From Brevibacillus sp. JNUCC-41 (GTDB lineage Bacteria > Bacillota > Bacilli > Bacillales > DSM-1321), in contig NZ_CP062163.1 of assembly GCF_014844095.1 (NCBI RefSeq), positions 1,116,001 through 1,180,000 of the forward strand: a stretch of DNA of 64,000 nucleotides. Direction: 5' to 3'. The translations under genes were made by a program, and so were the position numbers. How positions within the stretch are numbered: position 1 is the first letter of the stretch; the number at the start of each line of letters is the position of its first letter. Positions 1-64,000 of this stretch are shown here, one piece after another. Below the pieces are notes generated by a model. The model was not told where the DNA came from. It ran no database searches and saw nothing but the letters and a program-made list of their open reading frames with translations.

Positions 1-1650
1 TCATATTGAGCGTTCCAGAGCTTACGTTTACATATTTCGTCGTCGTTTTTTCAGGCGTTACTGCCGTTGATCCCGATCCTGGTTTTGTTGTCGATAGATA
101 TTTGGCACTGACGTGGCCGTCTTTTCCATTTGCTTTGACTTTGGCCCAACCTTTGGATTCCGAATAGACCGTCACTTTCGTTCCTTTTGAAAGCTTTGCG
201 ACTATGTTCGCACTTTCCGATCCGCTTTTTCTCATATTGAGCGTTCCAGAGCTTACGTTTACATATTTCGTCGTCGTTTTTTCAGGCGTTACTGTCGTTG
301 ATCCCGTTCCTGGCTTTGCCGTCGATAGATATTTGGTGCTGACATATCCGTCCTTTCCATTGGCTTTGACTTTCGCCCAGCCATTGGATTCCGAATACAC
401 CGTCACTTTCGTTCCTTTTGAAAGGATGGCGACTATGCTTGCGGTAGCTTTTCCACTTTTTCGCATATTGAGGGAACCCGTGACATATTTCGTCGTCGTT
501 TTTTCAGGCGTTACTGTCGTTGATCCCGTTCCTGGCTTTGCCGTCGATAGATATTTGGTGCTGACATATCCGTCCTTTCCATTGGCTTTGACTTTCGCCC
601 AGCCATTAGCTTCCGAATAGACCGTCACTTTCGTCCCTTTTGAAAGGATGGCGACAACGCTTGCGGTAGCTTTTCCACTTTTTCGCATATTGAGGGAACC
701 CGTGCTCACATTCACATATTTCGTTGCCGCTTTAGCCGTTACCTCAGCTTTGGTTACCGTTCCTGGTTTCGTTGATGATAGATACTTCGCGCTGACATAT
801 CCATCCTTTCCATTGGCTTTGACTTTCGCCCAGCCATTAGCTTCCGAATAGACCGTCACTTTCGTCCCTTTTGAAAGGATGGCGACAATACTTGCGGTAG
901 CTTTTCCACTTTTCCGCATATTCAGTGAACCTGTGCTTACATTCACATATTTCGTTGCCGTTTTAGCCGTTACCTCAGCTTTGGTCACCGTTCCTGGTTT
1001 CGTTGATGATAGATACTTCGCGCTGACATATCCTTCTTTTCCATTGGCTTTGATCTTCGCCCAGCCTTTGGACTCCGAATACACCGTTACCTGTGTGCCT
1101 CTTGTCAGCTTTGCGACTATGCTGGCACTGTCTGTCCCGCTTTTCCGCATATTCAGTGCACCTGTGCTTACATTCACATATTTTGTTGTCGTTTTAACTG
1201 TTGCCTCAGCTTTGGTTACCGTTCCTGGTTTCGTTGATGATAGATACTTCGTACTGACATATCCATCTTTTCCATTGGCTTTGATCTTCGCCCAGCCTTT
1301 GGACTCCGAATACACCGTTACCTGTGTGCCTCTTGTCAGCTTTGCGACTATGCTGGCACTATCACTGCCACTTTTTCGCATATTCAGTGAACCCGTGCTC
1401 ATATTCACATATTTTGTTGTCGTTTTAGTGGTTACTGCAGTTTTCATTAAAGTCCCTGGCTTCGTTGCCGATAAATACTTCGTACTGACATATCCTTCTT
1501 TTCCATTGGCTTTGATCTTCGCCCAGCCTTTGGACTCCGAATACACCGTTACCTGTGTGCCATTTGCCAGCTTTGCAACGATGCTTGCATCATCCGCCCC
1601 GTTTTTTCTCATATTGAGGGCACCGGAACTTACATGTACAAACATGACGT
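1..1650 (-). repeat. Tandem in-frame 231-bp SH3b repeat units
   Basis: The motif encoding WAK(I/V)KANG recurs at about 141, 372, 594, 825, 1056, 1287 and 1518. Spacing is exactly 231 bp (77 codons) except one 222-bp unit between 372 and 594, which has lost 9 bp in the linker. Stretches of about 124 bp at 261-384 and 483-606 are essentially identical, showing recent duplication or gene conversion. Confidence 0.9.
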
Positions 1651-1759
1651 CCCCTATATTCGCCTGTTCCGCCTGTAGTGGAGCTGCAGATATTTTTTCT
1701 TCGAAAGCAACCGTGGACAACACTGCAAAACAGAAAGTTGGTATAATTAATTTCTTCAT
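1..1759 (-). CDS. Secreted multi-SH3b repeat protein (3' end outside window)
   Basis: Begins with a Sec-type signal peptide (MKK, hydrophobic stretch, cleavage probably near SAAP-LQA, about residue 28). After that it is almost only bacterial SH3 (SH3b) units: seven full and the start of an eighth, each with an LNMRKSG-like strand, a VTVYSESKGWAK-like core and a GYVSTKYLS-like end, joined by Thr/Lys-rich linkers. SH3b domains usually bind peptidoglycan, so a cell-wall-binding exported protein, often carrying a C-terminal amidase or NlpC/P60 domain, is expected; that end lies beyond position 1. The start is the ATG at 1757-1759 behind a GGGAGAATGAG Shine-Dalgarno. Long open frames on the opposite strand are by-products of the repeats. 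Confidence 0.85.
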   Translation of the reverse strand, partial: MKKLIIPTFCFAVLSTVAFEEKISAAPLQAEQANIGDVMFVHVSSGALNMRKNGADDASIVAKLANGTQVTVYSESKGWAKIKANGKEGYVSTKYLSATKPGTLMKTAVTTKTTTKYVNMSTGSLNMRKSGSDSASIVAKLTRGTQVTVYSESKGWAKIKANGKDGYVSTKYLSSTKPGTVTKAEATVKTTTKYVNVSTGALNMRKSGTDSASIVAKLTRGTQVTVYSESKGWAKIKANGKEGYVSAKYLSSTKPGTVTKAEVTAKTATKYVNVSTGSLNMRKSGKATASIVAILSKGTKVTVYSEANGWAKVKANGKDGYVSAKYLSSTKPGTVTKAEVTAKAATKYVNVSTGSLNMRKSGKATASVVAILSKGTKVTVYSEANGWAKVKANGKDGYVSTKYLSTAKPGTGSTTVTPEKTTTKYVTGSLNMRKSGKATASIVAILSKGTKVTVYSESNGWAKVKANGKDGYVSTKYLSTAKPGTGSTTVTPEKTTTKYVNVSSGTLNMRKSGSESANIVAKLSKGTKVTVYSESKGWAKVKANGKDGHVSAKYLSTTKPGSGSTAVTPEKTTTKYVNVSSGTLNM

Positions 1760-2092
1760 CTCATTCTCCCTACTAAAGAATTATATTTTTAACATTTATT
1801 TAAATATCGGTTAAAATAAGTATAATAATATAGGCATAAATGCTCATTCGTCTAAAATATATCATATTCCGTTAGATCTATAGGGAGATAAAGGAGATTG
1901 TAATACAATAGTAAACTATTAGACATTTAAGTAATAAAATAGAAACATTTGCAACGAGGGGCACCTGGCAAGCAAATGAACAATATAAAGTATATTGATA
2001 TAATTACTGACCACTCAAATTAATGCTTTTGAGACGAGCATCTTTCTGCCTTTACTGAATATATATAAAGGGTGGGCACACGTTCCTTATAT

Positions 2093-2122
2093 TTGACGGA
2101 TCGAGGCAATAACCTATATAAT
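2093..2122 (+). promoter_or_regulatory. SigA-type promoter of the riboswitch transcript
   Basis: TTGACG at 2093-2098 and TATAAT at 2117-2122, separated by 18 bp. Predicted start near 2129, about 25 nt before the riboswitch aptamer. Confidence 0.7.
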
Positions 2123-2149
2123 TACTGTATATAACTTATAAGAATCCTT

Positions 2150-2314
2150 CTGTTAAGGGGAGTAGCTATACAATAAAGTCGTCAGTACAGGATCGAATCC
2201 TCGGCTTTATTGGCAACTGATTTTAGTTGTTTGCAAGACCTTGCCGATTATTTGGTGAGTTCTTTTGATTTTTAAAAGACGGTATGACCAATAATCGGTC
2301 ATACCGTCTTTTTT
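2150..2314 (+). promoter_or_regulatory. yybP-ykoY family Mn2+ riboswitch with expression platform
   Basis: The hallmark segments of the yybP-ykoY family occur in order: AAGGGGAGTAGC (2155-2166), GTCGTCA within a hairpin closed by CAATAAAG/CTTTATTG (2170-2211), TGGCAAC, and GCAAGACCTTGCC (2233-2245). Members of this family bind Mn2+ and usually switch on Mn exporters or TerC-like proteins. The expression platform is the long intrinsic terminator at 2274-2314. The 3' side of the aptamer, CCGATTATTTGG (2244-2255), can pair with the loop and upper stem of that terminator, giving a plausible antiterminator. The gene under control is the kinase-like gene at 2348. Confidence 0.88.
2274..2314 (+). 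terminator. Riboswitch-controlled intrinsic terminator
   Basis: AAGACGGTATGACC pairs perfectly with GGTCATACCGTCTT across an AATAAT loop, followed by a T run. It lies between promoter and start codon, so it acts as an attenuator rather than an end-of-gene signal. Confidence 0.85.
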
Positions 2315-2347
2315 GATTCGAAAAATTGCACAATAGAGGTGAAAAGT

Positions 2348-2953
2348 ATGCAGAACTATAATGAGTTAGCTCAAAGCGTTAAGATTTCCGATGATAAAAA
2401 GCATATATTGCTTGATGCCGACCCATCTTTATCACTTATCGGAAAAGGCCGAAGCGCATATGTATTCAAAATACATTCCACCAATAAGGCACTAAAAGTG
2501 TTTTTCCCGGATCATACTCACACAGCTACAGTTGAAGCTGAAATATACAAAACCGTCCAATCCATCGAATACTATCCAACCCTATATGATGCGGGGGTAA
2601 ATTACCTGGTTATAGATCACATTGAAGGCAACACTCTTTTTGAATGCTTAACATTGGGAATCCCGATAACGGAAGAAAACATCGCGGAGATAGACCATGC
2701 CCTGCAATTGGCCAGGAAAGAAGGATTGAACCCTTCGGATATCCATTTACGAAACATCTTCATCACCTCCGAAAAAAAGGTGAAGATCATTGACGTTGCA
2801 AGGTTTAAGCAAGTGAAATCCTGCAATCAGTGGCACGACTTGAAAAGTGCATTTCACCTTTTCTATTCGAAGTCATTTTTTCCGAAGAAGATCCCCAGCT
2901 TCATACTGAATTCCATTGCAGCGATTTATAAAAAAAGATTCCTGCCCATCTGA
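2348..2953 (+). CDS. Protein kinase-fold protein (small RIO/Bud32-like Ser/Thr kinase)
   Basis: About 201 residues with the minimal kinase landmarks: glycine-rich loop IGKGRSAYVFKI, the lysine in KALKVFF, a catalytic-loop-like DIHLRNIFI and a metal-binding aspartate in KIIDVARF in place of DFG. It is too short for a full C-lobe and resembles the compact kinase-like proteins of Bacillus such as YrzF/YbdM. A GTG at 2339 is in frame, but it overlaps the Shine-Dalgarno GAGGTG (2336-2341), so the ATG at 2348 is the better start. It is the first gene after the Mn2+ riboswitch; Mn2+ could be its cofactor or signal, which is inference. A lipoprotein gene follows 34 bp downstream. Confidence 0.75.
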   Translation: MQNYNELAQSVKISDDKKHILLDADPSLSLIGKGRSAYVFKIHSTNKALKVFFPDHTHTATVEAEIYKTVQSIEYYPTLYDAGVNYLVIDHIEGNTLFECLTLGIPITEENIAEIDHALQLARKEGLNPSDIHLRNIFITSEKKVKIIDVARFKQVKSCNQWHDLKSAFHLFYSKSFFPKKIPSFILNSIAAIYKKRFLPI

Positions 2954-2987
2954 TCCTTACCATAAAAAAATCACATTGGAGGCATAT

Positions 2988-3431
2988 ATGAAAAAAATAA
3001 TGACCATTGCTCTACTGTCCATACTTACATTAAGCGGATGCTCAGCTTTAGAAGAAGTCAATTCATCATTGGAGTATGCAGATCATGCGACGGAGTATGT
3101 AAATACCGTTAAGGAATTTGCCAATGAGGTGCCTGCTTTGTCACAGGACGCCGTAACGAATGGAGAAGCAAGAGCAAATCTTGAAAAAGAACTGGAATTG
3201 ATGAAAACGGAGATTGAAGAATTCAATGCAATGGAACCACCCCAAATCGCTGAAGGCATCCATGAGAAGATCGTCAGCTCGAATCAACAGCTTTCAGATG
3301 GAATTGAATTATATCTGAATAATATTGAAAATGGCCAAATTGATCCTAAGGCATTGGAAGATTCAGAGATAATGAATTCAATCGATAATATAACAGTATT
3401 GGCAAAACAAATTGAAGAATTGGGTAATTAA
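2988..3431 (+). CDS. DUF6376-like lipoprotein
   Basis: 147 residues. The N-terminus MKKIMTIALLSILTLSGC is a lipoprotein signal with lipobox LSGC, so the mature protein should be tethered to the outer face of the membrane by Cys18. The rest is helical and acidic, with coiled-coil-like stretches (LEKELELMKTEIEEF). It resembles the small DUF6376 lipoproteins of Bacillus; function unknown. The ATG at 2988 follows GGAGG (2978-2982); the open frame extends upstream into the kinase gene, but those starts lack a ribosome site. It may be co-transcribed with the kinase-like gene and so fall under the same riboswitch. Confidence 0.7.
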   Translation: MKKIMTIALLSILTLSGCSALEEVNSSLEYADHATEYVNTVKEFANEVPALSQDAVTNGEARANLEKELELMKTEIEEFNAMEPPQIAEGIHEKIVSSNQQLSDGIELYLNNIENGQIDPKALEDSEIMNSIDNITVLAKQIEELGN

Positions 3432-3473
3432 GCATCCTGCAATGAATAAAAAGGAATCACTTGAAACAAATTA

Positions 3474-3528
3474 TTGACATGAAACCAAAAGGTTTTATAT
3501 AATCAACAAAGCGAAACCAATTGGTTTC
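3474..3528 (+). promoter_or_regulatory. SigA promoter with two ArsR-type operator palindromes
   Basis: TTGACA (3474-3479), an 18-bp spacer and TATAAT (3498-3503). The spacer holds the imperfect palindrome GAAACCAAAAGGTTTT (3481-3496). A second, perfect 16-bp palindrome GAAACCAATTGGTTTC lies at 3513-3528 just after the -10. Two copies of the same half-site GAAACC over the promoter suggest autorepression by the ArsR protein encoded second in the operon. Confidence 0.75.
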
Positions 3529-3557
3529 ATATATTTCAGTTAAAAAGGAGAATCAGT

Positions 3558-3986
3558 ATGGAAAATCAACATACACTACAGGACATCAAGAAGACAGTTA
3601 TTCTTGAAGCCCCTATCCAACAAGTTTGGGATACAGTTTCGACTGCAGAGGGCATAGCTTCATGGTTCATGCCAAATGATTTTCAACCGAAAGTGGGACA
3701 TGAGTTCCATGTGCAATCACCTTTTGGTCCATCTCCTTGTAAGGTAACGGAGTTAGATGCTCCTCATCGTCTTTCATTCAGTTGGGATACGGACGGTTGG
3801 TTCATTTCCTTCATTTTAAAAGAACTGGACGGCAAAACGGAGTTCACCCTTATTCATGGTGGTTGGAAAGAGCCTGAAACGATTCTTCCGAAACCGAATG
3901 AAAAAAGCTCAGTGATTCGCGAGAGAATGGATCATGGCTGGGAACAGATTGTTCATGCAAAACTTAAAAAGGTTGTTGAGGGCTAA
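3558..3986 (+). CDS. SRPBCC/AHSA1-family protein
   Basis: 142 residues of the START/SRPBCC fold, AHSA1 branch: N-terminal strand [29 protein letters not shown], central RLSFSWD and C-terminal helix containing [10 protein letters not shown]. Such proteins hold hydrophobic ligands in a deep cavity; the bacterial AHSA1 group is commonly paired with an ArsR repressor, as here. The ligand cannot be read from sequence. ATG at 3558 follows AAGGAG. The stop codon abuts the GTG start of the next gene, so the two are translationally coupled. Confidence 0.85.
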
Positions 3987-4358
3987 GTGTCTGCAGCAGA
4001 AAAACATGATGTATTTCAGGCTATCGCCGACCCAACCCGCCGAAAGGTCCTGCAATTGCTTGCTGAAGGGGATTTACCCATTTCAGAAATCACTTCTCAC
4101 TTTTCCATGAGCCGTACAGCGATTGCCAAGCATCTTCATATCCTTTCTGAAGCTGAATTGGTCAGTGGCCGGAAGGTAGGCAGAGAGAAACGCTTTCGGC
4201 TTCAGCCAGAACCTTTAGCGGAATTGAAACAGTGGCTTTCTTTTTACGATCAATTCTGGGATAACAAATTATCCATCCTTAAACATGTGATTGAACATTC
4301 AGGGGAAAATGGATTGAAAGTCATCGATAAAGAAAAGGACACGGATGAACCATCATAA
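3987..4358 (+). CDS. ArsR-family transcriptional repressor
   Basis: 123 residues with an ArsR/SmtB winged helix: IADPTRRKVLQLLAEGDLPISEI, recognition helix MSRTAIAKHLHILSEAELV and wing GRKVGREKRFRL. No ELCVCDL-type metal-site cysteines are present, so it probably senses a non-metal signal or acts through its partner. It starts with GTG directly after the stop of the SRPBCC gene and is therefore co-translated. The duplicated GAAACC palindromes at the operon promoter are its likely binding sites. Confidence 0.88.
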   Translation: MSAAEKHDVFQAIADPTRRKVLQLLAEGDLPISEITSHFSMSRTAIAKHLHILSEAELVSGRKVGREKRFRLQPEPLAELKQWLSFYDQFWDNKLSILKHVIEHSGENGLKVIDKEKDTDEPS

Positions 4359-4363
4359 TGAAG

Positions 4364-4397
4364 AAAAACCCCCGGCGCATTGCACCGGGGGTTTTTT
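4364..4397. terminator. Bidirectional terminator
   Basis: AACCCCCGG and CCGGGGGTT flank a short loop, with A and T runs on either side. It serves both the arsR-type operon (+) and the yhgE gene (-), which converge here. Confidence 0.88.
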
Positions 4398-4405
4398 CCA
4401 ATAGT

Positions 4406-7261
4406 TTATGCTTCCATCTCCACATTGTGTTCTTTGCGCTTCTTGATGACCATCGTTAGCAATAGTAGTAGATTGAAGACAATGATGCATCCAGTAAGGA
4501 ACACTATACTCGTTGTCAATGCATCCGCTCCAAGGCTCGTGCTCATCGCCTGACGGAAGCCCATGACAGAGTATGTCATTGGTATGAACGGGTGAACATG
4601 ACTGAAGAAGTTATTGGTCAGTTCCACAGGGAACATTCCTCCGCTTGCACCTAGCTGTAATACAAGGAATATCATCGCCAATAAACGACCCGGATTTCCA
4701 AATCCTACGGTCAAGAAGGTGACGATGAACATGAAGGTAAGGGAAGTCAATATGGAAACCCCAATGAATTGCCCCATGTTCTCGACCTGTAAATCCATTC
4801 CCCAAATCATGATCGCATCCAACACTAATGCTGAAAGCGTCGCTTGGATAAACAGGACCGTAAATTTACTGAACCACCATGCCACTCCTGAAGTAGGCCT
4901 TGTGGAAGGCAAGCCTGTCGGGAATCCCATATTGAACGCAATCGCTCCTACAAATAAGCCAAGAGACAATACATAAGGAGCCAGTGCATGACCATAATTC
5001 GGCACGTCACTGCTTTTTTGTTCTTTAACCTGTGTCGGTTCGGCAATCATGCTGTAATTATCATCGGTTGTTTTGTTTTCACTTATTTCTTCTGCTCCAT
5101 CACCGAGTTTATCCGAAAGTTCGACCGTTCCATCTTTAAGTGAGGATATGCCATCACCCAATTTTCCGGATCCTTCAGCAAGTGCCGAGGAACCTTCATT
5201 GATCTTACCTGCCCCATCGGCAAGCTGGATGACTCCATTGCTTAAAGTAGGCAGATTGCTTGCCAATTGTTCAGTGCCCTTAACAAGTGCTGATGAGCCC
5301 TCATTCAAGGCAGGTGAGTTGGCATTCAGTTCATTGGCCCCGCTAGCAAGCTGGCTTGCCCCTTCGCCAACTTGGCTAACACCGAACGCATACTTCTCAA
5401 GACCATCCCCAAAGGAGGTTGACCCCGCTTGAAGTTGTGAAACTCCATCTACCAACTGACCAGAACCCTCAGTTAGTTTTGATAGACCATTATTCAACGA
5501 GGAACCGCCTTGTGCTAACTGGTTGATCCCCTTCACTAATTCCGGTGTCCGTTCATTTAAACTTTGTGTTGCCGCCGTTAATTGATTGCTGCCTTCAACA
5601 GCCTCATTCAAGCCGCCATTTAATTGTGTTGCACCAGGAATCAATTGTTCTTCCAGTGCGTTCCTTATTGCCGTATATCCGTTTAACGCTGAAACGGCGT
5701 TTGGATTGACTTTATTCACCGCATTATTTAAATTGGCCACTTGTTCTGGAAGCTGGCCTAATCCATTCAATACAGGCATTACATTTTCCTTCAATTGCGT
5801 TGATAAGTCGGATACACTTGCAGCAAGAGTCGAGGCGATTTGTTTTTGTGCCTCCGCTTGGTTTTGAAGTTCATTTTGAATGGCTCCGATTAATTCGGAT
5901 TGTTGTTCACTGGTCATGCCTTTGAACGCTTCCGTGTTTTGAACGGCATTGATCGTGCTCTGACCATTATTCGCAATGGTTGATTGAAGTTCCGTTAAGG
6001 CCGCCTGACTGTTATTGAGGTCTTCAGTAATGCCAGATACGGTACCGGACGCGCTGCTTCCTGCAGGAATCGCTTCTTGCAATTGATTTACACCGCTTTG
6101 AATGCTTGTCAGTCCTTGCTTAAGCTGACCCATCTGTTCTTCTGCGGGCAATTGGCCATCCATTTTTTTCAGGCCGTCATTTAACGCTTGGCTTCCTTCT
6201 GCCAGTTTATTGATTCCTTCATTTAAACTTTGCTGACCTGATGCCAATTTTGGAATTCCTGTCGATTGGTCCGTCAGCTGGCTTGCATTTTGTGATAATT
6301 GATTCAACCCATCATTCAAATTCGCACTGCCTGTTTGCGCTTGTGCCAATCCCGTATTTAAAGTTTGCGCTCCTGGAACCACTTTGGCGAGCCCAGTGGA
6401 AAGTTGGGATGAACCTTGTAAAAGTGCTTCACTATTATTAGTTAATTCCCCTGTGCCTGATGCAAGTTCGTCCGCACCCTTTTGCAACTGACCGACACCG
6501 GAAGTATATTGTGAAATTCCCTTATTTAATTCCGACGCGCCACTTTCAAGCTTGTTGGCTCCTTCCATAAACTCGCCGACACCGATTTGAAGTTTATTCG
6601 CCCCATCTTTAAAAGTTAATGTGCTTGAAGCTAATTTATTCAGATTTTCCGTCACTTCTTTGTTTCCATCATCCAGTTTTTTTGCGCCATCATCCAGTTT
6701 CGATGCCCCATCTGCTGCATCATTGAAACCCTCTCCGATTTTATCAAACTGGGAGAAAATCGCTTCCGCATATTCTTTTGTGACACTTTCGGCAATTTCC
6801 GTTTTCAAATTATTCGCTGCCTGTTTTCCGACCGTTTCAGAAACGAAACTGCGTCCAGGATTCACGTCATACGTCAAATTCATTTTTTTTGGCTTATCAT
6901 CCATGACGGTTGCAGCATTTTTCGAAAAGTCCTCCGGAATGGTAACGACCATATAATATGTACCATCATCAAATCCTTTTTTCGCCGCTTTTTCCGATAC
7001 GAAATGCCATTCCAAATCATCATTGTCCTTTAAATTCTCGATTAGCTCATTACCGACTGTTAAGGTTTTACCCTCATATTCCGCCTTCATATCCTTATTC
7101 ACGACTGCAACAGGCAATTTGCCTGTATTTCCGTATGGATTCCAAGCGGAACTAAGGAATAACCCCCCATAAATAATCGGGACGAACAGTAAAACGATCG
7201 CGACACCGACCAGTTTTCGATTTGTAAGGAAAAGCTTCCATTCTTGTTTAAGCATGTTCAC
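4406..7261 (-). CDS. yhgE: YhgE/Pip-family membrane protein
   Basis: 951 residues. One N-terminal transmembrane helix (about 17-36, VGVAIVLLFVPIIYGGLFL), an extracellular YhgE/Pip domain, then about 550 residues of degenerate short repeats with the pattern L-x2-G-(A/S)-x-(Q/K)-L, typical of a long helical stalk, and a C-terminal block of about six helices from residue 780 onward. This is the arrangement of YhgE and phage infection protein (Pip), related to ABC-2-type permeases and to ESX-associated EsaA-like proteins. The true role in Bacillus is uncertain. Either GTG 7261 or ATG 7255 may start it; the GTG overlaps the upstream Rrf2 gene by 4 bp (GTGA), implying coupling. Confidence 0.85.
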   Translation of the reverse strand: MNMLKQEWKLFLTNRKLVGVAIVLLFVPIIYGGLFLSSAWNPYGNTGKLPVAVVNKDMKAEYEGKTLTVGNELIENLKDNDDLEWHFVSEKAAKKGFDDGTYYMVVTIPEDFSKNAATVMDDKPKKMNLTYDVNPGRSFVSETVGKQAANNLKTEIAESVTKEYAEAIFSQFDKIGEGFNDAADGASKLDDGAKKLDDGNKEVTENLNKLASSTLTFKDGANKLQIGVGEFMEGANKLESGASELNKGISQYTSGVGQLQKGADELASGTGELTNNSEALLQGSSQLSTGLAKVVPGAQTLNTGLAQAQTGSANLNDGLNQLSQNASQLTDQSTGIPKLASGQQSLNEGINKLAEGSQALNDGLKKMDGQLPAEEQMGQLKQGLTSIQSGVNQLQEAIPAGSSASGTVSGITEDLNNSQAALTELQSTIANNGQSTINAVQNTEAFKGMTSEQQSELIGAIQNELQNQAEAQKQIASTLAASVSDLSTQLKENVMPVLNGLGQLPEQVANLNNAVNKVNPNAVSALNGYTAIRNALEEQLIPGATQLNGGLNEAVEGSNQLTAATQSLNERTPELVKGINQLAQGGSSLNNGLSKLTEGSGQLVDGVSQLQAGSTSFGDGLEKYAFGVSQVGEGASQLASGANELNANSPALNEGSSALVKGTEQLASNLPTLSNGVIQLADGAGKINEGSSALAEGSGKLGDGISSLKDGTVELSDKLGDGAEEISENKTTDDNYSMIAEPTQVKEQKSSDVPNYGHALAPYVLSLGLFVGAIAFNMGFPTGLPSTRPTSGVAWWFSKFTVLFIQATLSALVLDAIMIWGMDLQVENMGQFIGVSILTSLTFMFIVTFLTVGFGNPGRLLAMIFLVLQLGASGGMFPVELTNNFFSHVHPFIPMTYSVMGFRQAMSTSLGADALTTSIVFLTGCIIVFNLLLLLTMVIKKRKEHNVEMEA

Positions 7262-7764
7262 TTCTTTTCACCTTTCTTTTCACGCAGTACATCACTCAAT
7301 GACGTTGAATTCCAATTAAGAGTCGGTATGTCCGTGGTGCCAAAGCTTTCTTTCAGCAAATCTGCCACTGTTTGGCTGGAAAAGAACTCTATCAAAAGTT
7401 GATCCGCCCGGGAAAACATCCGACGAAGGACATCCATCCCTTTCTCTGCATACTCTCCATCTTTAAACGCTTTTTCTATAAGTCCCGTATCCGGAAACAT
7501 CGAAATCGTGCCTTCCATCGCCTCAATAATTTCAAGGTTTTTAATCTTATCTACACTTTTGGCAAGAGTAAGGCCACCATTATTACCAGGAACGGAAGTG
7601 ATTATCTGCTTAACGACCAGTTTCCTTATGATTTTTTTCAAATAAGAAGGAGACACCTCCAATCGTCTGCTGATCTCATTAGACGAAAGCGGTACATTTT
7701 TATCCTGGGTGGAGAGGATAACAATGATGCATATAGCTTGCTCGACCCCTTTTGTTAATTGCAA
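7258..7764 (-). CDS. Rrf2-family transcriptional regulator
   Basis: 168 residues. The N-terminal winged helix matches Rrf2 regulators (LSSNEISRRLEVSPSYLKKIIRKL, then PGNNGGLTLAK). The cysteine triad of Fe-S Rrf2 proteins such as IscR or NsrR is absent, so it should not carry a cluster. Start appears to be TTG at 7764 with GAGGTG about 8 bp upstream. It precedes and overlaps yhgE, so it probably controls it; in B. subtilis the neighbour of yhgE is a TetR-type regulator (YhgD) instead. Confidence 0.85.
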   Translation of the reverse strand: MQLTKGVEQAICIIVILSTQDKNVPLSSNEISRRLEVSPSYLKKIIRKLVVKQIITSVPGNNGGLTLAKSVDKIKNLEIIEAMEGTISMFPDTGLIEKAFKDGEYAEKGMDVLRRMFSRADQLLIEFFSSQTVADLLKESFGTTDIPTLNWNSTSLSDVLREKKGEKK

Positions 7765-7801
7765 ATCCGTTCACCTCTTTCAGCATCTATGTGGATGTTT
7801 G

Positions 7802-7818
7802 ATATCCATAATGGATAT
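7802..7818. promoter_or_regulatory. Operator-like inverted repeat upstream of the Rrf2-yhgE operon
   Basis: Perfect inverted repeat ATATCCAT-A-ATGGATAT, 38 bp before the TTG start. Size and position suit an Rrf2 dimer site and autorepression. Confidence 0.6.
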
Positions 7819-7881
7819 TCCATATCTATAATTAAAACCCGTTTCATCTTAGAAATCAAGTTAATTTTAGAAAAAATTTCT

Positions 7882-7929
7882 AAAAAAAGGTGAACCCCTT
7901 TATGACAGCATCATAAGGGGTTCACCTTT
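7882..7929 (-). terminator. Terminator of the thioredoxin gene
   Basis: AAAGGTGAACCCCTTATGA-type stem with its complement at 7883-7928; the U run lies on the minus strand. Confidence 0.88.
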
Positions 7930-7937
7930 CAAGGTTT

Positions 7938-8252
7938 TTATAGGTCATTTAGAAATTCATTGACCGCTTCTGGAGTTTTAGCATTTGCACTGTGCAGATG
8001 TGCAACCTTTTCCCCATTCTTAAATACTAATAGTGATGGAATTCCCATTACCGTTTGCTCTTCAGAAATCTCTGGGAACTCGTCACGATCGATTGTAAAC
8101 CACTGTTTATCTTGATGTTCTTGTGTGATTTCATCGATGAACATGTCTAAACGTTTGCAGTCTGGACACCATGTTGTCGTAAAAACCCCGACCGTCAGTC
8201 CCTCTTGATTGATTTGTTCACGGTATTCTTGTTCAGTATTGATATTTTTCAT
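7938..8252 (-). CDS. Thioredoxin-family protein with WCPDC active site
   Basis: 104 residues, thioredoxin fold. The redox motif is WCPDC (around residue 28) instead of WCGPC, followed by cis-proline in MGIPSLLVFKNGE. Resembles the small YtpP-type thioredoxin-like proteins of Bacillus, which act as cytoplasmic disulfide reductases; the partner is unknown. No signal peptide. Strong Shine-Dalgarno (GGAGGAGAA) before ATG 8252. Monocistronic with its own terminator. Confidence 0.88.
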   Translation of the reverse strand: MKNINTEQEYREQINQEGLTVGVFTTTWCPDCKRLDMFIDEITQEHQDKQWFTIDRDEFPEISEEQTVMGIPSLLVFKNGEKVAHLHSANAKTPEAVNEFLNDL

Positions 8253-8789
8253 GATCTTCTCCTCCGAGCTTTCTTATCATCATACTTAATCCATGAATTA
8301 ATGTACTCAAGGATTAATATATAATTAATTCCTATACAACACAAACGGTTCATCCTGGATCCATCTAACTCTTGCCCGGTTCATGTACCTTTTCTATGCT
8401 GCCCCCATAACTATGGCCAATTAAGGCTAGATAGCTTGGATTTGTAGAACGAAGCTTAATATCTTATTAGGATTTACCCTTAAAGGGGCTAATTCTGGGC
8501 TAATTCCTGTTGTAATGTGTTTCTTAATTAGTAATACCTGATGGAGAACTAACCAACCCCAGCTCGACCACTAATACATACAATCACAATATCTTCTAAC
8601 ATGAATTTTATCTCCCTTGCTTTAATCGCCATTAAAAATTTATATTAAACAAAATGTTAGGTAACAGATCCTCTTTACTTCGAAATGGAGTTTTTAAAGG
8701 AATTTATTATATATTAAACGACTTTATTATTATTTAACTCCGGGAGCCGAGGAACTTATTCAGGCGACGGAATAAACTTCATATATGAA
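8253..8789. other. Non-coding stretch, nothing recognised
   Basis: About 540 bp of AT-rich DNA between the thioredoxin gene and the DUF302 terminator. No open frame with a ribosome site, no RNA motif and no strong hairpin was seen. Confidence 0.5.
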
Positions 8790-8832
8790 AAAAGACCCTT
8801 GGGACAAAGTATACCATCCTCGCCCAAGGGTT
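8790..8832 (-). terminator. Terminator of the DUF302 gene
   Basis: ACCCTTGGG (8795-8803) pairs with CCCAAGGGT (8823-8831); U run on the minus strand. Confidence 0.85.
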
Positions 8833-8851
8833 CAGCTCTTGCAACACTATG

Positions 8852-9238
8852 CTATTGCACCACCCGGTCGATACATGCAATTAAGCGGTCTTCAATATCT
8901 TGGGCAAATCCTTTAATAGAGGAATCGCTGACCATTTCAATTAAAGATGTTGGTCTTGGCATGCCTATTTTCGTCTTGCCCCCATCTTCATAAACAACAA
9001 TTTTACACGGCAAGAAATAGCCAACCATTTGATTTTCTGATAATACCCGTTGCGCTTCTTTTGGGTTACAAACTTCCAATACATGATAGGGTTGATCAAA
9101 TTCAAACCCCTTATTTTGTAAAGTTTCTTTGATATCAAAATGCCAAAGCACACCGAATTTTTCCTCTTTTAATTTTTCCTCTAAGACTGTCATTGATTCT
9201 CCGATTGATTGATTCGTTTCTACGGTGTAATGAAACAT
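8852..9238 (-). CDS. DUF302-domain protein
   Basis: 128 residues matching DUF302 (TT1751-like fold): N-terminal YTVETNQSIGESMTVLEEKLKEEKFGVLW, then the conserved YHVLEVCNPKEAQRVLS and FLPCKIVVYEDGGKTKIGMPRP. No signal peptide, so probably cytoplasmic. The domain is uncharacterised and often lies near redox or sulfur genes; here it stands alone upstream of copper genes, so no function is assigned. Start ATG at 9238 with GGAGATGAG upstream. Confidence 0.85.
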   Translation of the reverse strand: MFHYTVETNQSIGESMTVLEEKLKEEKFGVLWHFDIKETLQNKGFEFDQPYHVLEVCNPKEAQRVLSENQMVGYFLPCKIVVYEDGGKTKIGMPRPTSLIEMVSDSSIKGFAQDIEDRLIACIDRVVQ

Positions 9239-9626
9239 AGACTCATCTCCTTATCCACTTTAATTCTATTTGTTCCCTGTTTATTAAGGATCAAAACAAC
9301 TATTGATATATTGCGGCTAATTTCTCCCCTAATATCAAAAGGGAAATATACTCCCTCTTAATCAATGACGGTTATCATTCCCAAGTCAGCACGAATAATA
9401 TAACCAGAATGAAATAATCCGTTGTTTTTTATTTTCGAATTTACACGTTAAACGCAATTTAAATATAAAAAAACCTAATTTCTCTATGTTGTAAGTGAAG
9501 TGAGAAATTAGGCTTTAGTTCCTTCATAAAAGCCGCCATTCAGTTGATAACTAACAGGACAATCCTTTTTTCACATGAAAAAGCAAAATGAGGCCTAGAG
9601 AGCTTATCCCCTTGTCTTATTTGTCA
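9239..9626. other. Intergenic region with one minus-strand terminator
   Basis: Holds the hairpin CCTAATTTCTC/GAGAAATTAGG at about 9467-9512 with its U run on the minus strand. It lies 115 bp after the CueP stop, so the CueP mRNA probably has a long 3' tail. The remainder shows the likely promoter zone of the DUF302 gene but no clear box. Confidence 0.6.
9467..9512 (-). terminator. Terminator downstream of cueP
   Basis: Perfect 11-bp stem, loop of about 17 nt, and a TTTTTTT run on the minus strand. Confidence 0.8.
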
Positions 9627-10157
9627 CTACATTAATTTCATCGTTGTAATACATGTTGGGTCACCTTCGAATGTAGAGAGCTTTAAATCTGCCATTTTTC
9701 CGTCGTGCTCTATTTTGATCTGAAAGGTTTTATCTTGCTGTAGCCACAAATCAATAAATCCATTAGATGGAGAGCTAACTACCTCGTCCTGGATAACATT
9801 CCCGTCTAAATCTTCAATGTATAAGTTAAACTCTTTATTTGCAAGTTCACCTTGACAACCTGTCAAGCTATGATTCGTGCATGGATGGGTTTTATTAATG
9901 TAAGGTGCAATCGAAACAAAAAACTCGCCTTTGGGCAAATCATAGGAAGTTTCACTTCCATCATTTTCAGTCACAATGAGTTGTTGAGATGTAATGGAGG
10001 CATTTTGTGCATTTTTGTTTTTTGTACTATAATCATTCACTAAGGTCTTAATATCATCTGTTGATTTAACGGGCTTTGCCTCATCTTTACCTGTGCTGGC
10101 GCAAGCATTTAGTATAACTACTACTAACAAAGTTAAGATAAATCCTTTTAATTTCAT
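9627..10157 (-). CDS. cueP: CueP-family copper-binding lipoprotein
   Basis: 176 residues. Lipoprotein signal ending in lipobox LNAC (Cys19). The mature part matches CueP, an extracytoplasmic copper-binding protein first known from Salmonella: the cysteine/histidine segment HPCTNHSLTGCQGEL and the C-terminal DPTCITTMKL. It should hold copper on the outer side of the membrane. It lies 90 bp downstream of, and in the same direction as, a multicopper oxidase gene, which supports a copper-handling role. No copper-type operator was recognised upstream. Confidence 0.85.
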   Translation of the reverse strand: MKLKGFILTLLVVVILNACASTGKDEAKPVKSTDDIKTLVNDYSTKNKNAQNASITSQQLIVTENDGSETSYDLPKGEFFVSIAPYINKTHPCTNHSLTGCQGELANKEFNLYIEDLDGNVIQDEVVSSPSNGFIDLWLQQDKTFQIKIEHDGKMADLKLSTFEGDPTCITTMKLM

Positions 10158-10247
10158 TTAAGTTAATTCTCCTCCCTTGTCATTGTTAACTATTTATTTA
10201 ATATATCAAAACTCAAAAAAATATATTTTTTAATCCACAATTAGACA

Positions 10248-11735
10248 TTAATCCACCTTAATTTGACCCATCATTCCATTATCCTCATGTTCGAGAATAT
10301 GACAATGGAACATATAAACTCCTTTTTCAGGGAACTTAACAGCAATTTTTGCTTTTTGTCCCGGTTTTAAGGAAATGGTATCTTTTAATCCAGATAAATT
10401 TTCTGGAGGCTCTTTTCCATCAATCGATATAACTTGGAATTGCGTTCCGTGAATGTGGAATGGATGGTTCATGCCTCCCATTGAATCTTTCATATTTTCG
10501 ATTTCCCATAATTCGGTTTCATTTTGTTTCTGTGTAAAATCGATTCGATTTGCATCAAACTTCTTATTATTAATTGTCACATCTTTTCCCATTCCAGCCA
10601 ATTTGATTGTTTTTGTGACCTCTTTATTCTTTACTTCATTAGAAATTTCGAGGTTATTTAATGACTTTGTAGTTTTTGCCGTTTTGGAATTATCTGCTGA
10701 TTCTTTTAAATGAATAGGCAAAATAGTTACGTTATCTTCATTAACAAGTGAAACTTCATTTCCCTTCACTTTTGTTAAATCTACGATAACTTCAACTCGT
10801 TCAGCAGGTGCAATTTCAAGCTCTTTTGTTGAATTAGGCTTATTTAAGAAACCACCATCACTTGCGATTTGTTGAAATTCCATATTATTATCAAAGTGTA
10901 AAGTGTAACCCCTCATATTGGAACCATTTAAAATACGCAAGCGAACTTTTTCACGATCAGCTTTTAGTTTTGGATTGACAACCCCATTGATCAAAAGAGT
11001 GTCTCCTGTTGTCCCATCTTCATTCATTACTTTGTTATAATCAAGTTGTTTATCATCAGTAAATTTTTTATCTTGAAGAATAATTGGAAAATCATCTTCA
11101 CCATATGTTTTTGGAATATCTAATTTCCCACTATTCTTATCATCAATATAAAGTAACCCAGCTAAGCCTTTAAATACTTGTTTTCCTGTTTCATGCATAG
11201 GGTGTGGATGAAACCAGAGTGTAGCAGCATCCTGTTTGACGGTAAAGTGAATTGTTTCTGACTCGCCTGGTTTCAACACTTTATGTGGTCCCCCGTCTTC
11301 GTTACCAGGTACTTCAAGACCATGCCAATGGAAAGTCGTATCTTCCTTTAAATCATTCACCAAATGGATGGTGACCTTCATTCCCTTTTCCACTCGAATC
11401 ACTGGCCCCAAAAAATCCCCATTATATCCGTATGTTTTTGTTTTAATTCCATCAAATATTTCTGAAGTGCCTTGGTGAGCTCGAATGGTATATGAAATGG
11501 AATTGTTATCCTCTTGATCTGGTTTTAGTACTTTTGGAAAAGTTAATTCATTTTCTCCAAGACTGCTTTTTAATTCTGTAATGGTTTCATGGCTCATATC
11601 CATAGAAGAATGGTCCATACCTTTCATATCCATTGAAGAGTGATCCATATCTTTCATATTGTTACTACTTCCTTGGCTACAAGCCCCAAGTATGCCCAAA
11701 CTTACAACAATACTCGTTAATATTATTTTCCTCAT
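10248..11735 (-). CDS. Multicopper oxidase lipoprotein (CueO/CotA-like)
   Basis: 495 residues. Lipobox LGAC (Cys19) tethers it outside the membrane. A Met/His-rich segment follows (about residues 27-49, with HSSMDM occurring twice) that could bind Cu(I). Three cupredoxin domains carry all four copper motifs: HWHGLE, WFHPHPMHETGKQ, HPFHIHGTQF and the T1-site HCHILEHEDNGMM. It probably oxidises Cu(I) or phenolics with reduction of O2 to water. The start ATG is behind a GGAATGG site. Adjacent to CueP. Confidence 0.92.
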   Translation of the reverse strand: MRKIILTSIVVSLGILGACSQGSSNNMKDMDHSSMDMKGMDHSSMDMSHETITELKSSLGENELTFPKVLKPDQEDNNSISYTIRAHQGTSEIFDGIKTKTYGYNGDFLGPVIRVEKGMKVTIHLVNDLKEDTTFHWHGLEVPGNEDGGPHKVLKPGESETIHFTVKQDAATLWFHPHPMHETGKQVFKGLAGLLYIDDKNSGKLDIPKTYGEDDFPIILQDKKFTDDKQLDYNKVMNEDGTTGDTLLINGVVNPKLKADREKVRLRILNGSNMRGYTLHFDNNMEFQQIASDGGFLNKPNSTKELEIAPAERVEVIVDLTKVKGNEVSLVNEDNVTILPIHLKESADNSKTAKTTKSLNNLEISNEVKNKEVTKTIKLAGMGKDVTINNKKFDANRIDFTQKQNETELWEIENMKDSMGGMNHPFHIHGTQFQVISIDGKEPPENLSGLKDTISLKPGQKAKIAVKFPEKGVYMFHCHILEHEDNGMMGQIKVD

Positions 11736-12299
11736 GTTTCACCATTCCTTTCACTAAAAAGTATATAGAACAGTTATGCAGGAATTATGTAGAAACTGGC
11801 ATATGTATACAAAATATTGTTCCTTTATTTTTGATTTTAGTTTTTGATACTAGATAAACCTTGTTATACAAGGGGTAACGTCAGGAAAATGCGGATTTAC
11901 AACGTTAAGCATTTTGATACAAGTCATATGAGACATTACGAGGGCTTGTTATAGACTAACTTTAGATAGGAAACAAGAATAAATAAACAAATAATTTTAC
12001 TGCTTTTTAGAATGTGTTAAAGTTTTTTAACTTTTAGACATTCTAAGTACACAGAAAATCATTAGTGCAAACTGATGTGAGCATGATAAAAGGCAGCCGT
12101 ATTTGCTGCCTTTTTTTGTATACAAAGTTAAAGATATTTAATTTTGTGTATGACCTCGGATAGCAACATCCAAAATAATCCAAAAGTCTGATTTTATGAA
12201 AATTTTCCCTTCCGGATTTCCTTCGAACATCAAGAAAGGTGTGACTTTCATCCTTCTCTTCAAACTCCTGCTCTTCTTTAATTGAGTTTCTTCATTGAA
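11736..12299. other. Intergenic region with a long inverted repeat and an orphan terminator
   Basis: 564 bp without a credible gene. It contains a near-perfect 18-bp inverted repeat at 12006-12047 (TTAGAATGTGTTAAAGTT against its complement, 16/18) and a plus-strand terminator at 12088-12117 with no plus-strand gene in front of it. The stretch 11860-12087 could therefore be a small untranslated RNA or the remains of a gene. Confidence 0.45.
12088..12117 (+). terminator. Orphan plus-strand terminator
   Basis: AAAGGCAGC-cgtattt-GCTGCCTTT followed by seven T residues. No plus-strand gene lies upstream. Confidence 0.8.
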
Positions 12300-13577
12300 T
12301 CATGGCGCCCACCAGTTACCTGAAGCCACGATCATTGTCTGTAGTTTTATCGTATTGGCAAAATAGTCATCATCTTCTTGTTTCTGTATCGTCCTATCCC
12401 ATAATTGGTTGATCCATTTCTGGTTGGAGGAATCAACCATGGCACTCACCATGAATGGAGCAACGAAGGTTGTACTATTCCCTTCTTCCACGGCTTTTCC
12501 GCTCAGCGTATAGCCGGATTGGATATTATCAGGATTGCCATCGGTTTCCGCTTTAATCCAATCATTCATCTTCTTTAATTGCGGCAGGGCTCTTTCATCA
12601 CCAGTCAGTAAGTAATCGATTGTATAGCGCCAAGGTGTCCTGCTGCTGTTCCAGCTGTAATTGCCGTCATTCTCCCCTTCTAAAAAATTGGCTTGAGCCG
12701 GCTGATATTCTTCCCTGGATTGTACAATGAAGTCCGGCATGAGGCCAGTATTGCCGCTTTTCTCCTCATAAATCGAATGAATGACCGCATAAGCCTTATC
12801 CGTTACATCTTTCCATTCATCAGTCCCTGCTGCCGCCTCGAATGACTTAAAATGATTGAGAAGAAGGTCGGATGAACGAGTCGATCGTCCGTATACCTCA
12901 TCTTTATCTTCCGCCCAGTCCCCTAGTTTAACCAGGGACTGCGACCGATTTATCTCATTCGACATGATCGCAGCCAAGATCTCCTTTGCACTGGCTAGAT
13001 AGTCGATTTCCCCTTCACTTCCCCACTGGCGATCGGCCAATAACAACGAATAGGCGATATCCATATCGCCATCAGTTGCTGAATCGGCGTCCCCTGGCGT
13101 ATTGATGATCTTTCCCGATTTATCCTTTACTTGCTGCCATGCCATTAAGGAAGGGTCATTATCACTTCCATGGGCTTTATAAAAACGATAAAGACCATCG
13201 AAGTATTGTTTGTCCTGGCTGCCTGCCATGATTGCCGTTATCATCATCCCATAACCGTGTGCTTCAGAGACGGTCACTGCATTCTTGGGCTCTGCATATC
13301 CTTTATCATTGTAAAAAATATAATATTGATCACTTTCAGCAGCTGGCTGCTTAAGATATTCATTTTTCCAGGCTTTATAAAAATTCGCTACGGCAGAATC
13401 CAAGTCCTCCTGTGAAACATTGTCAGGCTTTATCGTACCCGCTTGATAGACTGTATGCTGAGGAAATGCTCTTTTACCTACAAGCTCTTTCTCTTTGGTT
13501 TGAGGTACCCATGCTATCGAGGCAATGACCCCTAAAACGATCACGCCACAAGCTATCAATAAACTTCTTTTTTTCAT
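12300..13577 (-). CDS. Glycoside hydrolase family 8 (endoglucanase/chitosanase type)
   Basis: 425 residues with an uncleaved-looking N-terminal signal/anchor (about 6-24). GH8 landmarks: SEAHGYGMM, whose Glu105 is the expected proton donor, and the signature ATDGDMDIAYSLLLA around 167-181 holding the other catalytic/subsite acids. GH8 enzymes invert beta-1,4 bonds in cellulose, chitosan, lichenan or xylan; which substrate cannot be read here. No carbohydrate-binding module and no polysaccharide synthesis genes adjoin it, so it is not evidently part of a cellulose synthase cluster. Monocistronic; no terminator was seen directly after it. Confidence 0.88.
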   Translation of the reverse strand: MKKRSLLIACGVIVLGVIASIAWVPQTKEKELVGKRAFPQHTVYQAGTIKPDNVSQEDLDSAVANFYKAWKNEYLKQPAAESDQYYIFYNDKGYAEPKNAVTVSEAHGYGMMITAIMAGSQDKQYFDGLYRFYKAHGSDNDPSLMAWQQVKDKSGKIINTPGDADSATDGDMDIAYSLLLADRQWGSEGEIDYLASAKEILAAIMSNEINRSQSLVKLGDWAEDKDEVYGRSTRSSDLLLNHFKSFEAAAGTDEWKDVTDKAYAVIHSIYEEKSGNTGLMPDFIVQSREEYQPAQANFLEGENDGNYSWNSSRTPWRYTIDYLLTGDERALPQLKKMNDWIKAETDGNPDNIQSGYTLSGKAVEEGNSTTFVAPFMVSAMVDSSNQKWINQLWDRTIQKQEDDDYFANTIKLQTMIVASGNWWAP

Positions 13578-13812
13578 GGCTGGCTCCTTGGGTTATACTG
13601 CAGTATTCACTGCTATTATATGTTCGGCTAGGAACATTTCATCGTATTGTTCCATTCTTTTAGACTGCTAAACTTGCTGTATCTATTCTTCCTGCTAGGA
13701 GCAGGACTTTCCTTATGTAATGGCCATATATCATAAGTTATTTTGAATGATTATGTTATGATAAAGTTCGGATTCTGAGTGTTTCTATTCATTTTAAAAA
13801 AGGAGTGTATTA

Positions 13813-14013
13813 ATGAAAAGAATCTGCAATCAGTGCCAAACTGAAATGATAAATGATTGCAAAGTGAATGTTCAAGGCGGAATGAATGGGATAAAGATTA
13901 GTCAAAAGAAAGGGATTTCCAGTAGTGTTTCTGCAAACCCTAAAGCATCTGTATGCCCAAATTGTGGTTATGTAGCTTTCTATATTGATGAGTTTAGAGA
14001 ATTTAATAAGTAA
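13813..14013 (+). CDS. Small zinc-ribbon protein
   Basis: 66 residues with two cysteine pairs (CNQC near the N-terminus and CPNC near the C-terminus) that should bind one Zn2+, in the manner of small nucleic-acid-binding zinc ribbons. The middle is basic and polar (MNGIKISQKKG). Behind AAAGGAGTG, good spacing. No clear family name; function unknown. Isolated gene. Confidence 0.75.
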   Translation: MKRICNQCQTEMINDCKVNVQGGMNGIKISQKKGISSSVSANPKASVCPNCGYVAFYIDEFREFNK

Positions 14014-14016
14014 AAA

Positions 14017-14070
14017 TATACATATATACAGCTAACTGACGTTTGCGAGAATAGTAAGTTAGCAAGTATA
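14017..14070. repeat. Inverted repeat after the zinc-ribbon gene
   Basis: GCTAACT and AGTTAGC arms, flanked by ATATATA/TATATAT runs, around a 19-nt centre. It lacks a T run, so it is a weak terminator at best. Confidence 0.45.
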
Positions 14071-14264
14071 TATTTAATGTTTTGTCCTTATCGCTTAAGA
14101 CGAAATATCAGCTATTTCTTAATCATAGCCTTTTTAAAATTTATTTTTCTCCTGATTTTTAATACGGATATTAATCGTAACAAGTTTTTACTTGAACCAG
14201 TAATAAGATTAAATGGTGGTTTGGAGATACAACAATGGGCCGAATGAAGTGTTTGACCAAAATA

Positions 14265-14951
14265 TCATTCCACTTTTTTCAATTCCATAACTCCTTTGCC
14301 ATCTATTGAAATATCCAGTTGCTGATTTATGACTATTGAAAGCGGAAAGGTTTCCGACTCTTTATTCGAAAAAATCCACCGCCGTTTCCTTGGACCTAAA
14401 AGTAAAAACGAACCTGCTTCATGTTCCCCCATGAAATTCAATCCATCTTCACTTATTGCTTCACCATTCCTTACAGGTACACCATTACTGATCAACTGGT
14501 TTCCGAAAGCCCTTACTTCATCTGTCGTAATGTTTATTTCACTGATGCACAGGACGTTTTGAGCTGAAAAATACCTAGCCTCGGATTTGGGTGATACGGA
14601 ATATCTCGATATGAACTCGACAATGTTGCCTGAAGGGTCTGTAAAATAAAAAGCATGTGCATCAGAATAGCTGAAATACACTTCGTCATAATCATCTTCT
14701 CTAGTCAATTCCACTTTTGATTTCGCCCATGCTTTTGCCGATGTGAATAAATTGGTTGGAATGTTCATGGCAAAATGATAAAAAGGCTTTTCATTGTGAT
14801 GATATTTTTTGATTTCAAGCACACTTTCCCCTGCCTTCATTTCAAAAACATCATCAGTTTGCGATAGTAACTCAAATCCTAACACATCCATATAAAAATT
14901 CCGCATTTCATCCCATGCATGACTATACAAAGTGACCTTATTGATAATCAA
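14265..14951 (-). CDS. VOC-family (glyoxalase/dioxygenase fold) protein
   Basis: 228 residues with two vicinal-oxygen-chelate modules. N-terminal module begins KVTLYSHAWDEMRNFYMDVLGFELLSQ and ends with HAFYFTDPSGNIVEFI, the metal-ligand strand of VOC enzymes; the second module (about 130-200) is degenerate. His in KVTLYSH and Glu in NIVEFI would be metal ligands. Substrate unknown; the neighbours give no clue. TTG or ATG start choices exist; ATG 14951 is used. Confidence 0.82.
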   Translation of the reverse strand: MIINKVTLYSHAWDEMRNFYMDVLGFELLSQTDDVFEMKAGESVLEIKKYHHNEKPFYHFAMNIPTNLFTSAKAWAKSKVELTREDDYDEVYFSYSDAHAFYFTDPSGNIVEFISRYSVSPKSEARYFSAQNVLCISEINITTDEVRAFGNQLISNGVPVRNGEAISEDGLNFMGEHEAGSFLLLGPRKRRWIFSNKESETFPLSIVINQQLDISIDGKGVMELKKVE

Positions 14952-15146
14952 CGTTCAATCCCCCTTCCCACCTAACAAATATTGTAAAGCAATCCTGTAT
15001 TTGTGCAAACATTCCGTACTTTTAAAAATCATGTATTCATATGCACGCTGCCCATATTTACTATGCCAATTCAAAAAGGACCACCAAATTCGATCGATGG
15101 TCACTCGTGTCAGCAACATTGAGTCATTTTTTCATTTTAAAAGGTT

Positions 15147-15794
15147 TCACTCTTTAATTTTCAGGCCCAGCATGGCTGCAAATACGATCGCTTGGTCCGG
15201 GGAAACTTCGCATCCCTTTAAATCTTCCATGGAAACGGTAAGCCTTTGAAATGCAGAACTGCTAATATCAATTCCTTTGAGCGGTGTCCGGGAAAAGTTC
15301 ACTTCATTTAATCTACATGTTTCGAACTTCACTTTGATGAATTTACACTCATAAAAATCAGCACTTTCCAATGAGCAATGATCGAACTTCACTTGCTTTA
15401 AACTGGAATAACCAAAAGCACTTAAATTCAAGTTGCAATTCTCAAAGTAGACATTCCCTAAACTCGCGTCAGACAGGTTAATGCCTAATAGTTTGGATTC
15501 TTTGAATTCCACCCGATGAATCGAGCCGCCCATGAAATCGGCATTCGTCAAATCGCAATGATCGAAAATGACATCCGTCAGCTCGATATTCCTGAATGAT
15601 ACATCGCTGAATGTCACATTTTTAAAAACGACCTGGGATAATACGATTTTGTCCATCTTTTCTCTATCGATCGTACAATTGGTTATCAAACATGAATCCA
15701 GATAGGGCTCATCTTGATAATATATTTCCTGAAAGTTCGCTTGAGTTAAGTCTTGAGGGATCTTTGGCTGTTCAATTTTGATTTTGCCTGACAT
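15147..15794 (-). CDS. Pentapeptide-repeat protein
   Basis: 215 residues in which every fifth position is Leu, Phe or Val with a small residue before it (e.g. VVFKNVTFSDVSFRNIELTDVIFDHCDLTNADF), the mark of a right-handed quadrilateral beta helix from about residue 20 to 185. Related proteins include YjbI-type and Qnr-type gyrase-protecting proteins, but no drug-resistance role can be claimed. Cytoplasmic, no signal peptide. A short helical tail ends in LGLKIKE. Confidence 0.88.
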   Translation of the reverse strand: MSGKIKIEQPKIPQDLTQANFQEIYYQDEPYLDSCLITNCTIDREKMDKIVLSQVVFKNVTFSDVSFRNIELTDVIFDHCDLTNADFMGGSIHRVEFKESKLLGINLSDASLGNVYFENCNLNLSAFGYSSLKQVKFDHCSLESADFYECKFIKVKFETCRLNEVNFSRTPLKGIDISSSAFQRLTVSMEDLKGCEVSPDQAIVFAAMLGLKIKE

Positions 15795-16034
15795 CTTATC
15801 ACCTTTTCACTTTATTTCTTCAATCACTGGAAAACCTTTTCTAACTGCCTCACACTTCTTTACCGGAAACGGTATGATTTATTTTTTAAAGGTCTGAACC
15901 GATATGGGTCCACCGCTGGTAATATACTAACCGTAAGCTATATTTCGGTGAAGTTCAATCTAAGAATTTCGCAAAAATGACTATTATTTTTCGTTATTTT
16001 ATGTCATCTTCCATCAATATTTTGCAAAAAAAAA

Positions 16035-16252
16035 AGCTGTTTTCGCATACTTTATTGCTATTTACCAAGTAGTGCGGTGTGGTTGATTTCCCCTCCAGAT
16101 GCTCGCTTTCCACGGGACGGGCGGTGAGCCTCCTCGGCGTAAACGCCTGTGGGGTCTCACCTATCCCGCTGCTCCCGCAGGAGTCTCGCACTTCCGCTCC
16201 AATCAACCTTAAATAGTTTCGTTTTAAAAAAACAATCTTTACGAAAAGAGCC
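16035..16252 (-). mobile_element. MITE-like element, copy 1
   Basis: About 218 bp, GC-rich core in AT-rich surroundings, 90% or more identical by eye to copy 2 at 27377-27595. Terminal inverted repeats are (A/G)GCTGTTTTCG and CGAAAAGAGCC (10 of 11 paired in copy 2). The centre folds into a long hairpin around GGCG-taaa-CGCC. It sits inside an A/T homopolymer: A10 on both sides, the expected target duplication but not provable in a homopolymer. Insertion is in the U run of the terminator of the 16289-16774 gene. A 92-codon open frame through the element is not a gene. Confidence 0.8.
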
Positions 16253-16284
16253 AAAAAAAAAAGCTGCCACATCGGCAGCTTTTT
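16253..16284 (-). terminator. Terminator of the four-helix membrane protein gene
   Basis: AGCTGCC/GGCAGCT stem with a minus-strand U run of ten. The U run is where MITE copy 1 has inserted. Confidence 0.8.
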
Positions 16285-16288
16285 AACT

Positions 16289-16774
16289 TTAAACTTCAGT
16301 ATGTAATCCTGTTGGCATCAGGAAATAATATAACGCTGCACCTATTACGGCCATCATACCGCTTATCAGAAAGAAAGCTTGAAAGATATTCCCTCCCACA
16401 GTCGGGGAATTGGATACAATACCATTTGAAAGCAGAAAAAGGACACCCAATCCCAACAGGAAAAGAGCCATTTTTTTAATACTTCTTTTAAATAGGATAT
16501 ATCCCGTAAGTATGATTAAGTACGATGCGGCAAGGACCATAAGAAATGGAAATAGCGGTTTGAATTTAGCGGCATACACGAAATGATCTAAATTCGAAAT
16601 ATCCTTTGCCTCCATCGCCTGAACATCATTTTCTTGTGTGAAATGCGTGGAATACTTCCATTCCCAAGGCTTATCCATAATTTCGCTGCCTTCATACCAG
16701 GTACAGAACGTAAAAACCATGAAGAAAAATGCAGTGATAATCATTTGCAACAAATTGTTAAAAGTCAATATCAT
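16289..16774 (-). CDS. Four-helix membrane protein (possibly DUF4306/YjdJ-like)
   Basis: 161 residues with four predicted transmembrane helices: about 8-27 (IITAFFFMVFTFCTWYEG), 75-93, 102-118 and 130-150. An extracellular loop between helix 1 and 2 holds WEWKYSTHF. It resembles the small DUF4306 proteins of Bacillus, but this is a weak recognition. Function unknown. Shine-Dalgarno GGAGGAGATG before the ATG. Confidence 0.7.
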   Translation of the reverse strand: MILTFNNLLQMIITAFFFMVFTFCTWYEGSEIMDKPWEWKYSTHFTQENDVQAMEAKDISNLDHFVYAAKFKPLFPFLMVLAASYLIILTGYILFKRSIKKMALFLLGLGVLFLLSNGIVSNSPTVGGNIFQAFFLISGMMAVIGAALYYFLMPTGLHTEV

Positions 16775-16897
16775 CTCCTCCAGCTGCCATTATACCAATA
16801 AATGGTTTGTATTTAAATATGCCGGTAAAGCAATATGTAAACAAACACTTTTTCCTGAATAATATAATCTACCCTCTTTTAAGGAGTGTTTGGGAAT

Positions 16898-17569
16898 ATG
16901 ACTATACGTGGAGAAGATCTTCTTCTTTCGGGAGCATGGATACTATTTATTGGTTCACTTATTGATACAACCGGGCAGACCCAGCAAACTTTCACCCACA
17001 GCGATCAGGGGAAAGATTTAATCGTAAAAGGAAATGCGATTGAAGCATTCGGAAATTCGTTGCAAGCCATCGGGAGAACTAAGCTGTTAAAACCAGAGAG
17101 GGAGCTAGCTCAAATATATACCATCTTCGGTGCTTGGCTTGAGGCTGCTGGTAATAGTACAAATGCAGTTGGAGTAAGTATTGAACTGAATGGTGCTGAG
17201 GAAGAGGGAACAAAAATAGATGCCCTTGGCAGCGGCGTCCAAGGGCTTGGTGCAGCTTTTGAAGCAGTAGGTGCATTTCTTGAAGAGGATTCATCCTATA
17301 GGGAACTTGCGATTATAGGAAATAGCTTCATTTCCTTAGGCTCTTTTTTAGCAGCGATCGGTAATATTTACGTTTTAAACGAAAAAAGTGTAATTGGAGA
17401 ACAGATTCTATTGATCGGTAGCTGGATTCAAGTTATTGGTGCATTTATATTACTTCATGCCATTACCCTTGAGGTTGAACACATTAAACACGAGGAACAC
17501 GAGAAAAATCCGAAACATGGAAACGGCAATTCTTATCCCTATTCTTATAATAATTATTCCTACACCTGA
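16898..17569 (+). CDS. Glycine-periodic repetitive protein (DUF6944-like)
   Basis: About 223 residues made of six short blocks with glycine every seventh residue, e.g. GAWILFIGSLIDTTG, GNAIEAFGNSLQAIG, GAWLEAAGNSTNAVG, GSGVQGLGAAFEAVG, GNSFISLGSFLAAIG and GSWIQVIGAFILL. Blocks are hydrophobic and hint at tightly packed, glycine-zipper-like helices in or on the membrane. The tail (from about 190) is charged, His/Lys-rich, then Tyr/Asn/Ser-rich. Matches the 'repetitive protein' group seen in Bacillus (DUF6944), function unknown. GTG at 16886 overlaps the Shine-Dalgarno AAGGAG, so ATG 16898 is preferred. Confidence 0.75.
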   Translation: MTIRGEDLLLSGAWILFIGSLIDTTGQTQQTFTHSDQGKDLIVKGNAIEAFGNSLQAIGRTKLLKPERELAQIYTIFGAWLEAAGNSTNAVGVSIELNGAEEEGTKIDALGSGVQGLGAAFEAVGAFLEEDSSYRELAIIGNSFISLGSFLAAIGNIYVLNEKSVIGEQILLIGSWIQVIGAFILLHAITLEVEHIKHEEHEKNPKHGNGNSYPYSYNNYSYT

Positions 17570-17673
17570 TAAAGGCGCTAGCTAATGCTAAAGATGGATG
17601 TCGTTAGTTCTTATTTATCATATAGTGCAGTTGCTATGCCATTTTCCTTCATCTTACCAATTAACGAAAATAC

Positions 17674-18050
17674 TTAAGGTGCCGCCAATTCAACTTTCAT
17701 CCTATCTGGGCCTTCAGAGTAAACAGCATAATGTTCCTTCCCACCGGCGAATGGGTACTTGTCAGCATAGAGGATGGTAATTCCTCTGTCCCTTAATTTT
17801 CTGGTGATCTCATCAACCTGATGACGGGAGGTGGCGTGAAAGGCTAAATGGTTAAAACCCACTCGTCCCCGATGATAGGAATGTCAAGATACCTTGTTTC
17901 CGATTGTACAAAACCAATGTACATATCATCCAATCTCCAACTCTTCCCGCTTTCCTTGGAATGGCTCATAATTCATTTCCTCCAAAAACCAGCCCCAAAA
18001 ATCAACGGTCCAATTTAAATTTGAAACATTCAGCTCATGAAAATCCCTGC
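17674..18050 (-). pseudogene. Decayed VOC-family gene (at least two frameshifts)
   Basis: A VOC protein can be read only by changing frame twice on the minus strand: FHELNVSNLNWTVDFWGWFL (about 18045-17985), then GKSWRLDDMYIGFVQSE in a second frame (about 17950-17900), then GRVGFNHLAFHATSRHQVD to VELAAP in a third (17885-17674). Joined, these parts give one whole single-domain VOC protein of about 125 residues without its start codon. Its former start lies at the terminator of the next upstream gene. Confidence 0.8.
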
Positions 18051-18053
18051 AGA

Positions 18054-18086
18054 ACAAAAAAGGGCTGTTGCATTACAACCCTTTTC
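18054..18086 (-). terminator. Terminator of the 18145-18546 lipoprotein gene
   Basis: AAAAGGGNTGTTG/CAACCCTTTT hairpin with a minus-strand U run. Confidence 0.78.
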
Positions 18087-18144
18087 CCCCGACCCCTTTA
18101 TCAATACCAATAAAGGTCTCTATACAACACTTACGCAGGTCCAC

Positions 18145-18546
18145 TTATTTTAAGATTTCGTCATAAAGCTCTCCGCCGCCATTTATTTTGATAATTTTCA
18201 GGCGGTTGGTATTTTTGACGAAAACAGTTTTATATTGTTTTTCACCGTTCAGCTCAATAAGGAAAACTCGTTTATCATCGTTATCCGTTTCCTTATTGAA
18301 GGTATAGTCTCCGTTGCCGATTTGCTCGATGATTTTGTCATATTCAGGCAAAGAAGACCACTTCTCATGTTTAGGATTTGCTTGAGTTTCCGTTTGCGAG
18401 GGTTGCTTTTGTTGTTCATTTTCAGTATTGGTTTGATTTTCTTCTGTTGTTTGTACAGATTTCCCCTTGTTTTCATCCGCTTTGTCATTATTGCAAGCAG
18501 TTAGCATGGTTGCTGCGGCAAGCAACGCGATCATAGGTTTATACAT
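18145..18546 (-). CDS. Lipoprotein of unknown function
   Basis: 133 residues from the ATG at 18546. MYKPMIALLAAATMLTAC is a lipoprotein signal with lipobox LTAC. Then a long low-complexity Glu/Gln/Asn/Thr linker (about 20-58) and a small globular part (HEKWSSLPEYDKIIEQI to INGGGELYDEILK). The linker suggests it spans part of the cell wall. The frame extends 12 codons upstream, but AGGAGATGATG before ATG 18546 favours the shorter form. No family recognised. Confidence 0.7.
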   Translation of the reverse strand: MYKPMIALLAAATMLTACNNDKADENKGKSVQTTEENQTNTENEQQKQPSQTETQANPKHEKWSSLPEYDKIIEQIGNGDYTFNKETDNDDKRVFLIELNGEKQYKTVFVKNTNRLKIIKINGGGELYDEILK

Positions 18547-18652
18547 GTTTACATCATCTCCTATTCCTATATTCCCATTCAATTTAACTAAAAACCAAAT
18601 TTAACTAATCGCTTCAAATCCGAGTGGACAGAAAGGATTTATTTTGTTATTA

Positions 18653-18687
18653 TAGTTACCCAGGGTAACAATTACTAAAGGTAACTA
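18653..18687. promoter_or_regulatory. MarR-type operator cluster
   Basis: GTTACCC-A-GGGTAAC is a perfect palindrome at 18655-18669; a further GGTAACTA at 18680-18687 mirrors TAGTTACC at 18653-18660. It lies just before the MarR gene, as expected for autorepression. Confidence 0.68.
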
Positions 18688-18704
18688 TATATTATATATA
18701 AGGG

Positions 18705-19133
18705 GTGTTTCTGATAGAGACTTACCAAAAGTTCTTTCAGCAATTTTTGCTGTTGTACCGTCCGTTTGAAAATAATCTTAATATCCAGCTGAACAAGCAT
18801 GACTTACACAGGGCCCAATGGTCCATTTTACATTTCTTATTCAATTATGGTTCGGCAACGCTAGTAGAGCTTGCCAATTATCAAAGTGTGGAAAAACCCA
18901 CGATTACGAGGACCATTACCCGTTTGGAAGAGCTGGGATATGTCGAGCATGTACCCAGCAAAGATAAACGCGAGAAAAGAATGCGGCTTACGGAGCTTGG
19001 CTCAAAGATCTACAGTGAAGTCCGCGTGACAATCGATCAATACGAACAGGACATCTTGAAGGGGATTACTGAAGAGGAACAACTCGCAGCCATACGCATC
19101 ATGGGCGAAATAAGAAATAACATTATAAAGTAA
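18705..19133 (+). CDS. MarR-family transcriptional regulator
   Basis: About 142 residues with MarR winged helix: LHRAQWSILHFLFNYGSATLVELANYQSVEKPTITRTITRLEELGYVEHV and wing SKDKREKRMRLTELG. Probably represses the MFS gene 12 bp downstream. The start is unclear: GTG 18705 overlaps the only Shine-Dalgarno (AAGGGG, 18700-18705), and the next in-frame codons at usable spacing are CTG 18711 and ATA 18714. Confidence 0.88.
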   Translation: MFLIETYQKFFQQFLLLYRPFENNLNIQLNKHDLHRAQWSILHFLFNYGSATLVELANYQSVEKPTITRTITRLEELGYVEHVPSKDKREKRMRLTELGSKIYSEVRVTIDQYEQDILKGITEEEQLAAIRIMGEIRNNIIK

Positions 19134-19145
19134 GGAGATAATAAC

Positions 19146-20345
19146 ATGGATCAATCAAGACCTAGACTGTGGACGAAGGACTTTGTCATCGTTTCGTCCA
19201 TCAATTTTTTCATAACATTAATCTTTTATTTACTGATGGTCACACTTGCCATCTATGCTGTTAATGAATTGGATGCTTCTACAAGCCAAGCCGGACTCAT
19301 ATCGGGTATTTTTATTATCGGGACGTTAATCGGACGTTTGTTCATTGGCCGTTTCATTGATTCAATCGGCCGTAAGAAAACATTATTCATCGGTTTGATC
19401 TTTTTCACTTTGACAACCCTTCTATATTTTGTGGACCTAGGAATTGGCTTCCTGCTTGTTAACCGCCTGATCCATGGGATGGCGATGGGAATGGCCAGTA
19501 CTGCGACGGGAACGATCGTCGCGCAGATCATCCCGGCAACTCGAAAGGGAGAAGGCATCGGCTATTACAGCATGAGCGCGACACTTGCGACGGCAATCGG
19601 TCCTTTCATCGGTCTGTATATGGCTCAACATACAAGCTTCCAAGTGATTTTCAGTTTCTGCCTGGCTTTAGGGGTGATTTCTTTAATTACTGCATTCTTC
19701 CTATATGTCCCGGCATTGAAAGTGACGGCAAAAGTTACGGAAAGCAAAGGATTCAAGCTTTCCAATTTCATTGAACCTAAGGCACTGCCCATTTCAATCA
19801 TTACTCTGTTATTGGCATTCTGTTATTCCAGCGTCCTTTCTTTCATCAGCTTCTATGCCATCGAAATTAATCTGGTCAATACAGCAAGCTTCTTCTTTGT
19901 CGTTTACGCAGTAGCTGTATTGTTATCGCGTCCTTTCTCAGGACCGTTAATGGACCGGAAAGGATCGAACTTCATTATGTATCCGGCGTTCATGCTTTTC
20001 GGGATCGGCTTGCTGCTTTTAAGTATCACAACCAATAGTTTCACTTTACTTGCAGCTGGTTTCCTTATCGGCCTTGGATTCGGTAATATGCAATCAAGCT
20101 CGCAGGCGATTGCCGTTAAACTTACACCACCTCACCGAATGGGGATGGCAACGTCCACCTTCTTTATCATGCTTGATGCAGGACTTGGATTCGGCCCTTA
20201 TATTCTCGGATTCATCATTCCAGTAACGGGTTATAGCACACTTTATGTCATCCTGGGCGTTGTGGTCATCGCAACCTCCGTCCTTTACTACTTCTTGCAC
20301 GGCAAGAAGGAACGTGCAGCTAGAGCGAATCTGGCTTCCATTTAA
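19146..20345 (+). CDS. MFS transporter (probable drug/metabolite exporter)
   Basis: 399 residues, twelve predicted helices. The loop between helix 2 and 3 has the MFS motif A-like GRLFIGRFIDSIGRKK, and the second half has RPFSGPLMDRKGSN. Resembles the YfkF/YwoG group of Bacillus MFS exporters. Linked to a MarR regulator at 12 bp, a common layout for inducible efflux; the substrate is unknown. AAGGAG before ATG 19146. Confidence 0.88.
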   Translation: MDQSRPRLWTKDFVIVSSINFFITLIFYLLMVTLAIYAVNELDASTSQAGLISGIFIIGTLIGRLFIGRFIDSIGRKKTLFIGLIFFTLTTLLYFVDLGIGFLLVNRLIHGMAMGMASTATGTIVAQIIPATRKGEGIGYYSMSATLATAIGPFIGLYMAQHTSFQVIFSFCLALGVISLITAFFLYVPALKVTAKVTESKGFKLSNFIEPKALPISIITLLLAFCYSSVLSFISFYAIEINLVNTASFFFVVYAVAVLLSRPFSGPLMDRKGSNFIMYPAFMLFGIGLLLLSITTNSFTLLAAGFLIGLGFGNMQSSSQAIAVKLTPPHRMGMATSTFFIMLDAGLGFGPYILGFIIPVTGYSTLYVILGVVVIATSVLYYFLHGKKERAARANLASI

Positions 20346-20353
20346 ATATTATC

Positions 20354-20393
20354 AAAAAAAAGGGATATCCCATTGGAGGATACCCCTTTTTCA
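20354..20393 (+). terminator. Terminator of the marR-MFS operon
   Basis: AAAAGGGATATCC pairs with GGATACCCCTTTT, then T run. May also serve the convergent gene at 20422. Confidence 0.82.
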
Positions 20394-20421
20394 TTTAAAG
20401 CTTTTGATAGATGGCAGATCC

Positions 20422-21630
20422 TTATTTTATTTCCAATTCATCAACATAAAGTCCAAAACTTTTGCTGTTCTTTTTATTTTTGACTGTTTCACCTTTATAT
20501 AAAGTCTTTCCAGTCTTTAAATCGGCTATCAGAAGTTTGGCAGGCTTGTTTGATGCGCCTTCTTGATTCATTTCGTTTAACAGGAAGTACACACGCCCGT
20601 TTTTAAAGGCAGCGGTATATCGTTCTTCCTCATTAGCAGCTATATCCAGCTCCGTATCATTCGTTAACGTTTGACTGCTAAGGTCAAATGTTTTAATGCG
20701 ATATTTTCCTGATTTCATTTCAACTGTATATAGATTTTTCCCGTCTGCATATCCTGATCTTGCCATGTCCAGGCTAAGCGGTCCTTTTTTAACCGTTTCT
20801 AATTTTTCCGTTTCATAATTATATGATATCAGCTTGCTTTCTTTTAGTTTTTCCTCAAAGGGACCCTCCTCATGATTTACTCCTTTAATTAACGAAATTA
20901 ATACCATGCTGTTCGGCTGGGAAGGAGCAACATCAATTGGCATTTCAAAATCAACTTGATTAGGGTAAGTAAAGGTTTCAGATAAAAGGGTTTTATCACT
21001 CAAGACTTTTTTATTAGCTACATCGATCGTATACAGATGAACTTCTTTCGTTTGCTTCTCATTGTTTGAATTCACATCAATCATCGTTAACACCTGTAGT
21101 TTTGAATGGACCAACTGCACATCCCTGACATCAACATTCATGATTCTTTCTTGATGGGGAAGTTCAACTTGGAAAGAAGTTTCTCCTTCGTCTTTCTTCT
21201 CCAGTAAACCGATATCTAACTCCGCTTCCATTTTGCCGTTATTCGTAAATTCGCTATTCACCCAAGCGTAAGCCAGAAAATCATCGTCTTCATATAAAGA
21301 ACTAATGGAACCCTTGCCTCGCATAAACGAACGATGTTCTTTTATTAATCTTTCAATTTGATGATCATATCTGTCAGACCATAATGGCCTATCGCTGCCA
21401 TATGTGGTTCGATTGGATTCAATCGTCAATGGTTCATAAAAATGACCATTTTCAAGTGTTGCTTGTACGATGACCGGATCAAGCTCTTTATCGCTGCCTT
21501 CAATCGTCTTGAATGTATACCTTGGAAGGCTGGAAGCGGAGGAAGCTACTTTGACATAATAGGTCCCGATGCTTAAGAGGACAACCAAGCTAATAATGAT
21601 GCTGCATAAATAACGTTTCACCTTGTTCAC
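20422..21630 (-). CDS. Membrane-anchored extracytoplasmic protein of an ABC operon
   Basis: 402 residues. One N-terminal helix (about 8-27) anchors a large outer domain rich in beta strands with repeated patterns such as KVLSDKTLLSETF, GKNLYTVEMKSGKYRIKTFD and NGRVYFLLNEMNQEG, which suggest a propeller-like fold. No family name recognised. It is the last gene of a GntR-ATPase-permease operon (19 bp after the permease), so it probably works with that ABC transporter, perhaps as its outer sensor or stabiliser. That link is inference. Confidence 0.7.
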   Translation of the reverse strand: MNKVKRYLCSIIISLVVLLSIGTYYVKVASSASSLPRYTFKTIEGSDKELDPVIVQATLENGHFYEPLTIESNRTTYGSDRPLWSDRYDHQIERLIKEHRSFMRGKGSISSLYEDDDFLAYAWVNSEFTNNGKMEAELDIGLLEKKDEGETSFQVELPHQERIMNVDVRDVQLVHSKLQVLTMIDVNSNNEKQTKEVHLYTIDVANKKVLSDKTLLSETFTYPNQVDFEMPIDVAPSQPNSMVLISLIKGVNHEEGPFEEKLKESKLISYNYETEKLETVKKGPLSLDMARSGYADGKNLYTVEMKSGKYRIKTFDLSSQTLTNDTELDIAANEEERYTAAFKNGRVYFLLNEMNQEGASNKPAKLLIADLKTGKTLYKGETVKNKKNSKSFGLYVDELEIK

Positions 21631-21649
21631 TCTCCTTATTTGATTGTTT

Positions 21650-22477
21650 TTATACGGTAACGCGGTTTTTCAATAACCATGAACCAAGCCAAACTGATAA
21701 TCCTGTCAAAATGATCCCTATTGCGAGCATCAGGCCAAATAATTCATTAGGATAGAAATAGAAATTCCCGATTTCCATTAAAACTGGGGCTAAAAACAAC
21801 ACAGCAGCGATTCCGCAATATAACAAGCCCATTATGATTCCTTTTATGCGGAAACTTCTTTCAAACATGATCGCCGTGAATAATATCGACATGATCATAA
21901 GACCGATGCCATAGGAAATCAGGAATTGCGTGAACGTGCTTGGGATGATCAATGACAAAATCGGAATGAGTTTCGTAATGCCGTAAGTTGACATTTCATT
22001 CAAGAGCGCTTGTGGCACATTTGAATTAAATAGCGCATTTTCCATTGGTAACATGATGATCTGGAAAGCAATCAACCCTAATACCATCAGGAAGATGGCC
22101 GTAGCTTTTGAAAGGTAGATCGATAATCTGGATGTTGGTAACATCAATAGACGATAGATGAACGTATTCTTTCCAAACCAATCACGATACCAAATAAGGA
22201 AAATGTAAAAAATTAGGGCAACCGCACTCAGCGCTATCGGTCCTACAAAAAAGAGAGAATGGGCGATATGGCTAAAATCAATGCCTCCATAATTGGTAAT
22301 ATAAGCGGCTTCAGATAGTCTTTCTTCTTTCATGATATCCCTGGCATCATTAAGAAGGCTCTTCGTTACGATGATCACTCCGGCAAATTGCGAAACCAAG
22401 GTGATCAACAATAAGCTAAGATAGATTTTACTGAAACGGTTGATTTCAAAGTTCACTAGTTTTATATATCGCATCAT
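21650..22477 (-). CDS. ABC transporter permease
   Basis: 275 residues, six predicted helices: about 16-36, 72-94, 118-140, 165-190, 196-215 and 235-262. The ABC-2-like pattern with a large first outer loop fits a permease of the YtrC/D kind. Start overlaps the ATPase gene by 4 bp (ATGA). The operon encodes one ATPase and one permease, so a homodimeric transporter is likely. Substrate unknown; GntR/YtrA-type operons often answer cell-wall antibiotics. Confidence 0.82.
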   Translation of the reverse strand: MMRYIKLVNFEINRFSKIYLSLLLITLVSQFAGVIIVTKSLLNDARDIMKEERLSEAAYITNYGGIDFSHIAHSLFFVGPIALSAVALIFYIFLIWYRDWFGKNTFIYRLLMLPTSRLSIYLSKATAIFLMVLGLIAFQIIMLPMENALFNSNVPQALLNEMSTYGITKLIPILSLIIPSTFTQFLISYGIGLMIMSILFTAIMFERSFRIKGIIMGLLYCGIAAVLFLAPVLMEIGNFYFYPNELFGLMLAIGIILTGLSVWLGSWLLKNRVTV

Positions 22478-23160
22478 GCTTGATACACCTCTCTCATTAC
22501 ATCGACTACCGATTTTCCTTCCTCTTCCCGCATTTCTTCTGTATTGAACTCTTTAAGCACTGTACCGTTATCTAATAAAATGACCTTATCGATCAAATGT
22601 TCAATATCACCGATTTCATGGGTCGTGATGATGACTCCTCTATCTTCAATCAGGTGGCTCGCAAAGACATCGGCAATTTGCTCGCGGCTAAACATATCAA
22701 TTCCCGAAAATGGTTCGTCCATCAGCACATAATCCACGTCAAGGGACAGTCCCAGCATCAAGTTAAGCTTAGCCGTATTGCCTTTGGACAATTCCGAAAT
22801 GCGGCTTTCCTCTTTCAGCTTGAAGAATTCTAGCAATTGAAGGGCCCTTTCCTGATTCCATGAATGATAGAAATCCTCCATGAAAACCATTGCCTGTTTT
22901 ACCGTCATTTGCGGAAGCATCGTCGGTGCGTCCGGAATGAAGGTGATTTTTTCATAACTATCCTTAGTCATCTTTTGATCATCGATCAGGATTTCCCCTT
23001 TATATGGCGTCAAGCCCATGATTGCTTTGAGTGTGGTCGTTTTACCGACGCCATTTATCCCGATCAGACAGGTGACTTCGCCTTTATTCGCGGTGAAGGA
23101 CACACCGTCCAATATTTTTTTACGGCCATAATTTTTGGAAACTCGTTTTACCTCGATCAT
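22474..23160 (-). CDS. ABC transporter ATP-binding protein
   Basis: 228 residues with Walker A GINGVGKTTT (about 34-43), Q-loop region, signature LSKGNTAKLNLMLGLS in place of LSGGQ, Walker B VDYVLMDEP and H-loop ITTHE. SKGN is an unusual but known form of the C motif in YtrB/BcrA-like ATPases. Overlaps the regulator upstream and permease downstream by 4 bp each, so the operon is tightly coupled. Confidence 0.92.
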   Translation of the reverse strand: MIEVKRVSKNYGRKKILDGVSFTANKGEVTCLIGINGVGKTTTLKAIMGLTPYKGEILIDDQKMTKDSYEKITFIPDAPTMLPQMTVKQAMVFMEDFYHSWNQERALQLLEFFKLKEESRISELSKGNTAKLNLMLGLSLDVDYVLMDEPFSGIDMFSREQIADVFASHLIEDRGVIITTHEIGDIEHLIDKVILLDNGTVLKEFNTEEMREEEGKSVVDVMREVYQA

Positions 23161-23537
23161 TTTCCTTCCTCCTCCCTTATTTCTTCCGAATATTTTTCTT
23201 TAACGACACGAAGCAACTCATCGACTGGTACATTAATCGGACGAATCGCGTCGACAAACGTATCGACGGCTGCCAAAATCAATTCCTGCCTCACAGCCTG
23301 TAAAATTGTTTCATTCGTCGTGATCTGACTGGGAAAATTTCTTTCAGTATGAATCAAGCCCTGTTCCTCCATTTCTTTATACGCTTTTTGAGCGGTATTA
23401 GGATTTATGTTCAGTGTAGCCGCCAGTTCTCTTCGGGAGGGAATTTCCTGTCCGGCCACGAATTTGCCTATGGCTATTTGTTCTTTAAAATGCCTAACGA
23501 CTTGCAGATATACCGGTTCCCGGGTATTTACGTTCAT
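23157..23537 (-). CDS. GntR-family regulator, YtrA subfamily
   Basis: 126 residues: N-terminal GntR winged helix (EPVYLQVVRHFKEQIAIGKFVAGQEIPSRRELAATLNINPNTAQKAYKEMEEQGLI) and only a short helical tail, as in YtrA, which dimerises without a ligand domain. ATG 23537 has AGGGGGTGG at good spacing; the GTG nine bases upstream lies in that site. Leads the ABC operon and should be its repressor. Confidence 0.88.
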   Translation of the reverse strand: MNVNTREPVYLQVVRHFKEQIAIGKFVAGQEIPSRRELAATLNINPNTAQKAYKEMEEQGLIHTERNFPSQITTNETILQAVRQELILAAVDTFVDAIRPINVPVDELLRVVKEKYSEEIREEEGK

Positions 23538-23586
23538 TAAAACCACCCCCTATTTATTTTAAAAAGTCTGATATGCATAATGTCTT

Positions 23587-23640
23587 GTGTGTATGTACTA
23601 TGTGGTTCATACACCTTATAGATGTACTATACACGTAATA
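23587..23640. promoter_or_regulatory. Candidate YtrA-type operator
   Basis: GTGTATG (23589-23595) and CATACAC (23608-23614) form a perfect inverted repeat around 12 bp, and ATGTACTA occurs twice (23593-23600 and 23622-23629). It lies 50-100 bp upstream of the GntR start. Confidence 0.5.
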
Positions 23641-23675
23641 CACTTGAACTGTCAATAATGAATTTCAACAAAATG

Positions 23676-23710
23676 AAAAGCCCGGATGCGCAGTGCAATT
23701 GGGCTTTTTT
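23676..23710 (-). terminator. Terminator of the AAA ATPase gene
   Basis: AAAAGCCC/GGGCTTTT stem with T runs on both strands, 20 bp beyond the stop of the 23729-24484 gene. Confidence 0.75.
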
Positions 23711-23728
23711 AAAGGAGAGGCTAAAAAC

Positions 23729-24484
23729 TCATTCGAATAGATGATGCAGCAGCCGATCTTTATCTTCAAAAAACTGTTTCATCAGCAAATAGTGATTGGA
23801 CTCCTCTAAAGTCACTTCACTCATACCCTCATCTGAAATTTGGAGGATTTTAGCATCCGGGTAGGCCATGATGATCGGGGAATGGGTGGAAATGATGAAT
23901 TGGGATCCTTGTTGAACAAGCTCATTTATCCTGGCGAGCATCGATATTTGTCTCAATGGCGACAAAGCAGCTTCAGGTTCATCGAGGATATACAATCCAT
24001 TGCCTTGAAATCGTTCTACAAAAGCTGAAAAAAACGATTCCCCATGAGATTGCTGGTGAAGTGACTTTCCACCGAAGGAATCGATGATCTTCCGTCCCGA
24101 CGATGCCTCCCTGTCCAATTCCTCAATATTGGTAGCTAAATTATAAAAGGTTTCCGCCCTAAAGAAAAAATGATCCTTCGGTTTGTACACGCCTTTTTTC
24201 AAACGGAGGTATTCGTCCAAATTGGAATGTGAATCATAATTGGAAAAATTGAAATTCAACGTTCCGCCTTCCGGATTGAAGCCATACGCAATCGCAATGC
24301 CTTCAAGCAAGGTGGACTTCCCCATTCCATTTTCCCCGATAACATAGGTAACACTGGGATGAAAAGCCACTTCTTGAAGGTGCTTGATAACCGGCAGGTC
24401 AAGGGGGAAATGGTCATACGAATATATTCGGTCTCTATTCAGGTAGATGCCCCTGATGTACTGTGAATCATAATCTAGTTTCAT
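23729..24484 (-). CDS. AAA-family (ABC/SMC-like) ATPase
   Basis: 251 residues with Walker A GENGMGKST (about 50-58), a signature-like HGESFFSAF, Walker B GLYILDEPEAALS and a STHSPI switch motif. Belongs to the soluble COG3910-type group of RecF/SMC-related ATPases without a coiled-coil or nuclease domain. No partner gene (toxin or nuclease) lies beside it, so no defence role is claimed. Cytoplasmic. Confidence 0.85.
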   Translation of the reverse strand: MKLDYDSQYIRGIYLNRDRIYSYDHFPLDLPVIKHLQEVAFHPSVTYVIGENGMGKSTLLEGIAIAYGFNPEGGTLNFNFSNYDSHSNLDEYLRLKKGVYKPKDHFFFRAETFYNLATNIEELDREASSGRKIIDSFGGKSLHQQSHGESFFSAFVERFQGNGLYILDEPEAALSPLRQISMLARINELVQQGSQFIISTHSPIIMAYPDAKILQISDEGMSEVTLEESNHYLLMKQFFEDKDRLLHHLFE

Positions 24485-24597
24485 TTGTAATCACCTTCTG
24501 TAGAATATTTGGGAGCGTTGAAATGTCCTTCTTACATTCCACTGCAAACCAAGACGCCATTGATCATCCAAAATTGATGGACTGATAATGTTTGATT

Positions 24598-25182
24598 CTA
24601 AATGACCGCCCACTTTGGATGCAATTCAATCACTCCCGCTTCTCTTATCAGGGCAGCCAATTCCTTATCCACATAACGTTGATGTAAATATTCATTGTCC
24701 CATAATGAGGCGGCCAGGCACCTCCCGGATTGTCCTTTTCCGATTGCACCAGACAGCATGCCCGGTGTCATCCCTTTGTTCCATATGTCCTTTTGCACCT
24801 GCTCAAATCCGGCTGTTTTATCATTTTCAACAGAACAGTCAGCCACCCGAAGTAATTTCCCCTTGCAAAAAAACGCTGTCATGTCTGTTGTTCCTATATT
24901 GAATATTTTCTCGTAGATATCGACAGAAATATTTGTATATGTACTTCCTTGGCCACTCTTTCCTAATATTTCATCATGCTGATGCTGCATGAAACTTTGA
25001 TAGGATTGGAGATCTTTCCAAATGGAGAGAATGCCTGCTTCAAAGGGTTCGTTTCTATTCCACCCTCCGATTTGTCCCATGAAGCCAGCGCAATGGCGCA
25101 ATTCCCCCCATCCCTCTTGTGCTTTTGAGAATGAACGCTTGTTTTCCTCATTCACTTGGCATTTAATCCACTTCATTAACAT
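24598..25182 (-). CDS. DUF4937 protein (YdbC-like)
   Basis: 194 residues. N-terminal part (MLMKWIKCQVNEENKRSFSKAQEGWGELRHCAGFMGQIGGW) has the dimeric alpha/beta-barrel look of antibiotic-monooxygenase-like domains; the C-terminal half includes WDNEYLHQRYVDKELAALI and resembles a second such unit. Like YdbC of B. subtilis, function unknown. ATG 25182 has GAGGGGG six bases upstream; it overlaps the end of the GrpB gene by 20 bp, hence co-transcription is likely. Confidence 0.75.
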   Translation of the reverse strand: MLMKWIKCQVNEENKRSFSKAQEGWGELRHCAGFMGQIGGWNRNEPFEAGILSIWKDLQSYQSFMQHQHDEILGKSGQGSTYTNISVDIYEKIFNIGTTDMTAFFCKGKLLRVADCSVENDKTAGFEQVQKDIWNKGMTPGMLSGAIGKGQSGRCLAASLWDNEYLHQRYVDKELAALIREAGVIELHPKWAVI

Positions 25183-25711
25183 GATGATCCCCCTCATTCA
25201 AGGACGCCGCCCAATGTTTCGCTCTTTCATCACTCTTTTTTATGAAATCATCTTTCCCGTTTACGTATCCTTTTATATCATCTGGAAATTCCGCTGCCAA
25301 GCGCTGCTTTAGCCTGCTATACCTTTGTGCTTCCCCAGGGTGTGCCATCAAATAATCCCTAAAAGCGAGGTGTCTGGCTATTTCGTAATGTCCTTTTTGA
25401 AACAAGTGGATATGGTGCGTCCTCTCATCCCCGCCTTTACAAAAAAACCGCCGTCCAGCGATTCCGTTCTCCCCCCTGGCATCATACCCTATCTCATGCA
25501 TCTCTTTATTGAAATCAGCGACACATTCCACATCTTTTACCACTGCCAAAATATCTATTACTGGCTTGGCATGGATGGCCGGAATGGCCGTACTGCCAAT
25601 ATGGTATAACTTTATCAACTCAGGCCCGAAAATACCCTGTAATTTTTCGCATTCATCATGAAATAGCTTGGACCATTCTTTCCTATATGGTACGACCTCT
25701 ACCTTTCTCAT
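25163..25711 (-). CDS. GrpB/UPF0157-family protein (nucleotidyltransferase-like fold)
   Basis: 182 residues. Conserved features: VVPYRKEWSKLFHDECEKL, the nucleotidyltransferase-like YHIGSTAIPAIHAKPVIDILAVV, RRFFCKGGDERTHHIHLF and FRDYLMAHP. Despite the database name it is unrelated to GrpE; it belongs to the polymerase-beta nucleotidyltransferase clan with unknown substrate. A second, frameshifted paralogue lies immediately upstream. Confidence 0.87.
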   Translation of the reverse strand: MRKVEVVPYRKEWSKLFHDECEKLQGIFGPELIKLYHIGSTAIPAIHAKPVIDILAVVKDVECVADFNKEMHEIGYDARGENGIAGRRFFCKGGDERTHHIHLFQKGHYEIARHLAFRDYLMAHPGEAQRYSRLKQRLAAEFPDDIKGYVNGKDDFIKKSDERAKHWAASLNEGDHHVNEVD

Positions 25712-26263
25712 GAAAGCCTCCTTTTAGACGTTCCTGGCAGTTATAATTTATGTCGTTTTCTTCATTTGCTGATTCTATGACACTTAATATAAATGGCTCT
25801 TTTGCTTTCGTGTACCCCACTATATCAGCAGGATGCTTTTGAGCTAAGGATAATTTTAATTCCTGATATTGTCTTCGTATGTCAGGATGGCTTCTTAGAT
25901 AGTCCCTGAATGAAAGTTGATTCTTCCACTGTTCACTTCCGTATTCAAGATATGCAAATGGTGTGTTCCCGCTCTCCATTGACCTTTTCTAAAAAAACGC
26001 CTTTCGGGAAACTCCTTATGCAGGACAAATTCATACCCAATCGATTTCAAGGGTTCAATGAACATGTCAGCTTCAGCTAAATGATGGACGCCAACCATGA
26101 TGTCCAAAATCGGTTTTGCTCCCAATCCTTTGACGGACGTACTTCCAATATGCTCAACACAAAGAGAATCGTTCTTTACTACCTCCATTATCCTCGCTTT
26201 TTCCTGTTGAAATTCACTAACCCAATCAGGATTATACTCCTCGATCTTCACTGTTTTTTCCAT
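25683..26263 (-). pseudogene. Frameshifted second GrpB/UPF0157 gene
   Basis: Two overlapping minus-strand frames together make one GrpB protein. The first (from ATG 26263, MEKTVKIEEYNPDWVSEF) carries HIGSTSVKGLGAKPILDIMV and ends in sense at AGTHHLHI; the second resumes at YLEYGSEQWKNQLSFRDYLRSHPD. The break is near 25945, where one base seems lost after CATATC. Without it, the protein would be about 180 residues, a diverged paralogue of the neighbour. It may be a real mutation or a sequencing error. Confidence 0.8.
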
Positions 26264-26299
26264 ATAAACACTCAACTTTTCATGAAATGGTATTGTCAG

Positions 26300-26800
26300 T
26301 CATTTTTCATCACGTGACCATTTGACGATAGGATCTTGCGTGCTCGGCTCATAGTAAGTTCCGACATACACTTTTTCTTTTCCCGTTATTTTATTCGTCC
26401 GGATGACTGTATATCTTCCTTTATCATAATTTTTGGTAAGATAATATTTCCGGTATGAAAACCCTTTTTCCGGACCGGTTAACTTTTCTTTAGTGTTATA
26501 CCCTTGGGGCTTATTCAAGCTCTCTTTCACTACACTTTTAATATTCAGCGGCGTGCCCTCAAGCTTAACATCACTTCGGAAATTGCCGTTCCTGTTCTCG
26601 GTTTTCCCTGACGGCACGGATGCGATTTCGATCGTATCTTGGATTTGTTCCGAGAATGTTTTTGTGACACTGTATGAATAAAGGATATTCATGGAACTTA
26701 TATTATCTTTCATTTTGCCAGCAAATTCAGGCAGGGCAAAATTCAACAAAAAGGTGATCGATATACATACGATTAATAAGGTAAGCGAAATTTTCTTCAT
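26300..26800 (-). CDS. Secreted or membrane-anchored protein, unknown function
   Basis: 166 residues. Hydrophobic N-terminus (about 5-22, LTLLIVCISITFLLNFAL) serves as signal or anchor; the rest is polar, ending in the beta-rich GRYTVIRTNKITGKEKVYVGTYY. Starts overlap with the upstream membrane gene by 4 bp, so both form a two-gene operon. No family recognised. Confidence 0.7.
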   Translation of the reverse strand: MKKISLTLLIVCISITFLLNFALPEFAGKMKDNISSMNILYSYSVTKTFSEQIQDTIEIASVPSGKTENRNGNFRSDVKLEGTPLNIKSVVKESLNKPQGYNTKEKLTGPEKGFSYRKYYLTKNYDKGRYTVIRTNKITGKEKVYVGTYYEPSTQDPIVKWSRDEK

Positions 26801-27168
26801 ATTTCCTCTTTCTCAACTATGTATTCTTGTAATTGAACTTGTTCATTTTCCCTTGGAATAATCCCAAATTTAGCGATTAATAGAATGGCAAGAAAACTGA
26901 AACAGCAAAAACTAGTATTATCACTTGTAATAAATGAAGCCGGTATAATACGGGATGCCAATAATGAATTCAAAATATAAGAAAAAAGAAAACCTGAATA
27001 AGATAGGCAAACCAGATAGTTTCCAATCAGTAGCCGCTTGTAATGTGCATACTGCGATTTTTTTCCCTTCCTGATACTAACTATTTGCCGTATTTGTATT
27101 ATGAGACCGTATGTGAACGCAATGATCAACATTACAATAATAAGAAAACTAATTATTGCTTCAATCAC
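26797..27168 (-). CDS. Small three-helix membrane protein
   Basis: 123 residues with helices at about 4-25, 45-68 and 80-100, and basic residues (RKGKKSQYAHYKR) between helix 1 and 2. The C-terminal tail is acidic. No family recognised; coupled by ATGA overlap to the following anchored protein, so they may form one complex. Behind a GGGGGATAAAA site. Confidence 0.68.
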   Translation of the reverse strand: MIEAIISFLIIVMLIIAFTYGLIIQIRQIVSIRKGKKSQYAHYKRLLIGNYLVCLSYSGFLFSYILNSLLASRIIPASFITSDNTSFCCFSFLAILLIAKFGIIPRENEQVQLQEYIVEKEEI

Positions 27169-27376
27169 TTTTTTATCCCCCCTTTAAATAGGCCTAACAC
27201 TAATAGATATAAGCTTTAGGACGGTTAATTACTATCCGTGGCGAAAGTGAACAACTTTTTGAAGTTCATAATCCAGTTGGTTTCCTTATTTCCATGAATG
27301 AAAGCATCCTTTCTAAGGGCTAGTACATGTTAGTTAAGTAGTTCTATTGCCATTTGAATATTTGTTCTATTAAAAA

Positions 27377-27595
27377 GGCTGTTTTCGCATACTTTGTTGC
27401 TATTTACCAAGTAATGTGGTGTGGTTGATTTCCCCTCCAGATGCTCGCTTTCCGCGGGGCGGGCGGTGAGCCTCCTCGGCGTAAGCGCCTGTGGGGTCTC
27501 ACCTGTCCCGCTGCTTCCGCAGGAGTCTCGCACTTCCGCTCCAATCAACCTTAAATCGTTTCGTTTTAAAAACAACAATCTTAACGAAAAGAGCC
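27377..27595 (-). mobile_element. MITE-like element, copy 2, with target duplication
   Basis: 219 bp, ends GGCTGTTTTCG and CGAAAAGAGCC (inverted, 10 of 11). It is bounded on both sides by ATTAAAAA (27369-27376 and 27596-27603), a perfect 8-bp direct repeat as left by transposition. Inner arms also share GGTTGATT in inverted order. The core, GGTGAGCCTCC...CGCCTGTGGGGTCTCACC, forms a strong hairpin. There is no transposase, so any movement must be driven from elsewhere. A frame of 82 codons through it is not a gene. Confidence 0.85.
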
Positions 27596-27866
27596 ATTAA
27601 AAAATATTACTAATACATTTTCTATACTATTTATAAGTATTCTATTGCTTCTATATTCCTTCCCTTAATCAAATTTAAATAAAAGAATCTTAATATTATG
27701 AGGAAACCTAACAACGACCGCTAACCCCATCCATTTCAAATGGCGTTTTCTTAAATGTGGCTTTCTTGGTTTTTCACGTTCACTACTATCATTCACATCA
27801 TATACGGATTACGGATGATAAAGTTTCAAAATAAAGGAAGAAACACCAATTTATTTCCGCATAAAT

Positions 27867-27902
27867 AATTAAAAAGACCACCAAATGGTGGTCTTTTTAA
27901 TT
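27867..27902. terminator. Bidirectional terminator
   Basis: AATTAAAAAGACCACC and GGTGGTCTTTTTAATT form a perfect 16-bp stem around AAAT; suited to both directions, probably ending the DedA transcript. Confidence 0.85.
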
Positions 27903-28073
27903 AATTCATATTATAAAACCCAACTGCTTCCATTGAATGTCCCCTTGGAAAGCTATTACCATCAATATCGATGATTCGTTGTGAAGTTTTCACGTTTATC
28001 GGTTCGGTTCAGTTCCCGTTGTTATAAAGGCTTTTGTAAGGTTCATTACAACCATTCCTTAAATCCATAAACT

Positions 28074-28676
28074 TCATAAAACTTTGTTTTTCTTTTTTTT
28101 CATGTAACCGCGAATGATCATTCCGGCAATAATGAGAACCGCCACCACTGCGATTGGCTGGATATAGGGCTTGGCCATCTCATTAATCTGTCCCCAATTA
28201 CTTCCTAACTTCATCCCGAGGAATACAAAAAGCACAGACCATGGAAGTACGGCAAGTAGCGTATAATTCGTGAATTTTATTAAAGACATTTTAGAAATCC
28301 CTGCTGGTATCGAAATAGCATGTCTGACAACCGGAATGAACCTAGCCGTAAAAATGACGCTTGGACCATAGTTAGTAAACCAAGATTCCGCTAGTTCAAT
28401 ATGTTTTTTGTGAATGAATATATACTTTCCATATCGTTCTAAAAATGGTCTTCCCCCATAATATCCGATTAAATAAACAAATATTTGGGCGATGGTTCCT
28501 CCAATCGTTCCAGCAATAACCGCCCCAACAAAACTGATGCTACCTTGGGAAACTAAAAAGCCACCATAGGATAATACAATCTCACTTGGAATAATTTCAA
28601 TCATAAGACCAAGGGTAATTCCAAGGTACCCATATTCCATGAGTGTAAGTAAAATAGTTTGGATAAAGTCGTTCAT
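28074..28676 (-). CDS. DedA-family membrane protein
   Basis: 200 residues, DedA/VTT fold: MIEIIPSEIVLSYGGFLVSQG with the conserved Glu/Pro region, the re-entrant GGTIAQIFVYLIGYYGGRPFLERYGKYI and the hallmark FTARFIPVVRHAISIPAG. DedA proteins include flippases for undecaprenyl phosphate (YngC/UptA) or phosphatidylethanolamine; which lipid is used here is not known. It follows the glycosyltransferase gene after 108 bp, and a second DedA gene lies nearby. Confidence 0.9.
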   Translation of the reverse strand: MNDFIQTILLTLMEYGYLGITLGLMIEIIPSEIVLSYGGFLVSQGSISFVGAVIAGTIGGTIAQIFVYLIGYYGGRPFLERYGKYIFIHKKHIELAESWFTNYGPSVIFTARFIPVVRHAISIPAGISKMSLIKFTNYTLLAVLPWSVLFVFLGMKLGSNWGQINEMAKPYIQPIAVVAVLIIAGMIIRGYMKKKKNKVL

Positions 28677-28784
28677 AATTCAACTTCTCTCTTTCATTTT
28701 CGCTTTTTTCAAAACGAATCACAAATGTTGTTATTAACTCCCCTTGTTAATGGGCCACTGGCAACAAGGTTAATGGAATGACCC

Positions 28785-29951
28785 TTAGCTATAAATAACT
28801 TTTGACTGATTTGTGAGATAGGATGGCTTATTGACTTGTTTAAGATTAAGAATCAATTTCATAATGCCCACCATTTCCTCAGGGTTTTCCAATTCCATTT
28901 CCTTTTGATAAGTTTCGATTGATTTATCCCACTGTTCCATTTTTTTATGGTCCTTTAATATATTTAGCATTTGTTTTTCAAATGAGAATTTGCGATTGAT
29001 TTCAAATACAAGTTTATTGTCTTTTAAATACTGTAGATTAATTTCCTCCTGTCCCGGCAGCATCGAATGGACAAAAATCGGAAGTCTTTTTCGAAGTGCT
29101 TCACTAATGGTAACACCACCTGGTTTCGTAACGATTACATCCACTTCTTCATAAAGGTCGTTCATTTCCGATCTTGATGAAATATAAGGTAATGGTTTAA
29201 TATGGGCTAAATCCCATGTTTTGATCTCATCAAATAGTTTTTTGTTGTTGCCACAAAGTACAAAGTAATCAAAATTGGTTGATTTCTTTAACTCACCAAC
29301 TAAATTCAATATCCCGCCCAGGCCACTATTTCCTCCTGAGATTAAAACTTTGGGCCGATCGGTGTTTTTTAAACCATGGGCCTTTTTAGTGATTTCCTCA
29401 TGCACAGGAATACCTGTCACCATCATACTATGTTTCGGTATTTGATTCTTGCTTAATAGCTTTTCTTTCAATTTTTGACTTGGAATAAAGTGAAAATCTA
29501 TCCCCTTGCTTCCCCAGACATTATTAATAAAGAAATCTGTATATACGTTGATAATTGGGACATTGCATTTCCCTTTTAATTTTAACTGGCTTAATAGTTG
29601 GGAAGGAAATCCGTGTGTACACACAATTAAGTCTGGATTTTCCTCATCTATCAATTGTTCCATTTTCTTCAAGAATATAAGTTGACACCATTTAAATGGA
29701 CGTTCCTTTTTCGAGTTAACGTAAAAAAGGTTTTTGTAGGCGAGATTATAGGTTTCAGGTGCATAACGGATCCATTTTAAATATCCGGTCGTTATCATTT
29801 TTTCTAAAGAATTATTCGTATAACTTAACAGATCCACTTTTTTCAAAATGACTCCGTTTGTATGTTTTTTTAACAAATCCATTAAGGCCTCTGCAACTTG
29901 ATGATGTCCCGACTGCATGCGGAAGAGAGGTAAAAACAAAACCTTCTTCAT
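28785..29951 (-). CDS. UgtP/MGDG-synthase-family glycosyltransferase (YkoN-like)
   Basis: 388 residues, GT28-type. N-terminal domain starts KKVLFLPLFRMQSGHHQVAEALMDLL, holding the conserved GHHQ of diacylglycerol glucosyl/galactosyl transferases; the C-terminal nucleotide-sugar domain has ISGGNSGLGG, VTKPGGVTISEAL and LPGQEEIN. Likely adds sugars to diacylglycerol or a related lipid at the inner leaflet. ATG 29951 has AGGGG at good spacing; the ATG at 29960 lies in that site. Neighbours encode lipid flippases and a deacetylase. Confidence 0.85.
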   Translation of the reverse strand: MKKVLFLPLFRMQSGHHQVAEALMDLLKKHTNGVILKKVDLLSYTNNSLEKMITTGYLKWIRYAPETYNLAYKNLFYVNSKKERPFKWCQLIFLKKMEQLIDEENPDLIVCTHGFPSQLLSQLKLKGKCNVPIINVYTDFFINNVWGSKGIDFHFIPSQKLKEKLLSKNQIPKHSMMVTGIPVHEEITKKAHGLKNTDRPKVLISGGNSGLGGILNLVGELKKSTNFDYFVLCGNNKKLFDEIKTWDLAHIKPLPYISSRSEMNDLYEEVDVIVTKPGGVTISEALRKRLPIFVHSMLPGQEEINLQYLKDNKLVFEINRKFSFEKQMLNILKDHKKMEQWDKSIETYQKEMELENPEEMVGIMKLILNLKQVNKPSYLTNQSKVIYS

Positions 29952-30168
29952 ATATGTCATCCCCTATAGAAATCATTCTTTTAATCGATGGATACGTACT
30001 AAGCAAAAAGCCCATTTGTATGTTCAAGATCTTTTTCCCCTTACAATATATCACTGTTTTTGTAAAAACCTTTCTTTTTAATCAATTTTTAATGATATGT
30101 TCATGGTATTATAAGCCCCAGTCCCCAAACTTAATAGCCCGATTAGAAAACCAATTATAGAACACTGG

Positions 30169-30780
30169 TTAATCCAATCGGGACGGTAATTTATTCTTTT
30201 TTTTCCTCTTCATATAATTGATAAAAAAATATATCAATAAAAAGACTAAGAATACGACACCTAAAAGTGGAACATATTCCGGATTTATATGAAAGGCGTT
30301 CCCTATATAATACCCTGCCACTATAAAAGGGACAGTCCAGAGAACGGTGCCTAACAGGGAAAGGAGAATAAATTTGAACAGGGGAATATGATTGATTCCT
30401 GCGAAATACGGACTGATTTGTCTTATTCCAGGTAAATAAAATCCAAACACAATCGTTTTTTTTGTATTTTTCATATACTTTTTCTGTACTTTCTCCCAGC
30501 GATCATTGGTAATGCCCACGTATTTCCCATATTTTTTTATAAATGGATACCCCACGTATTTCCCACATACATAAGCGATAAGCATCCCTATAAAGGCTCC
30601 GAGAAATGCACTGAGCACGGCTAAACCAAATGAGAGTTTATTTTGCCCAATCAGGACTCCAATTAGAAATAGAAGAGATTCTTCCGGAGCGGGAATCCCC
30701 ACAATGCCCATGAATAAAAAAAGAAATATGATTAGATAGCCATATAAGTCAATAAAATGCAGGATACCATCTATGTTCAT
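30169..30780 (-). CDS. DedA-family membrane protein (second copy)
   Basis: 203 residues with the DedA pattern: GIVGIPAPEESLLFLIGVLIGQ, the FLGAFIGMLIAYVCGKYVG re-entrant section and FGFYLPGIRQISPYFAGINH. The usual FTRFxPxxR is changed to GFYLPGIRQ, so the transported lipid may differ from that of the copy at 28074. Starts 18 bp after the deacetylase, in the same operon. The tail is very Lys-rich. Confidence 0.9.
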   Translation of the reverse strand: MNIDGILHFIDLYGYLIIFLFLFMGIVGIPAPEESLLFLIGVLIGQNKLSFGLAVLSAFLGAFIGMLIAYVCGKYVGYPFIKKYGKYVGITNDRWEKVQKKYMKNTKKTIVFGFYLPGIRQISPYFAGINHIPLFKFILLSLLGTVLWTVPFIVAGYYIGNAFHINPEYVPLLGVVFLVFLLIYFFINYMKRKKKNKLPSRLD

Positions 30781-30798
30781 AAAGTCCCCCCGAATCAG

Positions 30799-31500
30799 TT
30801 ATAAGTCTTTTAATGTAATAAATTGTGTTCCCTTTTTTATGTTTTCCTCTAGGTAAATTTCCAAAACTTCAATCATATATCGGGGTGCTTCTTTATCCGC
30901 CCCTAAGGTTTCCCCACAGTCATGGAGCAGGAGGATCGAATTTTCCGTTGAGGTTGTCCGCAATTGATTAAGCAGGTCATTCCTGCATGTTTCCACTTTC
31001 CAATCTCCGAAAATGTCTGACCACATAATCACTTTATATTTCTTGCTGGCTATTTTCGTAAAAATATTAAAATGGCCCCATGGAGGCCTATAAAAAGTGA
31101 CTTTTTCATGCGTACATTCCATTATCGCCTTTTCCGTCATACTCAACTGTTCCGATAACTGAAAGGGCGAGAGGATCCAGCTTGAAATATGATCAAAATG
31201 ATGAATTCCAATTGTATGCCCCTCTTCATGCATTCGTTTAATGATATCAGGGTTATTTTTCACTTTACTGCCCACAACAAAAAACGAACCCTTTATCTCG
31301 TACTTTTTTAAAAGATCAAGTAATCGTTCCGTATATTCAGGGTTCGGGCCATCATCAAAAGTAAGGGCTATCCCATTATTCCTCTTGTTTTTTTTGGTAA
31401 TGCCCAGACTGCATACACGAATAATTACAGTAGGGAAAATCGAATAAATTAGAAATAACAATACTATGATACTCAGACTAATTATCCCTATATGTGTCAC
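30799..31500 (-). CDS. Membrane-anchored NodB-type polysaccharide deacetylase
   Basis: 233 residues. One N-terminal helix (about 5-25) followed by a NodB domain: TFDDGPNPEY (motif 1), GIHHFDH with the metal histidines (motif 2), RPPWG (motif 3) and LLLHDCGE (motif 5). It probably removes N-acetyl groups from peptidoglycan or a membrane-linked glycan at the outer face. GTG start with GAGGTG. Follows the histidine kinase after 35 bp; co-transcription with the two-component system is likely. Confidence 0.87.
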   Translation of the reverse strand: MTHIGIISLSIIVLLFLIYSIFPTVIIRVCSLGITKKNKRNNGIALTFDDGPNPEYTERLLDLLKKYEIKGSFFVVGSKVKNNPDIIKRMHEEGHTIGIHHFDHISSWILSPFQLSEQLSMTEKAIMECTHEKVTFYRPPWGHFNIFTKIASKKYKVIMWSDIFGDWKVETCRNDLLNQLRTTSTENSILLLHDCGETLGADKEAPRYMIEVLEIYLEENIKKGTQFITLKDL

Positions 31501-31535
31501 GCACAGAACACCTCATTCTTGTATTTAGCAGCAAA

Positions 31536-32897
31536 TTACCTTTTGGGTAAGGATAATACCATCTCTGTTCCAATTCCGTCGATACTGGCTACTTTAATTT
31601 CCCCATTATGTTGATTCATTATATTTTTGGCTATCGACAAGCCTAGCCCCGTTCCGCCTGTTTCCCGACTCCTAGCCTTATCCACCCGGTAAAAACGTTC
31701 GAAGATATTTTCCATTTCATGCTCAGGAATACCAATCCCATAATCTTTTACCCGAATGACCGTAGAGTATAACTGATTCTCTACATACACATCAATTTTG
31801 TCTGTACTATATTTGATTGCGTTATCTAAAAGGATAATAATCACCTGTTTTATCTTCAATTCATCTGCTGTAATCGTAATGGTATCTTCTTGATAATGAA
31901 AATTTATTTCTCGCCCATAGACCTCTTTGAATTGTTTAAACACGTTCTCACATAAGGTTACTATATTCACTGATTTAATATCTAAAGTATTTTCCATTTC
32001 CGTATCGGCTAATTCCAGCAGCCTTTCCGTCATTTCCTGTATTCGGGTTGCCTCTGAATGAATTACATTTATAACATCCAATGCCTTTTCTTCGCTTTTT
32101 ATCCGGCGTCGGCGCAAGAGATCTGCATAACTCTTTATTATCGTTAGCGGAGTCTTTATTTCATGTGAAGCATCTGAAATGAATTGCTTCTGTTTATCCA
32201 GATTTACATCCAATCTGCTCATCATCCGATTGAAAGTAACAGCCATTTTCTGCAGCTCATCTTTTGTTTCCTCTTGGATGACGATTTTTTTCGGAATTCC
32301 GCTTTGTTCAATATCCTCCATCGTATCAATCATATTGGAAATAGGTCTCATGATTACACTCGATAACCACCTGCCACCTAGCAGCGATAACCCCGCCCCT
32401 AATAGGGTACAAAATGTGAGAATGGAAAGTAATACATCCTTCCCTAATTCCAGTCCTAGTAATCTATCTCCAATTTCTAACGTTCCAACAACTTTACCTT
32501 TGGATTGGATAGGAACCCTAACGATTAATATTTGTTCTTCTTTATGCGCTTGTTTAATTGTAGTTCTATACACTTCTTGTTCAGAAGAAAATTCCCCTTT
32601 AAATTTCGTAAGCAAATAATGGTCGCTGGACACTTCGCTGCTGATTTTAGAATTAGGTTGAATGATCCTTATAAATGAATGATTCGTCAAATATGTGGTT
32701 AATTTTTTTTCTAATTCATGGGGCGTATCATCCATTTGTATTTCAGCAATGACATTTTGCGCTTTATGAATTAATATATCCTCTTCCATATTTACAGTAA
32801 TCTTCATAAAAGAAAAAAATACAACAGCATTGACCGCAATCAACACACAGAGTATCCAAGCCGTAGTAATCAGGTTAATTTTTGTTGTAATTTTCAT
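31536..32897 (-). CDS. Sensor histidine kinase (YkoH/ArlS-like)
   Basis: 453 residues: helix 1 at about 11-32, an outer sensor domain to about 155, helix 2 (155-178), HAMP, HisKA with SDASHEIKTPLT (phospho-His near 246), and HATPase with N box, DYGIGIP (G1), FERFYRVDKARS (F) and GTGLGLSIAKN (G2). Paired with the response regulator 3 bp upstream. Signal unknown; the downstream envelope genes suggest membrane or wall stress. Confidence 0.92.
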   Translation of the reverse strand: MKITTKINLITTAWILCVLIAVNAVVFFSFMKITVNMEEDILIHKAQNVIAEIQMDDTPHELEKKLTTYLTNHSFIRIIQPNSKISSEVSSDHYLLTKFKGEFSSEQEVYRTTIKQAHKEEQILIVRVPIQSKGKVVGTLEIGDRLLGLELGKDVLLSILTFCTLLGAGLSLLGGRWLSSVIMRPISNMIDTMEDIEQSGIPKKIVIQEETKDELQKMAVTFNRMMSRLDVNLDKQKQFISDASHEIKTPLTIIKSYADLLRRRRIKSEEKALDVINVIHSEATRIQEMTERLLELADTEMENTLDIKSVNIVTLCENVFKQFKEVYGREINFHYQEDTITITADELKIKQVIIILLDNAIKYSTDKIDVYVENQLYSTVIRVKDYGIGIPEHEMENIFERFYRVDKARSRETGGTGLGLSIAKNIMNQHNGEIKVASIDGIGTEMVLSLPKR

Positions 32898-32900
32898 TGC

Positions 32901-33599
32901 TTATTTCTCCCTTACAGTATAACCAATTCCTCTTACCGTTTGAATAATTGTCGGGTCAGAAAAACCTTCTTCCGTTTTCTTTCTTAAATGGCGGATATAC
33001 ACATCGATTACATTGGTCTCCCCTTCATACTCATAACCCCAAACATTCATCAAGATATTTTCTCGCGTCACGATTTTGTTTTTATTGGATAGTAAATAAA
33101 TGAGTAAATCAAATTCCTTTGGGGTTAACGCTATGGAAGAATCCCCCCTCTTAACCTCTCTAGTATCGAGATTAATGAATAAATCTTTTATTGATAAGAT
33201 CGTTTCCTCTTCTCTCGAAGCATTGGCAGTTATTGAATTATGACGTATAGCTGAACGTATTCTTGCCAATAACTCATCGATTTCAAAGGGCTTCGTTATA
33301 TAGTCATTGGCCCCTTGATCTAGTCCTGCTACCTTATCCATTGTAATATTTCGAGCTGTTAAGAGGATGATTGGCAGTAAAGAGTTCTCATTTCGAATCC
33401 TTCTTAAAACTTCTATGCCATTCAGTTCAGGTAACATAACATCTAAAAGTACTAAATCTAATTTTTCTTGTAATGCAGCTTCCAGCCCCGACTTGCCGGT
33501 ATGGGCAACAAGCACTTCATACCCCTCATATTCGAGTTCTATCTTTAATATCGTCGCTATCTGGATTTCATCTTCTACAACCAGAATACGTTGTTTCAT
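32901..33599 (-). CDS. OmpR-family response regulator (YkoG/ArlR-like)
   Basis: 232 residues. Receiver domain with VVEDE (acid pocket), DLVLLDVMLP (phospho-Asp near 52) and ITKPF (Lys); C-terminal winged helix with ALTPKEFDLLIYLL and NVIDVYIRHLRKKTE. First gene of the unit that includes its kinase, a deacetylase and DedA protein. GGAGGGTTTT upstream of the ATG. Confidence 0.93.
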   Translation of the reverse strand: MKQRILVVEDEIQIATILKIELEYEGYEVLVAHTGKSGLEAALQEKLDLVLLDVMLPELNGIEVLRRIRNENSLLPIILLTARNITMDKVAGLDQGANDYITKPFEIDELLARIRSAIRHNSITANASREEETILSIKDLFINLDTREVKRGDSSIALTPKEFDLLIYLLSNKNKIVTRENILMNVWGYEYEGETNVIDVYIRHLRKKTEEGFSDPTIIQTVRGIGYTVREK

Positions 33600-33956
33600 T
33601 TAAAACCCTCCTATTTGAGTGGTATATGGCAAGGAGTTCACCACCACATGTATTTATCGAATCTAGATAGGAATATTACTTGCATCTTAAACACGAAAAA
33701 TTGTCCTCCGCTAAATAATTCAATCCCCTTTATATTTGCTCCAAAGTCCTGTATTTTAATCGTTTCCTTATCATTGAAATGCTCTTTCTACAATTTAGCA
33801 TTATTTTGCTTTTTATTTTGCTTTTTAATTGATTTTTAATCCTTTTTTCAAGTTGCGTTAAGGTTGACTTGATATAGTGTCAGGGAACAGTAGAAGTAGA
33901 CAATAAGGTTTTATCGTAAACGAAATAAAACAAGAGAAGATAAGGAGGATTCATTA
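33600..33956. other. Divergent promoter region, no gene
   Basis: 357 bp of AT-rich DNA between the response regulator (-) and the DUF347 gene (+). Several promoter-like patches exist (e.g. GATATAGTG near 33871), none convincing enough to assign. Confidence 0.5.
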
Positions 33957-34739
33957 ATGAATGATACAAAAGGCTCATCCATCGGGCGTCAGATGTTGAA
34001 CAAGGTTCCAGAAGTCATCATTTACTTCTGGATAATCAAAATAATGGCAACCACTGTGGGCGAGACGGCTGCAGACTTCCTGAGTGATAATCTGAACTTG
34101 GGCTTAGCCAATACGACCTTAATCATGAGTATTCTTTTGATCATAACGCTTTTCTTCCAATTCAAAGCAAGTAAGTATGTGCCAAGGATTTACTGGCTCA
34201 CAGTAGTGATGATTAGCGTTGTAGGCACGCTAATTACCGACAATCTCGTGGACAATCTCGGGGTCAGTCTGGTGACAACAACTATCATCTTCACAATCGC
34301 GATGCTTGCGACGTTTGCGGCTTGGTATGCGAGTGAAAAGACGCTGTCCATTCACACTATCTACACATCCAAACGAGAAGTGTTCTACTGGTTGGCCATC
34401 TTGTTCACCTTCGCCTTGGGTACAGCAGCTGGTGACCTCATAGCAGAAGGTCTCGCTATCGGCTACTGGAAGTCTGCACTTATGTTCGCGGCGTTGATTG
34501 GGGTGGTTACCATCGCCCACTACGGTTTCAAACTAAATACAGTGCTTTCCTTTTGGATCGCCTACATCTTGACCCGTCCACTTGGCGCCTCTCTTGGCGA
34601 CTACCTCTCACAGCCGCGTGATAAGGGTGGACTTGGTCTAGGTACGACGGGAACCAGTTTGGTCTTCCTCGTTATAATCTTAATCCTGGTCGTCTATTTG
34701 ACCAAAACTAGAAGAGATGAAAGCAAAGTTGTGGAGTAG
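33957..34739 (+). CDS. DUF347/COG4705-family membrane protein
   Basis: 260 residues, about eight helices in four matching pairs. Each unit ends in a Gly/Asp motif: TVGETAADFLSDNL, VGTLITDNLVDNL, GTAAGDLIAEGL and GASLGDYLSQP. This is the four-fold DUF347 repeat, a putative transporter whose conserved acidic residues could bind a cation; substrate unestablished. AAGGAGG start site at ATG 33957. Codons are visibly richer in C/G at third positions than in the flanking genes, which may point to transfer. Confidence 0.82.
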   Translation: MNDTKGSSIGRQMLNKVPEVIIYFWIIKIMATTVGETAADFLSDNLNLGLANTTLIMSILLIITLFFQFKASKYVPRIYWLTVVMISVVGTLITDNLVDNLGVSLVTTTIIFTIAMLATFAAWYASEKTLSIHTIYTSKREVFYWLAILFTFALGTAAGDLIAEGLAIGYWKSALMFAALIGVVTIAHYGFKLNTVLSFWIAYILTRPLGASLGDYLSQPRDKGGLGLGTTGTSLVFLVIILILVVYLTKTRRDESKVVE

Positions 34740-34901
34740 GGCAGGGCAAGTACAATCTTCTTTAATTCAGCTGTCCAACACTTAACAGGTTACAGACCTC
34801 CAGGAAAGAGTACAACCTTTTCCCGATCTATCTGCTACATTTACTTGATACAGCCTTCATTGTTCGGGTTTCACCCTATTGCACCCATGCCGGGTGCACA
34901 A

Positions 34902-34934
34902 AAGAAAAGGCCACCAAATTGGTGGCCCTTTCAA
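34902..34934 (-). terminator. Terminator of modA
   Basis: AAAGGCCACC/GGTGGCCCTTT with U run on the minus strand, ends at the modA stop. Confidence 0.82.
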
Positions 34935-35738
34935 TTATTTAAGATCTTTAAATCCTAATTTTTCAAAAACCTTCATTGAATCTTTATTTTGGAGATACTC
35001 GTAAAATAGTTGGGCTTCTTTAGGATGTGAGCTTTCCTTAATTACACCTACCGGATAAATAATCGGATCGTGTAAATCTTCCTTGGCTGTTGTAACGATA
35101 TCAACTTTTGATGAGCTCATGGCATCCGTTTTATAAACAAGTCCTGCGTCCACATTTCCTGTTTCTACATATGTAAGCACTTGACGAACATCCTTGGCAT
35201 ACACCAGTTTTTCTTCAATCTCTTTCCAGAGGTTCAGTTTTTCTAATGTTTGCTTAGCATACTGTCCTGCTGGTACTGACTCAGGGGTACCGATGGATAT
35301 TTTAGTGAATTTAGTAAGGTCTTCTATCGATTCAATCCCTTTATCAGAACCTTTTGGCACTACTAGCACTAATTCATTGCCTACTAAATCAATCCCTTTT
35401 TTCTCTTCAATATGACCTTCATCTACTAATTTATCAAATTTGTCTTCTGCTGCAGAGAAAAACAGATCCACAGGTGCGCCTTGGGAGATTTGTTGTTGAA
35501 GAGCTCCAGAAGCTCCAAAGTTATAGTTAACTTTTACATTTGCATTTTCTTTTTCAAATGTCTTTTTTATATCATTTAAGGCATCTTGTAAACTTACGGC
35601 GGCCGAAATCGTCAATTCTACTTTCTCGTCAGCTTGTTGCGTCTGATTTCCTGTGCCTTTTTCTTCGTCACTTGAACACCCTGTGCCCACTATCACAAGC
35701 AGCATAAGCGAGAAAATCATAAGATATATTTTTTTCAA
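34935..35738 (-). CDS. modA: Molybdate ABC transporter substrate-binding lipoprotein
   Basis: 267 residues. Lipobox VGTGC (Cys21). ModA features: LTISAAVSLQDALNDIKKTFE, NFGASGALQQQISQGAPVDLFFSAAEDKFD and PEDVPAGQYAKQ-like SVPAGQYAKQTLEKL, which shape the oxyanion pocket. Binds molybdate or tungstate outside the membrane for an ABC importer. The permease (modB) and ATPase genes are not next to it, which is unusual. Start seems to be TTG 35738 behind GGGAGAG. Confidence 0.88.
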   Translation of the reverse strand: MKKIYLMIFSLMLLVIVGTGCSSDEEKGTGNQTQQADEKVELTISAAVSLQDALNDIKKTFEKENANVKVNYNFGASGALQQQISQGAPVDLFFSAAEDKFDKLVDEGHIEEKKGIDLVGNELVLVVPKGSDKGIESIEDLTKFTKISIGTPESVPAGQYAKQTLEKLNLWKEIEEKLVYAKDVRQVLTYVETGNVDAGLVYKTDAMSSSKVDIVTTAKEDLHDPIIYPVGVIKESSHPKEAQLFYEYLQNKDSMKVFEKLGFKDLK

Positions 35739-35763
35739 AGTCTCTCTCCCTTTCTAACTAATC

Positions 35764-35791
35764 ATAACTAGTTATATCTAATTATAATTAG
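35764..35791. promoter_or_regulatory. Two palindromes between modA and its divergent regulator
   Basis: ATAACTAGTTAT (35764-35775) and CTAATTATAATTAG (35778-35791), both perfect, only 2 bp apart and lying upstream of modA. Likely binding site of the divergently encoded regulator. Confidence 0.65.
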
Positions 35792-35885
35792 TATAGGACA
35801 GATAAAAGATTTTAATCAATGCCTTTTTGCGGTGAATTTTCTTTTTAAAGGACTCTAAGATACAATAAAGAACGGAGGGATGCAC

Positions 35886-36812
35886 ATGTCAAAAGAGCTT
35901 TCCTATACCATCGAGGAAGTGTCACAGCTTTTAAAGGTATCTAAATTGACGATTTATGATCTTGTAAAAAAGGGGGAGCTCCCTGTATTTCGTGTGGGAA
36001 GGCAGATTAGAATGGATGCAAAAGACTTGGAGATGTATATTAATAACCATAAGTCCCATACATCCCCAGTTTCTGTTGCCGAACCCCAAAGGAATGAAGC
36101 GAAGGATTCCCTTAGCCTTGTCATCAGTGGGCAAGACATGGTGTTAGACATACTAGGGCAGCACATCCAGAAGCGCTCCAGCTATAAAACATTACGATCT
36201 AACACTGGAAGCCTAAGCGGTCTTATATCGATGTACAATGGGGATTCCGACATCGTTAGTTTGCATATGTTTGATGGTGATACTGGGGAATATAATCTTC
36301 CTTATATAAAAAAGATTTTGGTAGGATATCCTTATATTTTACTTAATCTTGTTTCAAGGAAAGCTGGATTATATGTTAAAAAGGGAAATCCTTTAGACCT
36401 TACAGGTTGGACTGATTTAAAACAGAAAGACTTGGCCATCATCAATCGGGAAAGAGGATCGGGAGCACGAATCCTTCTTGATGAGCAGCTAAGGATTCAC
36501 AGGATATCTTCTAAAGATCTTAAGGGATATGAAAACGAAGAGACCAACCACTTAAGTGTGGCTTCAGCGGTTTCTGCGGGGAAGGCGGATGTGGGTGTGG
36601 GAATTGAAAAAGCTGCAAAAATCGTTGGAGTTGACTTTGTCCCATTAATTACAGAACGTTATGACCTTGTTATTTTAAAATCTCCGAAAAACGAAGAGCT
36701 CATAAACGTTGTTAAGCGGATTTTATCATCGAATCCATTTCAGGCTGAAATCAAAGCTTTAGGCGATTATGATATTTCTCAGACAGGCTCTATCATTTAT
36801 GAGACATATTAA
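35886..36812 (+). CDS. Helix-turn-helix regulator with molybdate-binding-like domain (YvgK-like)
   Basis: About 308 residues. N-terminal excisionase/MerR-like helix-turn-helix (YTIEEVSQLLKVSKLTIYDLVKKGELPVFRVGRQIRM) and a C-terminal PBP-like domain related to COG1910 (periplasmic-type substrate-binding domain in a cytoplasmic regulator), with RGSGARILLDEQL and ADVGVGIEKAAK. It should sense molybdate inside the cell and control modA, as its B. subtilis counterpart YvgK lies beside modA (yvgL). ATG 35886 has GGAGG 7 bp upstream. Confidence 0.82.
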   Translation: MSKELSYTIEEVSQLLKVSKLTIYDLVKKGELPVFRVGRQIRMDAKDLEMYINNHKSHTSPVSVAEPQRNEAKDSLSLVISGQDMVLDILGQHIQKRSSYKTLRSNTGSLSGLISMYNGDSDIVSLHMFDGDTGEYNLPYIKKILVGYPYILLNLVSRKAGLYVKKGNPLDLTGWTDLKQKDLAIINRERGSGARILLDEQLRIHRISSKDLKGYENEETNHLSVASAVSAGKADVGVGIEKAAKIVGVDFVPLITERYDLVILKSPKNEELINVVKRILSSNPFQAEIKALGDYDISQTGSIIYETY

Positions 36813-36848
36813 ACAGGAAGGCTACTGATTCAGCAGCCTTCCTGTTTA
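36811..36848. terminator. Bidirectional terminator between the mod regulator and bioB
   Basis: AAACAGGAAGGCT and its complement AGCCTTCCTGTTT close a short loop; serves both converging genes. Confidence 0.88.
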
Positions 36849-36867
36849 GTATGCAGTTTTTAATAGG

Positions 36868-37902
36868 TTAAAGAGCACATTCTTCAATTTCAAATCCTAG
36901 GTCCTCGATGATTCCCCAATCCGCTGTGGGTTCTTGACCGGCTGTCGTTAAATAATCGCCGACGAAGATGGAATTGGCTGCATAAAGTGCCATGGGCTGC
37001 ATGGAACGGAGATTGACCTCCCGACCGCCGGCCAGACGGATTTCTTTACTCGGATTAACGAACCTCATCATCGAAATCAATTTCAGGCATTTAGTGGGGG
37101 TCAACTCGGAAGTTCCCTCAAGCGGCGTTCCGTCAATTGCATTGAGAAAATTACAAGGAATGGAATCTGCATCAAGGCTTCGTAAGGATAGGGCGATTTC
37201 CACCGCTTCCGCCTCCGATTCCCCCATACCGAAAATGGCACCAGAACATGGGGACATTCCGGCATCCTTCACGGCTTCCACTGTATCTACCCGGTCTTCA
37301 TATGTATGTGTCGATGTAATTTTGCTGTAGTTTTCCTGTGATGTATTCAAGTTGTGGTTGTAGCGATGAACGCCTGCCTCCGCCAGTTTGCCGGCATGTT
37401 CCTCATTCAGGAAACCTAAACAGCAGCAGATTTTAAGATCAGTCGTTTCGCGGATTTCTTTTACGGCTTCAATGACATGATCGATTTCCCTGTTGGTCGG
37501 ACGCCGGCCGGACGCAACGATGCAATAAGTACCCGCTTTGCGGCGAATTGATTCTTGCGCTCCCTCGACAATCTTTTCTTTAGTCAGCCAAGCATATTTA
37601 TCGATCGGGGCTTCCGAAACGATCGACTGCGAGCAGTAGCCGCAATCTTCGGGACATAATCCTGACTTCGTATTGATGATCATATTCAATTTAACCTTTT
37701 TCCCATAATGGTGCTTACGTATGAGATAGGCTGCATTCAGAATTTCCAAAACCTCTTCGTCTGGGGCTTGTACGATGGATAATGCCTCTTCCTCCGTCAC
37801 TTTATATCCTTTGATAACGTTCTCCGCTAACATCTTCCAATCCCTAACCAATGTTTCCAAACCTAATCCCTCTTTTCTTTTAATGTCTATATTCCTTCCC
37901 AT
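36868..37902 (-). CDS. bioB: Biotin synthase
   Basis: Up to 344 residues. Radical-SAM enzyme that inserts sulfur into dethiobiotin. The CPEDCGYC motif binds the 4Fe-4S cluster; YCIVASGRRP and CCCLGF hold further cluster cysteines, and HRYNHNLNTS lines the active site. The start is unsure: ATG 37902 adds about 24 residues relative to other BioB proteins, and an in-frame TTG or ATG near LVRDWKMLAENV may be used. Transcribed alone, away from bioYDA. Confidence 0.93.
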   Translation of the reverse strand: MGRNIDIKRKEGLGLETLVRDWKMLAENVIKGYKVTEEEALSIVQAPDEEVLEILNAAYLIRKHHYGKKVKLNMIINTKSGLCPEDCGYCSQSIVSEAPIDKYAWLTKEKIVEGAQESIRRKAGTYCIVASGRRPTNREIDHVIEAVKEIRETTDLKICCCLGFLNEEHAGKLAEAGVHRYNHNLNTSQENYSKITSTHTYEDRVDTVEAVKDAGMSPCSGAIFGMGESEAEAVEIALSLRSLDADSIPCNFLNAIDGTPLEGTSELTPTKCLKLISMMRFVNPSKEIRLAGGREVNLRSMQPMALYAANSIFVGDYLTTAGQEPTADWGIIEDLGFEIEECAL

Positions 37903-37960
37903 GAATCCTCGGAACGGATTGAATCATTTTGCACACTCAAGATAAAATAAAACGTTAAAT

Positions 37961-37990
37961 ATGTTAACTTTAAAAATTTTTAGTTAACAT
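37961..37990. promoter_or_regulatory. BirA operator of bioB
   Basis: ATGTTAAC, 14-bp AT-rich spacer, GTTAACAT: a perfect 8-bp inverted repeat of the BirA box type, 59 bp before the bioB ATG. Confidence 0.87.
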
Positions 37991-38090
37991 ATAAAATGAA
38001 TAATAACACACAAACAAAATAGGATTCAATGGTCTTTTTTCAATATTTTCCTAGTCTGCCCTTTAAATCATAAGGAAGCTTGCATTTTAT

Positions 38091-38121
38091 ATGTTAACTA
38101 AATATATAAATTAGTTGACAT
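38091..38121. promoter_or_regulatory. BirA operator of bioY-bioD-bioA
   Basis: ATGTTAAC, 15-bp spacer, GTTGACAT (one mismatch in the right arm), 70 bp upstream of the bioY start. Confidence 0.85.
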
Positions 38122-38190
38122 ATAAAATAGGATTCAGGCAAACTAATAGTGGGCATTCTGCCAGCACTTTCTAAAAAGGAGGTTGAAAAC

Positions 38191-38775
38191 TTGAAAGCAA
38201 GGACGATTTCTTATGTGGCCCTTTTTACCGCGTTAACTGCCATTGGCGCCTTTATTAAGATACCTATCCCTTACATACCATTCACACTGCAAATTCTGGC
38301 AGTCTATTTGGCAGGCGCATTATTGGGGCCCCGGCTTGGGATGCTCAGTCAGTTATGCTACGTCTTGATCGGACTTATCGGGGTGCCCCTGTTTGCCGAA
38401 GGCGGGGGATTCGGATATATATTCAAACCCACTTTCGGCTATTTGCTCGGATATATATTGGGAGCCTATGTAAATGGATGGCTGATCAACCGGTTTTCCC
38501 TCTCCACGATTCGTTCCATATTCTTTGCTAATGCCGCCTCTTTGCTGACCGTTTACTTTTTCGGCTGCATCTGGCTGTATGGTGCGATGAAGTGGATTGT
38601 GGAAACGCCGCTTTCAATCAACCAAACGATACTTTACGGCTTCTTATTACCTGTACCCGGTGATTTACTGCTATGCATTCTATGTGCTGCCATCATTCAA
38701 CAAGTACGTCCGCGCATTGCAAAATATATAAACATAAAGGAGCTGAATCATCCATGGGCCAAGCCTACTTTATAA
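38191..38775 (+). CDS. bioY: Biotin ECF transporter substrate-binding subunit
   Basis: About 194 residues, six helices. BioY landmarks: IKIPIPYIPFTLQILAVYLAGALLGP, LIGVPLFAEGGGFGYIFKPTFGYLLGY. Captures biotin for an ECF transporter whose ATPase/T subunits are encoded elsewhere. TTG 38191 follows AAAGGAGG with 9 bp; an upstream in-frame GTG at 38149 lacks a ribosome site. Regulated by the BirA box upstream. Confidence 0.9.
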   Translation: MKARTISYVALFTALTAIGAFIKIPIPYIPFTLQILAVYLAGALLGPRLGMLSQLCYVLIGLIGVPLFAEGGGFGYIFKPTFGYLLGYILGAYVNGWLINRFSLSTIRSIFFANAASLLTVYFFGCIWLYGAMKWIVETPLSINQTILYGFLLPVPGDLLLCILCAAIIQQVRPRIAKYINIKELNHPWAKPTL

Positions 38776-39461
38776 CCGGAACTGGCACGGATATTGGAAA
38801 GACCATCGTCACGAGCGCACTCTATCTTTCTCTTCAAACATTGGGAAAAAGCGTCACGATATTCAAGCCATTTCAAACTGGAATCAATGAGGAAAATAAT
38901 ACATACCCGGATATTTCTTGGTTTGAGCAGGAACTCGGTGTAAAGGAACCAGGGTTTTACACACTGGAGCCCGAAACCTCACCACATTTGGCGATTAAAT
39001 TAACTGGCAGTCAAATCGATGAGAAGAAAGTCGTGGAAAGGGTTCATGAACTTGAGGAAATGTATGACATCGTATTAGTCGAGGGCGCTGGCGGATTGGC
39101 TGTGCCACTCATTGAACGGACGGAAGGTTTCTATATGACGGCGGATTTCATAAGGGATTGCGGCATACCTGTCCTCTTCGTATCCACAAGCGGTTTAGGG
39201 GCGATTCATGATGTCGTGACGACCCATTCTTATGCCCAAGTCCATGATATAAATGTGAAAACCATTTTGTATAACCATTACCGGCCAGAAGATCGGATTC
39301 ATCAAGACAATATCGAAACCATCGAAAAATTGACTGGGTTGAATGGCCTCGCCTGCATCCCGACAATGGCAGATGTCAGAAAAGACTTGAGGAACTGCAT
39401 CCTTGATTTACTTGGTGATCAAAATTATACCCAACAATTGAAAGAGGTGTTCAAAGCATGA
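38754..39461 (+). CDS. bioD: Dethiobiotin synthetase
   Basis: 235 residues. P-loop GTGTDIGKT, KPFQTGINE and VEGAGGLAVPL are the ATP and diaminopelargonate motifs. Makes dethiobiotin from DAPA, CO2 and ATP. ATG 38754 has AAAGGAG and overlaps bioY by 22 bp; ends in an ATGA overlap with bioA. Confidence 0.93.
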   Translation: MGQAYFITGTGTDIGKTIVTSALYLSLQTLGKSVTIFKPFQTGINEENNTYPDISWFEQELGVKEPGFYTLEPETSPHLAIKLTGSQIDEKKVVERVHELEEMYDIVLVEGAGGLAVPLIERTEGFYMTADFIRDCGIPVLFVSTSGLGAIHDVVTTHSYAQVHDINVKTILYNHYRPEDRIHQDNIETIEKLTGLNGLACIPTMADVRKDLRNCILDLLGDQNYTQQLKEVFKA

Positions 39462-40840
39462 ACAGTCAGGATTTAGAACAATGGGATAAGGAATATGTAT
39501 GGCATCCGTTCACACAAATGAAAACGTATCGGGAAAGTAAACCGCTGATCATCGAGCGCGGCGAAGGCAGCTACCTGATTGATGTGGATGGCAAACGCTA
39601 CCTCGACGGCTATGCTTCATTATGGGTGAATGTGCACGGACATAACGAGCCGGAATTAAACGGCGCCCTTATTGAACAAGTGAATAAAGTCGCGCACTCC
39701 ACGCTGCTTGGATCTGCGAATGTACCATCGATCTTACTGGCAAAAAAACTGGCAGAAATCACTCCTGGTTCTTTATCGAAAGTCTTCTACTCCGACACGG
39801 GATCTGCCGCTGTGGAAATCGCCCTTAAAGTCGCTTATCAATATTGGCAGAATATCGATCCCGTCAAGCATCAGAATAAAAACAAATTCGTCTCACTTGA
39901 CGAAGCATACCACGGCGATACTGTCGGAGCTGTGAGTGTGGGCGGAATGGATCTATACCATAGAATCTTTAAGCCCCTCTTATTTCAACGGATTTCCGCC
40001 CCTTCACCATATGCCTATCACATGACTGAATATGGGGATCAAGAAGCCGTGAAAAACCATTGCTTGAAGGAACTGGAGAAGTTACTGCAAGAACAATCAG
40101 AGGAAATTGCAGGATTGATCATCGAACCGCTGGTGCAGGGGGCTGCTGGCATCATAACCCATCCCGGGGGCTTTTTGAAAGAGGTCGAACAATTATGCAA
40201 AAAATACAATATCCTCTTAATTTGCGATGAGGTGGCCGTTGGATTCGGTCGCACCGGTACCATGTTTGCCTGCGAACAGGAGGATGTCGTCCCCGATATC
40301 ATGTGTATGGGCAAAGGGATCACTGGGGGATATATGCCACTCGCAGCCACCATCATGAACGAGCAGATCTTTCAATCCTTCTTGGGGGAACGGGAAGAAC
40401 ATAAAACCTTCTATCACGGCCACACCTATACAGGAAACCAGCTAGCCTGTGCACTGGCCCTGAAGAATATCGAGCTGATGGAAAGCCGCAATCTCATTAA
40501 AGACATCCAGAAAAAAGCAAAATACCTATCACAAAGGCTGCAAGCACTATCCGAACTTCCGATAGTCGGCGATATTCGCCAGCGCGGCTTCATGATTGGA
40601 GTGGAAATCGTTAAAGACCGTGAAACAAAAGAAACGTTCACCCTCCAAGAGAATGTCGTTTCCGGAATCATCCATACAGCACGGGAAAATGGCCTGATCA
40701 TCAGGGAACTTGGTCCCGTCATCACGATGATGCCGATCCTTTCCATGTCAGAAAAGGAACTCGATTTCATGGTCGAAACCGTCTACCGTGCCATCCAGGA
40801 AGTCTCCATTCATAAAGGATTGATTCCAGCAGCAAACTGA
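39458..40840 (+). CDS. bioA: Adenosylmethionine-8-amino-7-oxononanoate aminotransferase
   Basis: 460 residues, fold-type I PLP enzyme. WHPFTQMKTY at the N-terminus is the BioA mark; SDTGSAAVEIALK binds PLP phosphate, ICDEVAVGFGRTG holds the pyridine Asp, and the Schiff-base lysine is in MGKGITGGYMPL. Converts KAPA to DAPA using SAM or lysine. Last gene of bioYDA. No bioF, bioW or bioI is found in the window. Confidence 0.94.
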   Translation: MNSQDLEQWDKEYVWHPFTQMKTYRESKPLIIERGEGSYLIDVDGKRYLDGYASLWVNVHGHNEPELNGALIEQVNKVAHSTLLGSANVPSILLAKKLAEITPGSLSKVFYSDTGSAAVEIALKVAYQYWQNIDPVKHQNKNKFVSLDEAYHGDTVGAVSVGGMDLYHRIFKPLLFQRISAPSPYAYHMTEYGDQEAVKNHCLKELEKLLQEQSEEIAGLIIEPLVQGAAGIITHPGGFLKEVEQLCKKYNILLICDEVAVGFGRTGTMFACEQEDVVPDIMCMGKGITGGYMPLAATIMNEQIFQSFLGEREEHKTFYHGHTYTGNQLACALALKNIELMESRNLIKDIQKKAKYLSQRLQALSELPIVGDIRQRGFMIGVEIVKDRETKETFTLQENVVSGIIHTARENGLIIRELGPVITMMPILSMSEKELDFMVETVYRAIQEVSIHKGLIPAAN

Positions 40841-40843
40841 TTC

Positions 40844-40883
40844 AAAAAGAACCGGAAGAGCAGGGCTCATCCGGTTCTTTCTC
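40844..40883 (+). terminator. Terminator of bioYDA
   Basis: AAAGAACCGGA/TCCGGTTCTTT stem with T-rich tail. Confidence 0.85.
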
Positions 40884-40893
40884 GATTGGATTT

Positions 40894-41055
40894 TCAGTTC
40901 TTCGCAGGAGGCTTCGTGAAATACGCTGCCATTAAAAGAAAGATCACAGATAATGTCCACAGTGTGATTCCCTTCCATGGGAAATCAACTGTTAAACCAA
41001 TCATCTGCACGGCTGCACTTAATAAAATGCAAATCATCATTGCACGGATTTTCAT
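40894..41055 (-). CDS. Two-helix small membrane protein
   Basis: 53 residues starting MKIRAMMICILLSAAVQMIG, with one helix at about 5-22 and a second near WTLSVIFLLMAAYF, then a Lys/Pro tail. GAGAGGGGGTGCAGG precedes the ATG at 41055. Short hydrophobic hairpin proteins of this kind are common in Bacillus; function unknown. Confidence 0.62.
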   Translation of the reverse strand: MKIRAMMICILLSAAVQMIGLTVDFPWKGITLWTLSVIFLLMAAYFTKPPAKN

Positions 41056-41132
41056 CCTGCACCCCCTCTCGTTAATTCCATTCTATAAAAAATTTTCATA
41101 TGAGAATTTTTAATTAATTCAATTTTCTTGGA

Positions 41133-41432
41133 TCAAAACTCTAATGCCTCCATTGGCTCTTCTCTTGTGTGTATATAATACAATTCCACATTACTTGGTT
41201 TTACGTTCCTTGGGAGATCGAATGTAAATTCAAATTCACTATTTGTATGTAAATCAAAAATTTCCGGTTCCCACTCGAGATGAGTTTTTTGCCCAAACCA
41301 ATTTTGTACTTCTTTCTCTAAAAACTTCCCATCCATTTCATTGTAGGATTTAACTCTATTTCGCTTAACATTGGAGACTTTCTCATTATTAGGGACATAG
41401 AACACAAGAAAATCAGCAGAATCGATACGCAT
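41133..41432 (-). CDS. Conserved-looking protein of unknown function
   Basis: 99 residues, no signal or membrane segment, beta-rich (FLVFYVPNNEKV, EFEFTFDLPRN, VELYYIHTREEP). Its ATG directly follows the stop of a small membrane-protein frame (41433-41435), so the two are coupled. No family recognised. Confidence 0.58.
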   Translation of the reverse strand: MRIDSADFLVFYVPNNEKVSNVKRNRVKSYNEMDGKFLEKEVQNWFGQKTHLEWEPEIFDLHTNSEFEFTFDLPRNVKPSNVELYYIHTREEPMEALEF

Positions 41433-41664
41433 CTAACCGATCCTTCCAAACTCCCCCACGATGTATGCTTCATTTTCTTTATGGACAGTTAGTTGCAATG
41501 AGTCAGGTGTTGTGTGGTACAACGTATGATAAATGAAGTTTCCTATAAATGAAATTACTGCTAGTAAAGGACTAAACAAGAATATCGATACTACCCTTTT
41601 TCTCTTCCAAAAATGAATGCATCCATATGTATCCTATAATGATGAATATGATGATAAGAAACAT
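41433..41664 (-). pseudogene. Possible frameshifted small membrane-protein gene
   Basis: From ATG 41664 (MFLIIIFIIIGYIWMHSF) the frame stops early, while a shifted frame from about 41610 reads FWKRKRVVSIFLFSPLLAVI then HTTPDSLQLTVHKENEAYIV and ends exactly before the next gene. Together they would form a two-helix protein of about 76 residues. Either one base is missing or extra near 41605, or two separate short ORFs exist. Confidence 0.4.
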
Positions 41665-41730
41665 GAAAATCCCCTTAAATATTTTATTAATGAGTACAAA
41701 CTATTTTCTTAAAATAAAAAATTAAAATAG

Positions 41731-42012
41731 CTAATTAAACAAAGGGATTTCCGGCAGCATCCCAGCTTCAGGTAAGAAATAAATGAAAATGGTGAAACAA
41801 ATGATAAGCATGGAAAAGATGATGGCAATAAACGAAATGCCCAAGAGAAATTTCTTACCTGCTAAATATAAGCTGATCACCAGACTTGCAAACCCAATGA
41901 TCAAATAAACGCTGGCACCAACATATGAATTCAGCTTTGGGAGAATCCCCGTGATGAAAAGCAGAACGAAAGTCATTTGCAGGGATATGCATATTCCAAG
42001 TAAACGTTTCAT
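41731..42012 (-). CDS. Three-helix membrane protein
   Basis: 93 residues, nearly all membrane: helices at about 4-24, 32-50 and 56-79, with a short tail (PEAGMLPEIPLFN). GGAGGTAAAA Shine-Dalgarno. No family recognised. Confidence 0.65.
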   Translation of the reverse strand: MKRLLGICISLQMTFVLLFITGILPKLNSYVGASVYLIIGFASLVISLYLAGKKFLLGISFIAIIFSMLIICFTIFIYFLPEAGMLPEIPLFN

Positions 42013-42206
42013 TTTTACCTCCTTTCTATAATTTCTCTGCTCCTATTTTCAGCTACTTTGGAATGAATCATCATTGTTTTTTAAGCATAAGCTATGAAGC
42101 TGCTAAAACATCATATCAATTTTTTGGTAAAAATGGTATTCGATGAATATCGCATGGTCGATACTATTACAATGCGAAAAAGCAAGATGCACAAAATCAT
42201 TGTAAT

Positions 42207-42249
42207 AAAAAAGATGACCCCGTTTAACTCGGAGGTCATCTTTTTTTTG
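42207..42249 (-). terminator. Terminator of the peptide transporter gene
   Basis: AAAAGATGACC/GGTCATCTTTT stem, runs of A and T on both sides. Confidence 0.87.
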
Positions 42250-42263
42250 CTGCTGGCTAAGTG

Positions 42264-43757
42264 TTAGCGAATGCCTTTCATGTAACCTTGAATCTTTGGT
42301 GATAAGACCATAAGGACCAGTCCAAGGACCATTGAAGCAACACCGATCACGCCAAAATAAGCCATTTCGGTTTGGGGCGTGTAGAATCTGACGATTTGTG
42401 CGTTCAGTGCTTGTGCTGCTGCACTTGCCAGGAACCACAGGCTCATCGTTTGAGCCGAGAATGCGGCCGGAGCCAATTTTGTAGTTGCTGAAAGTCCAAC
42501 AGGAGATAAACAAAGTTCTCCAAGCACTACAAGGAAATAGCTAAGTACAAGCCATAGCGGATTGACCAATGCGTCGGATCCACCGAAATAAACAGGAAGC
42601 AGGATCACCAGGAATGATAAACCGGCGAACAATAAACCGATTGAGAATTTCTGAGGAATGGTCGGCTGACGCTTTCCTAGTTTAATCCATAACCATGCGA
42701 ATACTGGTGCAAGGGTAATGATGAACAAAGGGTTCAAAGATTGGAACCATGCCGGGTTTATTTCTAGTCCAGCAAAATTCAACTGTGTCCGTTTGTCTGC
42801 ATAGCTTGCTAATATAGTTGCACCTTGCTCTTGAATCGCCCAGAACATGACAGCTGCTATAAACAAAGGAATATAGGCAATCAAGCGTGAACGTTCAACA
42901 GAAGTTGTTTTAGGGCTGCGATACATGAAAATGAAATAAAGGGTCGGGATAACGATCCCTAGGATACCTACAAGATTAATAAAGGTTTTAATCGTTAAGA
43001 TGCCGTTAGCGGCGGTAATGCCGATGATGGCAGCTAAGATAAGTGTGGCTATCCCCAATTTCGTGAATACGCTTTTCTTTTCATTCTGTGATAATGGGTT
43101 CGCAGGAATAGTTCCAGCAAGGCCCAGGTTCTTTTTCTTTGTTGCAACAAAGACGATGAGACCAATTAACATTCCAATTGCTGCAAGTCCAAAACCAAGA
43201 TGGAAGCTGTAGCCCATTCCGACGGTACCGACAACAAACGGTGAAAGGAATGCACCCATGTTGATACCCATATAGAATATACTGAAACCGGAATCCCGGC
43301 GTTCGTCATTTTCTGCGTAAATTTCACCGACAATGCTGGAAACATTCGGTTTTAATAACCCAGTACCAAGAACAATGAGTACCATGGAAACAAAGAACAT
43401 GGAGAGACTGCCTGGTACAGCAAGGACAATATGCCCGAGCATGATCAAGATACCACCGTAAAATACGGCTTTGGAAGTCCCGAAGATCCTATCGGCAAGC
43501 CATCCGCCAATTATACCTGACATATATACTAAAGATCCGTAAATGGATACAAGGGCAAGGGCTGTGTGTTCATCAAGACCAAGTCCCCCTTTAGAAACTT
43601 CGTAATACATATAGTAAACAAGAATGGCCTTCATACCATAATACGAGAAACGCTCCCAGAACTCAGTAAAGAAAAGGGTGAATAATCCTTTAGGGTTTCC
43701 AAAAAAACCTTTTTGAGGTACACTATCCACAATTTTCTGTTTATTTATCGTTGCCAT
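42264..43757 (-). CDS. POT/PTR-family di-/tripeptide:H+ symporter
   Basis: 497 residues, 12-14 helices. PTR family signatures: FFTEFWERFSYYGMKAIL near the N-terminus (the ExxERFxYY proton/substrate motif) and FSIFYMGINMGAFLSP. EQGAT in helix 7 region matches bacterial DtpT-like members. Imports small peptides with protons. Own promoter and terminator; no regulator nearby. Confidence 0.92.
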   Translation of the reverse strand: MATINKQKIVDSVPQKGFFGNPKGLFTLFFTEFWERFSYYGMKAILVYYMYYEVSKGGLGLDEHTALALVSIYGSLVYMSGIIGGWLADRIFGTSKAVFYGGILIMLGHIVLAVPGSLSMFFVSMVLIVLGTGLLKPNVSSIVGEIYAENDERRDSGFSIFYMGINMGAFLSPFVVGTVGMGYSFHLGFGLAAIGMLIGLIVFVATKKKNLGLAGTIPANPLSQNEKKSVFTKLGIATLILAAIIGITAANGILTIKTFINLVGILGIVIPTLYFIFMYRSPKTTSVERSRLIAYIPLFIAAVMFWAIQEQGATILASYADKRTQLNFAGLEINPAWFQSLNPLFIITLAPVFAWLWIKLGKRQPTIPQKFSIGLLFAGLSFLVILLPVYFGGSDALVNPLWLVLSYFLVVLGELCLSPVGLSATTKLAPAAFSAQTMSLWFLASAAAQALNAQIVRFYTPQTEMAYFGVIGVASMVLGLVLMVLSPKIQGYMKGIR

Positions 43758-43781
43758 ACCTAGCCCTCCTTTTATTATTGT

Positions 43782-43810
43782 ATAATAACTTTTATTTTCT
43801 CTATTGTAAA
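43782..43810 (-). promoter_or_regulatory. SigA-type promoter of the peptide transporter gene
   Basis: On the minus strand TTTACA (43810-43805), 17 bp, TATTAT (43787-43782), 25 bp before the start codon. Confidence 0.6.
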
Positions 43811-44099
43811 CAAATATTTAGTATATTTAAATAATTAATTTAAATATAACATAGAAGAGGTTGCCTCCCTACATACCAAATCCTGTATTTCGCAGGAAGA
43901 AACACCCTTTATAGTCTAATAGGGAGCTGTCATCAAAGATATATTACCCTAACTTCACCAATGGTATTACGTTTCAGATCACTTTGGTTGCCAAGAACAT
44001 GCAATGAGCATCGGAAAAATAGACAGAATCATAAAAAAAACCACTTCATCTGTTAAATACACCGTATAATAGATATAACCAAAAATGAGGAGGCACATA

Positions 44100-44324
44100 A
44101 TGCTCGGGATCATAACCGTTGTGCTGATTTTTTCCATCCCTATAATCGCCATACTGACAAGCCATTTCGAAAAACAGTCAAAGACGAAACACAAAATGCT
44201 GCAAGTTGAATTGGAACTTGAAAAACTGAAGCATGAAAACTTTCTTATGGAGACGGAAAAAATGAGGCTGGAACTGGACCAGATGAAATTCGAACAAAAA
44301 AGAGACGAGCCAAGGTTACTGTAA
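44100..44324 (+). CDS. Small membrane protein with coiled coil
   Basis: 74 residues: one N-terminal helix (about 2-22, LGIITVVLIFSIPIIAILTS) then a charged heptad-type coiled coil (LQVELELEKLKHENFLMETEKMRLELDQMKFEQ). The design is like PspB: membrane anchor with cytoplasmic coil. AGGAGG 5 bp before ATG 44100, and TATAAT at 44065-44070. Function unknown. Confidence 0.7.
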   Translation: MLGIITVVLIFSIPIIAILTSHFEKQSKTKHKMLQVELELEKLKHENFLMETEKMRLELDQMKFEQKRDEPRLL

Positions 44325-44351
44325 ACAAGTAACCTTGGTTCGTCTTTTTTA
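44304..44351 (+). terminator. Terminator of the coiled-coil membrane protein gene
   Basis: GACGAGCCAAGGTTACT pairs with AGTAACCTTGGTTCGTC; the stem includes the stop codon and precedes six T residues. Confidence 0.87.
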
Positions 44352-44412
44352 ATGGGTATTTTTCCGTTTTAAAAACCTCCCGCCCATCATAAGAATTACA
44401 AGTAAGGCCGTT

Positions 44413-45282
44413 TCAATGGATATATTGATCGCCCACAAGGAGGTCTGACAGCACCTTTGTCGGGATGACGAACTCGACGGCCCCCATATATCCCGGCGCA
44501 GCTTCATAGCTGTTAAAGGCGATGACTAGCTTGCCATCTTCGTTTATATAAAAGTTTTGGTTTTCATCAATGCCTTTAAATGCAGTAAGATCATCATCTT
44601 CGACCCAATATATTTTTTCCGGATCTTCAGCCATCTGACGCTTCATCTGTTCCTTGATGTTCTCACTAATCACCTGAAGATAACGATCATCTTTAAATAG
44701 GCTATTTAACGTTAATAGCACTTCGTTTTTCTTGTCGACTGTATCAAATTGACTTTCTGTAGAACTGGAAGCAGCAATCTTATCCGTATAACGCTGTACG
44801 GATAAGATCGTTTCATTATCCGTCAATATCACATATCCGCTTTCCACCGACATATTGCCCTTTTCCCCTTCCTTCAGTTTTGACATGGAATCCGTGAATT
44901 CCTTATAAAGCTGCTTGCTTTCCGATAAATATTTCTCATTCAAGCTATCTTCGAGCTGTTTATTCTCCAGTCCGGATATAGCAGGTGTCTTGATTACTGC
45001 CGAGGAATTATTCGCTTCTTCTTTCCATTCGACGAAGGTAATCACTTTGATGACCTTATCGACTATCGGGATTTCACTCATGGCTTTTGCCGCTGCCGGA
45101 CTGATGTTTACGGAAGCTGTCACAATCAAAAGCGCTGCAGCCGCTGACATGAGGATATTCCTGCCAACCCTTGGCTTCTTTCTGGGCTTTTCATTCAAGG
45201 CCGCTTGAACGACATCATTCAATTCCTTTGGTATCGGTGTTTTAAGATATTCTTCCCGCAGATCTTTTAGTTTTTTTTCCAT
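44413..45282 (-). CDS. rsiV: Anti-sigma-V factor (RsiV-like, DUF3298)
   Basis: 289 residues: cytoplasmic sigma-binding part (1-42), one helix (about 43-63, LMSAAAALLIVTASVNISPA), and an outer domain with the DUF4163/DUF3298 layout (YILTDNETILSVQRYTDKI...LNSLFKDD...INEDGKLVIAFNSYEAAPGYMGAVEFVIP). In B. subtilis RsiV binds lysozyme directly with this domain and is then cleaved, freeing SigV. Overlaps sigV by 16 bp. Confidence 0.88.
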   Translation of the reverse strand: MEKKLKDLREEYLKTPIPKELNDVVQAALNEKPRKKPRVGRNILMSAAAALLIVTASVNISPAAAKAMSEIPIVDKVIKVITFVEWKEEANNSSAVIKTPAISGLENKQLEDSLNEKYLSESKQLYKEFTDSMSKLKEGEKGNMSVESGYVILTDNETILSVQRYTDKIAASSSTESQFDTVDKKNEVLLTLNSLFKDDRYLQVISENIKEQMKRQMAEDPEKIYWVEDDDLTAFKGIDENQNFYINEDGKLVIAFNSYEAAPGYMGAVEFVIPTKVLSDLLVGDQYIH

Positions 45283-45782
45283 CTTTTCGTTTCCTCCCGT
45301 TCAGTCATGTTGATCCGCAATAATTGCAGCGCTTTATATAATCTCGTTTTAATAGTGCTTACATTCTCTTCCAGCACTTCCGCTATCTCATCCAGCTTCA
45401 GGTCCTCAAAGAAACGGAGAACGACTACCGTTTTGTACTTGACCGAAAGTCCTTCAAGGGCCTTTTGCAAATCCAGGTCAGGATAGTGATCTTCCTCACC
45501 TGCTCGTAAGTATTCTATTGTTTCGTCATCGGCGACAGTCAGTTTCTTTTTCTTCCGCAAAACGTCCAGTGCCGTTCGGACGATGATCTTATATAACCAG
45601 CTATCAATAGAAGCAGCGTCTTTGATTTTACTGCTTGACGCCAGCGCTTTCCTGATTGATTCCTGCACGATATCAAGCGCATCCTCTTGGTTTTTAACAT
45701 AATAAAAAGCAAGTCTGTACAAATTTTCTTGCCGTTCGGTTATCCGGGCCGCGATTAATTGATTCATATCTAGATTTTTCAT
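45267..45782 (-). CDS. sigV: ECF sigma factor SigV
   Basis: 171 residues. Region 2: RLAFYYVKNQEDALDIVQESIRKALASS and WLYKIIVRTALDVLRKKKK; region 4: LSVKYKTVVVLRFFEDLKLDEIAEVLEENVSTIKTRLYKALQLLR. Pairing with an RsiV-type anti-sigma factor identifies it as SigV. oatA, which follows rsiV in B. subtilis, is not present here; a peptidoglycan deacetylase is divergently placed instead. Confidence 0.9.
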   Translation of the reverse strand: MKNLDMNQLIAARITERQENLYRLAFYYVKNQEDALDIVQESIRKALASSSKIKDAASIDSWLYKIIVRTALDVLRKKKKLTVADDETIEYLRAGEEDHYPDLDLQKALEGLSVKYKTVVVLRFFEDLKLDEIAEVLEENVSTIKTRLYKALQLLRINMTEREETKRWKKN

Positions 45783-45834
45783 TGCATGAAAGAGCTCCTT
45801 ACATTTAAATTACGTATCCTGGGTACAAAAGATA

Positions 45835-45860
45835 GACGTTCGTGCAGCCCTAAAAGTTTG
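45835..45860 (-). promoter_or_regulatory. ECF-type promoter of sigV-rsiV
   Basis: On the minus strand CAAACTTTTAGGGCT with AAAC at 45859-45856, 17 bp, then CGTCTATC (CGTC at 45838-45835). Fits an ECF -35 (AAC core) and -10 (CGTC), so autoregulation by SigV is likely. Confidence 0.75.
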
Positions 45861-45906
45861 GAAATGAACATGGAAATATATAAAAATAAAAAAATGAAAT
45901 TTTTTA

Positions 45907-45932
45907 CAAACTTTTAAGGCTTTTGGCGCGTC
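45907..45932 (+). promoter_or_regulatory. ECF-type promoter of the deacetylase gene
   Basis: CAAACTTTTAAGGCT with AAAC at 45908-45911, 17 bp, then CGTCTATA (CGTC at 45929-45932). Almost the same sequence as the divergent sigV promoter. Confidence 0.78.
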
Positions 45933-45967
45933 TATATAGTAGAATGATTATCGAGGTGGAGTACATC

Positions 45968-47374
45968 ATGAGTAAATTAAATTATAAAAAAGTCTTTATT
46001 TTTCTATTTTGTCTAACAGCTACTGTGGGAACGTTGGGGTTAGCCATCAAAAGCCTTGCTTTTGATAAGAAAAGAACCGTTTCGGCCTATACAACTGATA
46101 AAAATTACCCAGAAGCCGATATTCAAACGTATGTGAAAGATAATACGAAAGGCGGGTATTCAGCCAGCAGGCCTGTTCTGCATTTAGAAAATATCGACAA
46201 GCAGCTAGAAGCCTACATAAAGAAAGAAATTAAGGATTATGAAAAGAAATGGAAAGTATCCGACGGGAAAGCTTCCGAGCTTAACCTCACTTATACGATC
46301 CTCCATTTCAGCAAACAGACCATTACGATTTCCTTCGATAAATATGAGCAAGTGGAAGGAAAGAAGCAGTCTGGATCCCAGATCTTCACTTATGATATTC
46401 CATCTCAGCAAAAGCTCTCCATAGAAGACATCTTTGCCACGGATACTGATTATTTATCCGTTTTATCCGATATTGTTTTTGAAGAGTTAACCGAGAAGGA
46501 AGAAGAAGGCATCTCAAACAGTCTCATTAAAAAGGAAAACAAACTGAAGGCAGCCAACTTTAATTCTTTTTCAGTCTTGAAAAATACACTTGTATTCTAC
46601 GTCAAGACTGATGATTCAACTAAGACCCATACGATAGCCATCAAGAAGGAACTTTTTAAAGATAGTTTGCTAGATTCATATCAAAGTCAAGATTTGAATG
46701 CGGATCGTGTAAAGGAATGGCAGCCGAAACATATCGTCGCCAAATTGCCCGTGCAAAATGAATGGATCGACCCTTCAAAAAAGGTCATTGCCTTGACGTT
46801 CGATGACGGGCCGCATCCGAGTTATACCATGTCCATTCTTAAAGACCTGAACAAGTATGATGGACACGCGACGTTTTTCGTGCTTGGAAGCCGCGTACAG
46901 CACTATCCGGAGGTTCTGCAAAAAATGCTGCAGCAAGGAAATGAGATCGGCAACCATTCATGGGATCATCCGCAGCTGACGCGCTTAAGCAAGAACAAAA
47001 TCAAAAGTCAAATCGAAAAGACCCAAGACGCTGTAGAAAAAGCTACAGGTGCTGAGCCAAATCTCGTTCGTCCCCCATATGGAGCGATTAACAATGATGT
47101 GCGTGAATACATGGAGGATATGAAAGTTACACTTTGGGATGTCGATCCCGAAGATTGGAAAGAACGGAATGAAAAGAAAATCGTAAACAAAGTGATGGGC
47201 AAAGCCAAAGATGGCAGTATCATATTAATGCATGATATCTATCAAACTAGCGCCCAGGCGGCAGGAAAAATCATCAAGCAACTGCATGACCAAGGTTATC
47301 AAATGGTCACAATTTCGGAATTAGAAAAGGTACAGAAAGACCGTGAACTTTCCGGAATCACCATAAATGAATAA
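45968..47374 (+). CDS. PdaC-like peptidoglycan deacetylase (DUF4163-DUF3298-NodB)
   Basis: 468 residues: N-terminal helix (about 8-28), an outer DUF4163/DUF3298 module (about 55-240; LSIEDIFATD, NTLVFYVKTDD) and a NodB deacetylase: ALTFDDGPHP, NHSWDHP, RPPYG, DVDPEDW and LMHDIYQT, all catalytic motifs intact. PdaC of B. subtilis has this order and deacetylates MurNAc in peptidoglycan, giving lysozyme resistance. ATG 45968 with GAGGTGGA; starts upstream of it precede the predicted transcription start. Head-to-head with sigV. Confidence 0.9.
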   Translation: MSKLNYKKVFIFLFCLTATVGTLGLAIKSLAFDKKRTVSAYTTDKNYPEADIQTYVKDNTKGGYSASRPVLHLENIDKQLEAYIKKEIKDYEKKWKVSDGKASELNLTYTILHFSKQTITISFDKYEQVEGKKQSGSQIFTYDIPSQQKLSIEDIFATDTDYLSVLSDIVFEELTEKEEEGISNSLIKKENKLKAANFNSFSVLKNTLVFYVKTDDSTKTHTIAIKKELFKDSLLDSYQSQDLNADRVKEWQPKHIVAKLPVQNEWIDPSKKVIALTFDDGPHPSYTMSILKDLNKYDGHATFFVLGSRVQHYPEVLQKMLQQGNEIGNHSWDHPQLTRLSKNKIKSQIEKTQDAVEKATGAEPNLVRPPYGAINNDVREYMEDMKVTLWDVDPEDWKERNEKKIVNKVMGKAKDGSIILMHDIYQTSAQAAGKIIKQLHDQGYQMVTISELEKVQKDRELSGITINE

Positions 47375-47376
47375 TC

Positions 47377-47424
47377 AAAAGGAAAGAGCCTGTTTCGTGA
47401 TTCGCAAACAGGCTCTTTCCTTTC
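47377..47424 (+). terminator. Terminator of the deacetylase gene
   Basis: AAGGAAAGAGCCTGTTT and AAACAGGCTCTTTCCTT form a perfect stem. Confidence 0.88.
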
Positions 47425-47429
47425 AAATA

Positions 47430-47472
47430 AAATAAGCAGACCTTTGATCATATAGCAAAGGTCTGCTCATTT
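47430..47472 (-). terminator. Terminator of yeeI
   Basis: AGCAGACCTTTG/CAAAGGTCTGCT hairpin, minus-strand U run at the yeeI stop. Confidence 0.85.
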
Positions 47473-47474
47473 TA

Positions 47475-48194
47475 TCATTCACCAAGATCTACATTATGAT
47501 AAACCTGTTGAACATCTTCCAAATCTTCCAATGCATCAATCATTTTTTCGAATTGTGCTTGTGCATCTTCTGGAAGGGTTAGATCATTTTGTGCAAGCAT
47601 CGTCAGCTCGGCCACTGTAAAATCGCTGATTCCTGCATCCTTGAATGCTTGTTGTACAGCATGGAATTGTTCAGGTTCGGCATAAACGATGACACTTTCT
47701 TCTTCTTCAATGATGTCACGTACATCAACATCCGCTTCCATCAACAGTTCAAGAACATCATCAGCCGTTTTGCCTTCAATCCCGATGACAGCCGTTGCAT
47801 CGAACATATAAGCAACAGATCCGCTGACACCCATATTCCCGCCATTTTTCCCAAATGCGGCACGCACATCAGATGCCGTCCGGTTTACGTTGTTTGTCAA
47901 TGCATCCACGATGACCATTGAACCATTCGGACCGAATCCTTCATAACGAAGTTCGTCATAGTTTTCTTCCGAACCGCCTTTGGCTTTTTCAATCGCACGG
48001 TCAATGATCGCTCTTGGAACATTGTACGTTTTCGCACGTTCAAGCACGACCCTTAATGCCTGGTTGGAATCCGGATCTGGTTCACCTTGTTTTGCCACTA
48101 CATATATTTCCCGTCCGAACTTGGCATAAATCCGACTAGTATTAGCATCTTTTGACGCTTTTTTTTCTTTAATGTTATTCCACTTACGACCCAT
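47475..48194 (-). CDS. yeeI: YebC-family translation/regulatory factor (YeeI type)
   Basis: 239 residues. [80 protein letters not shown] are YebC family signatures, in the YeeI rather than YrbC version. YebC proteins were annotated as transcription factors; family members have since been linked to relief of ribosome stalling at proline runs. ATG 48194 chosen, since all YebC proteins begin M-(G/A)-x-(K/R)-W. A longer frame exists upstream but is not needed. Confidence 0.92.
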
Positions 48195-48453
48195 TATATT
48201 CCACTCTCTTTCATCATTGATATATACGAATAGATTATTAAGAAATGGCCCTATGAGAAAACCCACCAGGGGAATTCCTTTGAAGATAGGCTATACGTTT
48301 ACTAGATTATATTATACATCAATTGTATAATTTTGAAAAAGTCCTGCACATCCCTCACTGGCATTTTCGGTTTCTTGCGCTATTTTATATGAATTACTTT
48401 TGAAAATATCAGCAGTGGTATAGTATGAAGTGAACGGAAAGGAGAGATGATCC

Positions 48454-49179
48454 ATGAAGGACAACCAAATCATCATCGGGATACCCGGTAAATGGAAGGA
48501 CCGGACAGAATTGATTCAAACGGTCGCTTCCCAAAGCGAAGGGTATCTGTTAGCCGGGAATGTTTTTCATAACAGCGAAAAAAACATTACTTTTCAGGCT
48601 GAAATCCATGATTATGAACCCACTTTGAAAGAGAGCTTTTCCTACGCCAGTAAAGACGCCTTTTCGGAGAATGCATTAGAGGAAATCAATGACCATACCT
48701 TTACCGTTTATATAATAGCCGATGTATCCGATACCGGAACTGTAATCAATTTGATCGATGCCGGGGCAGCGATCCTAAGGGCAGGCGGAATGGCAGTGAA
48801 AATAGAAACGGCTGGAATTGCCCATTCAAAGGAAGATTGGCAGCATCTTCATCATAGTCCCGATGTTCTCTCGGTATATGCCCATTTTGTCACGATCATC
48901 GGAGAGGAAGATTATTATTGTTCATTCGGAATGAAAGCTTTTGGTCTTCCGGATGCCGTGACACTTAACACAATGAGTCCGAAAGAGGCAGCTGCCCTGC
49001 TGAACACATTTAATTATTACCATTTAGGTGAACGGCCTATCTTTAAGAATGGCGAAACCTTTAGCATTCAACAGGATGCACCCGACTTTATTTTGACGGG
49101 CCTTCAGGACTTTAGATATGAAGAAGGTCACCCCTTCTACAACCCGTTTGGATTATGGAATTTAGGGACAAGTAAATAG
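48454..49179 (+). CDS. DUF4261-domain protein
   Basis: 241 residues; middle and end match DUF4261: AAILRAGGMAVKIETAGIAHSKEDW and YYCSFGMKAFGLPDAV, NTFNYYHL. No signal or membrane part. Such proteins appear in bacteria next to varied genes; function unknown. AAAGGAGAG before ATG 48454. Confidence 0.82.
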   Translation: MKDNQIIIGIPGKWKDRTELIQTVASQSEGYLLAGNVFHNSEKNITFQAEIHDYEPTLKESFSYASKDAFSENALEEINDHTFTVYIIADVSDTGTVINLIDAGAAILRAGGMAVKIETAGIAHSKEDWQHLHHSPDVLSVYAHFVTIIGEEDYYCSFGMKAFGLPDAVTLNTMSPKEAAALLNTFNYYHLGERPIFKNGETFSIQQDAPDFILTGLQDFRYEEGHPFYNPFGLWNLGTSK

Positions 49180-49201
49180 AGGAGGGATTCTCTCCCCCCA
49201 G

Positions 49202-49246
49202 ACTGTAGGCAAATTTGCATAAAGCGAGTATGCCTGCAGTTTTTTT
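49202..49246 (+). terminator. Terminator of the DUF4261 gene
   Basis: ACTGTAGGCA (49202-49211) pairs with TGCCTGCAGT (49231-49240), then TTTTTT. Confidence 0.8.
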
Positions 49247-49290
49247 AAAAAAAAAGCGTTTCAGCCGTTTTCAGAAATCCGCTCCCTTTC

Positions 49291-49323
49291 CGCGGAAAGC
49301 AAATGCCTGGAGAGGAAATCAAC
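49291..49323 (+). repeat. Degenerate fragment of the MITE-like element
   Basis: 33 bp match the inner part of the 27377-27595 element in reverse orientation at about 27 of 33 positions (shared blocks CGCGGAAAGC and GGAAATCAAC). The ends of the element are not found here. Confidence 0.55.
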
Positions 49324-49417
49324 GACCTGGTCTTAATCATCAGCCGGAATGGGACCATCCCGAACCACCTTTTGCCGAAAAGCTGAGTGGGGTAATTCGC
49401 TCCTCCATTTTTATTTT

Positions 49418-50164
49418 TCAACCGAGTTTTTCACGCTTTTCTTCTTCATGTTCCTTCTTCACAAGGGACATGCCGCTCGCTTGGTATTTGAGGATCTTTT
49501 GAATGACCGTGCCAAGATGCGCTCCAGCTTCAACCGGGGGAATCCCTCCTTTATGGATGTTGGAAATGACCATCCTCTCTGCTTCAATGGTGCCCAAACG
49601 TGGTTTATAGCAAATATAAGCGCTCAATGATTCCGCACTCACTAGACCCGGCCGTTCACCGATCAACAGGACAATGACCTCAGGTCCAAGGATTTCACCG
49701 ATATCATCCATCACGGCAACCCGGCCCTTTTCAATATAAAAAGGTGTACCAGTATCCAGACCTGCCACTTCCAAAGATTGTTTGAAAGATAAATAGACAT
49801 CCTCCACATTTTCTTCGATCGCCTTGGCACTTAAGCCATCGGAAATGATGATTTGAACCGTTGGGGCCTTTATGCATTTGACTTCTATCACCCGCTTTGC
49901 TTCATCCGAAAGCTTCCTTCCATAATCCGGACGCCGTAAATAGACTTCCTTATCATCGGCCTTCGTTTTCACCTTGAATAAATCCAAGCGTTTCAAAAGA
50001 ATATCACTGACTTCACCATATACAGCATCGACGGCCGCCGCATGGTCAAAACGGAATTTCAGCCAAGAATCCGTTTTCGGCCGGGTCCCTGACCTGCCTA
50101 TCCCTATCCGCGCCGGGGTTTTCGCCATCAATGCATCCAATTCTTCCTTATTATTCATTCCCAT
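49418..50164 (-). CDS. eutC: Ethanolamine ammonia-lyase light chain
   Basis: 248 residues: ARIGIGRSGTRPKTDSWLKFRFDHAAAVDAVYGEV, IISDGLSAKAIEEN, and LIGERPGLVSAESLSAYICYKPRLGT bind adenosylcobalamin with EutB. The enzyme splits ethanolamine to acetaldehyde and ammonia. ATG 50164 has AGGAG at good spacing; a GTG three codons upstream overlaps it. Last gene of the eut operon. Confidence 0.93.
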   Translation of the reverse strand: MGMNNKEELDALMAKTPARIGIGRSGTRPKTDSWLKFRFDHAAAVDAVYGEVSDILLKRLDLFKVKTKADDKEVYLRRPDYGRKLSDEAKRVIEVKCIKAPTVQIIISDGLSAKAIEENVEDVYLSFKQSLEVAGLDTGTPFYIEKGRVAVMDDIGEILGPEVIVLLIGERPGLVSAESLSAYICYKPRLGTIEAERMVISNIHKGGIPPVEAGAHLGTVIQKILKYQASGMSLVKKEHEEEKREKLG

Positions 50165-50175
50165 ATCATCCACTC

Positions 50176-51540
50176 CTAATGGTTAAATATAGTTGGATCA
50201 CCAGCACGCTTCGTTAATTTTCCATTCTCCATAATTCCCATCTTCTCCAGCCAGGCTTCATATAATGGGGCAGGCCGCTTATCCATCGTTTGCCTTAAAG
50301 TCGCTATATCGTGGTAACTCAAAGACTGGTAGTTTAACATGCAGTCATCCCCCATCGGAGTTGCGATGATGAAATTCACGCCAGCCGCCGTTAAAAGTAC
50401 ACCCAAGTCCTCGATATCATTTTGATCCGCCTTCATATGATTCGTATAGCAAATATCCACACCCATCGGCAGTCCATGCATTTTTCCCATGAAATGATCT
50501 TCTAATCCTGCGCGGATGACCTGCTTGCTGTTATATAGATATTCAGGTCCGATGAAACCGACGACCGTATTGACAATGTAAGGATCAAAATAGCGGGCAA
50601 ATCCATAGTTCCTGGCTTCAAGCGTCACCTGATCGATTCCGAAATGCGCTTCAGCCGATAATTCGGAGCCTTGCCCCGTTTCAAAATAAAGATGCTGCGG
50701 GCCAGTGCCCGTCCCATAGGCCTTCGCGACCTCATTAGCTTCTTCGAGCATTTGTGCGTTAATTCCAAAAGAGCGATTGGCCGTTTCCGTTCCGGCGATG
50801 CTTTGAAAAATCATATCGGCAGGCGCCCCCTGCTGTACTGCCTTGATTTGCGTGGTCACATGCGCAAGCACACAATTTTGGGTCGGGATGTTCCACTTCT
50901 GGATGACATCCTGTGTCGCATGAAGCAACCGCTTTACGCTCTCGACCGAATCATCGACTGGGTTGATTCCAATGAGTGCATCCCCGACTCCATAGGAGAG
51001 TCCTTCTTTTAAAGAAGCCAGCATGCCATCGACATTGTCGGTCGGGTGGTTAGGCTGAAGGCGCGAAGCAAGCGTTCCTTTGTATCCAATCGTGCTATTA
51101 TTCTTGGTGAGCACTTCAATTTTATTGGCTGCATGGATAAGGTCGAGGTTCGACATTAATTTGGCCGCCGCAGCAATCATTTCACTATTCAGCCCCCTGC
51201 TTAGTCGCTTTAAATCCTCGCCGGTCGTTTCGTCACTCAATATATATTCACGCAGCTCGGCAACGCTCCAATTCTTCACGGTTTGATAGATGGTTCCATT
51301 GATGAGACCATCTATGATTCGCGACACCTCATCCTCTTCCGGGGAGAGCAGGGGATGATTCCTGATGTCCGCCAAAGTCAATTCGCTAAGCACCGCTTTC
51401 GCCGCAATCCGTTCTTGGACCGAATCTGCTGCAATTCCCGCAAGCCTATCTCCTGATTTCTCTTCATTCGCTTTGGCCATGACTTCTTTCAACGATTTGA
51501 ATTGATGGATTTCCCCAAAGTATTGAGTGGATAATTTCAT
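50176..51540 (-). CDS. eutB: Ethanolamine ammonia-lyase heavy chain
   Basis: 454 residues, TIM barrel. EutB signatures: NKIEVLTKNNSTIGYKGTLASRLQPNHPTDN, YGVGDALIGINPVDDS, GTGTGPQHLYFETGQGSELSAEAHFG and GVDICYTNHMKADQND. Full length. Together with EutC forms the B12-dependent lyase. No BMC targeting tail is apparent, in keeping with absence of shell genes. Confidence 0.95.
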   Translation of the reverse strand: MKLSTQYFGEIHQFKSLKEVMAKANEEKSGDRLAGIAADSVQERIAAKAVLSELTLADIRNHPLLSPEEDEVSRIIDGLINGTIYQTVKNWSVAELREYILSDETTGEDLKRLSRGLNSEMIAAAAKLMSNLDLIHAANKIEVLTKNNSTIGYKGTLASRLQPNHPTDNVDGMLASLKEGLSYGVGDALIGINPVDDSVESVKRLLHATQDVIQKWNIPTQNCVLAHVTTQIKAVQQGAPADMIFQSIAGTETANRSFGINAQMLEEANEVAKAYGTGTGPQHLYFETGQGSELSAEAHFGIDQVTLEARNYGFARYFDPYIVNTVVGFIGPEYLYNSKQVIRAGLEDHFMGKMHGLPMGVDICYTNHMKADQNDIEDLGVLLTAAGVNFIIATPMGDDCMLNYQSLSYHDIATLRQTMDKRPAPLYEAWLEKMGIMENGKLTKRAGDPTIFNH

Positions 51541-51558
51541 CGTATAATCCTCCTTTTC

Positions 51559-52965
51559 CTAACTGTGAAAGGTTAGCGTTTTTACTACAACCGGAACGAC
51601 CCCTGTCCGCAGCAGCCTTCCTATATCTAAATAATCACCATGTTCGACTTCAGTCTGATCAATGCAGATGACCGGCAGATCCGGTTGGTTCGCTAGAATG
51701 GTTTGACCAAGTGCCTTCCCATAATCACTATCCATGACAATGATCAGAGGCTGCTGCCGATTCGGTTTTTGCATCAAAGCCTCGGTAAAAGCGACTGCGA
51801 GCTGGTGAATGTCCCGAAATGATTGATAGGGTAAATTCGTTAAATAAAAGGCAAAATTCAGGCCCTCCTTTAAAGCGTCGTATATCGTGATCGCATCCTG
51901 AACAGCTTGTACCATTGTCGCGGTTACATCATCAATCCCATCATGAAAATCGATCCGATAGACCGGGATATTGCGAACGGGCAGATGAGAGTCATTCACC
52001 TCGATGGTCGCACCGCTTATTTCAGTCGTATGTGCGCCAGCTCCAAGAACAGTCGCCCGAACCGTTTCAATGGGCTTTTCCCATTCCCATGCAGCCAATT
52101 CTTCATTTTCCTTAATAGAGGCGGCAAGCATCATGCCGATATCCCGGAAGCTTTTGTCCTCCCGTTCTTGATGATAGATGCAATCACTGACACCTCCCGA
52201 GAACATCAACACATCAATTCGTCCTGTCCATGATGGCTCCTTCCCCACTAAAAGAAGTTCATCTTCTTTTGTGAATGAGCCAGCCAAAAACCTTGAAAGC
52301 ACCTTCGCCATTTCATTTGTGATGAATGCCCCATCACCATTCATAGGAGAGTGCCCCTTTGATTTCAGCCATTTCCCTATTGAAGGGGCAACCTTCACCT
52401 TCGCTCCCTCCCACTCCACCAAACGCCCTCCTATATGCAATGTGCAAGTTCCGCAAAGCATCCCGGAACGGTATACGGCAATATTCGCCGTTCCCCCGCC
52501 AATGTCTATGTTCGCTACAGTCTTTCTTGTCTTTATGGAATGTTGATAAGCACCCGATCCCTTGGCGGCAATGATTCCCTCCAAGTCCGGTCCGGCTGCC
52601 GCTACAAGGAATTCCCCCGCCGCTTCAGATAACCGGTAAACCATTTCTTCTGCATTTTGTTTCGTTGCCGTTTCCCCGGTAATGATGACAGCCCCTGTTT
52701 GTATGTTATCGATCGTGATCCCGGCTTGATGGTATTCCCTTTCCACCATTCTTTGAACAGCAGGTATATCGATTACCGTATCGGATAAAAGCGGGGTCCT
52801 GAAAATGGGACTTCGATACAGAATTTTCTTATCGGTAATTTCGATTTTTGGCACCTGTCCGCCACCCGCCACATTCCTAAGCGAAAGCTCGCTGATGACA
52901 AGTTTCGTCGTACTGGTGCCAATATCAATTCCTGCACTGATGATCCTTTCCGCCTGTTCATTCAT
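51559..52965 (-). CDS. eutA: Ethanolamine ammonia-lyase reactivating factor
   Basis: 468 residues, Hsp70/actin-like ATPase: GIDIGTSTTKLVIS (phosphate 1), VANIDIGGGTANIAVY (phosphate 2) and VLGAGAHTTEISG (adenosine). EutA removes damaged cobalamin from the lyase using ATP. ATG 52965 follows GGGGTG; GTG 52974 is the alternative. Lies directly before eutB. Confidence 0.92.
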   Translation of the reverse strand: MNEQAERIISAGIDIGTSTTKLVISELSLRNVAGGGQVPKIEITDKKILYRSPIFRTPLLSDTVIDIPAVQRMVEREYHQAGITIDNIQTGAVIITGETATKQNAEEMVYRLSEAAGEFLVAAAGPDLEGIIAAKGSGAYQHSIKTRKTVANIDIGGGTANIAVYRSGMLCGTCTLHIGGRLVEWEGAKVKVAPSIGKWLKSKGHSPMNGDGAFITNEMAKVLSRFLAGSFTKEDELLLVGKEPSWTGRIDVLMFSGGVSDCIYHQEREDKSFRDIGMMLAASIKENEELAAWEWEKPIETVRATVLGAGAHTTEISGATIEVNDSHLPVRNIPVYRIDFHDGIDDVTATMVQAVQDAITIYDALKEGLNFAFYLTNLPYQSFRDIHQLAVAFTEALMQKPNRQQPLIIVMDSDYGKALGQTILANQPDLPVICIDQTEVEHGDYLDIGRLLRTGVVPVVVKTLTFHS

Positions 52966-52983
52966 TAAAATCACACCCCAGTT

Positions 52984-54255
52984 TTACACCACTTGGATTT
53001 CATTGCTATTTTCTTCCTCTTTTTTCGTTTTATATTCATTTACGCCGATAACTCCTGCTTCACGATCCTTTTCTTCCAATTCCAAAGCTTTCGGAACGGA
53101 CAGCCAGTAAGCAAGACCGATTCCAATTGCTCCGGCAGATAGCTTGCCGACAATGATAGGCAATATCAAGGAGGGCTGAAAATTGGCTGTGAATGATAAA
53201 TGATCCCCTAATAGGAAGGCCGCACACACAGCGAAGGAAATGTTTATGACCTTATCCTTTGGCGGCATATCTTTAACAAGTTTGAACATCGCCAATATAT
53301 TGGCTACCGTGGCTAATATCCCTGCACTCCCCGCTTTGCTCAGCCCAATTTTTCCGCCCATCGCTTCAAGCGGCTTGCCTGCGTATTTTTGAATGAGGTA
53401 AATCATCGGAAAAGCACCTGCCAGCATTATCCCGATATACCCCGCCGTTTCCAGGGCACGGAACTGGTCTGCCTTATCGGCCATGATCGGATGGAACCCC
53501 CAAGCACCAAGTACATTGGAAAACAGTCCGGTGAAAATTTCCACAATCGAAAACACGAGTACAAGCTTGATAGCAGCATCCAATATTTTTCCAAACCACA
53601 TGAAACCTTTGATCATCAAATCCGGCAGGAAATAAAGTCCTAACGCGAGCAAGATCACAAAAATAAGAAGAGGGGAAAGATTCAGGGCGATTTTCAAATA
53701 GCTCAACGCGAATTCATATGTAGAATCCGCATTCGTGGAAATCACTTCACGGACTTTCGAATTCGTTGCCACCACCAGCACGCTTGAGATAAAAGCGCCA
53801 ATCGGAATCGTCAGGATTCCTGACATGACACCAAGTGCCATGTATTTATGATCGCGCTTCTCCAGCATCGCAAGCCCCATTGGAATCGAGAATACAATCG
53901 TTGCCCCAGACATGAATCCGACAATCATCGCCATGATCCAGCCTTCATAGGATTCCTGCAGCTCGGCCGCCAATTGGTATCCCCCCATATCCGTTGCCAA
54001 AATCGTTGTTGCGGCGAGGGCGGGGTCTGCACCGATCGCAGCGAAAATCGGGCCGCATACTTTATCGATGAACCATGATAAATAAGGGATCGAGGCCATG
54101 ATCCCAGCTGCCGGGATAAATATATGACCAACGGTATGCAACCCTTCCATAAACTGTTTGCCCAAGCCTTGCTCACTGTCTTTAATCGATGCAATGGCAC
54201 CGACAACGGCACACACCATAATGATATAAATTACGAATTTACCAACCATCTCCAT
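52984..54255 (-). CDS. eutH: Ethanolamine transporter
   Basis: 423 residues, about eleven helices. EutH features: LGKQFMEGLHTVGHIFIPAAGIMASIPYL, ATTILATDMGGYQLA and LLGDHLSFTANFQPSL. Imports ethanolamine, important when its free concentration is low. First structural gene after the EutV-controlled leader. Acidic C-terminal tail. Confidence 0.93.
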   Translation of the reverse strand: MEMVGKFVIYIIMVCAVVGAIASIKDSEQGLGKQFMEGLHTVGHIFIPAAGIMASIPYLSWFIDKVCGPIFAAIGADPALAATTILATDMGGYQLAAELQESYEGWIMAMIVGFMSGATIVFSIPMGLAMLEKRDHKYMALGVMSGILTIPIGAFISSVLVVATNSKVREVISTNADSTYEFALSYLKIALNLSPLLIFVILLALGLYFLPDLMIKGFMWFGKILDAAIKLVLVFSIVEIFTGLFSNVLGAWGFHPIMADKADQFRALETAGYIGIMLAGAFPMIYLIQKYAGKPLEAMGGKIGLSKAGSAGILATVANILAMFKLVKDMPPKDKVINISFAVCAAFLLGDHLSFTANFQPSLILPIIVGKLSAGAIGIGLAYWLSVPKALELEEKDREAGVIGVNEYKTKKEEENSNEIQVV

Positions 54256-54289
54256 ACATATTCCCCCTGAATTCCAATTTGATTTGGCC

Positions 54290-54404
54290 TATCGTCTTTA
54301 AAAAAAGGGTATAAAAAAAAGACGCCTCTTATAGCCCAAACTAGGTTGCTTGGCAGAAATGCCTGCCTATAACCGATTTGGTCCATCAAAGCGCCATTGC
54401 TTCA
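54290..54404 (-). promoter_or_regulatory. Candidate EutV (ANTAR) leader before eutH
   Basis: Reading on the minus strand from the eutV stop: hairpin AAGC-AATGGC-GCTT (54402-54389) with a six-base loop having A1 and G4, the ANTAR-target pattern; then hairpin GGCAG-GCATTT-CTGCC (54367-54352); then TTATAG/CTATAA pairing and a run of eight T (54321-54314). The second loop does not keep the A1/G4 rule, so the dual-hairpin assignment is only partly supported. Confidence 0.5.
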
Positions 54405-54986
54405 TCTATTTACTTGTTTTTGATCATTTGCAATGATTCGACGTGCCACCGTCTCCATGGAAAGCTGCTTATCCATACTTAGCCTTCTCAGCTTATTGTA
54501 GGCGATTTCTTCCGTTACATTCTTCCTTTTCATGATAATTCCTTTTGCCTTTTCAATGACTTTACGATTTGTGAGCGTTTCATCCAATTGGGCATTTCGT
54601 TCCTGATGCTTCTTCGTATTGGCTGCTTGCTGTAAAGCTATCTCCACTGCCGGAATCAGATTCGCCTCCGTAATTGGCTTTACAAGATATCCGACGATAT
54701 TCGCGCGCTTCGCCTCGTCGATATATTCACGCTGGCTGAATGCAGTTAAAAGCAGGACCGGAATCTGAAAGGTATTGGATATCACATCGCTAGCCTTAAG
54801 CCCATTCATTTTTGGCATTTTGATATCCATCAAAACGAGATCCGGCTGTAGTGCATGTGCCAATTCAATCGCCTTCTCGCCGTTACGGGCATGTCCTACC
54901 ACATCGAAGCCTGCATCCTTGAGCATGATCGTTATATCAAGCAGAACAATCGATTCATCCTCCACGACCAAAATCCTCTTGACCAC
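54402..54986 (-). CDS. eutV: Response regulator with ANTAR RNA-binding domain
   Basis: 194 residues. Receiver (VVEDESIVLLDITIMLKDAG, DLVLMDIKMPKMNG, LVKPI) and C-terminal ANTAR (LTNRKVIEKAKGIIMKRKNVTEEIAYNKLRRLSMDKQLSMETVARRII). Phosphorylated by EutW, it binds paired hairpins in mRNA leaders to stop terminator formation. Located just before the leader of eutHABC. Confidence 0.93.
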   Translation of the reverse strand: MVKRILVVEDESIVLLDITIMLKDAGFDVVGHARNGEKAIELAHALQPDLVLMDIKMPKMNGLKASDVISNTFQIPVLLLTAFSQREYIDEAKRANIVGYLVKPITEANLIPAVEIALQQAANTKKHQERNAQLDETLTNRKVIEKAKGIIMKRKNVTEEIAYNKLRRLSMDKQLSMETVARRIIANDQKQVNR

Positions 54987-54995
54987 TTATTCCAC

Positions 54996-56372
54996 CTACC
55001 TCTTGTATGGAAATCTTACAGAAGCCAGGGTACCTTCTTTAATCCGATGAATCGAAAACTCCCCAACCAAATCATTTTCCACCGTCATGCGGATGATATC
55101 CAGCCCTAAAGTTGGTTTCACTGCAGGTGAATATCCGATGCCATCATCTTTTACCTGAATCTCCAATTCGGGACCATCCTTTTGAAAGCATACGGTAATC
55201 TTCCCTTCCGTCCCTTCCTTGAATGCATGCTTCACACAATTATGAATGAGCTCATTCACAACCAGCGCGACAGAAATGCCAATGTCGGAATCAATGGAAT
55301 GCAGCTCACCGCCACTATATTCAATGCTCAGGCTTTGACGGGCATGACCCTCCGCATGAACGATCATATCGCCAATTTTCCCAACAAGCTCAAGCAGGTC
55401 CACATGATCGACCTGACTGCTTGCCAGAATGATTTCATAAACCGACGATATGCTTAACACCCGATTCAAACTGACCAATAAATGGGGCTTGCTTTCTTCA
55501 GGGGCTCCCATCCTCATTTGCAGCCGAAGCAAACTGGCGACAGTCTGCAAATTGTTCTTCACCCTATGATGAATTTCACGAATGGCCACTGACTTGCTAA
55601 TCAGCTCTCTCTCTTTATCCCGCAGTTCTGTCAGGTCCCGGATGATGATGAACGTTTCATCGGAATTCTTGTTGCCTAAATGGAATTTCTTTATTTGGAA
55701 AATCTTTTTACCAATGTTCATTTCCTTCATCAAAATGTCCTCTTTTGAAGCAAGAACATCGGCAATGCCAGGAAAATAATCGAAAATGGATTCACCTAAA
55801 GCACAGTCTGTCATACATATATCCGATACTAAATTAATGGCAGCAGGATTCGTATAGACAAGTCGGTTTTGGTTATTAATCAGGAAAATGGACTCCTCGA
55901 TAAATTCAGGAACCAAGGAATTTTGTTGATCTTGCCTATCAAACTGTTTTGAAGTTTCAGGTTCTTCATGAATCACCTTTTCCATGATCAAAACGGCGAT
56001 CACCCGATTGCATTCCCCCTTGATCGGAACGACACTTTGCTGGACCATAGCTCCCTCTTGAGTCAATGCCCGATTCACGAACATGTCCTTTCCGGTGCGC
56101 AATACATAAAATACTGCCGGTTCAAAAGCCTCATAGGCGAATTTCCCGACAACCGGATGATCATAAACCGATTTCACGGAATGTCCGCATGCCTCTGCCA
56201 CGACAATGGCATGCTTCCCCTCAAGCACCGGACAATCGATAAACACATTCGCTTTATTCAAATTGGCTATCAACGATAAATTCGTTGATAGGTTTTCAAG
56301 AATCTGAATATCCTTGTCCAGTAAATGAGTATGCACCTCACATAATTCTCGGACAGTCATTGTCCGTTCCAT
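54996..56372 (-). CDS. eutW: Ethanolamine sensor histidine kinase
   Basis: About 458 residues, no membrane helix. N-terminal sensor (about 1-130; CPVLEGKHAIVVAEACGHSVKS), PAS-like middle (FIEESIFLINNQNRLVYTNPAA), then HisKA_2/HWE-type core REIHHRVKNNLQTVASLLRLQ (phospho-His) and HATPase with DDGIGYSP. Soluble kinases of this form detect ethanolamine in Enterococcus-type eut systems. ATG 56372 with GGGG; TTG 56378 possible. First gene of the operon. Confidence 0.9.
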   Translation of the reverse strand: MERTMTVRELCEVHTHLLDKDIQILENLSTNLSLIANLNKANVFIDCPVLEGKHAIVVAEACGHSVKSVYDHPVVGKFAYEAFEPAVFYVLRTGKDMFVNRALTQEGAMVQQSVVPIKGECNRVIAVLIMEKVIHEEPETSKQFDRQDQQNSLVPEFIEESIFLINNQNRLVYTNPAAINLVSDICMTDCALGESIFDYFPGIADVLASKEDILMKEMNIGKKIFQIKKFHLGNKNSDETFIIIRDLTELRDKERELISKSVAIREIHHRVKNNLQTVASLLRLQMRMGAPEESKPHLLVSLNRVLSISSVYEIILASSQVDHVDLLELVGKIGDMIVHAEGHARQSLSIEYSGGELHSIDSDIGISVALVVNELIHNCVKHAFKEGTEGKITVCFQKDGPELEIQVKDDGIGYSPAVKPTLGLDIIRMTVENDLVGEFSIHRIKEGTLASVRFPYKR

Positions 56373-56378
56373 AGGCAA

Positions 56379-56771
56379 AACCCCAATAAATGTTTATTCA
56401 TGGATATTATTATTGATAATTATAGATACCCTCCTTATTTTTGTCAATATTCAAAATATTCTAATGTAATGTATTCTAACATTAGAAGGTGATATTTAAA
56501 GGGATATTTTTTTATAGAGGGATACGTTGTTGCTTTAATTTCCGGGTTAAACTTAACGGAAATTTTCGAAGGATATTAATGAAGGACTTCGAAGCGTTTC
56601 GGGTGGTGCAAGGCTAGTGGTCGTTCGAGAAATGTTGTTGGAAAATGGTCGTGTAATGGATACATCATTTAATCTTTTATCCCCGTTAATGTAGTCAGAT
56701 CCCATGCATGACTCATGAATTTCACCTCTTCTGGTTATAGTAAAGAAGAAAATATCGAGGAGGTACATTCC
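56379..56771. other. Intergenic region upstream of eutW
   Basis: 393 bp between divergently read eutW (-) and the small ORF at 56772 (+). It has a perfect inverted repeat TTCTAATGT/ACATTAGAA (56459-56487, 11-bp centre) 85-115 bp before eutW, perhaps an operator. No further gene. Confidence 0.5.
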
Positions 56772-56891
56772 ATGAAAAGTTCAAAGGAATTCGTTGAAAG
56801 CATTCAAGAACAGCAGAAAAAGGAAGAAGGCAATTTCCGCCGTCAAGGCAATGGGAATCCCGCTCAGAAATTACCGAATAAAAAACATTAA
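56772..56891 (+). CDS. Small hydrophilic protein (DUF4023/spore-protein-like)
   Basis: 39 residues, start MKSSKEFVESIQEQQKKEEG, end NPAQKLPNKKH: highly charged, Gln/Lys/Asn-rich with no hydrophobic core. GGAGGT lies 8 bp before ATG 56772. It resembles the DUF4023 group or minor small acid-soluble spore proteins of Bacillus; not certain. A terminator follows 16 bp after the stop. Confidence 0.65.
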   Translation: MKSSKEFVESIQEQQKKEEGNFRRQGNGNPAQKLPNKKH

Positions 56892-56906
56892 TGCCCATCT
56901 TCAAAA

Positions 56907-56941
56907 GATCCCAGCCTTAACATAAGGGCTGGGATCCTTTT
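56907..56941. terminator. Bidirectional terminator
   Basis: GATCCCAGCC and GGCTGGGATC close a short loop, with short T runs on both strands, between two convergent genes. Confidence 0.82.
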
Positions 56942-57636
56942 CACCCCGATGTACTTTTCTTCTTCTTCATCTCTTCGATTTCTTTTGAGAATGTGTCTTC
57001 TATCTCCTTTTTATTTCCATATAAAAAGAGGTTATCGCCTAATTTGATTTTATACTCATATAGTTCTTTCCTGATTTTCACTTCTCCGCTTTCAATAAAT
57101 AAGATATTGATGTCGGCTCCATGTGATATGACGTCCAACGCTTTGACATCTATGAATTCGGAGTCTTCATAAATATCGATCTCCATGACCACGTCTTCAT
57201 CCTCTAAAAATAGAACCTCCTCTATCGGGTGTTCCCATAATTCATAATGATTGTACATTTCACTTTCCATCTTATTCGATAATCTATTATTCAGGAATGG
57301 AGCTTTCACTAATACGGCCAGAACCATCAGTATCCCTATAATGATGCTTAACTCCATCAAGCGCAGATCATCTGTAAGCAATGTACTGATCGATGAAATG
57401 ATGACAGCAAGTGAGAAAGCACCAAATAAAATTAAGAACATGCTTATTTTCCTTCGAATGGGATGATCAATGATTGATTTTGACTCGTCAGTTGTAAAAC
57501 CAGTCCCTGTCAGCATGGAGATAACCTGAAATCTGGCCACTGTACTTTTTAACCCAGTCAATTTCATCAAGGTAACCGATATTTCAATAACAAGAACAAT
57601 GATTATAAAATAAAGCAACATAAAAATTAAATTCAT
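56941..57636 (-). CDS. Membrane protein with TrkA-C (RCK_C) domain
   Basis: About 231 residues. Three helices (about 2-24, 63-85, 90-110) with the segment ISMLTGTGFTTDESKSIIDHP between helix 1 and 2, then a cytoplasmic TrkA-C domain (about 150-220; VDVKALDVISHGADINILFI, YEYKIKLGDNLFLYGNKKEIEDTF) that in K+ systems binds nucleotides such as c-di-AMP. Ion-related function likely; not a complete Trk/Ktr subunit. GAGGAAGTG before ATG 57636. Confidence 0.75.
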   Translation of the reverse strand: MNLIFMLLYFIIIVLVIEISVTLMKLTGLKSTVARFQVISMLTGTGFTTDESKSIIDHPIRRKISMFLILFGAFSLAVIISSISTLLTDDLRLMELSIIIGILMVLAVLVKAPFLNNRLSNKMESEMYNHYELWEHPIEEVLFLEDEDVVMEIDIYEDSEFIDVKALDVISHGADINILFIESGEVKIRKELYEYKIKLGDNLFLYGNKKEIEDTFSKEIEEMKKKKSTSG

Positions 57637-57738
57637 CAAAATGATCACTTCCTCATCTATGGTTTACCCCAATCCCGACAAAAGAATCGCATTCGTTGTT
57701 CTTTTCAAGTTTTCATCCATCTTTTCGCTTACTGATAA

Positions 57739-57782
57739 TAAAAAAACGCAGTAAGATCCATTGAATCCTACTGCGTTTTTCA
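57739..57782 (-). terminator. Terminator of the yojN-yojO operon
   Basis: AAAAACGCAGTA/TACTGCGTTTTT stem, minus-strand U run. Confidence 0.85.
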
Positions 57783-57841
57783 CTTATATTCTAATCAAAT
57801 GCATTGCCCGTTATAAATGGCCAGTGGGGGAACTTCGCTTC

Positions 57842-59758
57842 TCATATGGTCTTCAGCAGCAGTTTTTTTAACAGCGGTGTAAATTGCTCTGGCAATTCAG
57901 CTACACTCGGAATCATTAGGCGCTCTTTGCCATAAATGTTTTTCATCGTCAATTCTTCACTTTCCTCGATGCCTCCATCCGCTAAAAACAGGCCGATGAC
58001 TTCTATGCCCTTTTTCCTGGCTTCCGAAACAGCAAGATGTGTATCGACAATCCCATTTTGATCATAATCGCTTGCTGCCGGCTCACCATCGGAAAACACG
58101 AGCAAGAACCGGTTTTTTTCACGCCTTTTTTCCAATTCCATTGTAGCGACCCTGATACTGTATCCGTCCCTGTTGTCTTCCTCTGGTTCAAGCTGCATGA
58201 TTTTAGCTCCTGAGTTTATATAAAGAGAATCGGAATGGGACTGGATTACATGGAAGTAGTTCGGCTGATATCCTTCTCTCACTTCATTTGCATCTTCCCA
58301 AAATCCAACGATCGAATGGGGGATCTTTAATTTTTTCAGTACTTCATGAAACAGGACGACCCCTCGTTTCGTTTCATCCATTTTGTTATGCATGGAAGCG
58401 GAGCAATCGATCAGCAATGTGAATACGGCATCCATTTCATTTGAATCCTGGTTCTTTTTATAAAAGACCCGAGGATTTTCTTCAAAAACAAGCGGCAGTA
58501 ATTTCTTCGATAAGCGGCCAAAAACCAAATCTTTTCTTGGTGCGTTCTTTTTATTTTCCAGTGTCTTTTCAATTGTACTGGAGAGTTTTCTCTTGAACGG
58601 TTCGATATCCGCAACAAATTCACGGTAGCGTTTCTCTTCCGTAAGTGTTGGCATTTTTGCTTCCTTGATTACCTGAACGACGTCTTTGTTTTCTTCACCA
58701 AATGGATGTTCATCACTTTTGCCCATATTCGTTTGTTTCTTCTCCAGCGTTTCCTGCTGATTGTATTCCTTTTGTTTACTTTCCCCTGATGAACCCTGGA
58801 TGGAAGCCAGTGCTTGGTCGGCATCTTCCGCTTCCCGTGCACCTCCGCCCATCAGACTTGTTTTCGTTCCCTGCTCCAATTCAAATTGAAGAAAAGTCGA
58901 ATTACTCTCGCCGTTCTTATTCTCCCGGTGCCATGTCGAGAATTTTTCATCAATGAACTCACTTTTTTCTTCGTCTGCATCTTCTATATCATCATTCAAC
59001 AGTTCATCATTTCTAGTCAGTTCATCAAATAAGGTATTTGCCTTATACTTTTCCACATTTGCAATGGGAAAGATGAAATATTCATTCATCGTATCCTCGT
59101 ATTCCTCGTTCACACGGAATACGATTTGCTCGCAAATCCTCGTGATGTCACTCGTTTTAGTGGCCTCAAAGACAGAATGGATGAACGGTTTGAGTTTCTC
59201 CAATTCTTCCAGCTGCCTTACATTGGCTCTTGGGAAAATCGGGTCCGGCCTGTCAGATTGAAGCAGTAAATAGATGAGGCAGTATAATTCATCCAGTGCA
59301 AAACTTCTTGTGACATTCGTCGTCAATTGGCTTTCGAAATATTGTTTAAGGTAAGCCCCTCTTATCGAAAACCATTTTTTCGTGCCTGGCCTTTCCCTCT
59401 TCACCAATTCTTCCAATCGCAAGTCTTCCAGCAAAGCGAATAATTGGGCCGCAAACTTCGGAAGCGAACTTTCCCCGATAATATCCTGGTACTCCTTCAT
59501 GCTCTGGATTGTTGAATGATGCAGCGTACCTATCGTCCTAAGGAGCACGTCCGTTTTCAGTCCCGCTTCTTTCACTTCCTTATTACCATTTTCCCAAAAA
59601 TGGCTGGCTGTTACCTTATTCTCGATCAAATCAATGAAGGAGCCATAATTGTATTCGAATTCCAGCTCAGGAATGCCGGATAATACAGTCGAGAGATCCT
59701 GCAGCTGTAAAAAAAGAGCCGTATCTATTATTGAATCATTGAAACGGATATACTTCAT
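57842..59758 (-). CDS. yojO: VWA-domain protein partner of a MoxR-type ATPase (YojO)
   Basis: 638 residues, as in B. subtilis YojO. Large helical N-terminal part, an acidic linker (about 250-365, many Glu/Gln/Asp) and a C-terminal von Willebrand A domain with intact MIDAS: LLIDCSASM (Asp451-Ser455), and later FSDGEP. CobT/NorD-like. Together with YojN, a MoxR/VWA pair should act as a metal-inserting or complex-remodelling chaperone; the client is unknown. Lies 15 bp after yojN. Confidence 0.9.
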   Translation of the reverse strand: MKYIRFNDSIIDTALFLQLQDLSTVLSGIPELEFEYNYGSFIDLIENKVTASHFWENGNKEVKEAGLKTDVLLRTIGTLHHSTIQSMKEYQDIIGESSLPKFAAQLFALLEDLRLEELVKRERPGTKKWFSIRGAYLKQYFESQLTTNVTRSFALDELYCLIYLLLQSDRPDPIFPRANVRQLEELEKLKPFIHSVFEATKTSDITRICEQIVFRVNEEYEDTMNEYFIFPIANVEKYKANTLFDELTRNDELLNDDIEDADEEKSEFIDEKFSTWHRENKNGESNSTFLQFELEQGTKTSLMGGGAREAEDADQALASIQGSSGESKQKEYNQQETLEKKQTNMGKSDEHPFGEENKDVVQVIKEAKMPTLTEEKRYREFVADIEPFKRKLSSTIEKTLENKKNAPRKDLVFGRLSKKLLPLVFEENPRVFYKKNQDSNEMDAVFTLLIDCSASMHNKMDETKRGVVLFHEVLKKLKIPHSIVGFWEDANEVREGYQPNYFHVIQSHSDSLYINSGAKIMQLEPEEDNRDGYSIRVATMELEKRREKNRFLLVFSDGEPAASDYDQNGIVDTHLAVSEARKKGIEVIGLFLADGGIEESEELTMKNIYGKERLMIPSVAELPEQFTPLLKKLLLKTI

Positions 59759-59773
59759 GTGGCATTCTCCTAG

Positions 59774-60640
59774 TTAGAATAATGTGTCAGCCAAGTTCTT
59801 CACAAACTCACGCTCCCGTTCCTCGTCCAACTTATCCACTATGGAACGAAGAATCGCCCGTTTCGGCGGGATCAACACACTCAGATCGCAAGCATCAAGC
59901 AAAGCCCTGATTGACGCCGCATCTTCAGCCACCTTCCCTTGATTCACGGCATTTATCAAATCACTCGACAGTTTAACGAACAGTTCAATGCTTTTTGGGT
60001 CCTTCAACTTCGTATTGGTTTCTATCAATTGCTTTAACTGCTCCCCTTCGATATAAGGAACTTCAATTACGACAAATCTATTTTTTAGCGCTTCATTCAG
60101 CGGCACTGTACCGACATACCCTTCGTTGATTGCAGCAATTACATTAAAGCCATCTTTTGCCGTTATGACTTCATTCGTGAACGGATTCGTTATCGTCCTT
60201 CTGTAATCAAGCACACCATTGATAAGCGGCAGCGTTTCCGGCTTTGCCATGTTGATTTCATCTATATATAGGAAATGACCGTGATTCATCGAATTTGTCA
60301 CTGGTCCAGGTACGAATTCTATCACTTGTTTTTCCTCTTTGTAAGCCAACGTCTTGAAGCCCAATAAGCTTTCGGCATCCAAGTCGACTGAGCAGTTGAC
60401 ACTGAACATCGGCTGGTTGAATAAATTCGATAATGTCTCGGCAAACTTTGTCTTTCCAGCCCCTGTCGGACCCTTCAAAAGGATATTCTTCCCCATGCTT
60501 AAGGCCGTGATGGCATCCACCATCAACTCCATCTCGGGAGGCAGATATCCGCCGCTCCTGATCAATTCCTCGAATTGAACAGGATTTTTTTTGCTTGCTT
60601 GTAATATATTTGCGATTTCTATTGGTAATCGATTGATCAT
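59774..60640 (-). CDS. yojN: MoxR/NorQ/CobS-like AAA+ ATPase (YojN)
   Basis: 288 residues. Walker [13 protein letters not shown] (near 57-68), Walker [24 protein letters not shown], sensor-1 [13 protein letters not shown], arginine finger area KNRFVVIEV. CobS/NorQ-like member of the MoxR group; forms a hexamer working with the VWA partner YojO. ATG 60640 chosen ([13 protein letters not shown]); the frame extends upstream without a ribosome site. Confidence 0.92.
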
Positions 60641-60701
60641 TGTGTTCCTACACCCCTTTCTGAACATTTTAAGGCTCTTTCCCATTAAAAACAAACACTA
60701 A

Positions 60702-60736
60702 GAAAAGGAGCTGTCATCAAGACAGCTCCTTTCATG
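60702..60736 (-). terminator. Terminator of brnQ
   Basis: AAAAGGAGCTGTC/GACAGCTCCTTT hairpin with minus-strand U run. Confidence 0.85.
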
Positions 60737-60769
60737 ATTCGAAGATTCTCATATAGTGAATGATATCCC

Positions 60770-62101
60770 TTAATAGGCTTCCTTAGGGTCACCTTTCATA
60801 AGGTATACCATATAGCCCAATACACCGCCGATGATGGCAGGAATCACCCATCCCACTCCTACACTATATAGTGGAAGGTATTGATTGAAAAGGTCCGAAA
60901 CAACTTCCATTTTAATGCCTGATGCCACTATTCCATCCATTATGCTGATGATCGCCGTTAATAATAAGCTTCCTAAATATACCTCCGATTTCCCTTTGAA
61001 AAAGGAATGGAAGAATGTCAGAACAATCAAAACGATCGCTACAGGATAAAGTGCCGTTAACACAGGCACTGTAATGGAAATGAGCTTGGTCAAACCTACA
61101 TTGGCAACAGCCGCACTAAAAACTGCGAAAATGACGACATATGATTTATAAGATACAGCAGGCAGTATTTTATTGAAATACGTAGCACAAGCCGTTATCA
61201 AACCGATGCTTGTCGTTAAGCAGGCAGCGATCACGATCAACCCTAACAACACGGCACCAGCCGGTCCGAAAAAATGATTCGAGGCTTGAGCCAAAACGTC
61301 TCCGCCATTATCCAGTTGACCGAGTTTTTCCACACTTGTCGCCCCGACATAAGTCAAGGCCGTATAAACGATCACCAACAAAGAAGCGGCTATTAAGCCA
61401 GCTTTCACACAAGATCCTAACACTTCTTTTCTAGATGTTATCCCTTTATCTTTGAATGCATTGATGACAATGATTCCAAATGCAAATCCGGCCAGCGTAT
61501 CCATAGTCAAATACCCTTCTTTGAACCCCTTAAAGAAAGAATTATCTGAATAATCAACCGCTGGTGACTGGATTTCACCCATTGGATTAATGATGGCGAC
61601 CACAATTAGGATCCCGATGAAAATCAATAATAATGGTGTTAATATTTTCCCTACGATATCCAGCATTTTTGATGGATTGATGGATAATAAACAGGCAATT
61701 CCAAAGTATATGATCGTGAATATCAGCAATGGTAAAAAGCCGACATCATTAGAAAGGAAAGGTTTAATCCCTATTTCGTAGGATACACTCCCTGTTCTGG
61801 GAAGCGCGAAAAGCGGTCCCAAAGACAAATAAAGAACGACTGTGAAAATGATGCCGAATAATGGGTGTGCCCTGCTTGCAAGCGATTGAACATCATTTTT
61901 TCCCGAAAAACCAAATGCCAATATTGTAATGAATGGCAAACCGACCCCAGTAATGATGAATCCTAAACTGGCCGTCCATAAATTAGTCCCGGCGGATTGC
62001 CCGAGCATGGCAGGGAAAATTAAGTTTCCTGCACCAAAAAATAAAGCAAAAAGCATTAACCCTGTTACAATGATAAAAGAAAGTGGTGCTTTCTGTGTCA
62101 T
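60770..62101 (-). CDS. brnQ: Branched-chain amino acid:cation symporter
   Basis: 443 residues, twelve helices. BrnQ marks: LFALFFGAGNLIFPAMLGQSAG at the N-terminus, GPLFALPRTGSVSYEIG, GYLTMDTLAGFAFGIIVINAFKDKG. Imports Leu/Ile/Val with Na+ or H+. No T-box or leader was seen before it. GGAGGGCTATAT before the ATG. Confidence 0.94.
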   Translation of the reverse strand: MTQKAPLSFIIVTGLMLFALFFGAGNLIFPAMLGQSAGTNLWTASLGFIITGVGLPFITILAFGFSGKNDVQSLASRAHPLFGIIFTVVLYLSLGPLFALPRTGSVSYEIGIKPFLSNDVGFLPLLIFTIIYFGIACLLSINPSKMLDIVGKILTPLLLIFIGILIVVAIINPMGEIQSPAVDYSDNSFFKGFKEGYLTMDTLAGFAFGIIVINAFKDKGITSRKEVLGSCVKAGLIAASLLVIVYTALTYVGATSVEKLGQLDNGGDVLAQASNHFFGPAGAVLLGLIVIAACLTTSIGLITACATYFNKILPAVSYKSYVVIFAVFSAAVANVGLTKLISITVPVLTALYPVAIVLIVLTFFHSFFKGKSEVYLGSLLLTAIISIMDGIVASGIKMEVVSDLFNQYLPLYSVGVGWVIPAIIGGVLGYMVYLMKGDPKEAY

Positions 62102-62467
62102 ATATAGCCCTCCATTGTGTTGATTATCTTAACGAAGAAAAGAGTCGTCCATCAATTTCCCGTAAAAAAAGTGCCAAGAACTGCGAACGTATTCTACCTA
62201 TCTGTTAAAATATACCTTCATGAAACTATCAATCATCCATAACTCTCCTTACTATAAAATCAGGCGGAACGTTTGTCAAAGTTATTTCATTCATTATTCG
62301 GAAAAATCTTTCTTTTCTAATTTCTTTTTCAAGAAAATGAGCGAGGCATTTAGATTCAACAGAAAAGTTGAGTAAAAAGTACTGCAATTTATTTTGCAGA
62401 AAAAATATTTAAATATTCTGATATTTATTAAAACCATCTAAAAACAAAGAAAATAGGGGGAGTTAAC
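62102..62467. other. Divergent promoter region brnQ/maa, no gene
   Basis: 366 bp of AT-rich DNA. No riboswitch, T-box or strong hairpin was noticed. Promoter boxes could not be assigned with confidence. Confidence 0.5.
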
Positions 62468-63034
62468 ATGTATTCGGAAAAAGAAAAAATGGTGAGCGGG
62501 GAACCTTACATGGCCGCTGATCCGGAATTAGTAAGAGATAGGGAAAACGCCAGAAAGTTGACCCGGTTATACAATCAGACAGCAGAAAGCGAAGGGGATG
62601 AACGAACTGCCCTGCTGAAACAGCTTTTAGGTTCCACTGGTCTAAATGTATATATTGAACCCACTTTTCGTTGTGACTATGGATACAACATTTCTGTCGG
62701 GGAAAACTTTTATGCTAATTTCGATTGTGTCATTTTGGACGTTTGTGAAGTGAAAATTGGCAGGGACTGCATGTTGGCTCCCGGAGTGCATATCTATACA
62801 GCCACACACCCGCTGGATCCCTTTGAACGCAGTTCTGGAGTGGAATACGGAAAACCTGTTACGATCGGGGATCATGTATGGATTGGCGGAGGGGCCATCA
62901 TCAATCCTGGCATAACAATAGGGAATCATTCCGTCGTCGCTTCAGGGGCAGTCGTAACAAAGGATGTTCCTGAAGGCGTTGTTGTCGGCGGAAACCCAGC
63001 GAAGGTCATCAAGCATATTGAAGGAATTAAATAA
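62468..63034 (+). CDS. maa: Maltose O-acetyltransferase
   Basis: 188 residues. N-terminal Mac domain ([32 protein letters not shown]) then left-handed beta helix of hexapeptide repeats ([37 protein letters not shown]) with active-site His in YTATHPLDP. Transfers acetyl from CoA to sugars. AGGGGGAG before ATG 62468. Single gene with own terminator. Confidence 0.93.
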
Positions 63035-63075
63035 GGCAGGGCCACTCCCCCTGAGTGGCCCTGCCTCCTTTTTTC
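63034..63075 (+). terminator. Terminator of maa
   Basis: GGCAGGGCCACTC/GAGTGGCCCTGCC perfect stem with T run; may also end the convergent yhfK gene. Confidence 0.88.
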
Positions 63076-63076
63076 G

Positions 63077-63721
63077 TTAAATTTTCCTTAATGCTTCCGA
63101 GATTGCAGTATCACCAGAGATTAAATCAAATGAACGCTTGTAGGTATTTTCTTCAGTTAAAGAAGCAAAAATCGTTCGAGCCACATCTTCCCGGGCAATC
63201 TGACCTCTTTCCAATTCTTCGGCGGCTGCCACTTTGCCTGTCCCCGGTTCATTCACCAGGCCGCCTGGCTTAATGATGGTATAATTTAAATCGCTTTGTA
63301 ACAATGCCCTATCCGCGTAGTGCTTGGCCACATAATATGGTTTGATGGCTTCATTCCAGTTTTCGCGATTATTGGCCTGAAAAGCGCTCACCATGATGAA
63401 TCGGTTGATTCCCAAGTTTTCTGCCGCTTCAATCGTTTTAACAGCACCATCCAAATCAATCAACAGCGTTTGATCAGCACCGGTGCTTCCTCCGGATCCT
63501 GCTGTAAACACGATGGCATCGCAGCCTTTTGCCGCATTCGAAATCTCATCCACCGTTCCGGTTAAGCTCACGAGAGCAGATTCAATTCCATTTTTCTCTA
63601 AATGCTTACTTTGTTCTTCTTTACGAACCATTGCCCGTACACTATGTTCCGGGCTATCTTTTAATAAATCTACAAGATATTTACCGATCTGCCCATTTGC
63701 CCCAACTACGAATACTTTCAT
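63077..63721 (-). CDS. yhfK: Atypical SDR, NAD(P)-binding protein (YhfK)
   Basis: 214 residues, same length as B. subtilis YhfK. Dinucleotide-binding motif VVGANGQIGKYL at the N-terminus (TGxxGxxG type of atypical SDRs); FTAGSGGSTGAD, KPYYVAKHYADRALLQ and IIKPGGLVNEPGTG follow. The Tyr/Lys of YVAKHYADR occur but not as classical YxxxK. Likely a NAD(P)H-dependent epimerase/reductase of unknown substrate. Confidence 0.9.
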   Translation of the reverse strand: MKVFVVGANGQIGKYLVDLLKDSPEHSVRAMVRKEEQSKHLEKNGIESALVSLTGTVDEISNAAKGCDAIVFTAGSGGSTGADQTLLIDLDGAVKTIEAAENLGINRFIMVSAFQANNRENWNEAIKPYYVAKHYADRALLQSDLNYTIIKPGGLVNEPGTGKVAAAEELERGQIAREDVARTIFASLTEENTYKRSFDLISGDTAISEALRKI

Positions 63722-63831
63722 AAAGGTCAGCTCCCATAATGGTTAGTTTGGTTTCCATTCAAATTATTTCATGGACTCAGAACATTATCAAACAATCAGC
63801 CCGCCGAGTCATCTTTAACATTGGAAATAGT

Positions 63832-63860
63832 TTGGCAACCACCCTTATATATTTTATAAT
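63832..63860 (+). promoter_or_regulatory. SigA promoter of the terminal small ORF
   Basis: TTGGCA (63832-63837), 17 bp, TATAAT (63855-63860): near-consensus. Predicted start about 63867, 39 nt before the ATG. Confidence 0.78.
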
Positions 63861-63905
63861 AAAAACAATACGTGTTCTTCAGGGACATAACGGGGAGGTG
63901 TAAAG

Positions 63906-63998
63906 ATGGCAAACAGAATGTTAATGCCACCTTCTGCAGCATCTCATGCAAAGCCTAGTATTGGAGGCGATACTTTGCATGGGGTTGAATTAAGCTAA
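63906..63998 (+). CDS. 30-residue ORF behind a strong promoter and ribosome site
   Basis: 30 codons from ATG 63906, starting MANRMLMPPSAASHAKPS and ending in LHGVELS. GGGAGGTG lies 6 bp before the ATG. No signal or membrane part. It could be a small protein, a leader peptide for a gene beyond the window or a start of a frame that is not translated. Not recognised. Confidence 0.5.
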   Translation: MANRMLMPPSAASHAKPSIGGDTLHGVELS

Positions 63999-64000
63999 AC

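Follow-up and report, generated by a model that had tools for sequence, protein, structure and literature searches.

A short yybP-ykoY aptamer stands upstream of a small gene of predicted kinase fold in Brevibacillus sp. JNUCC-41, and this aptamer-kinase link is conserved, being present in Peribacillus and many related bacteria. We consider it probable that the aptamer belongs to a Mn2+-activated transcriptional riboswitch which controls a two-gene operon by way of antitermination between two terminators, T1 and T2, and that the kinase has a part in the Mn2+ response. The window is the whole stretch of DNA that was analysed, 64,000 nucleotides in length. The features discussed below are listed in Table 1.

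Table 1. Positions, in window coordinates, of the switch and of the operon behind it.
Feature	Position	Strand	Basis or remark
SigA-type promoter TTGACG-18-TATAAT	2093-2122	+	11/12 consensus bases matched
yybP-ykoY (RF00080) Mn2+ aptamer, short form without P2 hairpin	2152-2247	+	covariance models, covariation
P1.1 switch helix, 5' strand AAGG	2155-2158	+	pairs with CCUU 2239-2242; invariant in 12/12 rows
Conserved GCAAGACCUU	2233-2242	+	3' side of aptamer and P1.1; common to T1 5' strand
Terminator T1	2235-2264	+	mutually exclusive with P1.1; -10.9 kcal/mol
T1 apex CCGATTATTTGGT	2244-2256	+	putative antiterminator strand; complement of T2 2287-2298
Terminator T2	2274-2312	+	16-bp stem, -24.7 kcal/mol, U-tract
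Ribosome binding site GAGGTG	2336-2341	+	from sequence
Minimal kinase gene, 201 aa	2348-2953	+	Pfam/NCBIfam searches, alignment, structure model, Foldseek
DUF6376 lipoprotein gene	2988-3431	+	Pfam PF19903, E 7e-41

The covariance model R2 was built from 16 TerC-linked aptamers only, which makes it an independent test of the window copy. Its sole match in the 64-kb window is 2152-2247, at 56.6 bits (E 2.5e-14). Genome-wide it picks out four sites, one of them the window copy. Model R1, which had the window copy among its training rows, yields these four sites too. The proposed structure pairs 97.1% of cells in a 12-sequence alignment (A2). Both sides change at 7 pairs (in P3, P3b and P4) in this alignment, and 0 of 500 shuffles came as high. 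Covariation also supports the pairing in an alignment of TerC-linked aptamers. The two P1 helices never vary in the 12 rows, so they are neither supported nor contradicted. Judged by these models and by covariation, 2152-2247 is a yybP-ykoY (Mn2+) aptamer, as the first-pass annotation had claimed, and its ligand is presumably Mn2+.

The RF00080 search proposed in the same annotation bore this out in part. It returns a match at 2146-2232 of 27.4 bits (E 1.3e-5, in a low-threshold search of 651 bases), but this is short of the curated gathering score of 45 bits. A default Rfam scan of the whole 64-kb window lists no family. At a first look, an RF00080 search of the whole genome missed the window copy; R1 and R2 do recover it. 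The three other aptamer copies in the genome score 38.7, 37.6 and 31.5 bits with RF00080. TerC genes follow the first two, and Spo0M-like and MscS-type channel genes follow the last. Since the two TerC-linked copies of the same genome also score below 45, we treat the gathering score as a strict cut-off here and not as the defining feature of the family. The condition under which the annotation would have been refuted, the lack of a significant RF00080 match, holds only if significance is equated with that score. The low-threshold Rfam search also brought up the Enterococcus sRNA EF3314_EF3315 and mir-244. Both were rejected, being far below their cut-offs and aligned largely on the terminator hairpins. 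The Spo0M-linked copy (L003, G000:C1:4549784-4549879, minus strand) is itself a short aptamer followed by tandem terminators.

The SigA promoter that had been read upstream of the aptamer stands. Its two hexamers can also be made out by eye ahead of L007-L018. A scan of region 1900-4420 gives 11 promoter-like sites, where shuffled sequence would lead one to expect 7.4. An intrinsic terminator is likewise present, although there are two of them and not the one that had been described. The kinase coding sequence starts with the ATG at 2348 behind a good ribosome binding site. Its stop is separated by 34 bp from the lipoprotein gene, and we presume that the two genes share an operon. Next after the lipoprotein gene is an AHSA1-domain gene paired with an ArsR-type regulator (3558-4358, by Pfam). 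This pair has its own promoter at 3474-3503, with 12/12 consensus bases in the promoter scan, and is taken as a unit separate from the kinase operon. Directly 3' of that promoter and ahead of the pair there is an inverted repeat, GAAACCAATTGGTTTC (3513-3528), perhaps an autorepressor operator.

The first-pass annotation saw in the next gene a compact RIO/Bud32-like kinase instead of a TerC protein, an exporter or an ATPase. This is upheld: the gene encodes a small protein of predicted kinase fold and none of the usual targets. The RIO/Bud32 label survives for the fold and not for the family. The only Pfam match is Pkinase, at E 2.6e-6, just under the cut-off, and no RIO model appears in Pfam at E<=1. 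The Bud32 model of NCBIfam gives E 0.01 and 15.6 bits against a cut-off of 372, so the sequence does not assign the protein to that family. The structure model (pLDDT 95.2, pTM 0.88) has RIO2 as its four best Foldseek matches in the PDB (1zao, E 1.7e-7, TM 0.58). The archaeal RNA kinase Ark1 aligns with it at TMt 0.65-0.66 and 21-22% identity, and other near folds are the kinase domains of class III lanthipeptide synthetases and PknB. As many as 1603 PDB chains match at E<=0.001, so the fold alone cannot pick the substrate. Sequence searches of PHROGs and the PDB gave weak, generic kinase matches only, and a viral fold search gave generic kinases, some of them from Bacillus phages.

The residues G32, G34, K50, E63, D131, N136 and D149 are invariant across 63 aligned kinase sequences (L018 was left out of the protein alignments), which makes kinase activity likely. 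We take them to be the glycine-rich loop, the catalytic Lys, the alphaC Glu, the catalytic Asp and the metal-binding Asn and Asp. A B. subtilis relative goes by the name YrzF. The lipoprotein scores 139.6 bits with PF19903 (DUF6376), above the gathering score of 27.3.

Comparison of the downstream gene in related genomes, which had also been proposed, favours the link. The genome is of Peribacillus type: among 17 homologue loci, 12 are from Peribacillus or Bacillus with 79-99% identity to the window kinase. The aptamer is upstream of the kinase in 15 of the 17, and is absent in Rossellomorea (L022) and B. pakistanensis (L023). The genome's own family (43 genomes) has 36 kinase matches with E below 1e-78. 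An R1 aptamer is upstream in 32 of these, on the same strand and 95-354 nt away; the four loci without one are in G029, G018, G032:C21 and G021:C74. The G029 locus has a decayed-looking aptamer (L115:1699-1782, 30.4 bits) in which the GUCGUCA block is absent, with an intact kinase gene downstream. It was not counted as switch-bearing. G014 has an intact aptamer upstream of a kinase gene broken by stops (L018 and L121). These stops may be sequencing error (G014 is listed as 87% complete).

At the order level the kinase is found at E<=1e-30 in 242 of 397 genomes. An R1 aptamer is upstream on the same strand in 44 of 80 loci (11 families, 18 genera, 64-107 bits), a biased rate, as the 80 were hand-picked among the non-family matches listed, with near-duplicates and weaker matches excluded. 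The 44 include three loci, L127-L129, whose genomes seem to be the ones behind R1 training rows L019-L021. Two loci with the aptamer on the other strand (L167, L184) were counted as lacking it. Since the aptamer is missing from 36 of these 80 loci and from 4 of the 36 in the family, the kinase can exist without it. Aptamer presence needs 13 changes on a kinase tree of 89 rows. This implies that the trait was gained and lost repeatedly. The median is 4 aptamers per family genome (43 genomes), so by a rough estimate a gene would have one by chance in the 1.2 kb upstream of it, on one strand, with a probability of about 5e-4.

The company that the kinase keeps is also recurrent. There are loci where the kinase directly follows the aptamer. 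The order aptamer, kinase, DUF6376 lipoprotein is seen in the window, L126 and L131, and the order aptamer, lipoprotein, kinase in nine loci (L134, L136, L138, L140, L144, L166, L169, L170, L177). This agrees with the earlier suggestion that the lipoprotein is a partner of the kinase. In nine loci of one genus (L145, L151-L153, L159, L162-L164, L172) a Spo0M-like gene lies between aptamer and kinase. The lipoproteins of the window, L131, L134 and L144 and the Spo0M-like proteins of L003 and L152 were checked by Pfam; the others are named by resemblance. A small FbpB-like ORF sits between the aptamer and the Spo0M-like gene in 12 of 23 loci searched (L214, L216, L220, L227, L232, L235, L145, L151, L152, L159, L162, L164). 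Its family (Fur-regulated basic protein, PF13040) was checked by Pfam on two loci. It is possible that FbpB-like ORFs under a Mn2+ aptamer are a cross-link between Fe and Mn. Three genomes of a sister genus have the aptamer, then TerC, then a distant relative of the kinase about 150-420 bp further on; those of L107 and L109 are 33% and 30% identical to the window kinase. Going by this operon company alone, the kinase and the lipoprotein may act in signalling for envelope or Mn2+/Fe2+ homeostasis.

Some observations concern aptamers in other settings. Some of the FbpB-like/Spo0M-like loci continue with a DUF1232-like gene. Mn2+ aptamers precede DUF2653-like genes in L215, L217, L218, L225 and L237 (Pfam on one), and a small secreted-looking protein comes first in four of these five. 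Since the script found no terminator in the five loci, they are perhaps under translational control. Further Mn2+ aptamers of the family have other or unassigned first genes (L219, L222, L224, L226, L228, L231, L233). The Mn2+ regulon is therefore wider than this account of it.

The proposed switch depends on a short shared strand. P1.1 (the helix name is taken from PMC11087558, in the part consulted) and T1 both use the same CCUU, so T1 and the docked aptamer are mutually exclusive. T1 is weaker in the window than in L007-L018, where it has -17.6 kcal/mol. A simple terminator scan lists the T1 core at 2240-2259. It does not list T2, whose U-tract is partly within the stem. Both terminators are present in the window and in all of L007-L018 (13/13). 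Among the 44 kinase-linked order-level loci the script finds T1 and T2 in 31. Six more show a second hairpin while T1 fails the script test (L134, L136, L140, L141, L166, L169), and six have a single terminator (L130, L175, L180, L194, L199, L200). The remaining one, L188, is outside the terminator counts; L188 and L126 were missed by the script's pattern.

The apex and 3' strand of T1 are complementary to the 5' strand and apex of T2. Over 56 unique pairs from 62 loci the mean T1-T2 duplex energy is -18.0, versus -14.8 with swapped partners and -7.6 with a shuffled T2. The permutation p is 5e-5 in a test that ignores the relatedness of the loci, and in only 4 of the 56 pairs does a T1 find its best partner in the T2 of its own locus. 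The complementary sequences differ between lineages. Compared with 154 unrelated terminators, the complementarity has p<0.05 in 25 of 29 representatives (p 0.0065 for the window) and is unexceptional in L137, L168, L170 and L211. These 29 were hand-picked from the 62 (L119, in which the script merged T1 and T2, was left out of the coupling test), and the null set, which came from the fetched loci, may still include undetected riboswitch terminators.

When P1 is enforced in folds of the growing transcript, the antiterminator is the predicted structure for ends 2298, 2300 and 2304, and T2 appears from 2308 on. Unconstrained folding gives T1 at ends 2270 and 2290 and again from 2304, and the antiterminator is present at 2298 and 2300 in this case too. 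For the full-length transcript T2 is the minimum-energy fold with or without P1 enforced, so any antitermination must be kinetic. The coupling of T1 and T2 is thus a proposal that has support, not a demonstration.

We propose the following scenario. Without Mn2+, AAGACCUU would fold into T1. T1 would also sequester CCGAUUAUUUGGU, which leaves T2 to form unhindered, and the OFF state would be tight with two serial terminators. Once Mn2+ is present, the aptamer would dock, P1.1 (AAGG/CCUU) would capture the 5' strand of T1 and T1 would fail. During transcription of T2, the freed apex strand of T1 would then pair with the ACCAAUAAUCGG segment of T2. With T2 blocked, polymerase would go on to transcribe the kinase and the lipoprotein gene. 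The kinase would phosphorylate a substrate within the Mn2+-sufficiency or Mn2+-excess response, and the operon layouts would tie this response to TerC, Spo0M-like and FbpB-like proteins.

One can imagine another scenario for T2, with the Mn2+ ON-switch and its target unchanged. T2 could be a back-up terminator only, with T1 as the sole decision point, and the two could be complementary because T2 arose as a duplicated or inverted T1. Several T2s do resemble T1 copies (e.g. L003, L149, L160), and if T2 is a copy, the T1 3' strand is automatically complementary to the T2 5' strand. The full-length fold, in which T2 prevails despite an enforced P1, would also fit a back-up role, as would the single-terminator loci. 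However, an always-on terminator of about -25 kcal/mol before a regulated gene is implausible, so T2 would have to be relieved somehow. The T2 stems in the window and in the f41, f6, f43 and f47 g120 loci are unlike T1, and it is mainly the apices that are complementary. We therefore consider a pure back-up role unlikely, and keep coupled antitermination as the preferred reading.

What the aptamer senses may also be doubted. The short sub-class could have drifted, so that the kinase operon answers another ion or Mn2+ in a different range. It has no P2 hairpin, reaches only 27.4 bits with RF00080 and differs from the TerC class in targets and expression platform. But the GGGGAGUAGC, GUCGUCA-UAC, CGG-UU and GC-AGACCUU blocks are identical in the kinase-linked copy and the three other copies of the genome, and the same short form is found in the Spo0M-linked copy of that genome and in one TerC-linked copy (L211). 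This makes drifted specificity quite improbable in our view. We give still less credence to an incidental linkage, where a mobile or duplicated leader landed before a kinase that gains nothing from Mn2+ control. The patchy distribution with its 13 tree changes and the decayed-looking L115 copy speak for such a history. A linkage that spans 18 genera with the platform kept and with recurrent co-operon partners under the same aptamer speaks against it.

Both the aptamer and the kinase fold are of known kinds. In the literature covered, in the parts consulted, the targets of Mn2+ riboswitches are transporters and metal-handling membrane proteins. No link of a yybP-ykoY switch to a kinase gene was seen in the sections consulted of PMC4342826, PMC10448178, PMC9943018 and PMC10246235, and the word 'kinase' occurs 0 times in the main text, as consulted, of the RegPrecise-based survey PMC3766115. 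A limited literature search (including portions of PMC11087558 and PMC12121620) turned up neither coupled terminators nor any of the kinase, DUF6376 and FbpB links, and this does not establish priority. Our data suggest that Mn2+ also switches on a signalling branch. We can offer only tentatively the wider idea that in these relatives of Bacillus the Mn2+ regulon has a second, signalling branch made up of the kinase, DUF6376, Spo0M-like and FbpB-like proteins, with short aptamers and coupled terminators, in which the substrate of the kinase is maybe not a protein. A non-protein substrate is considered because the RNA kinase Ark1 is among the nearest folds. If this is true, one Mn2+ decision would release two serial terminators, and the OFF state would be far tighter than in the TerC class. 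A double terminator coupled in this manner would amount to an expression-platform layout where the antiterminator of the second terminator comes from releasing the first. A kinase kept under a Mn2+ switch in the genome's own family and in 18 genera outside it would connect Mn2+ in the cell with signalling by phosphorylation, and Mn2+ control would make the function of the kinase directly testable.

The TerC-linked switches are the natural comparison. TerC-first loci have one terminator in 16 of 17 cases and two in L211. TerC was identified by Pfam for L001, L002 and L107 and by resemblance for the other TerC-first loci. Loci L238, L239 and L246, with the order aptamer, DUF1232-like, TerC, are outside these 17, and the script finds no T1 in them. 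The 16 single-terminator TerC aptamers have the P2 hairpin and are 105-116 nt long (alignment A6), versus 91-99 nt for the 44 kinase-linked aptamers (as R1 matches).

In the L. lactis ON-switch, according to the part of PMC11087558 consulted, Mn2+ stabilises P1.1 and the terminator is prevented. The preprint PMC10246235, in the sections consulted, places B. subtilis meeY (ykoY) under a Mn-responsive riboswitch and reports that the TerC proteins of this species load exported enzymes with Mn2+. As far as these sources go, the window switch is like those of L. lactis and meeY in its conserved blocks and in a P1.1 3' strand that is common to an intrinsic terminator. It is unlike them in that its target is a kinase-lipoprotein operon, in having no P2 and in having two terminators that look coupled where the others have one. 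The window kinase is like the minimal kinases RIO2, Bud32 and Ark1 in its compact fold, and unlike RIO2 and Bud32 it is not placed in the RIO or Bud32 family by its sequence. The closest comparison is with L001 and L002, which belong to the same genome and the same aptamer class. These differ from the window locus in that their aptamer is long and has P2, only one terminator follows it, and they encode integral membrane proteins of the TerC family.
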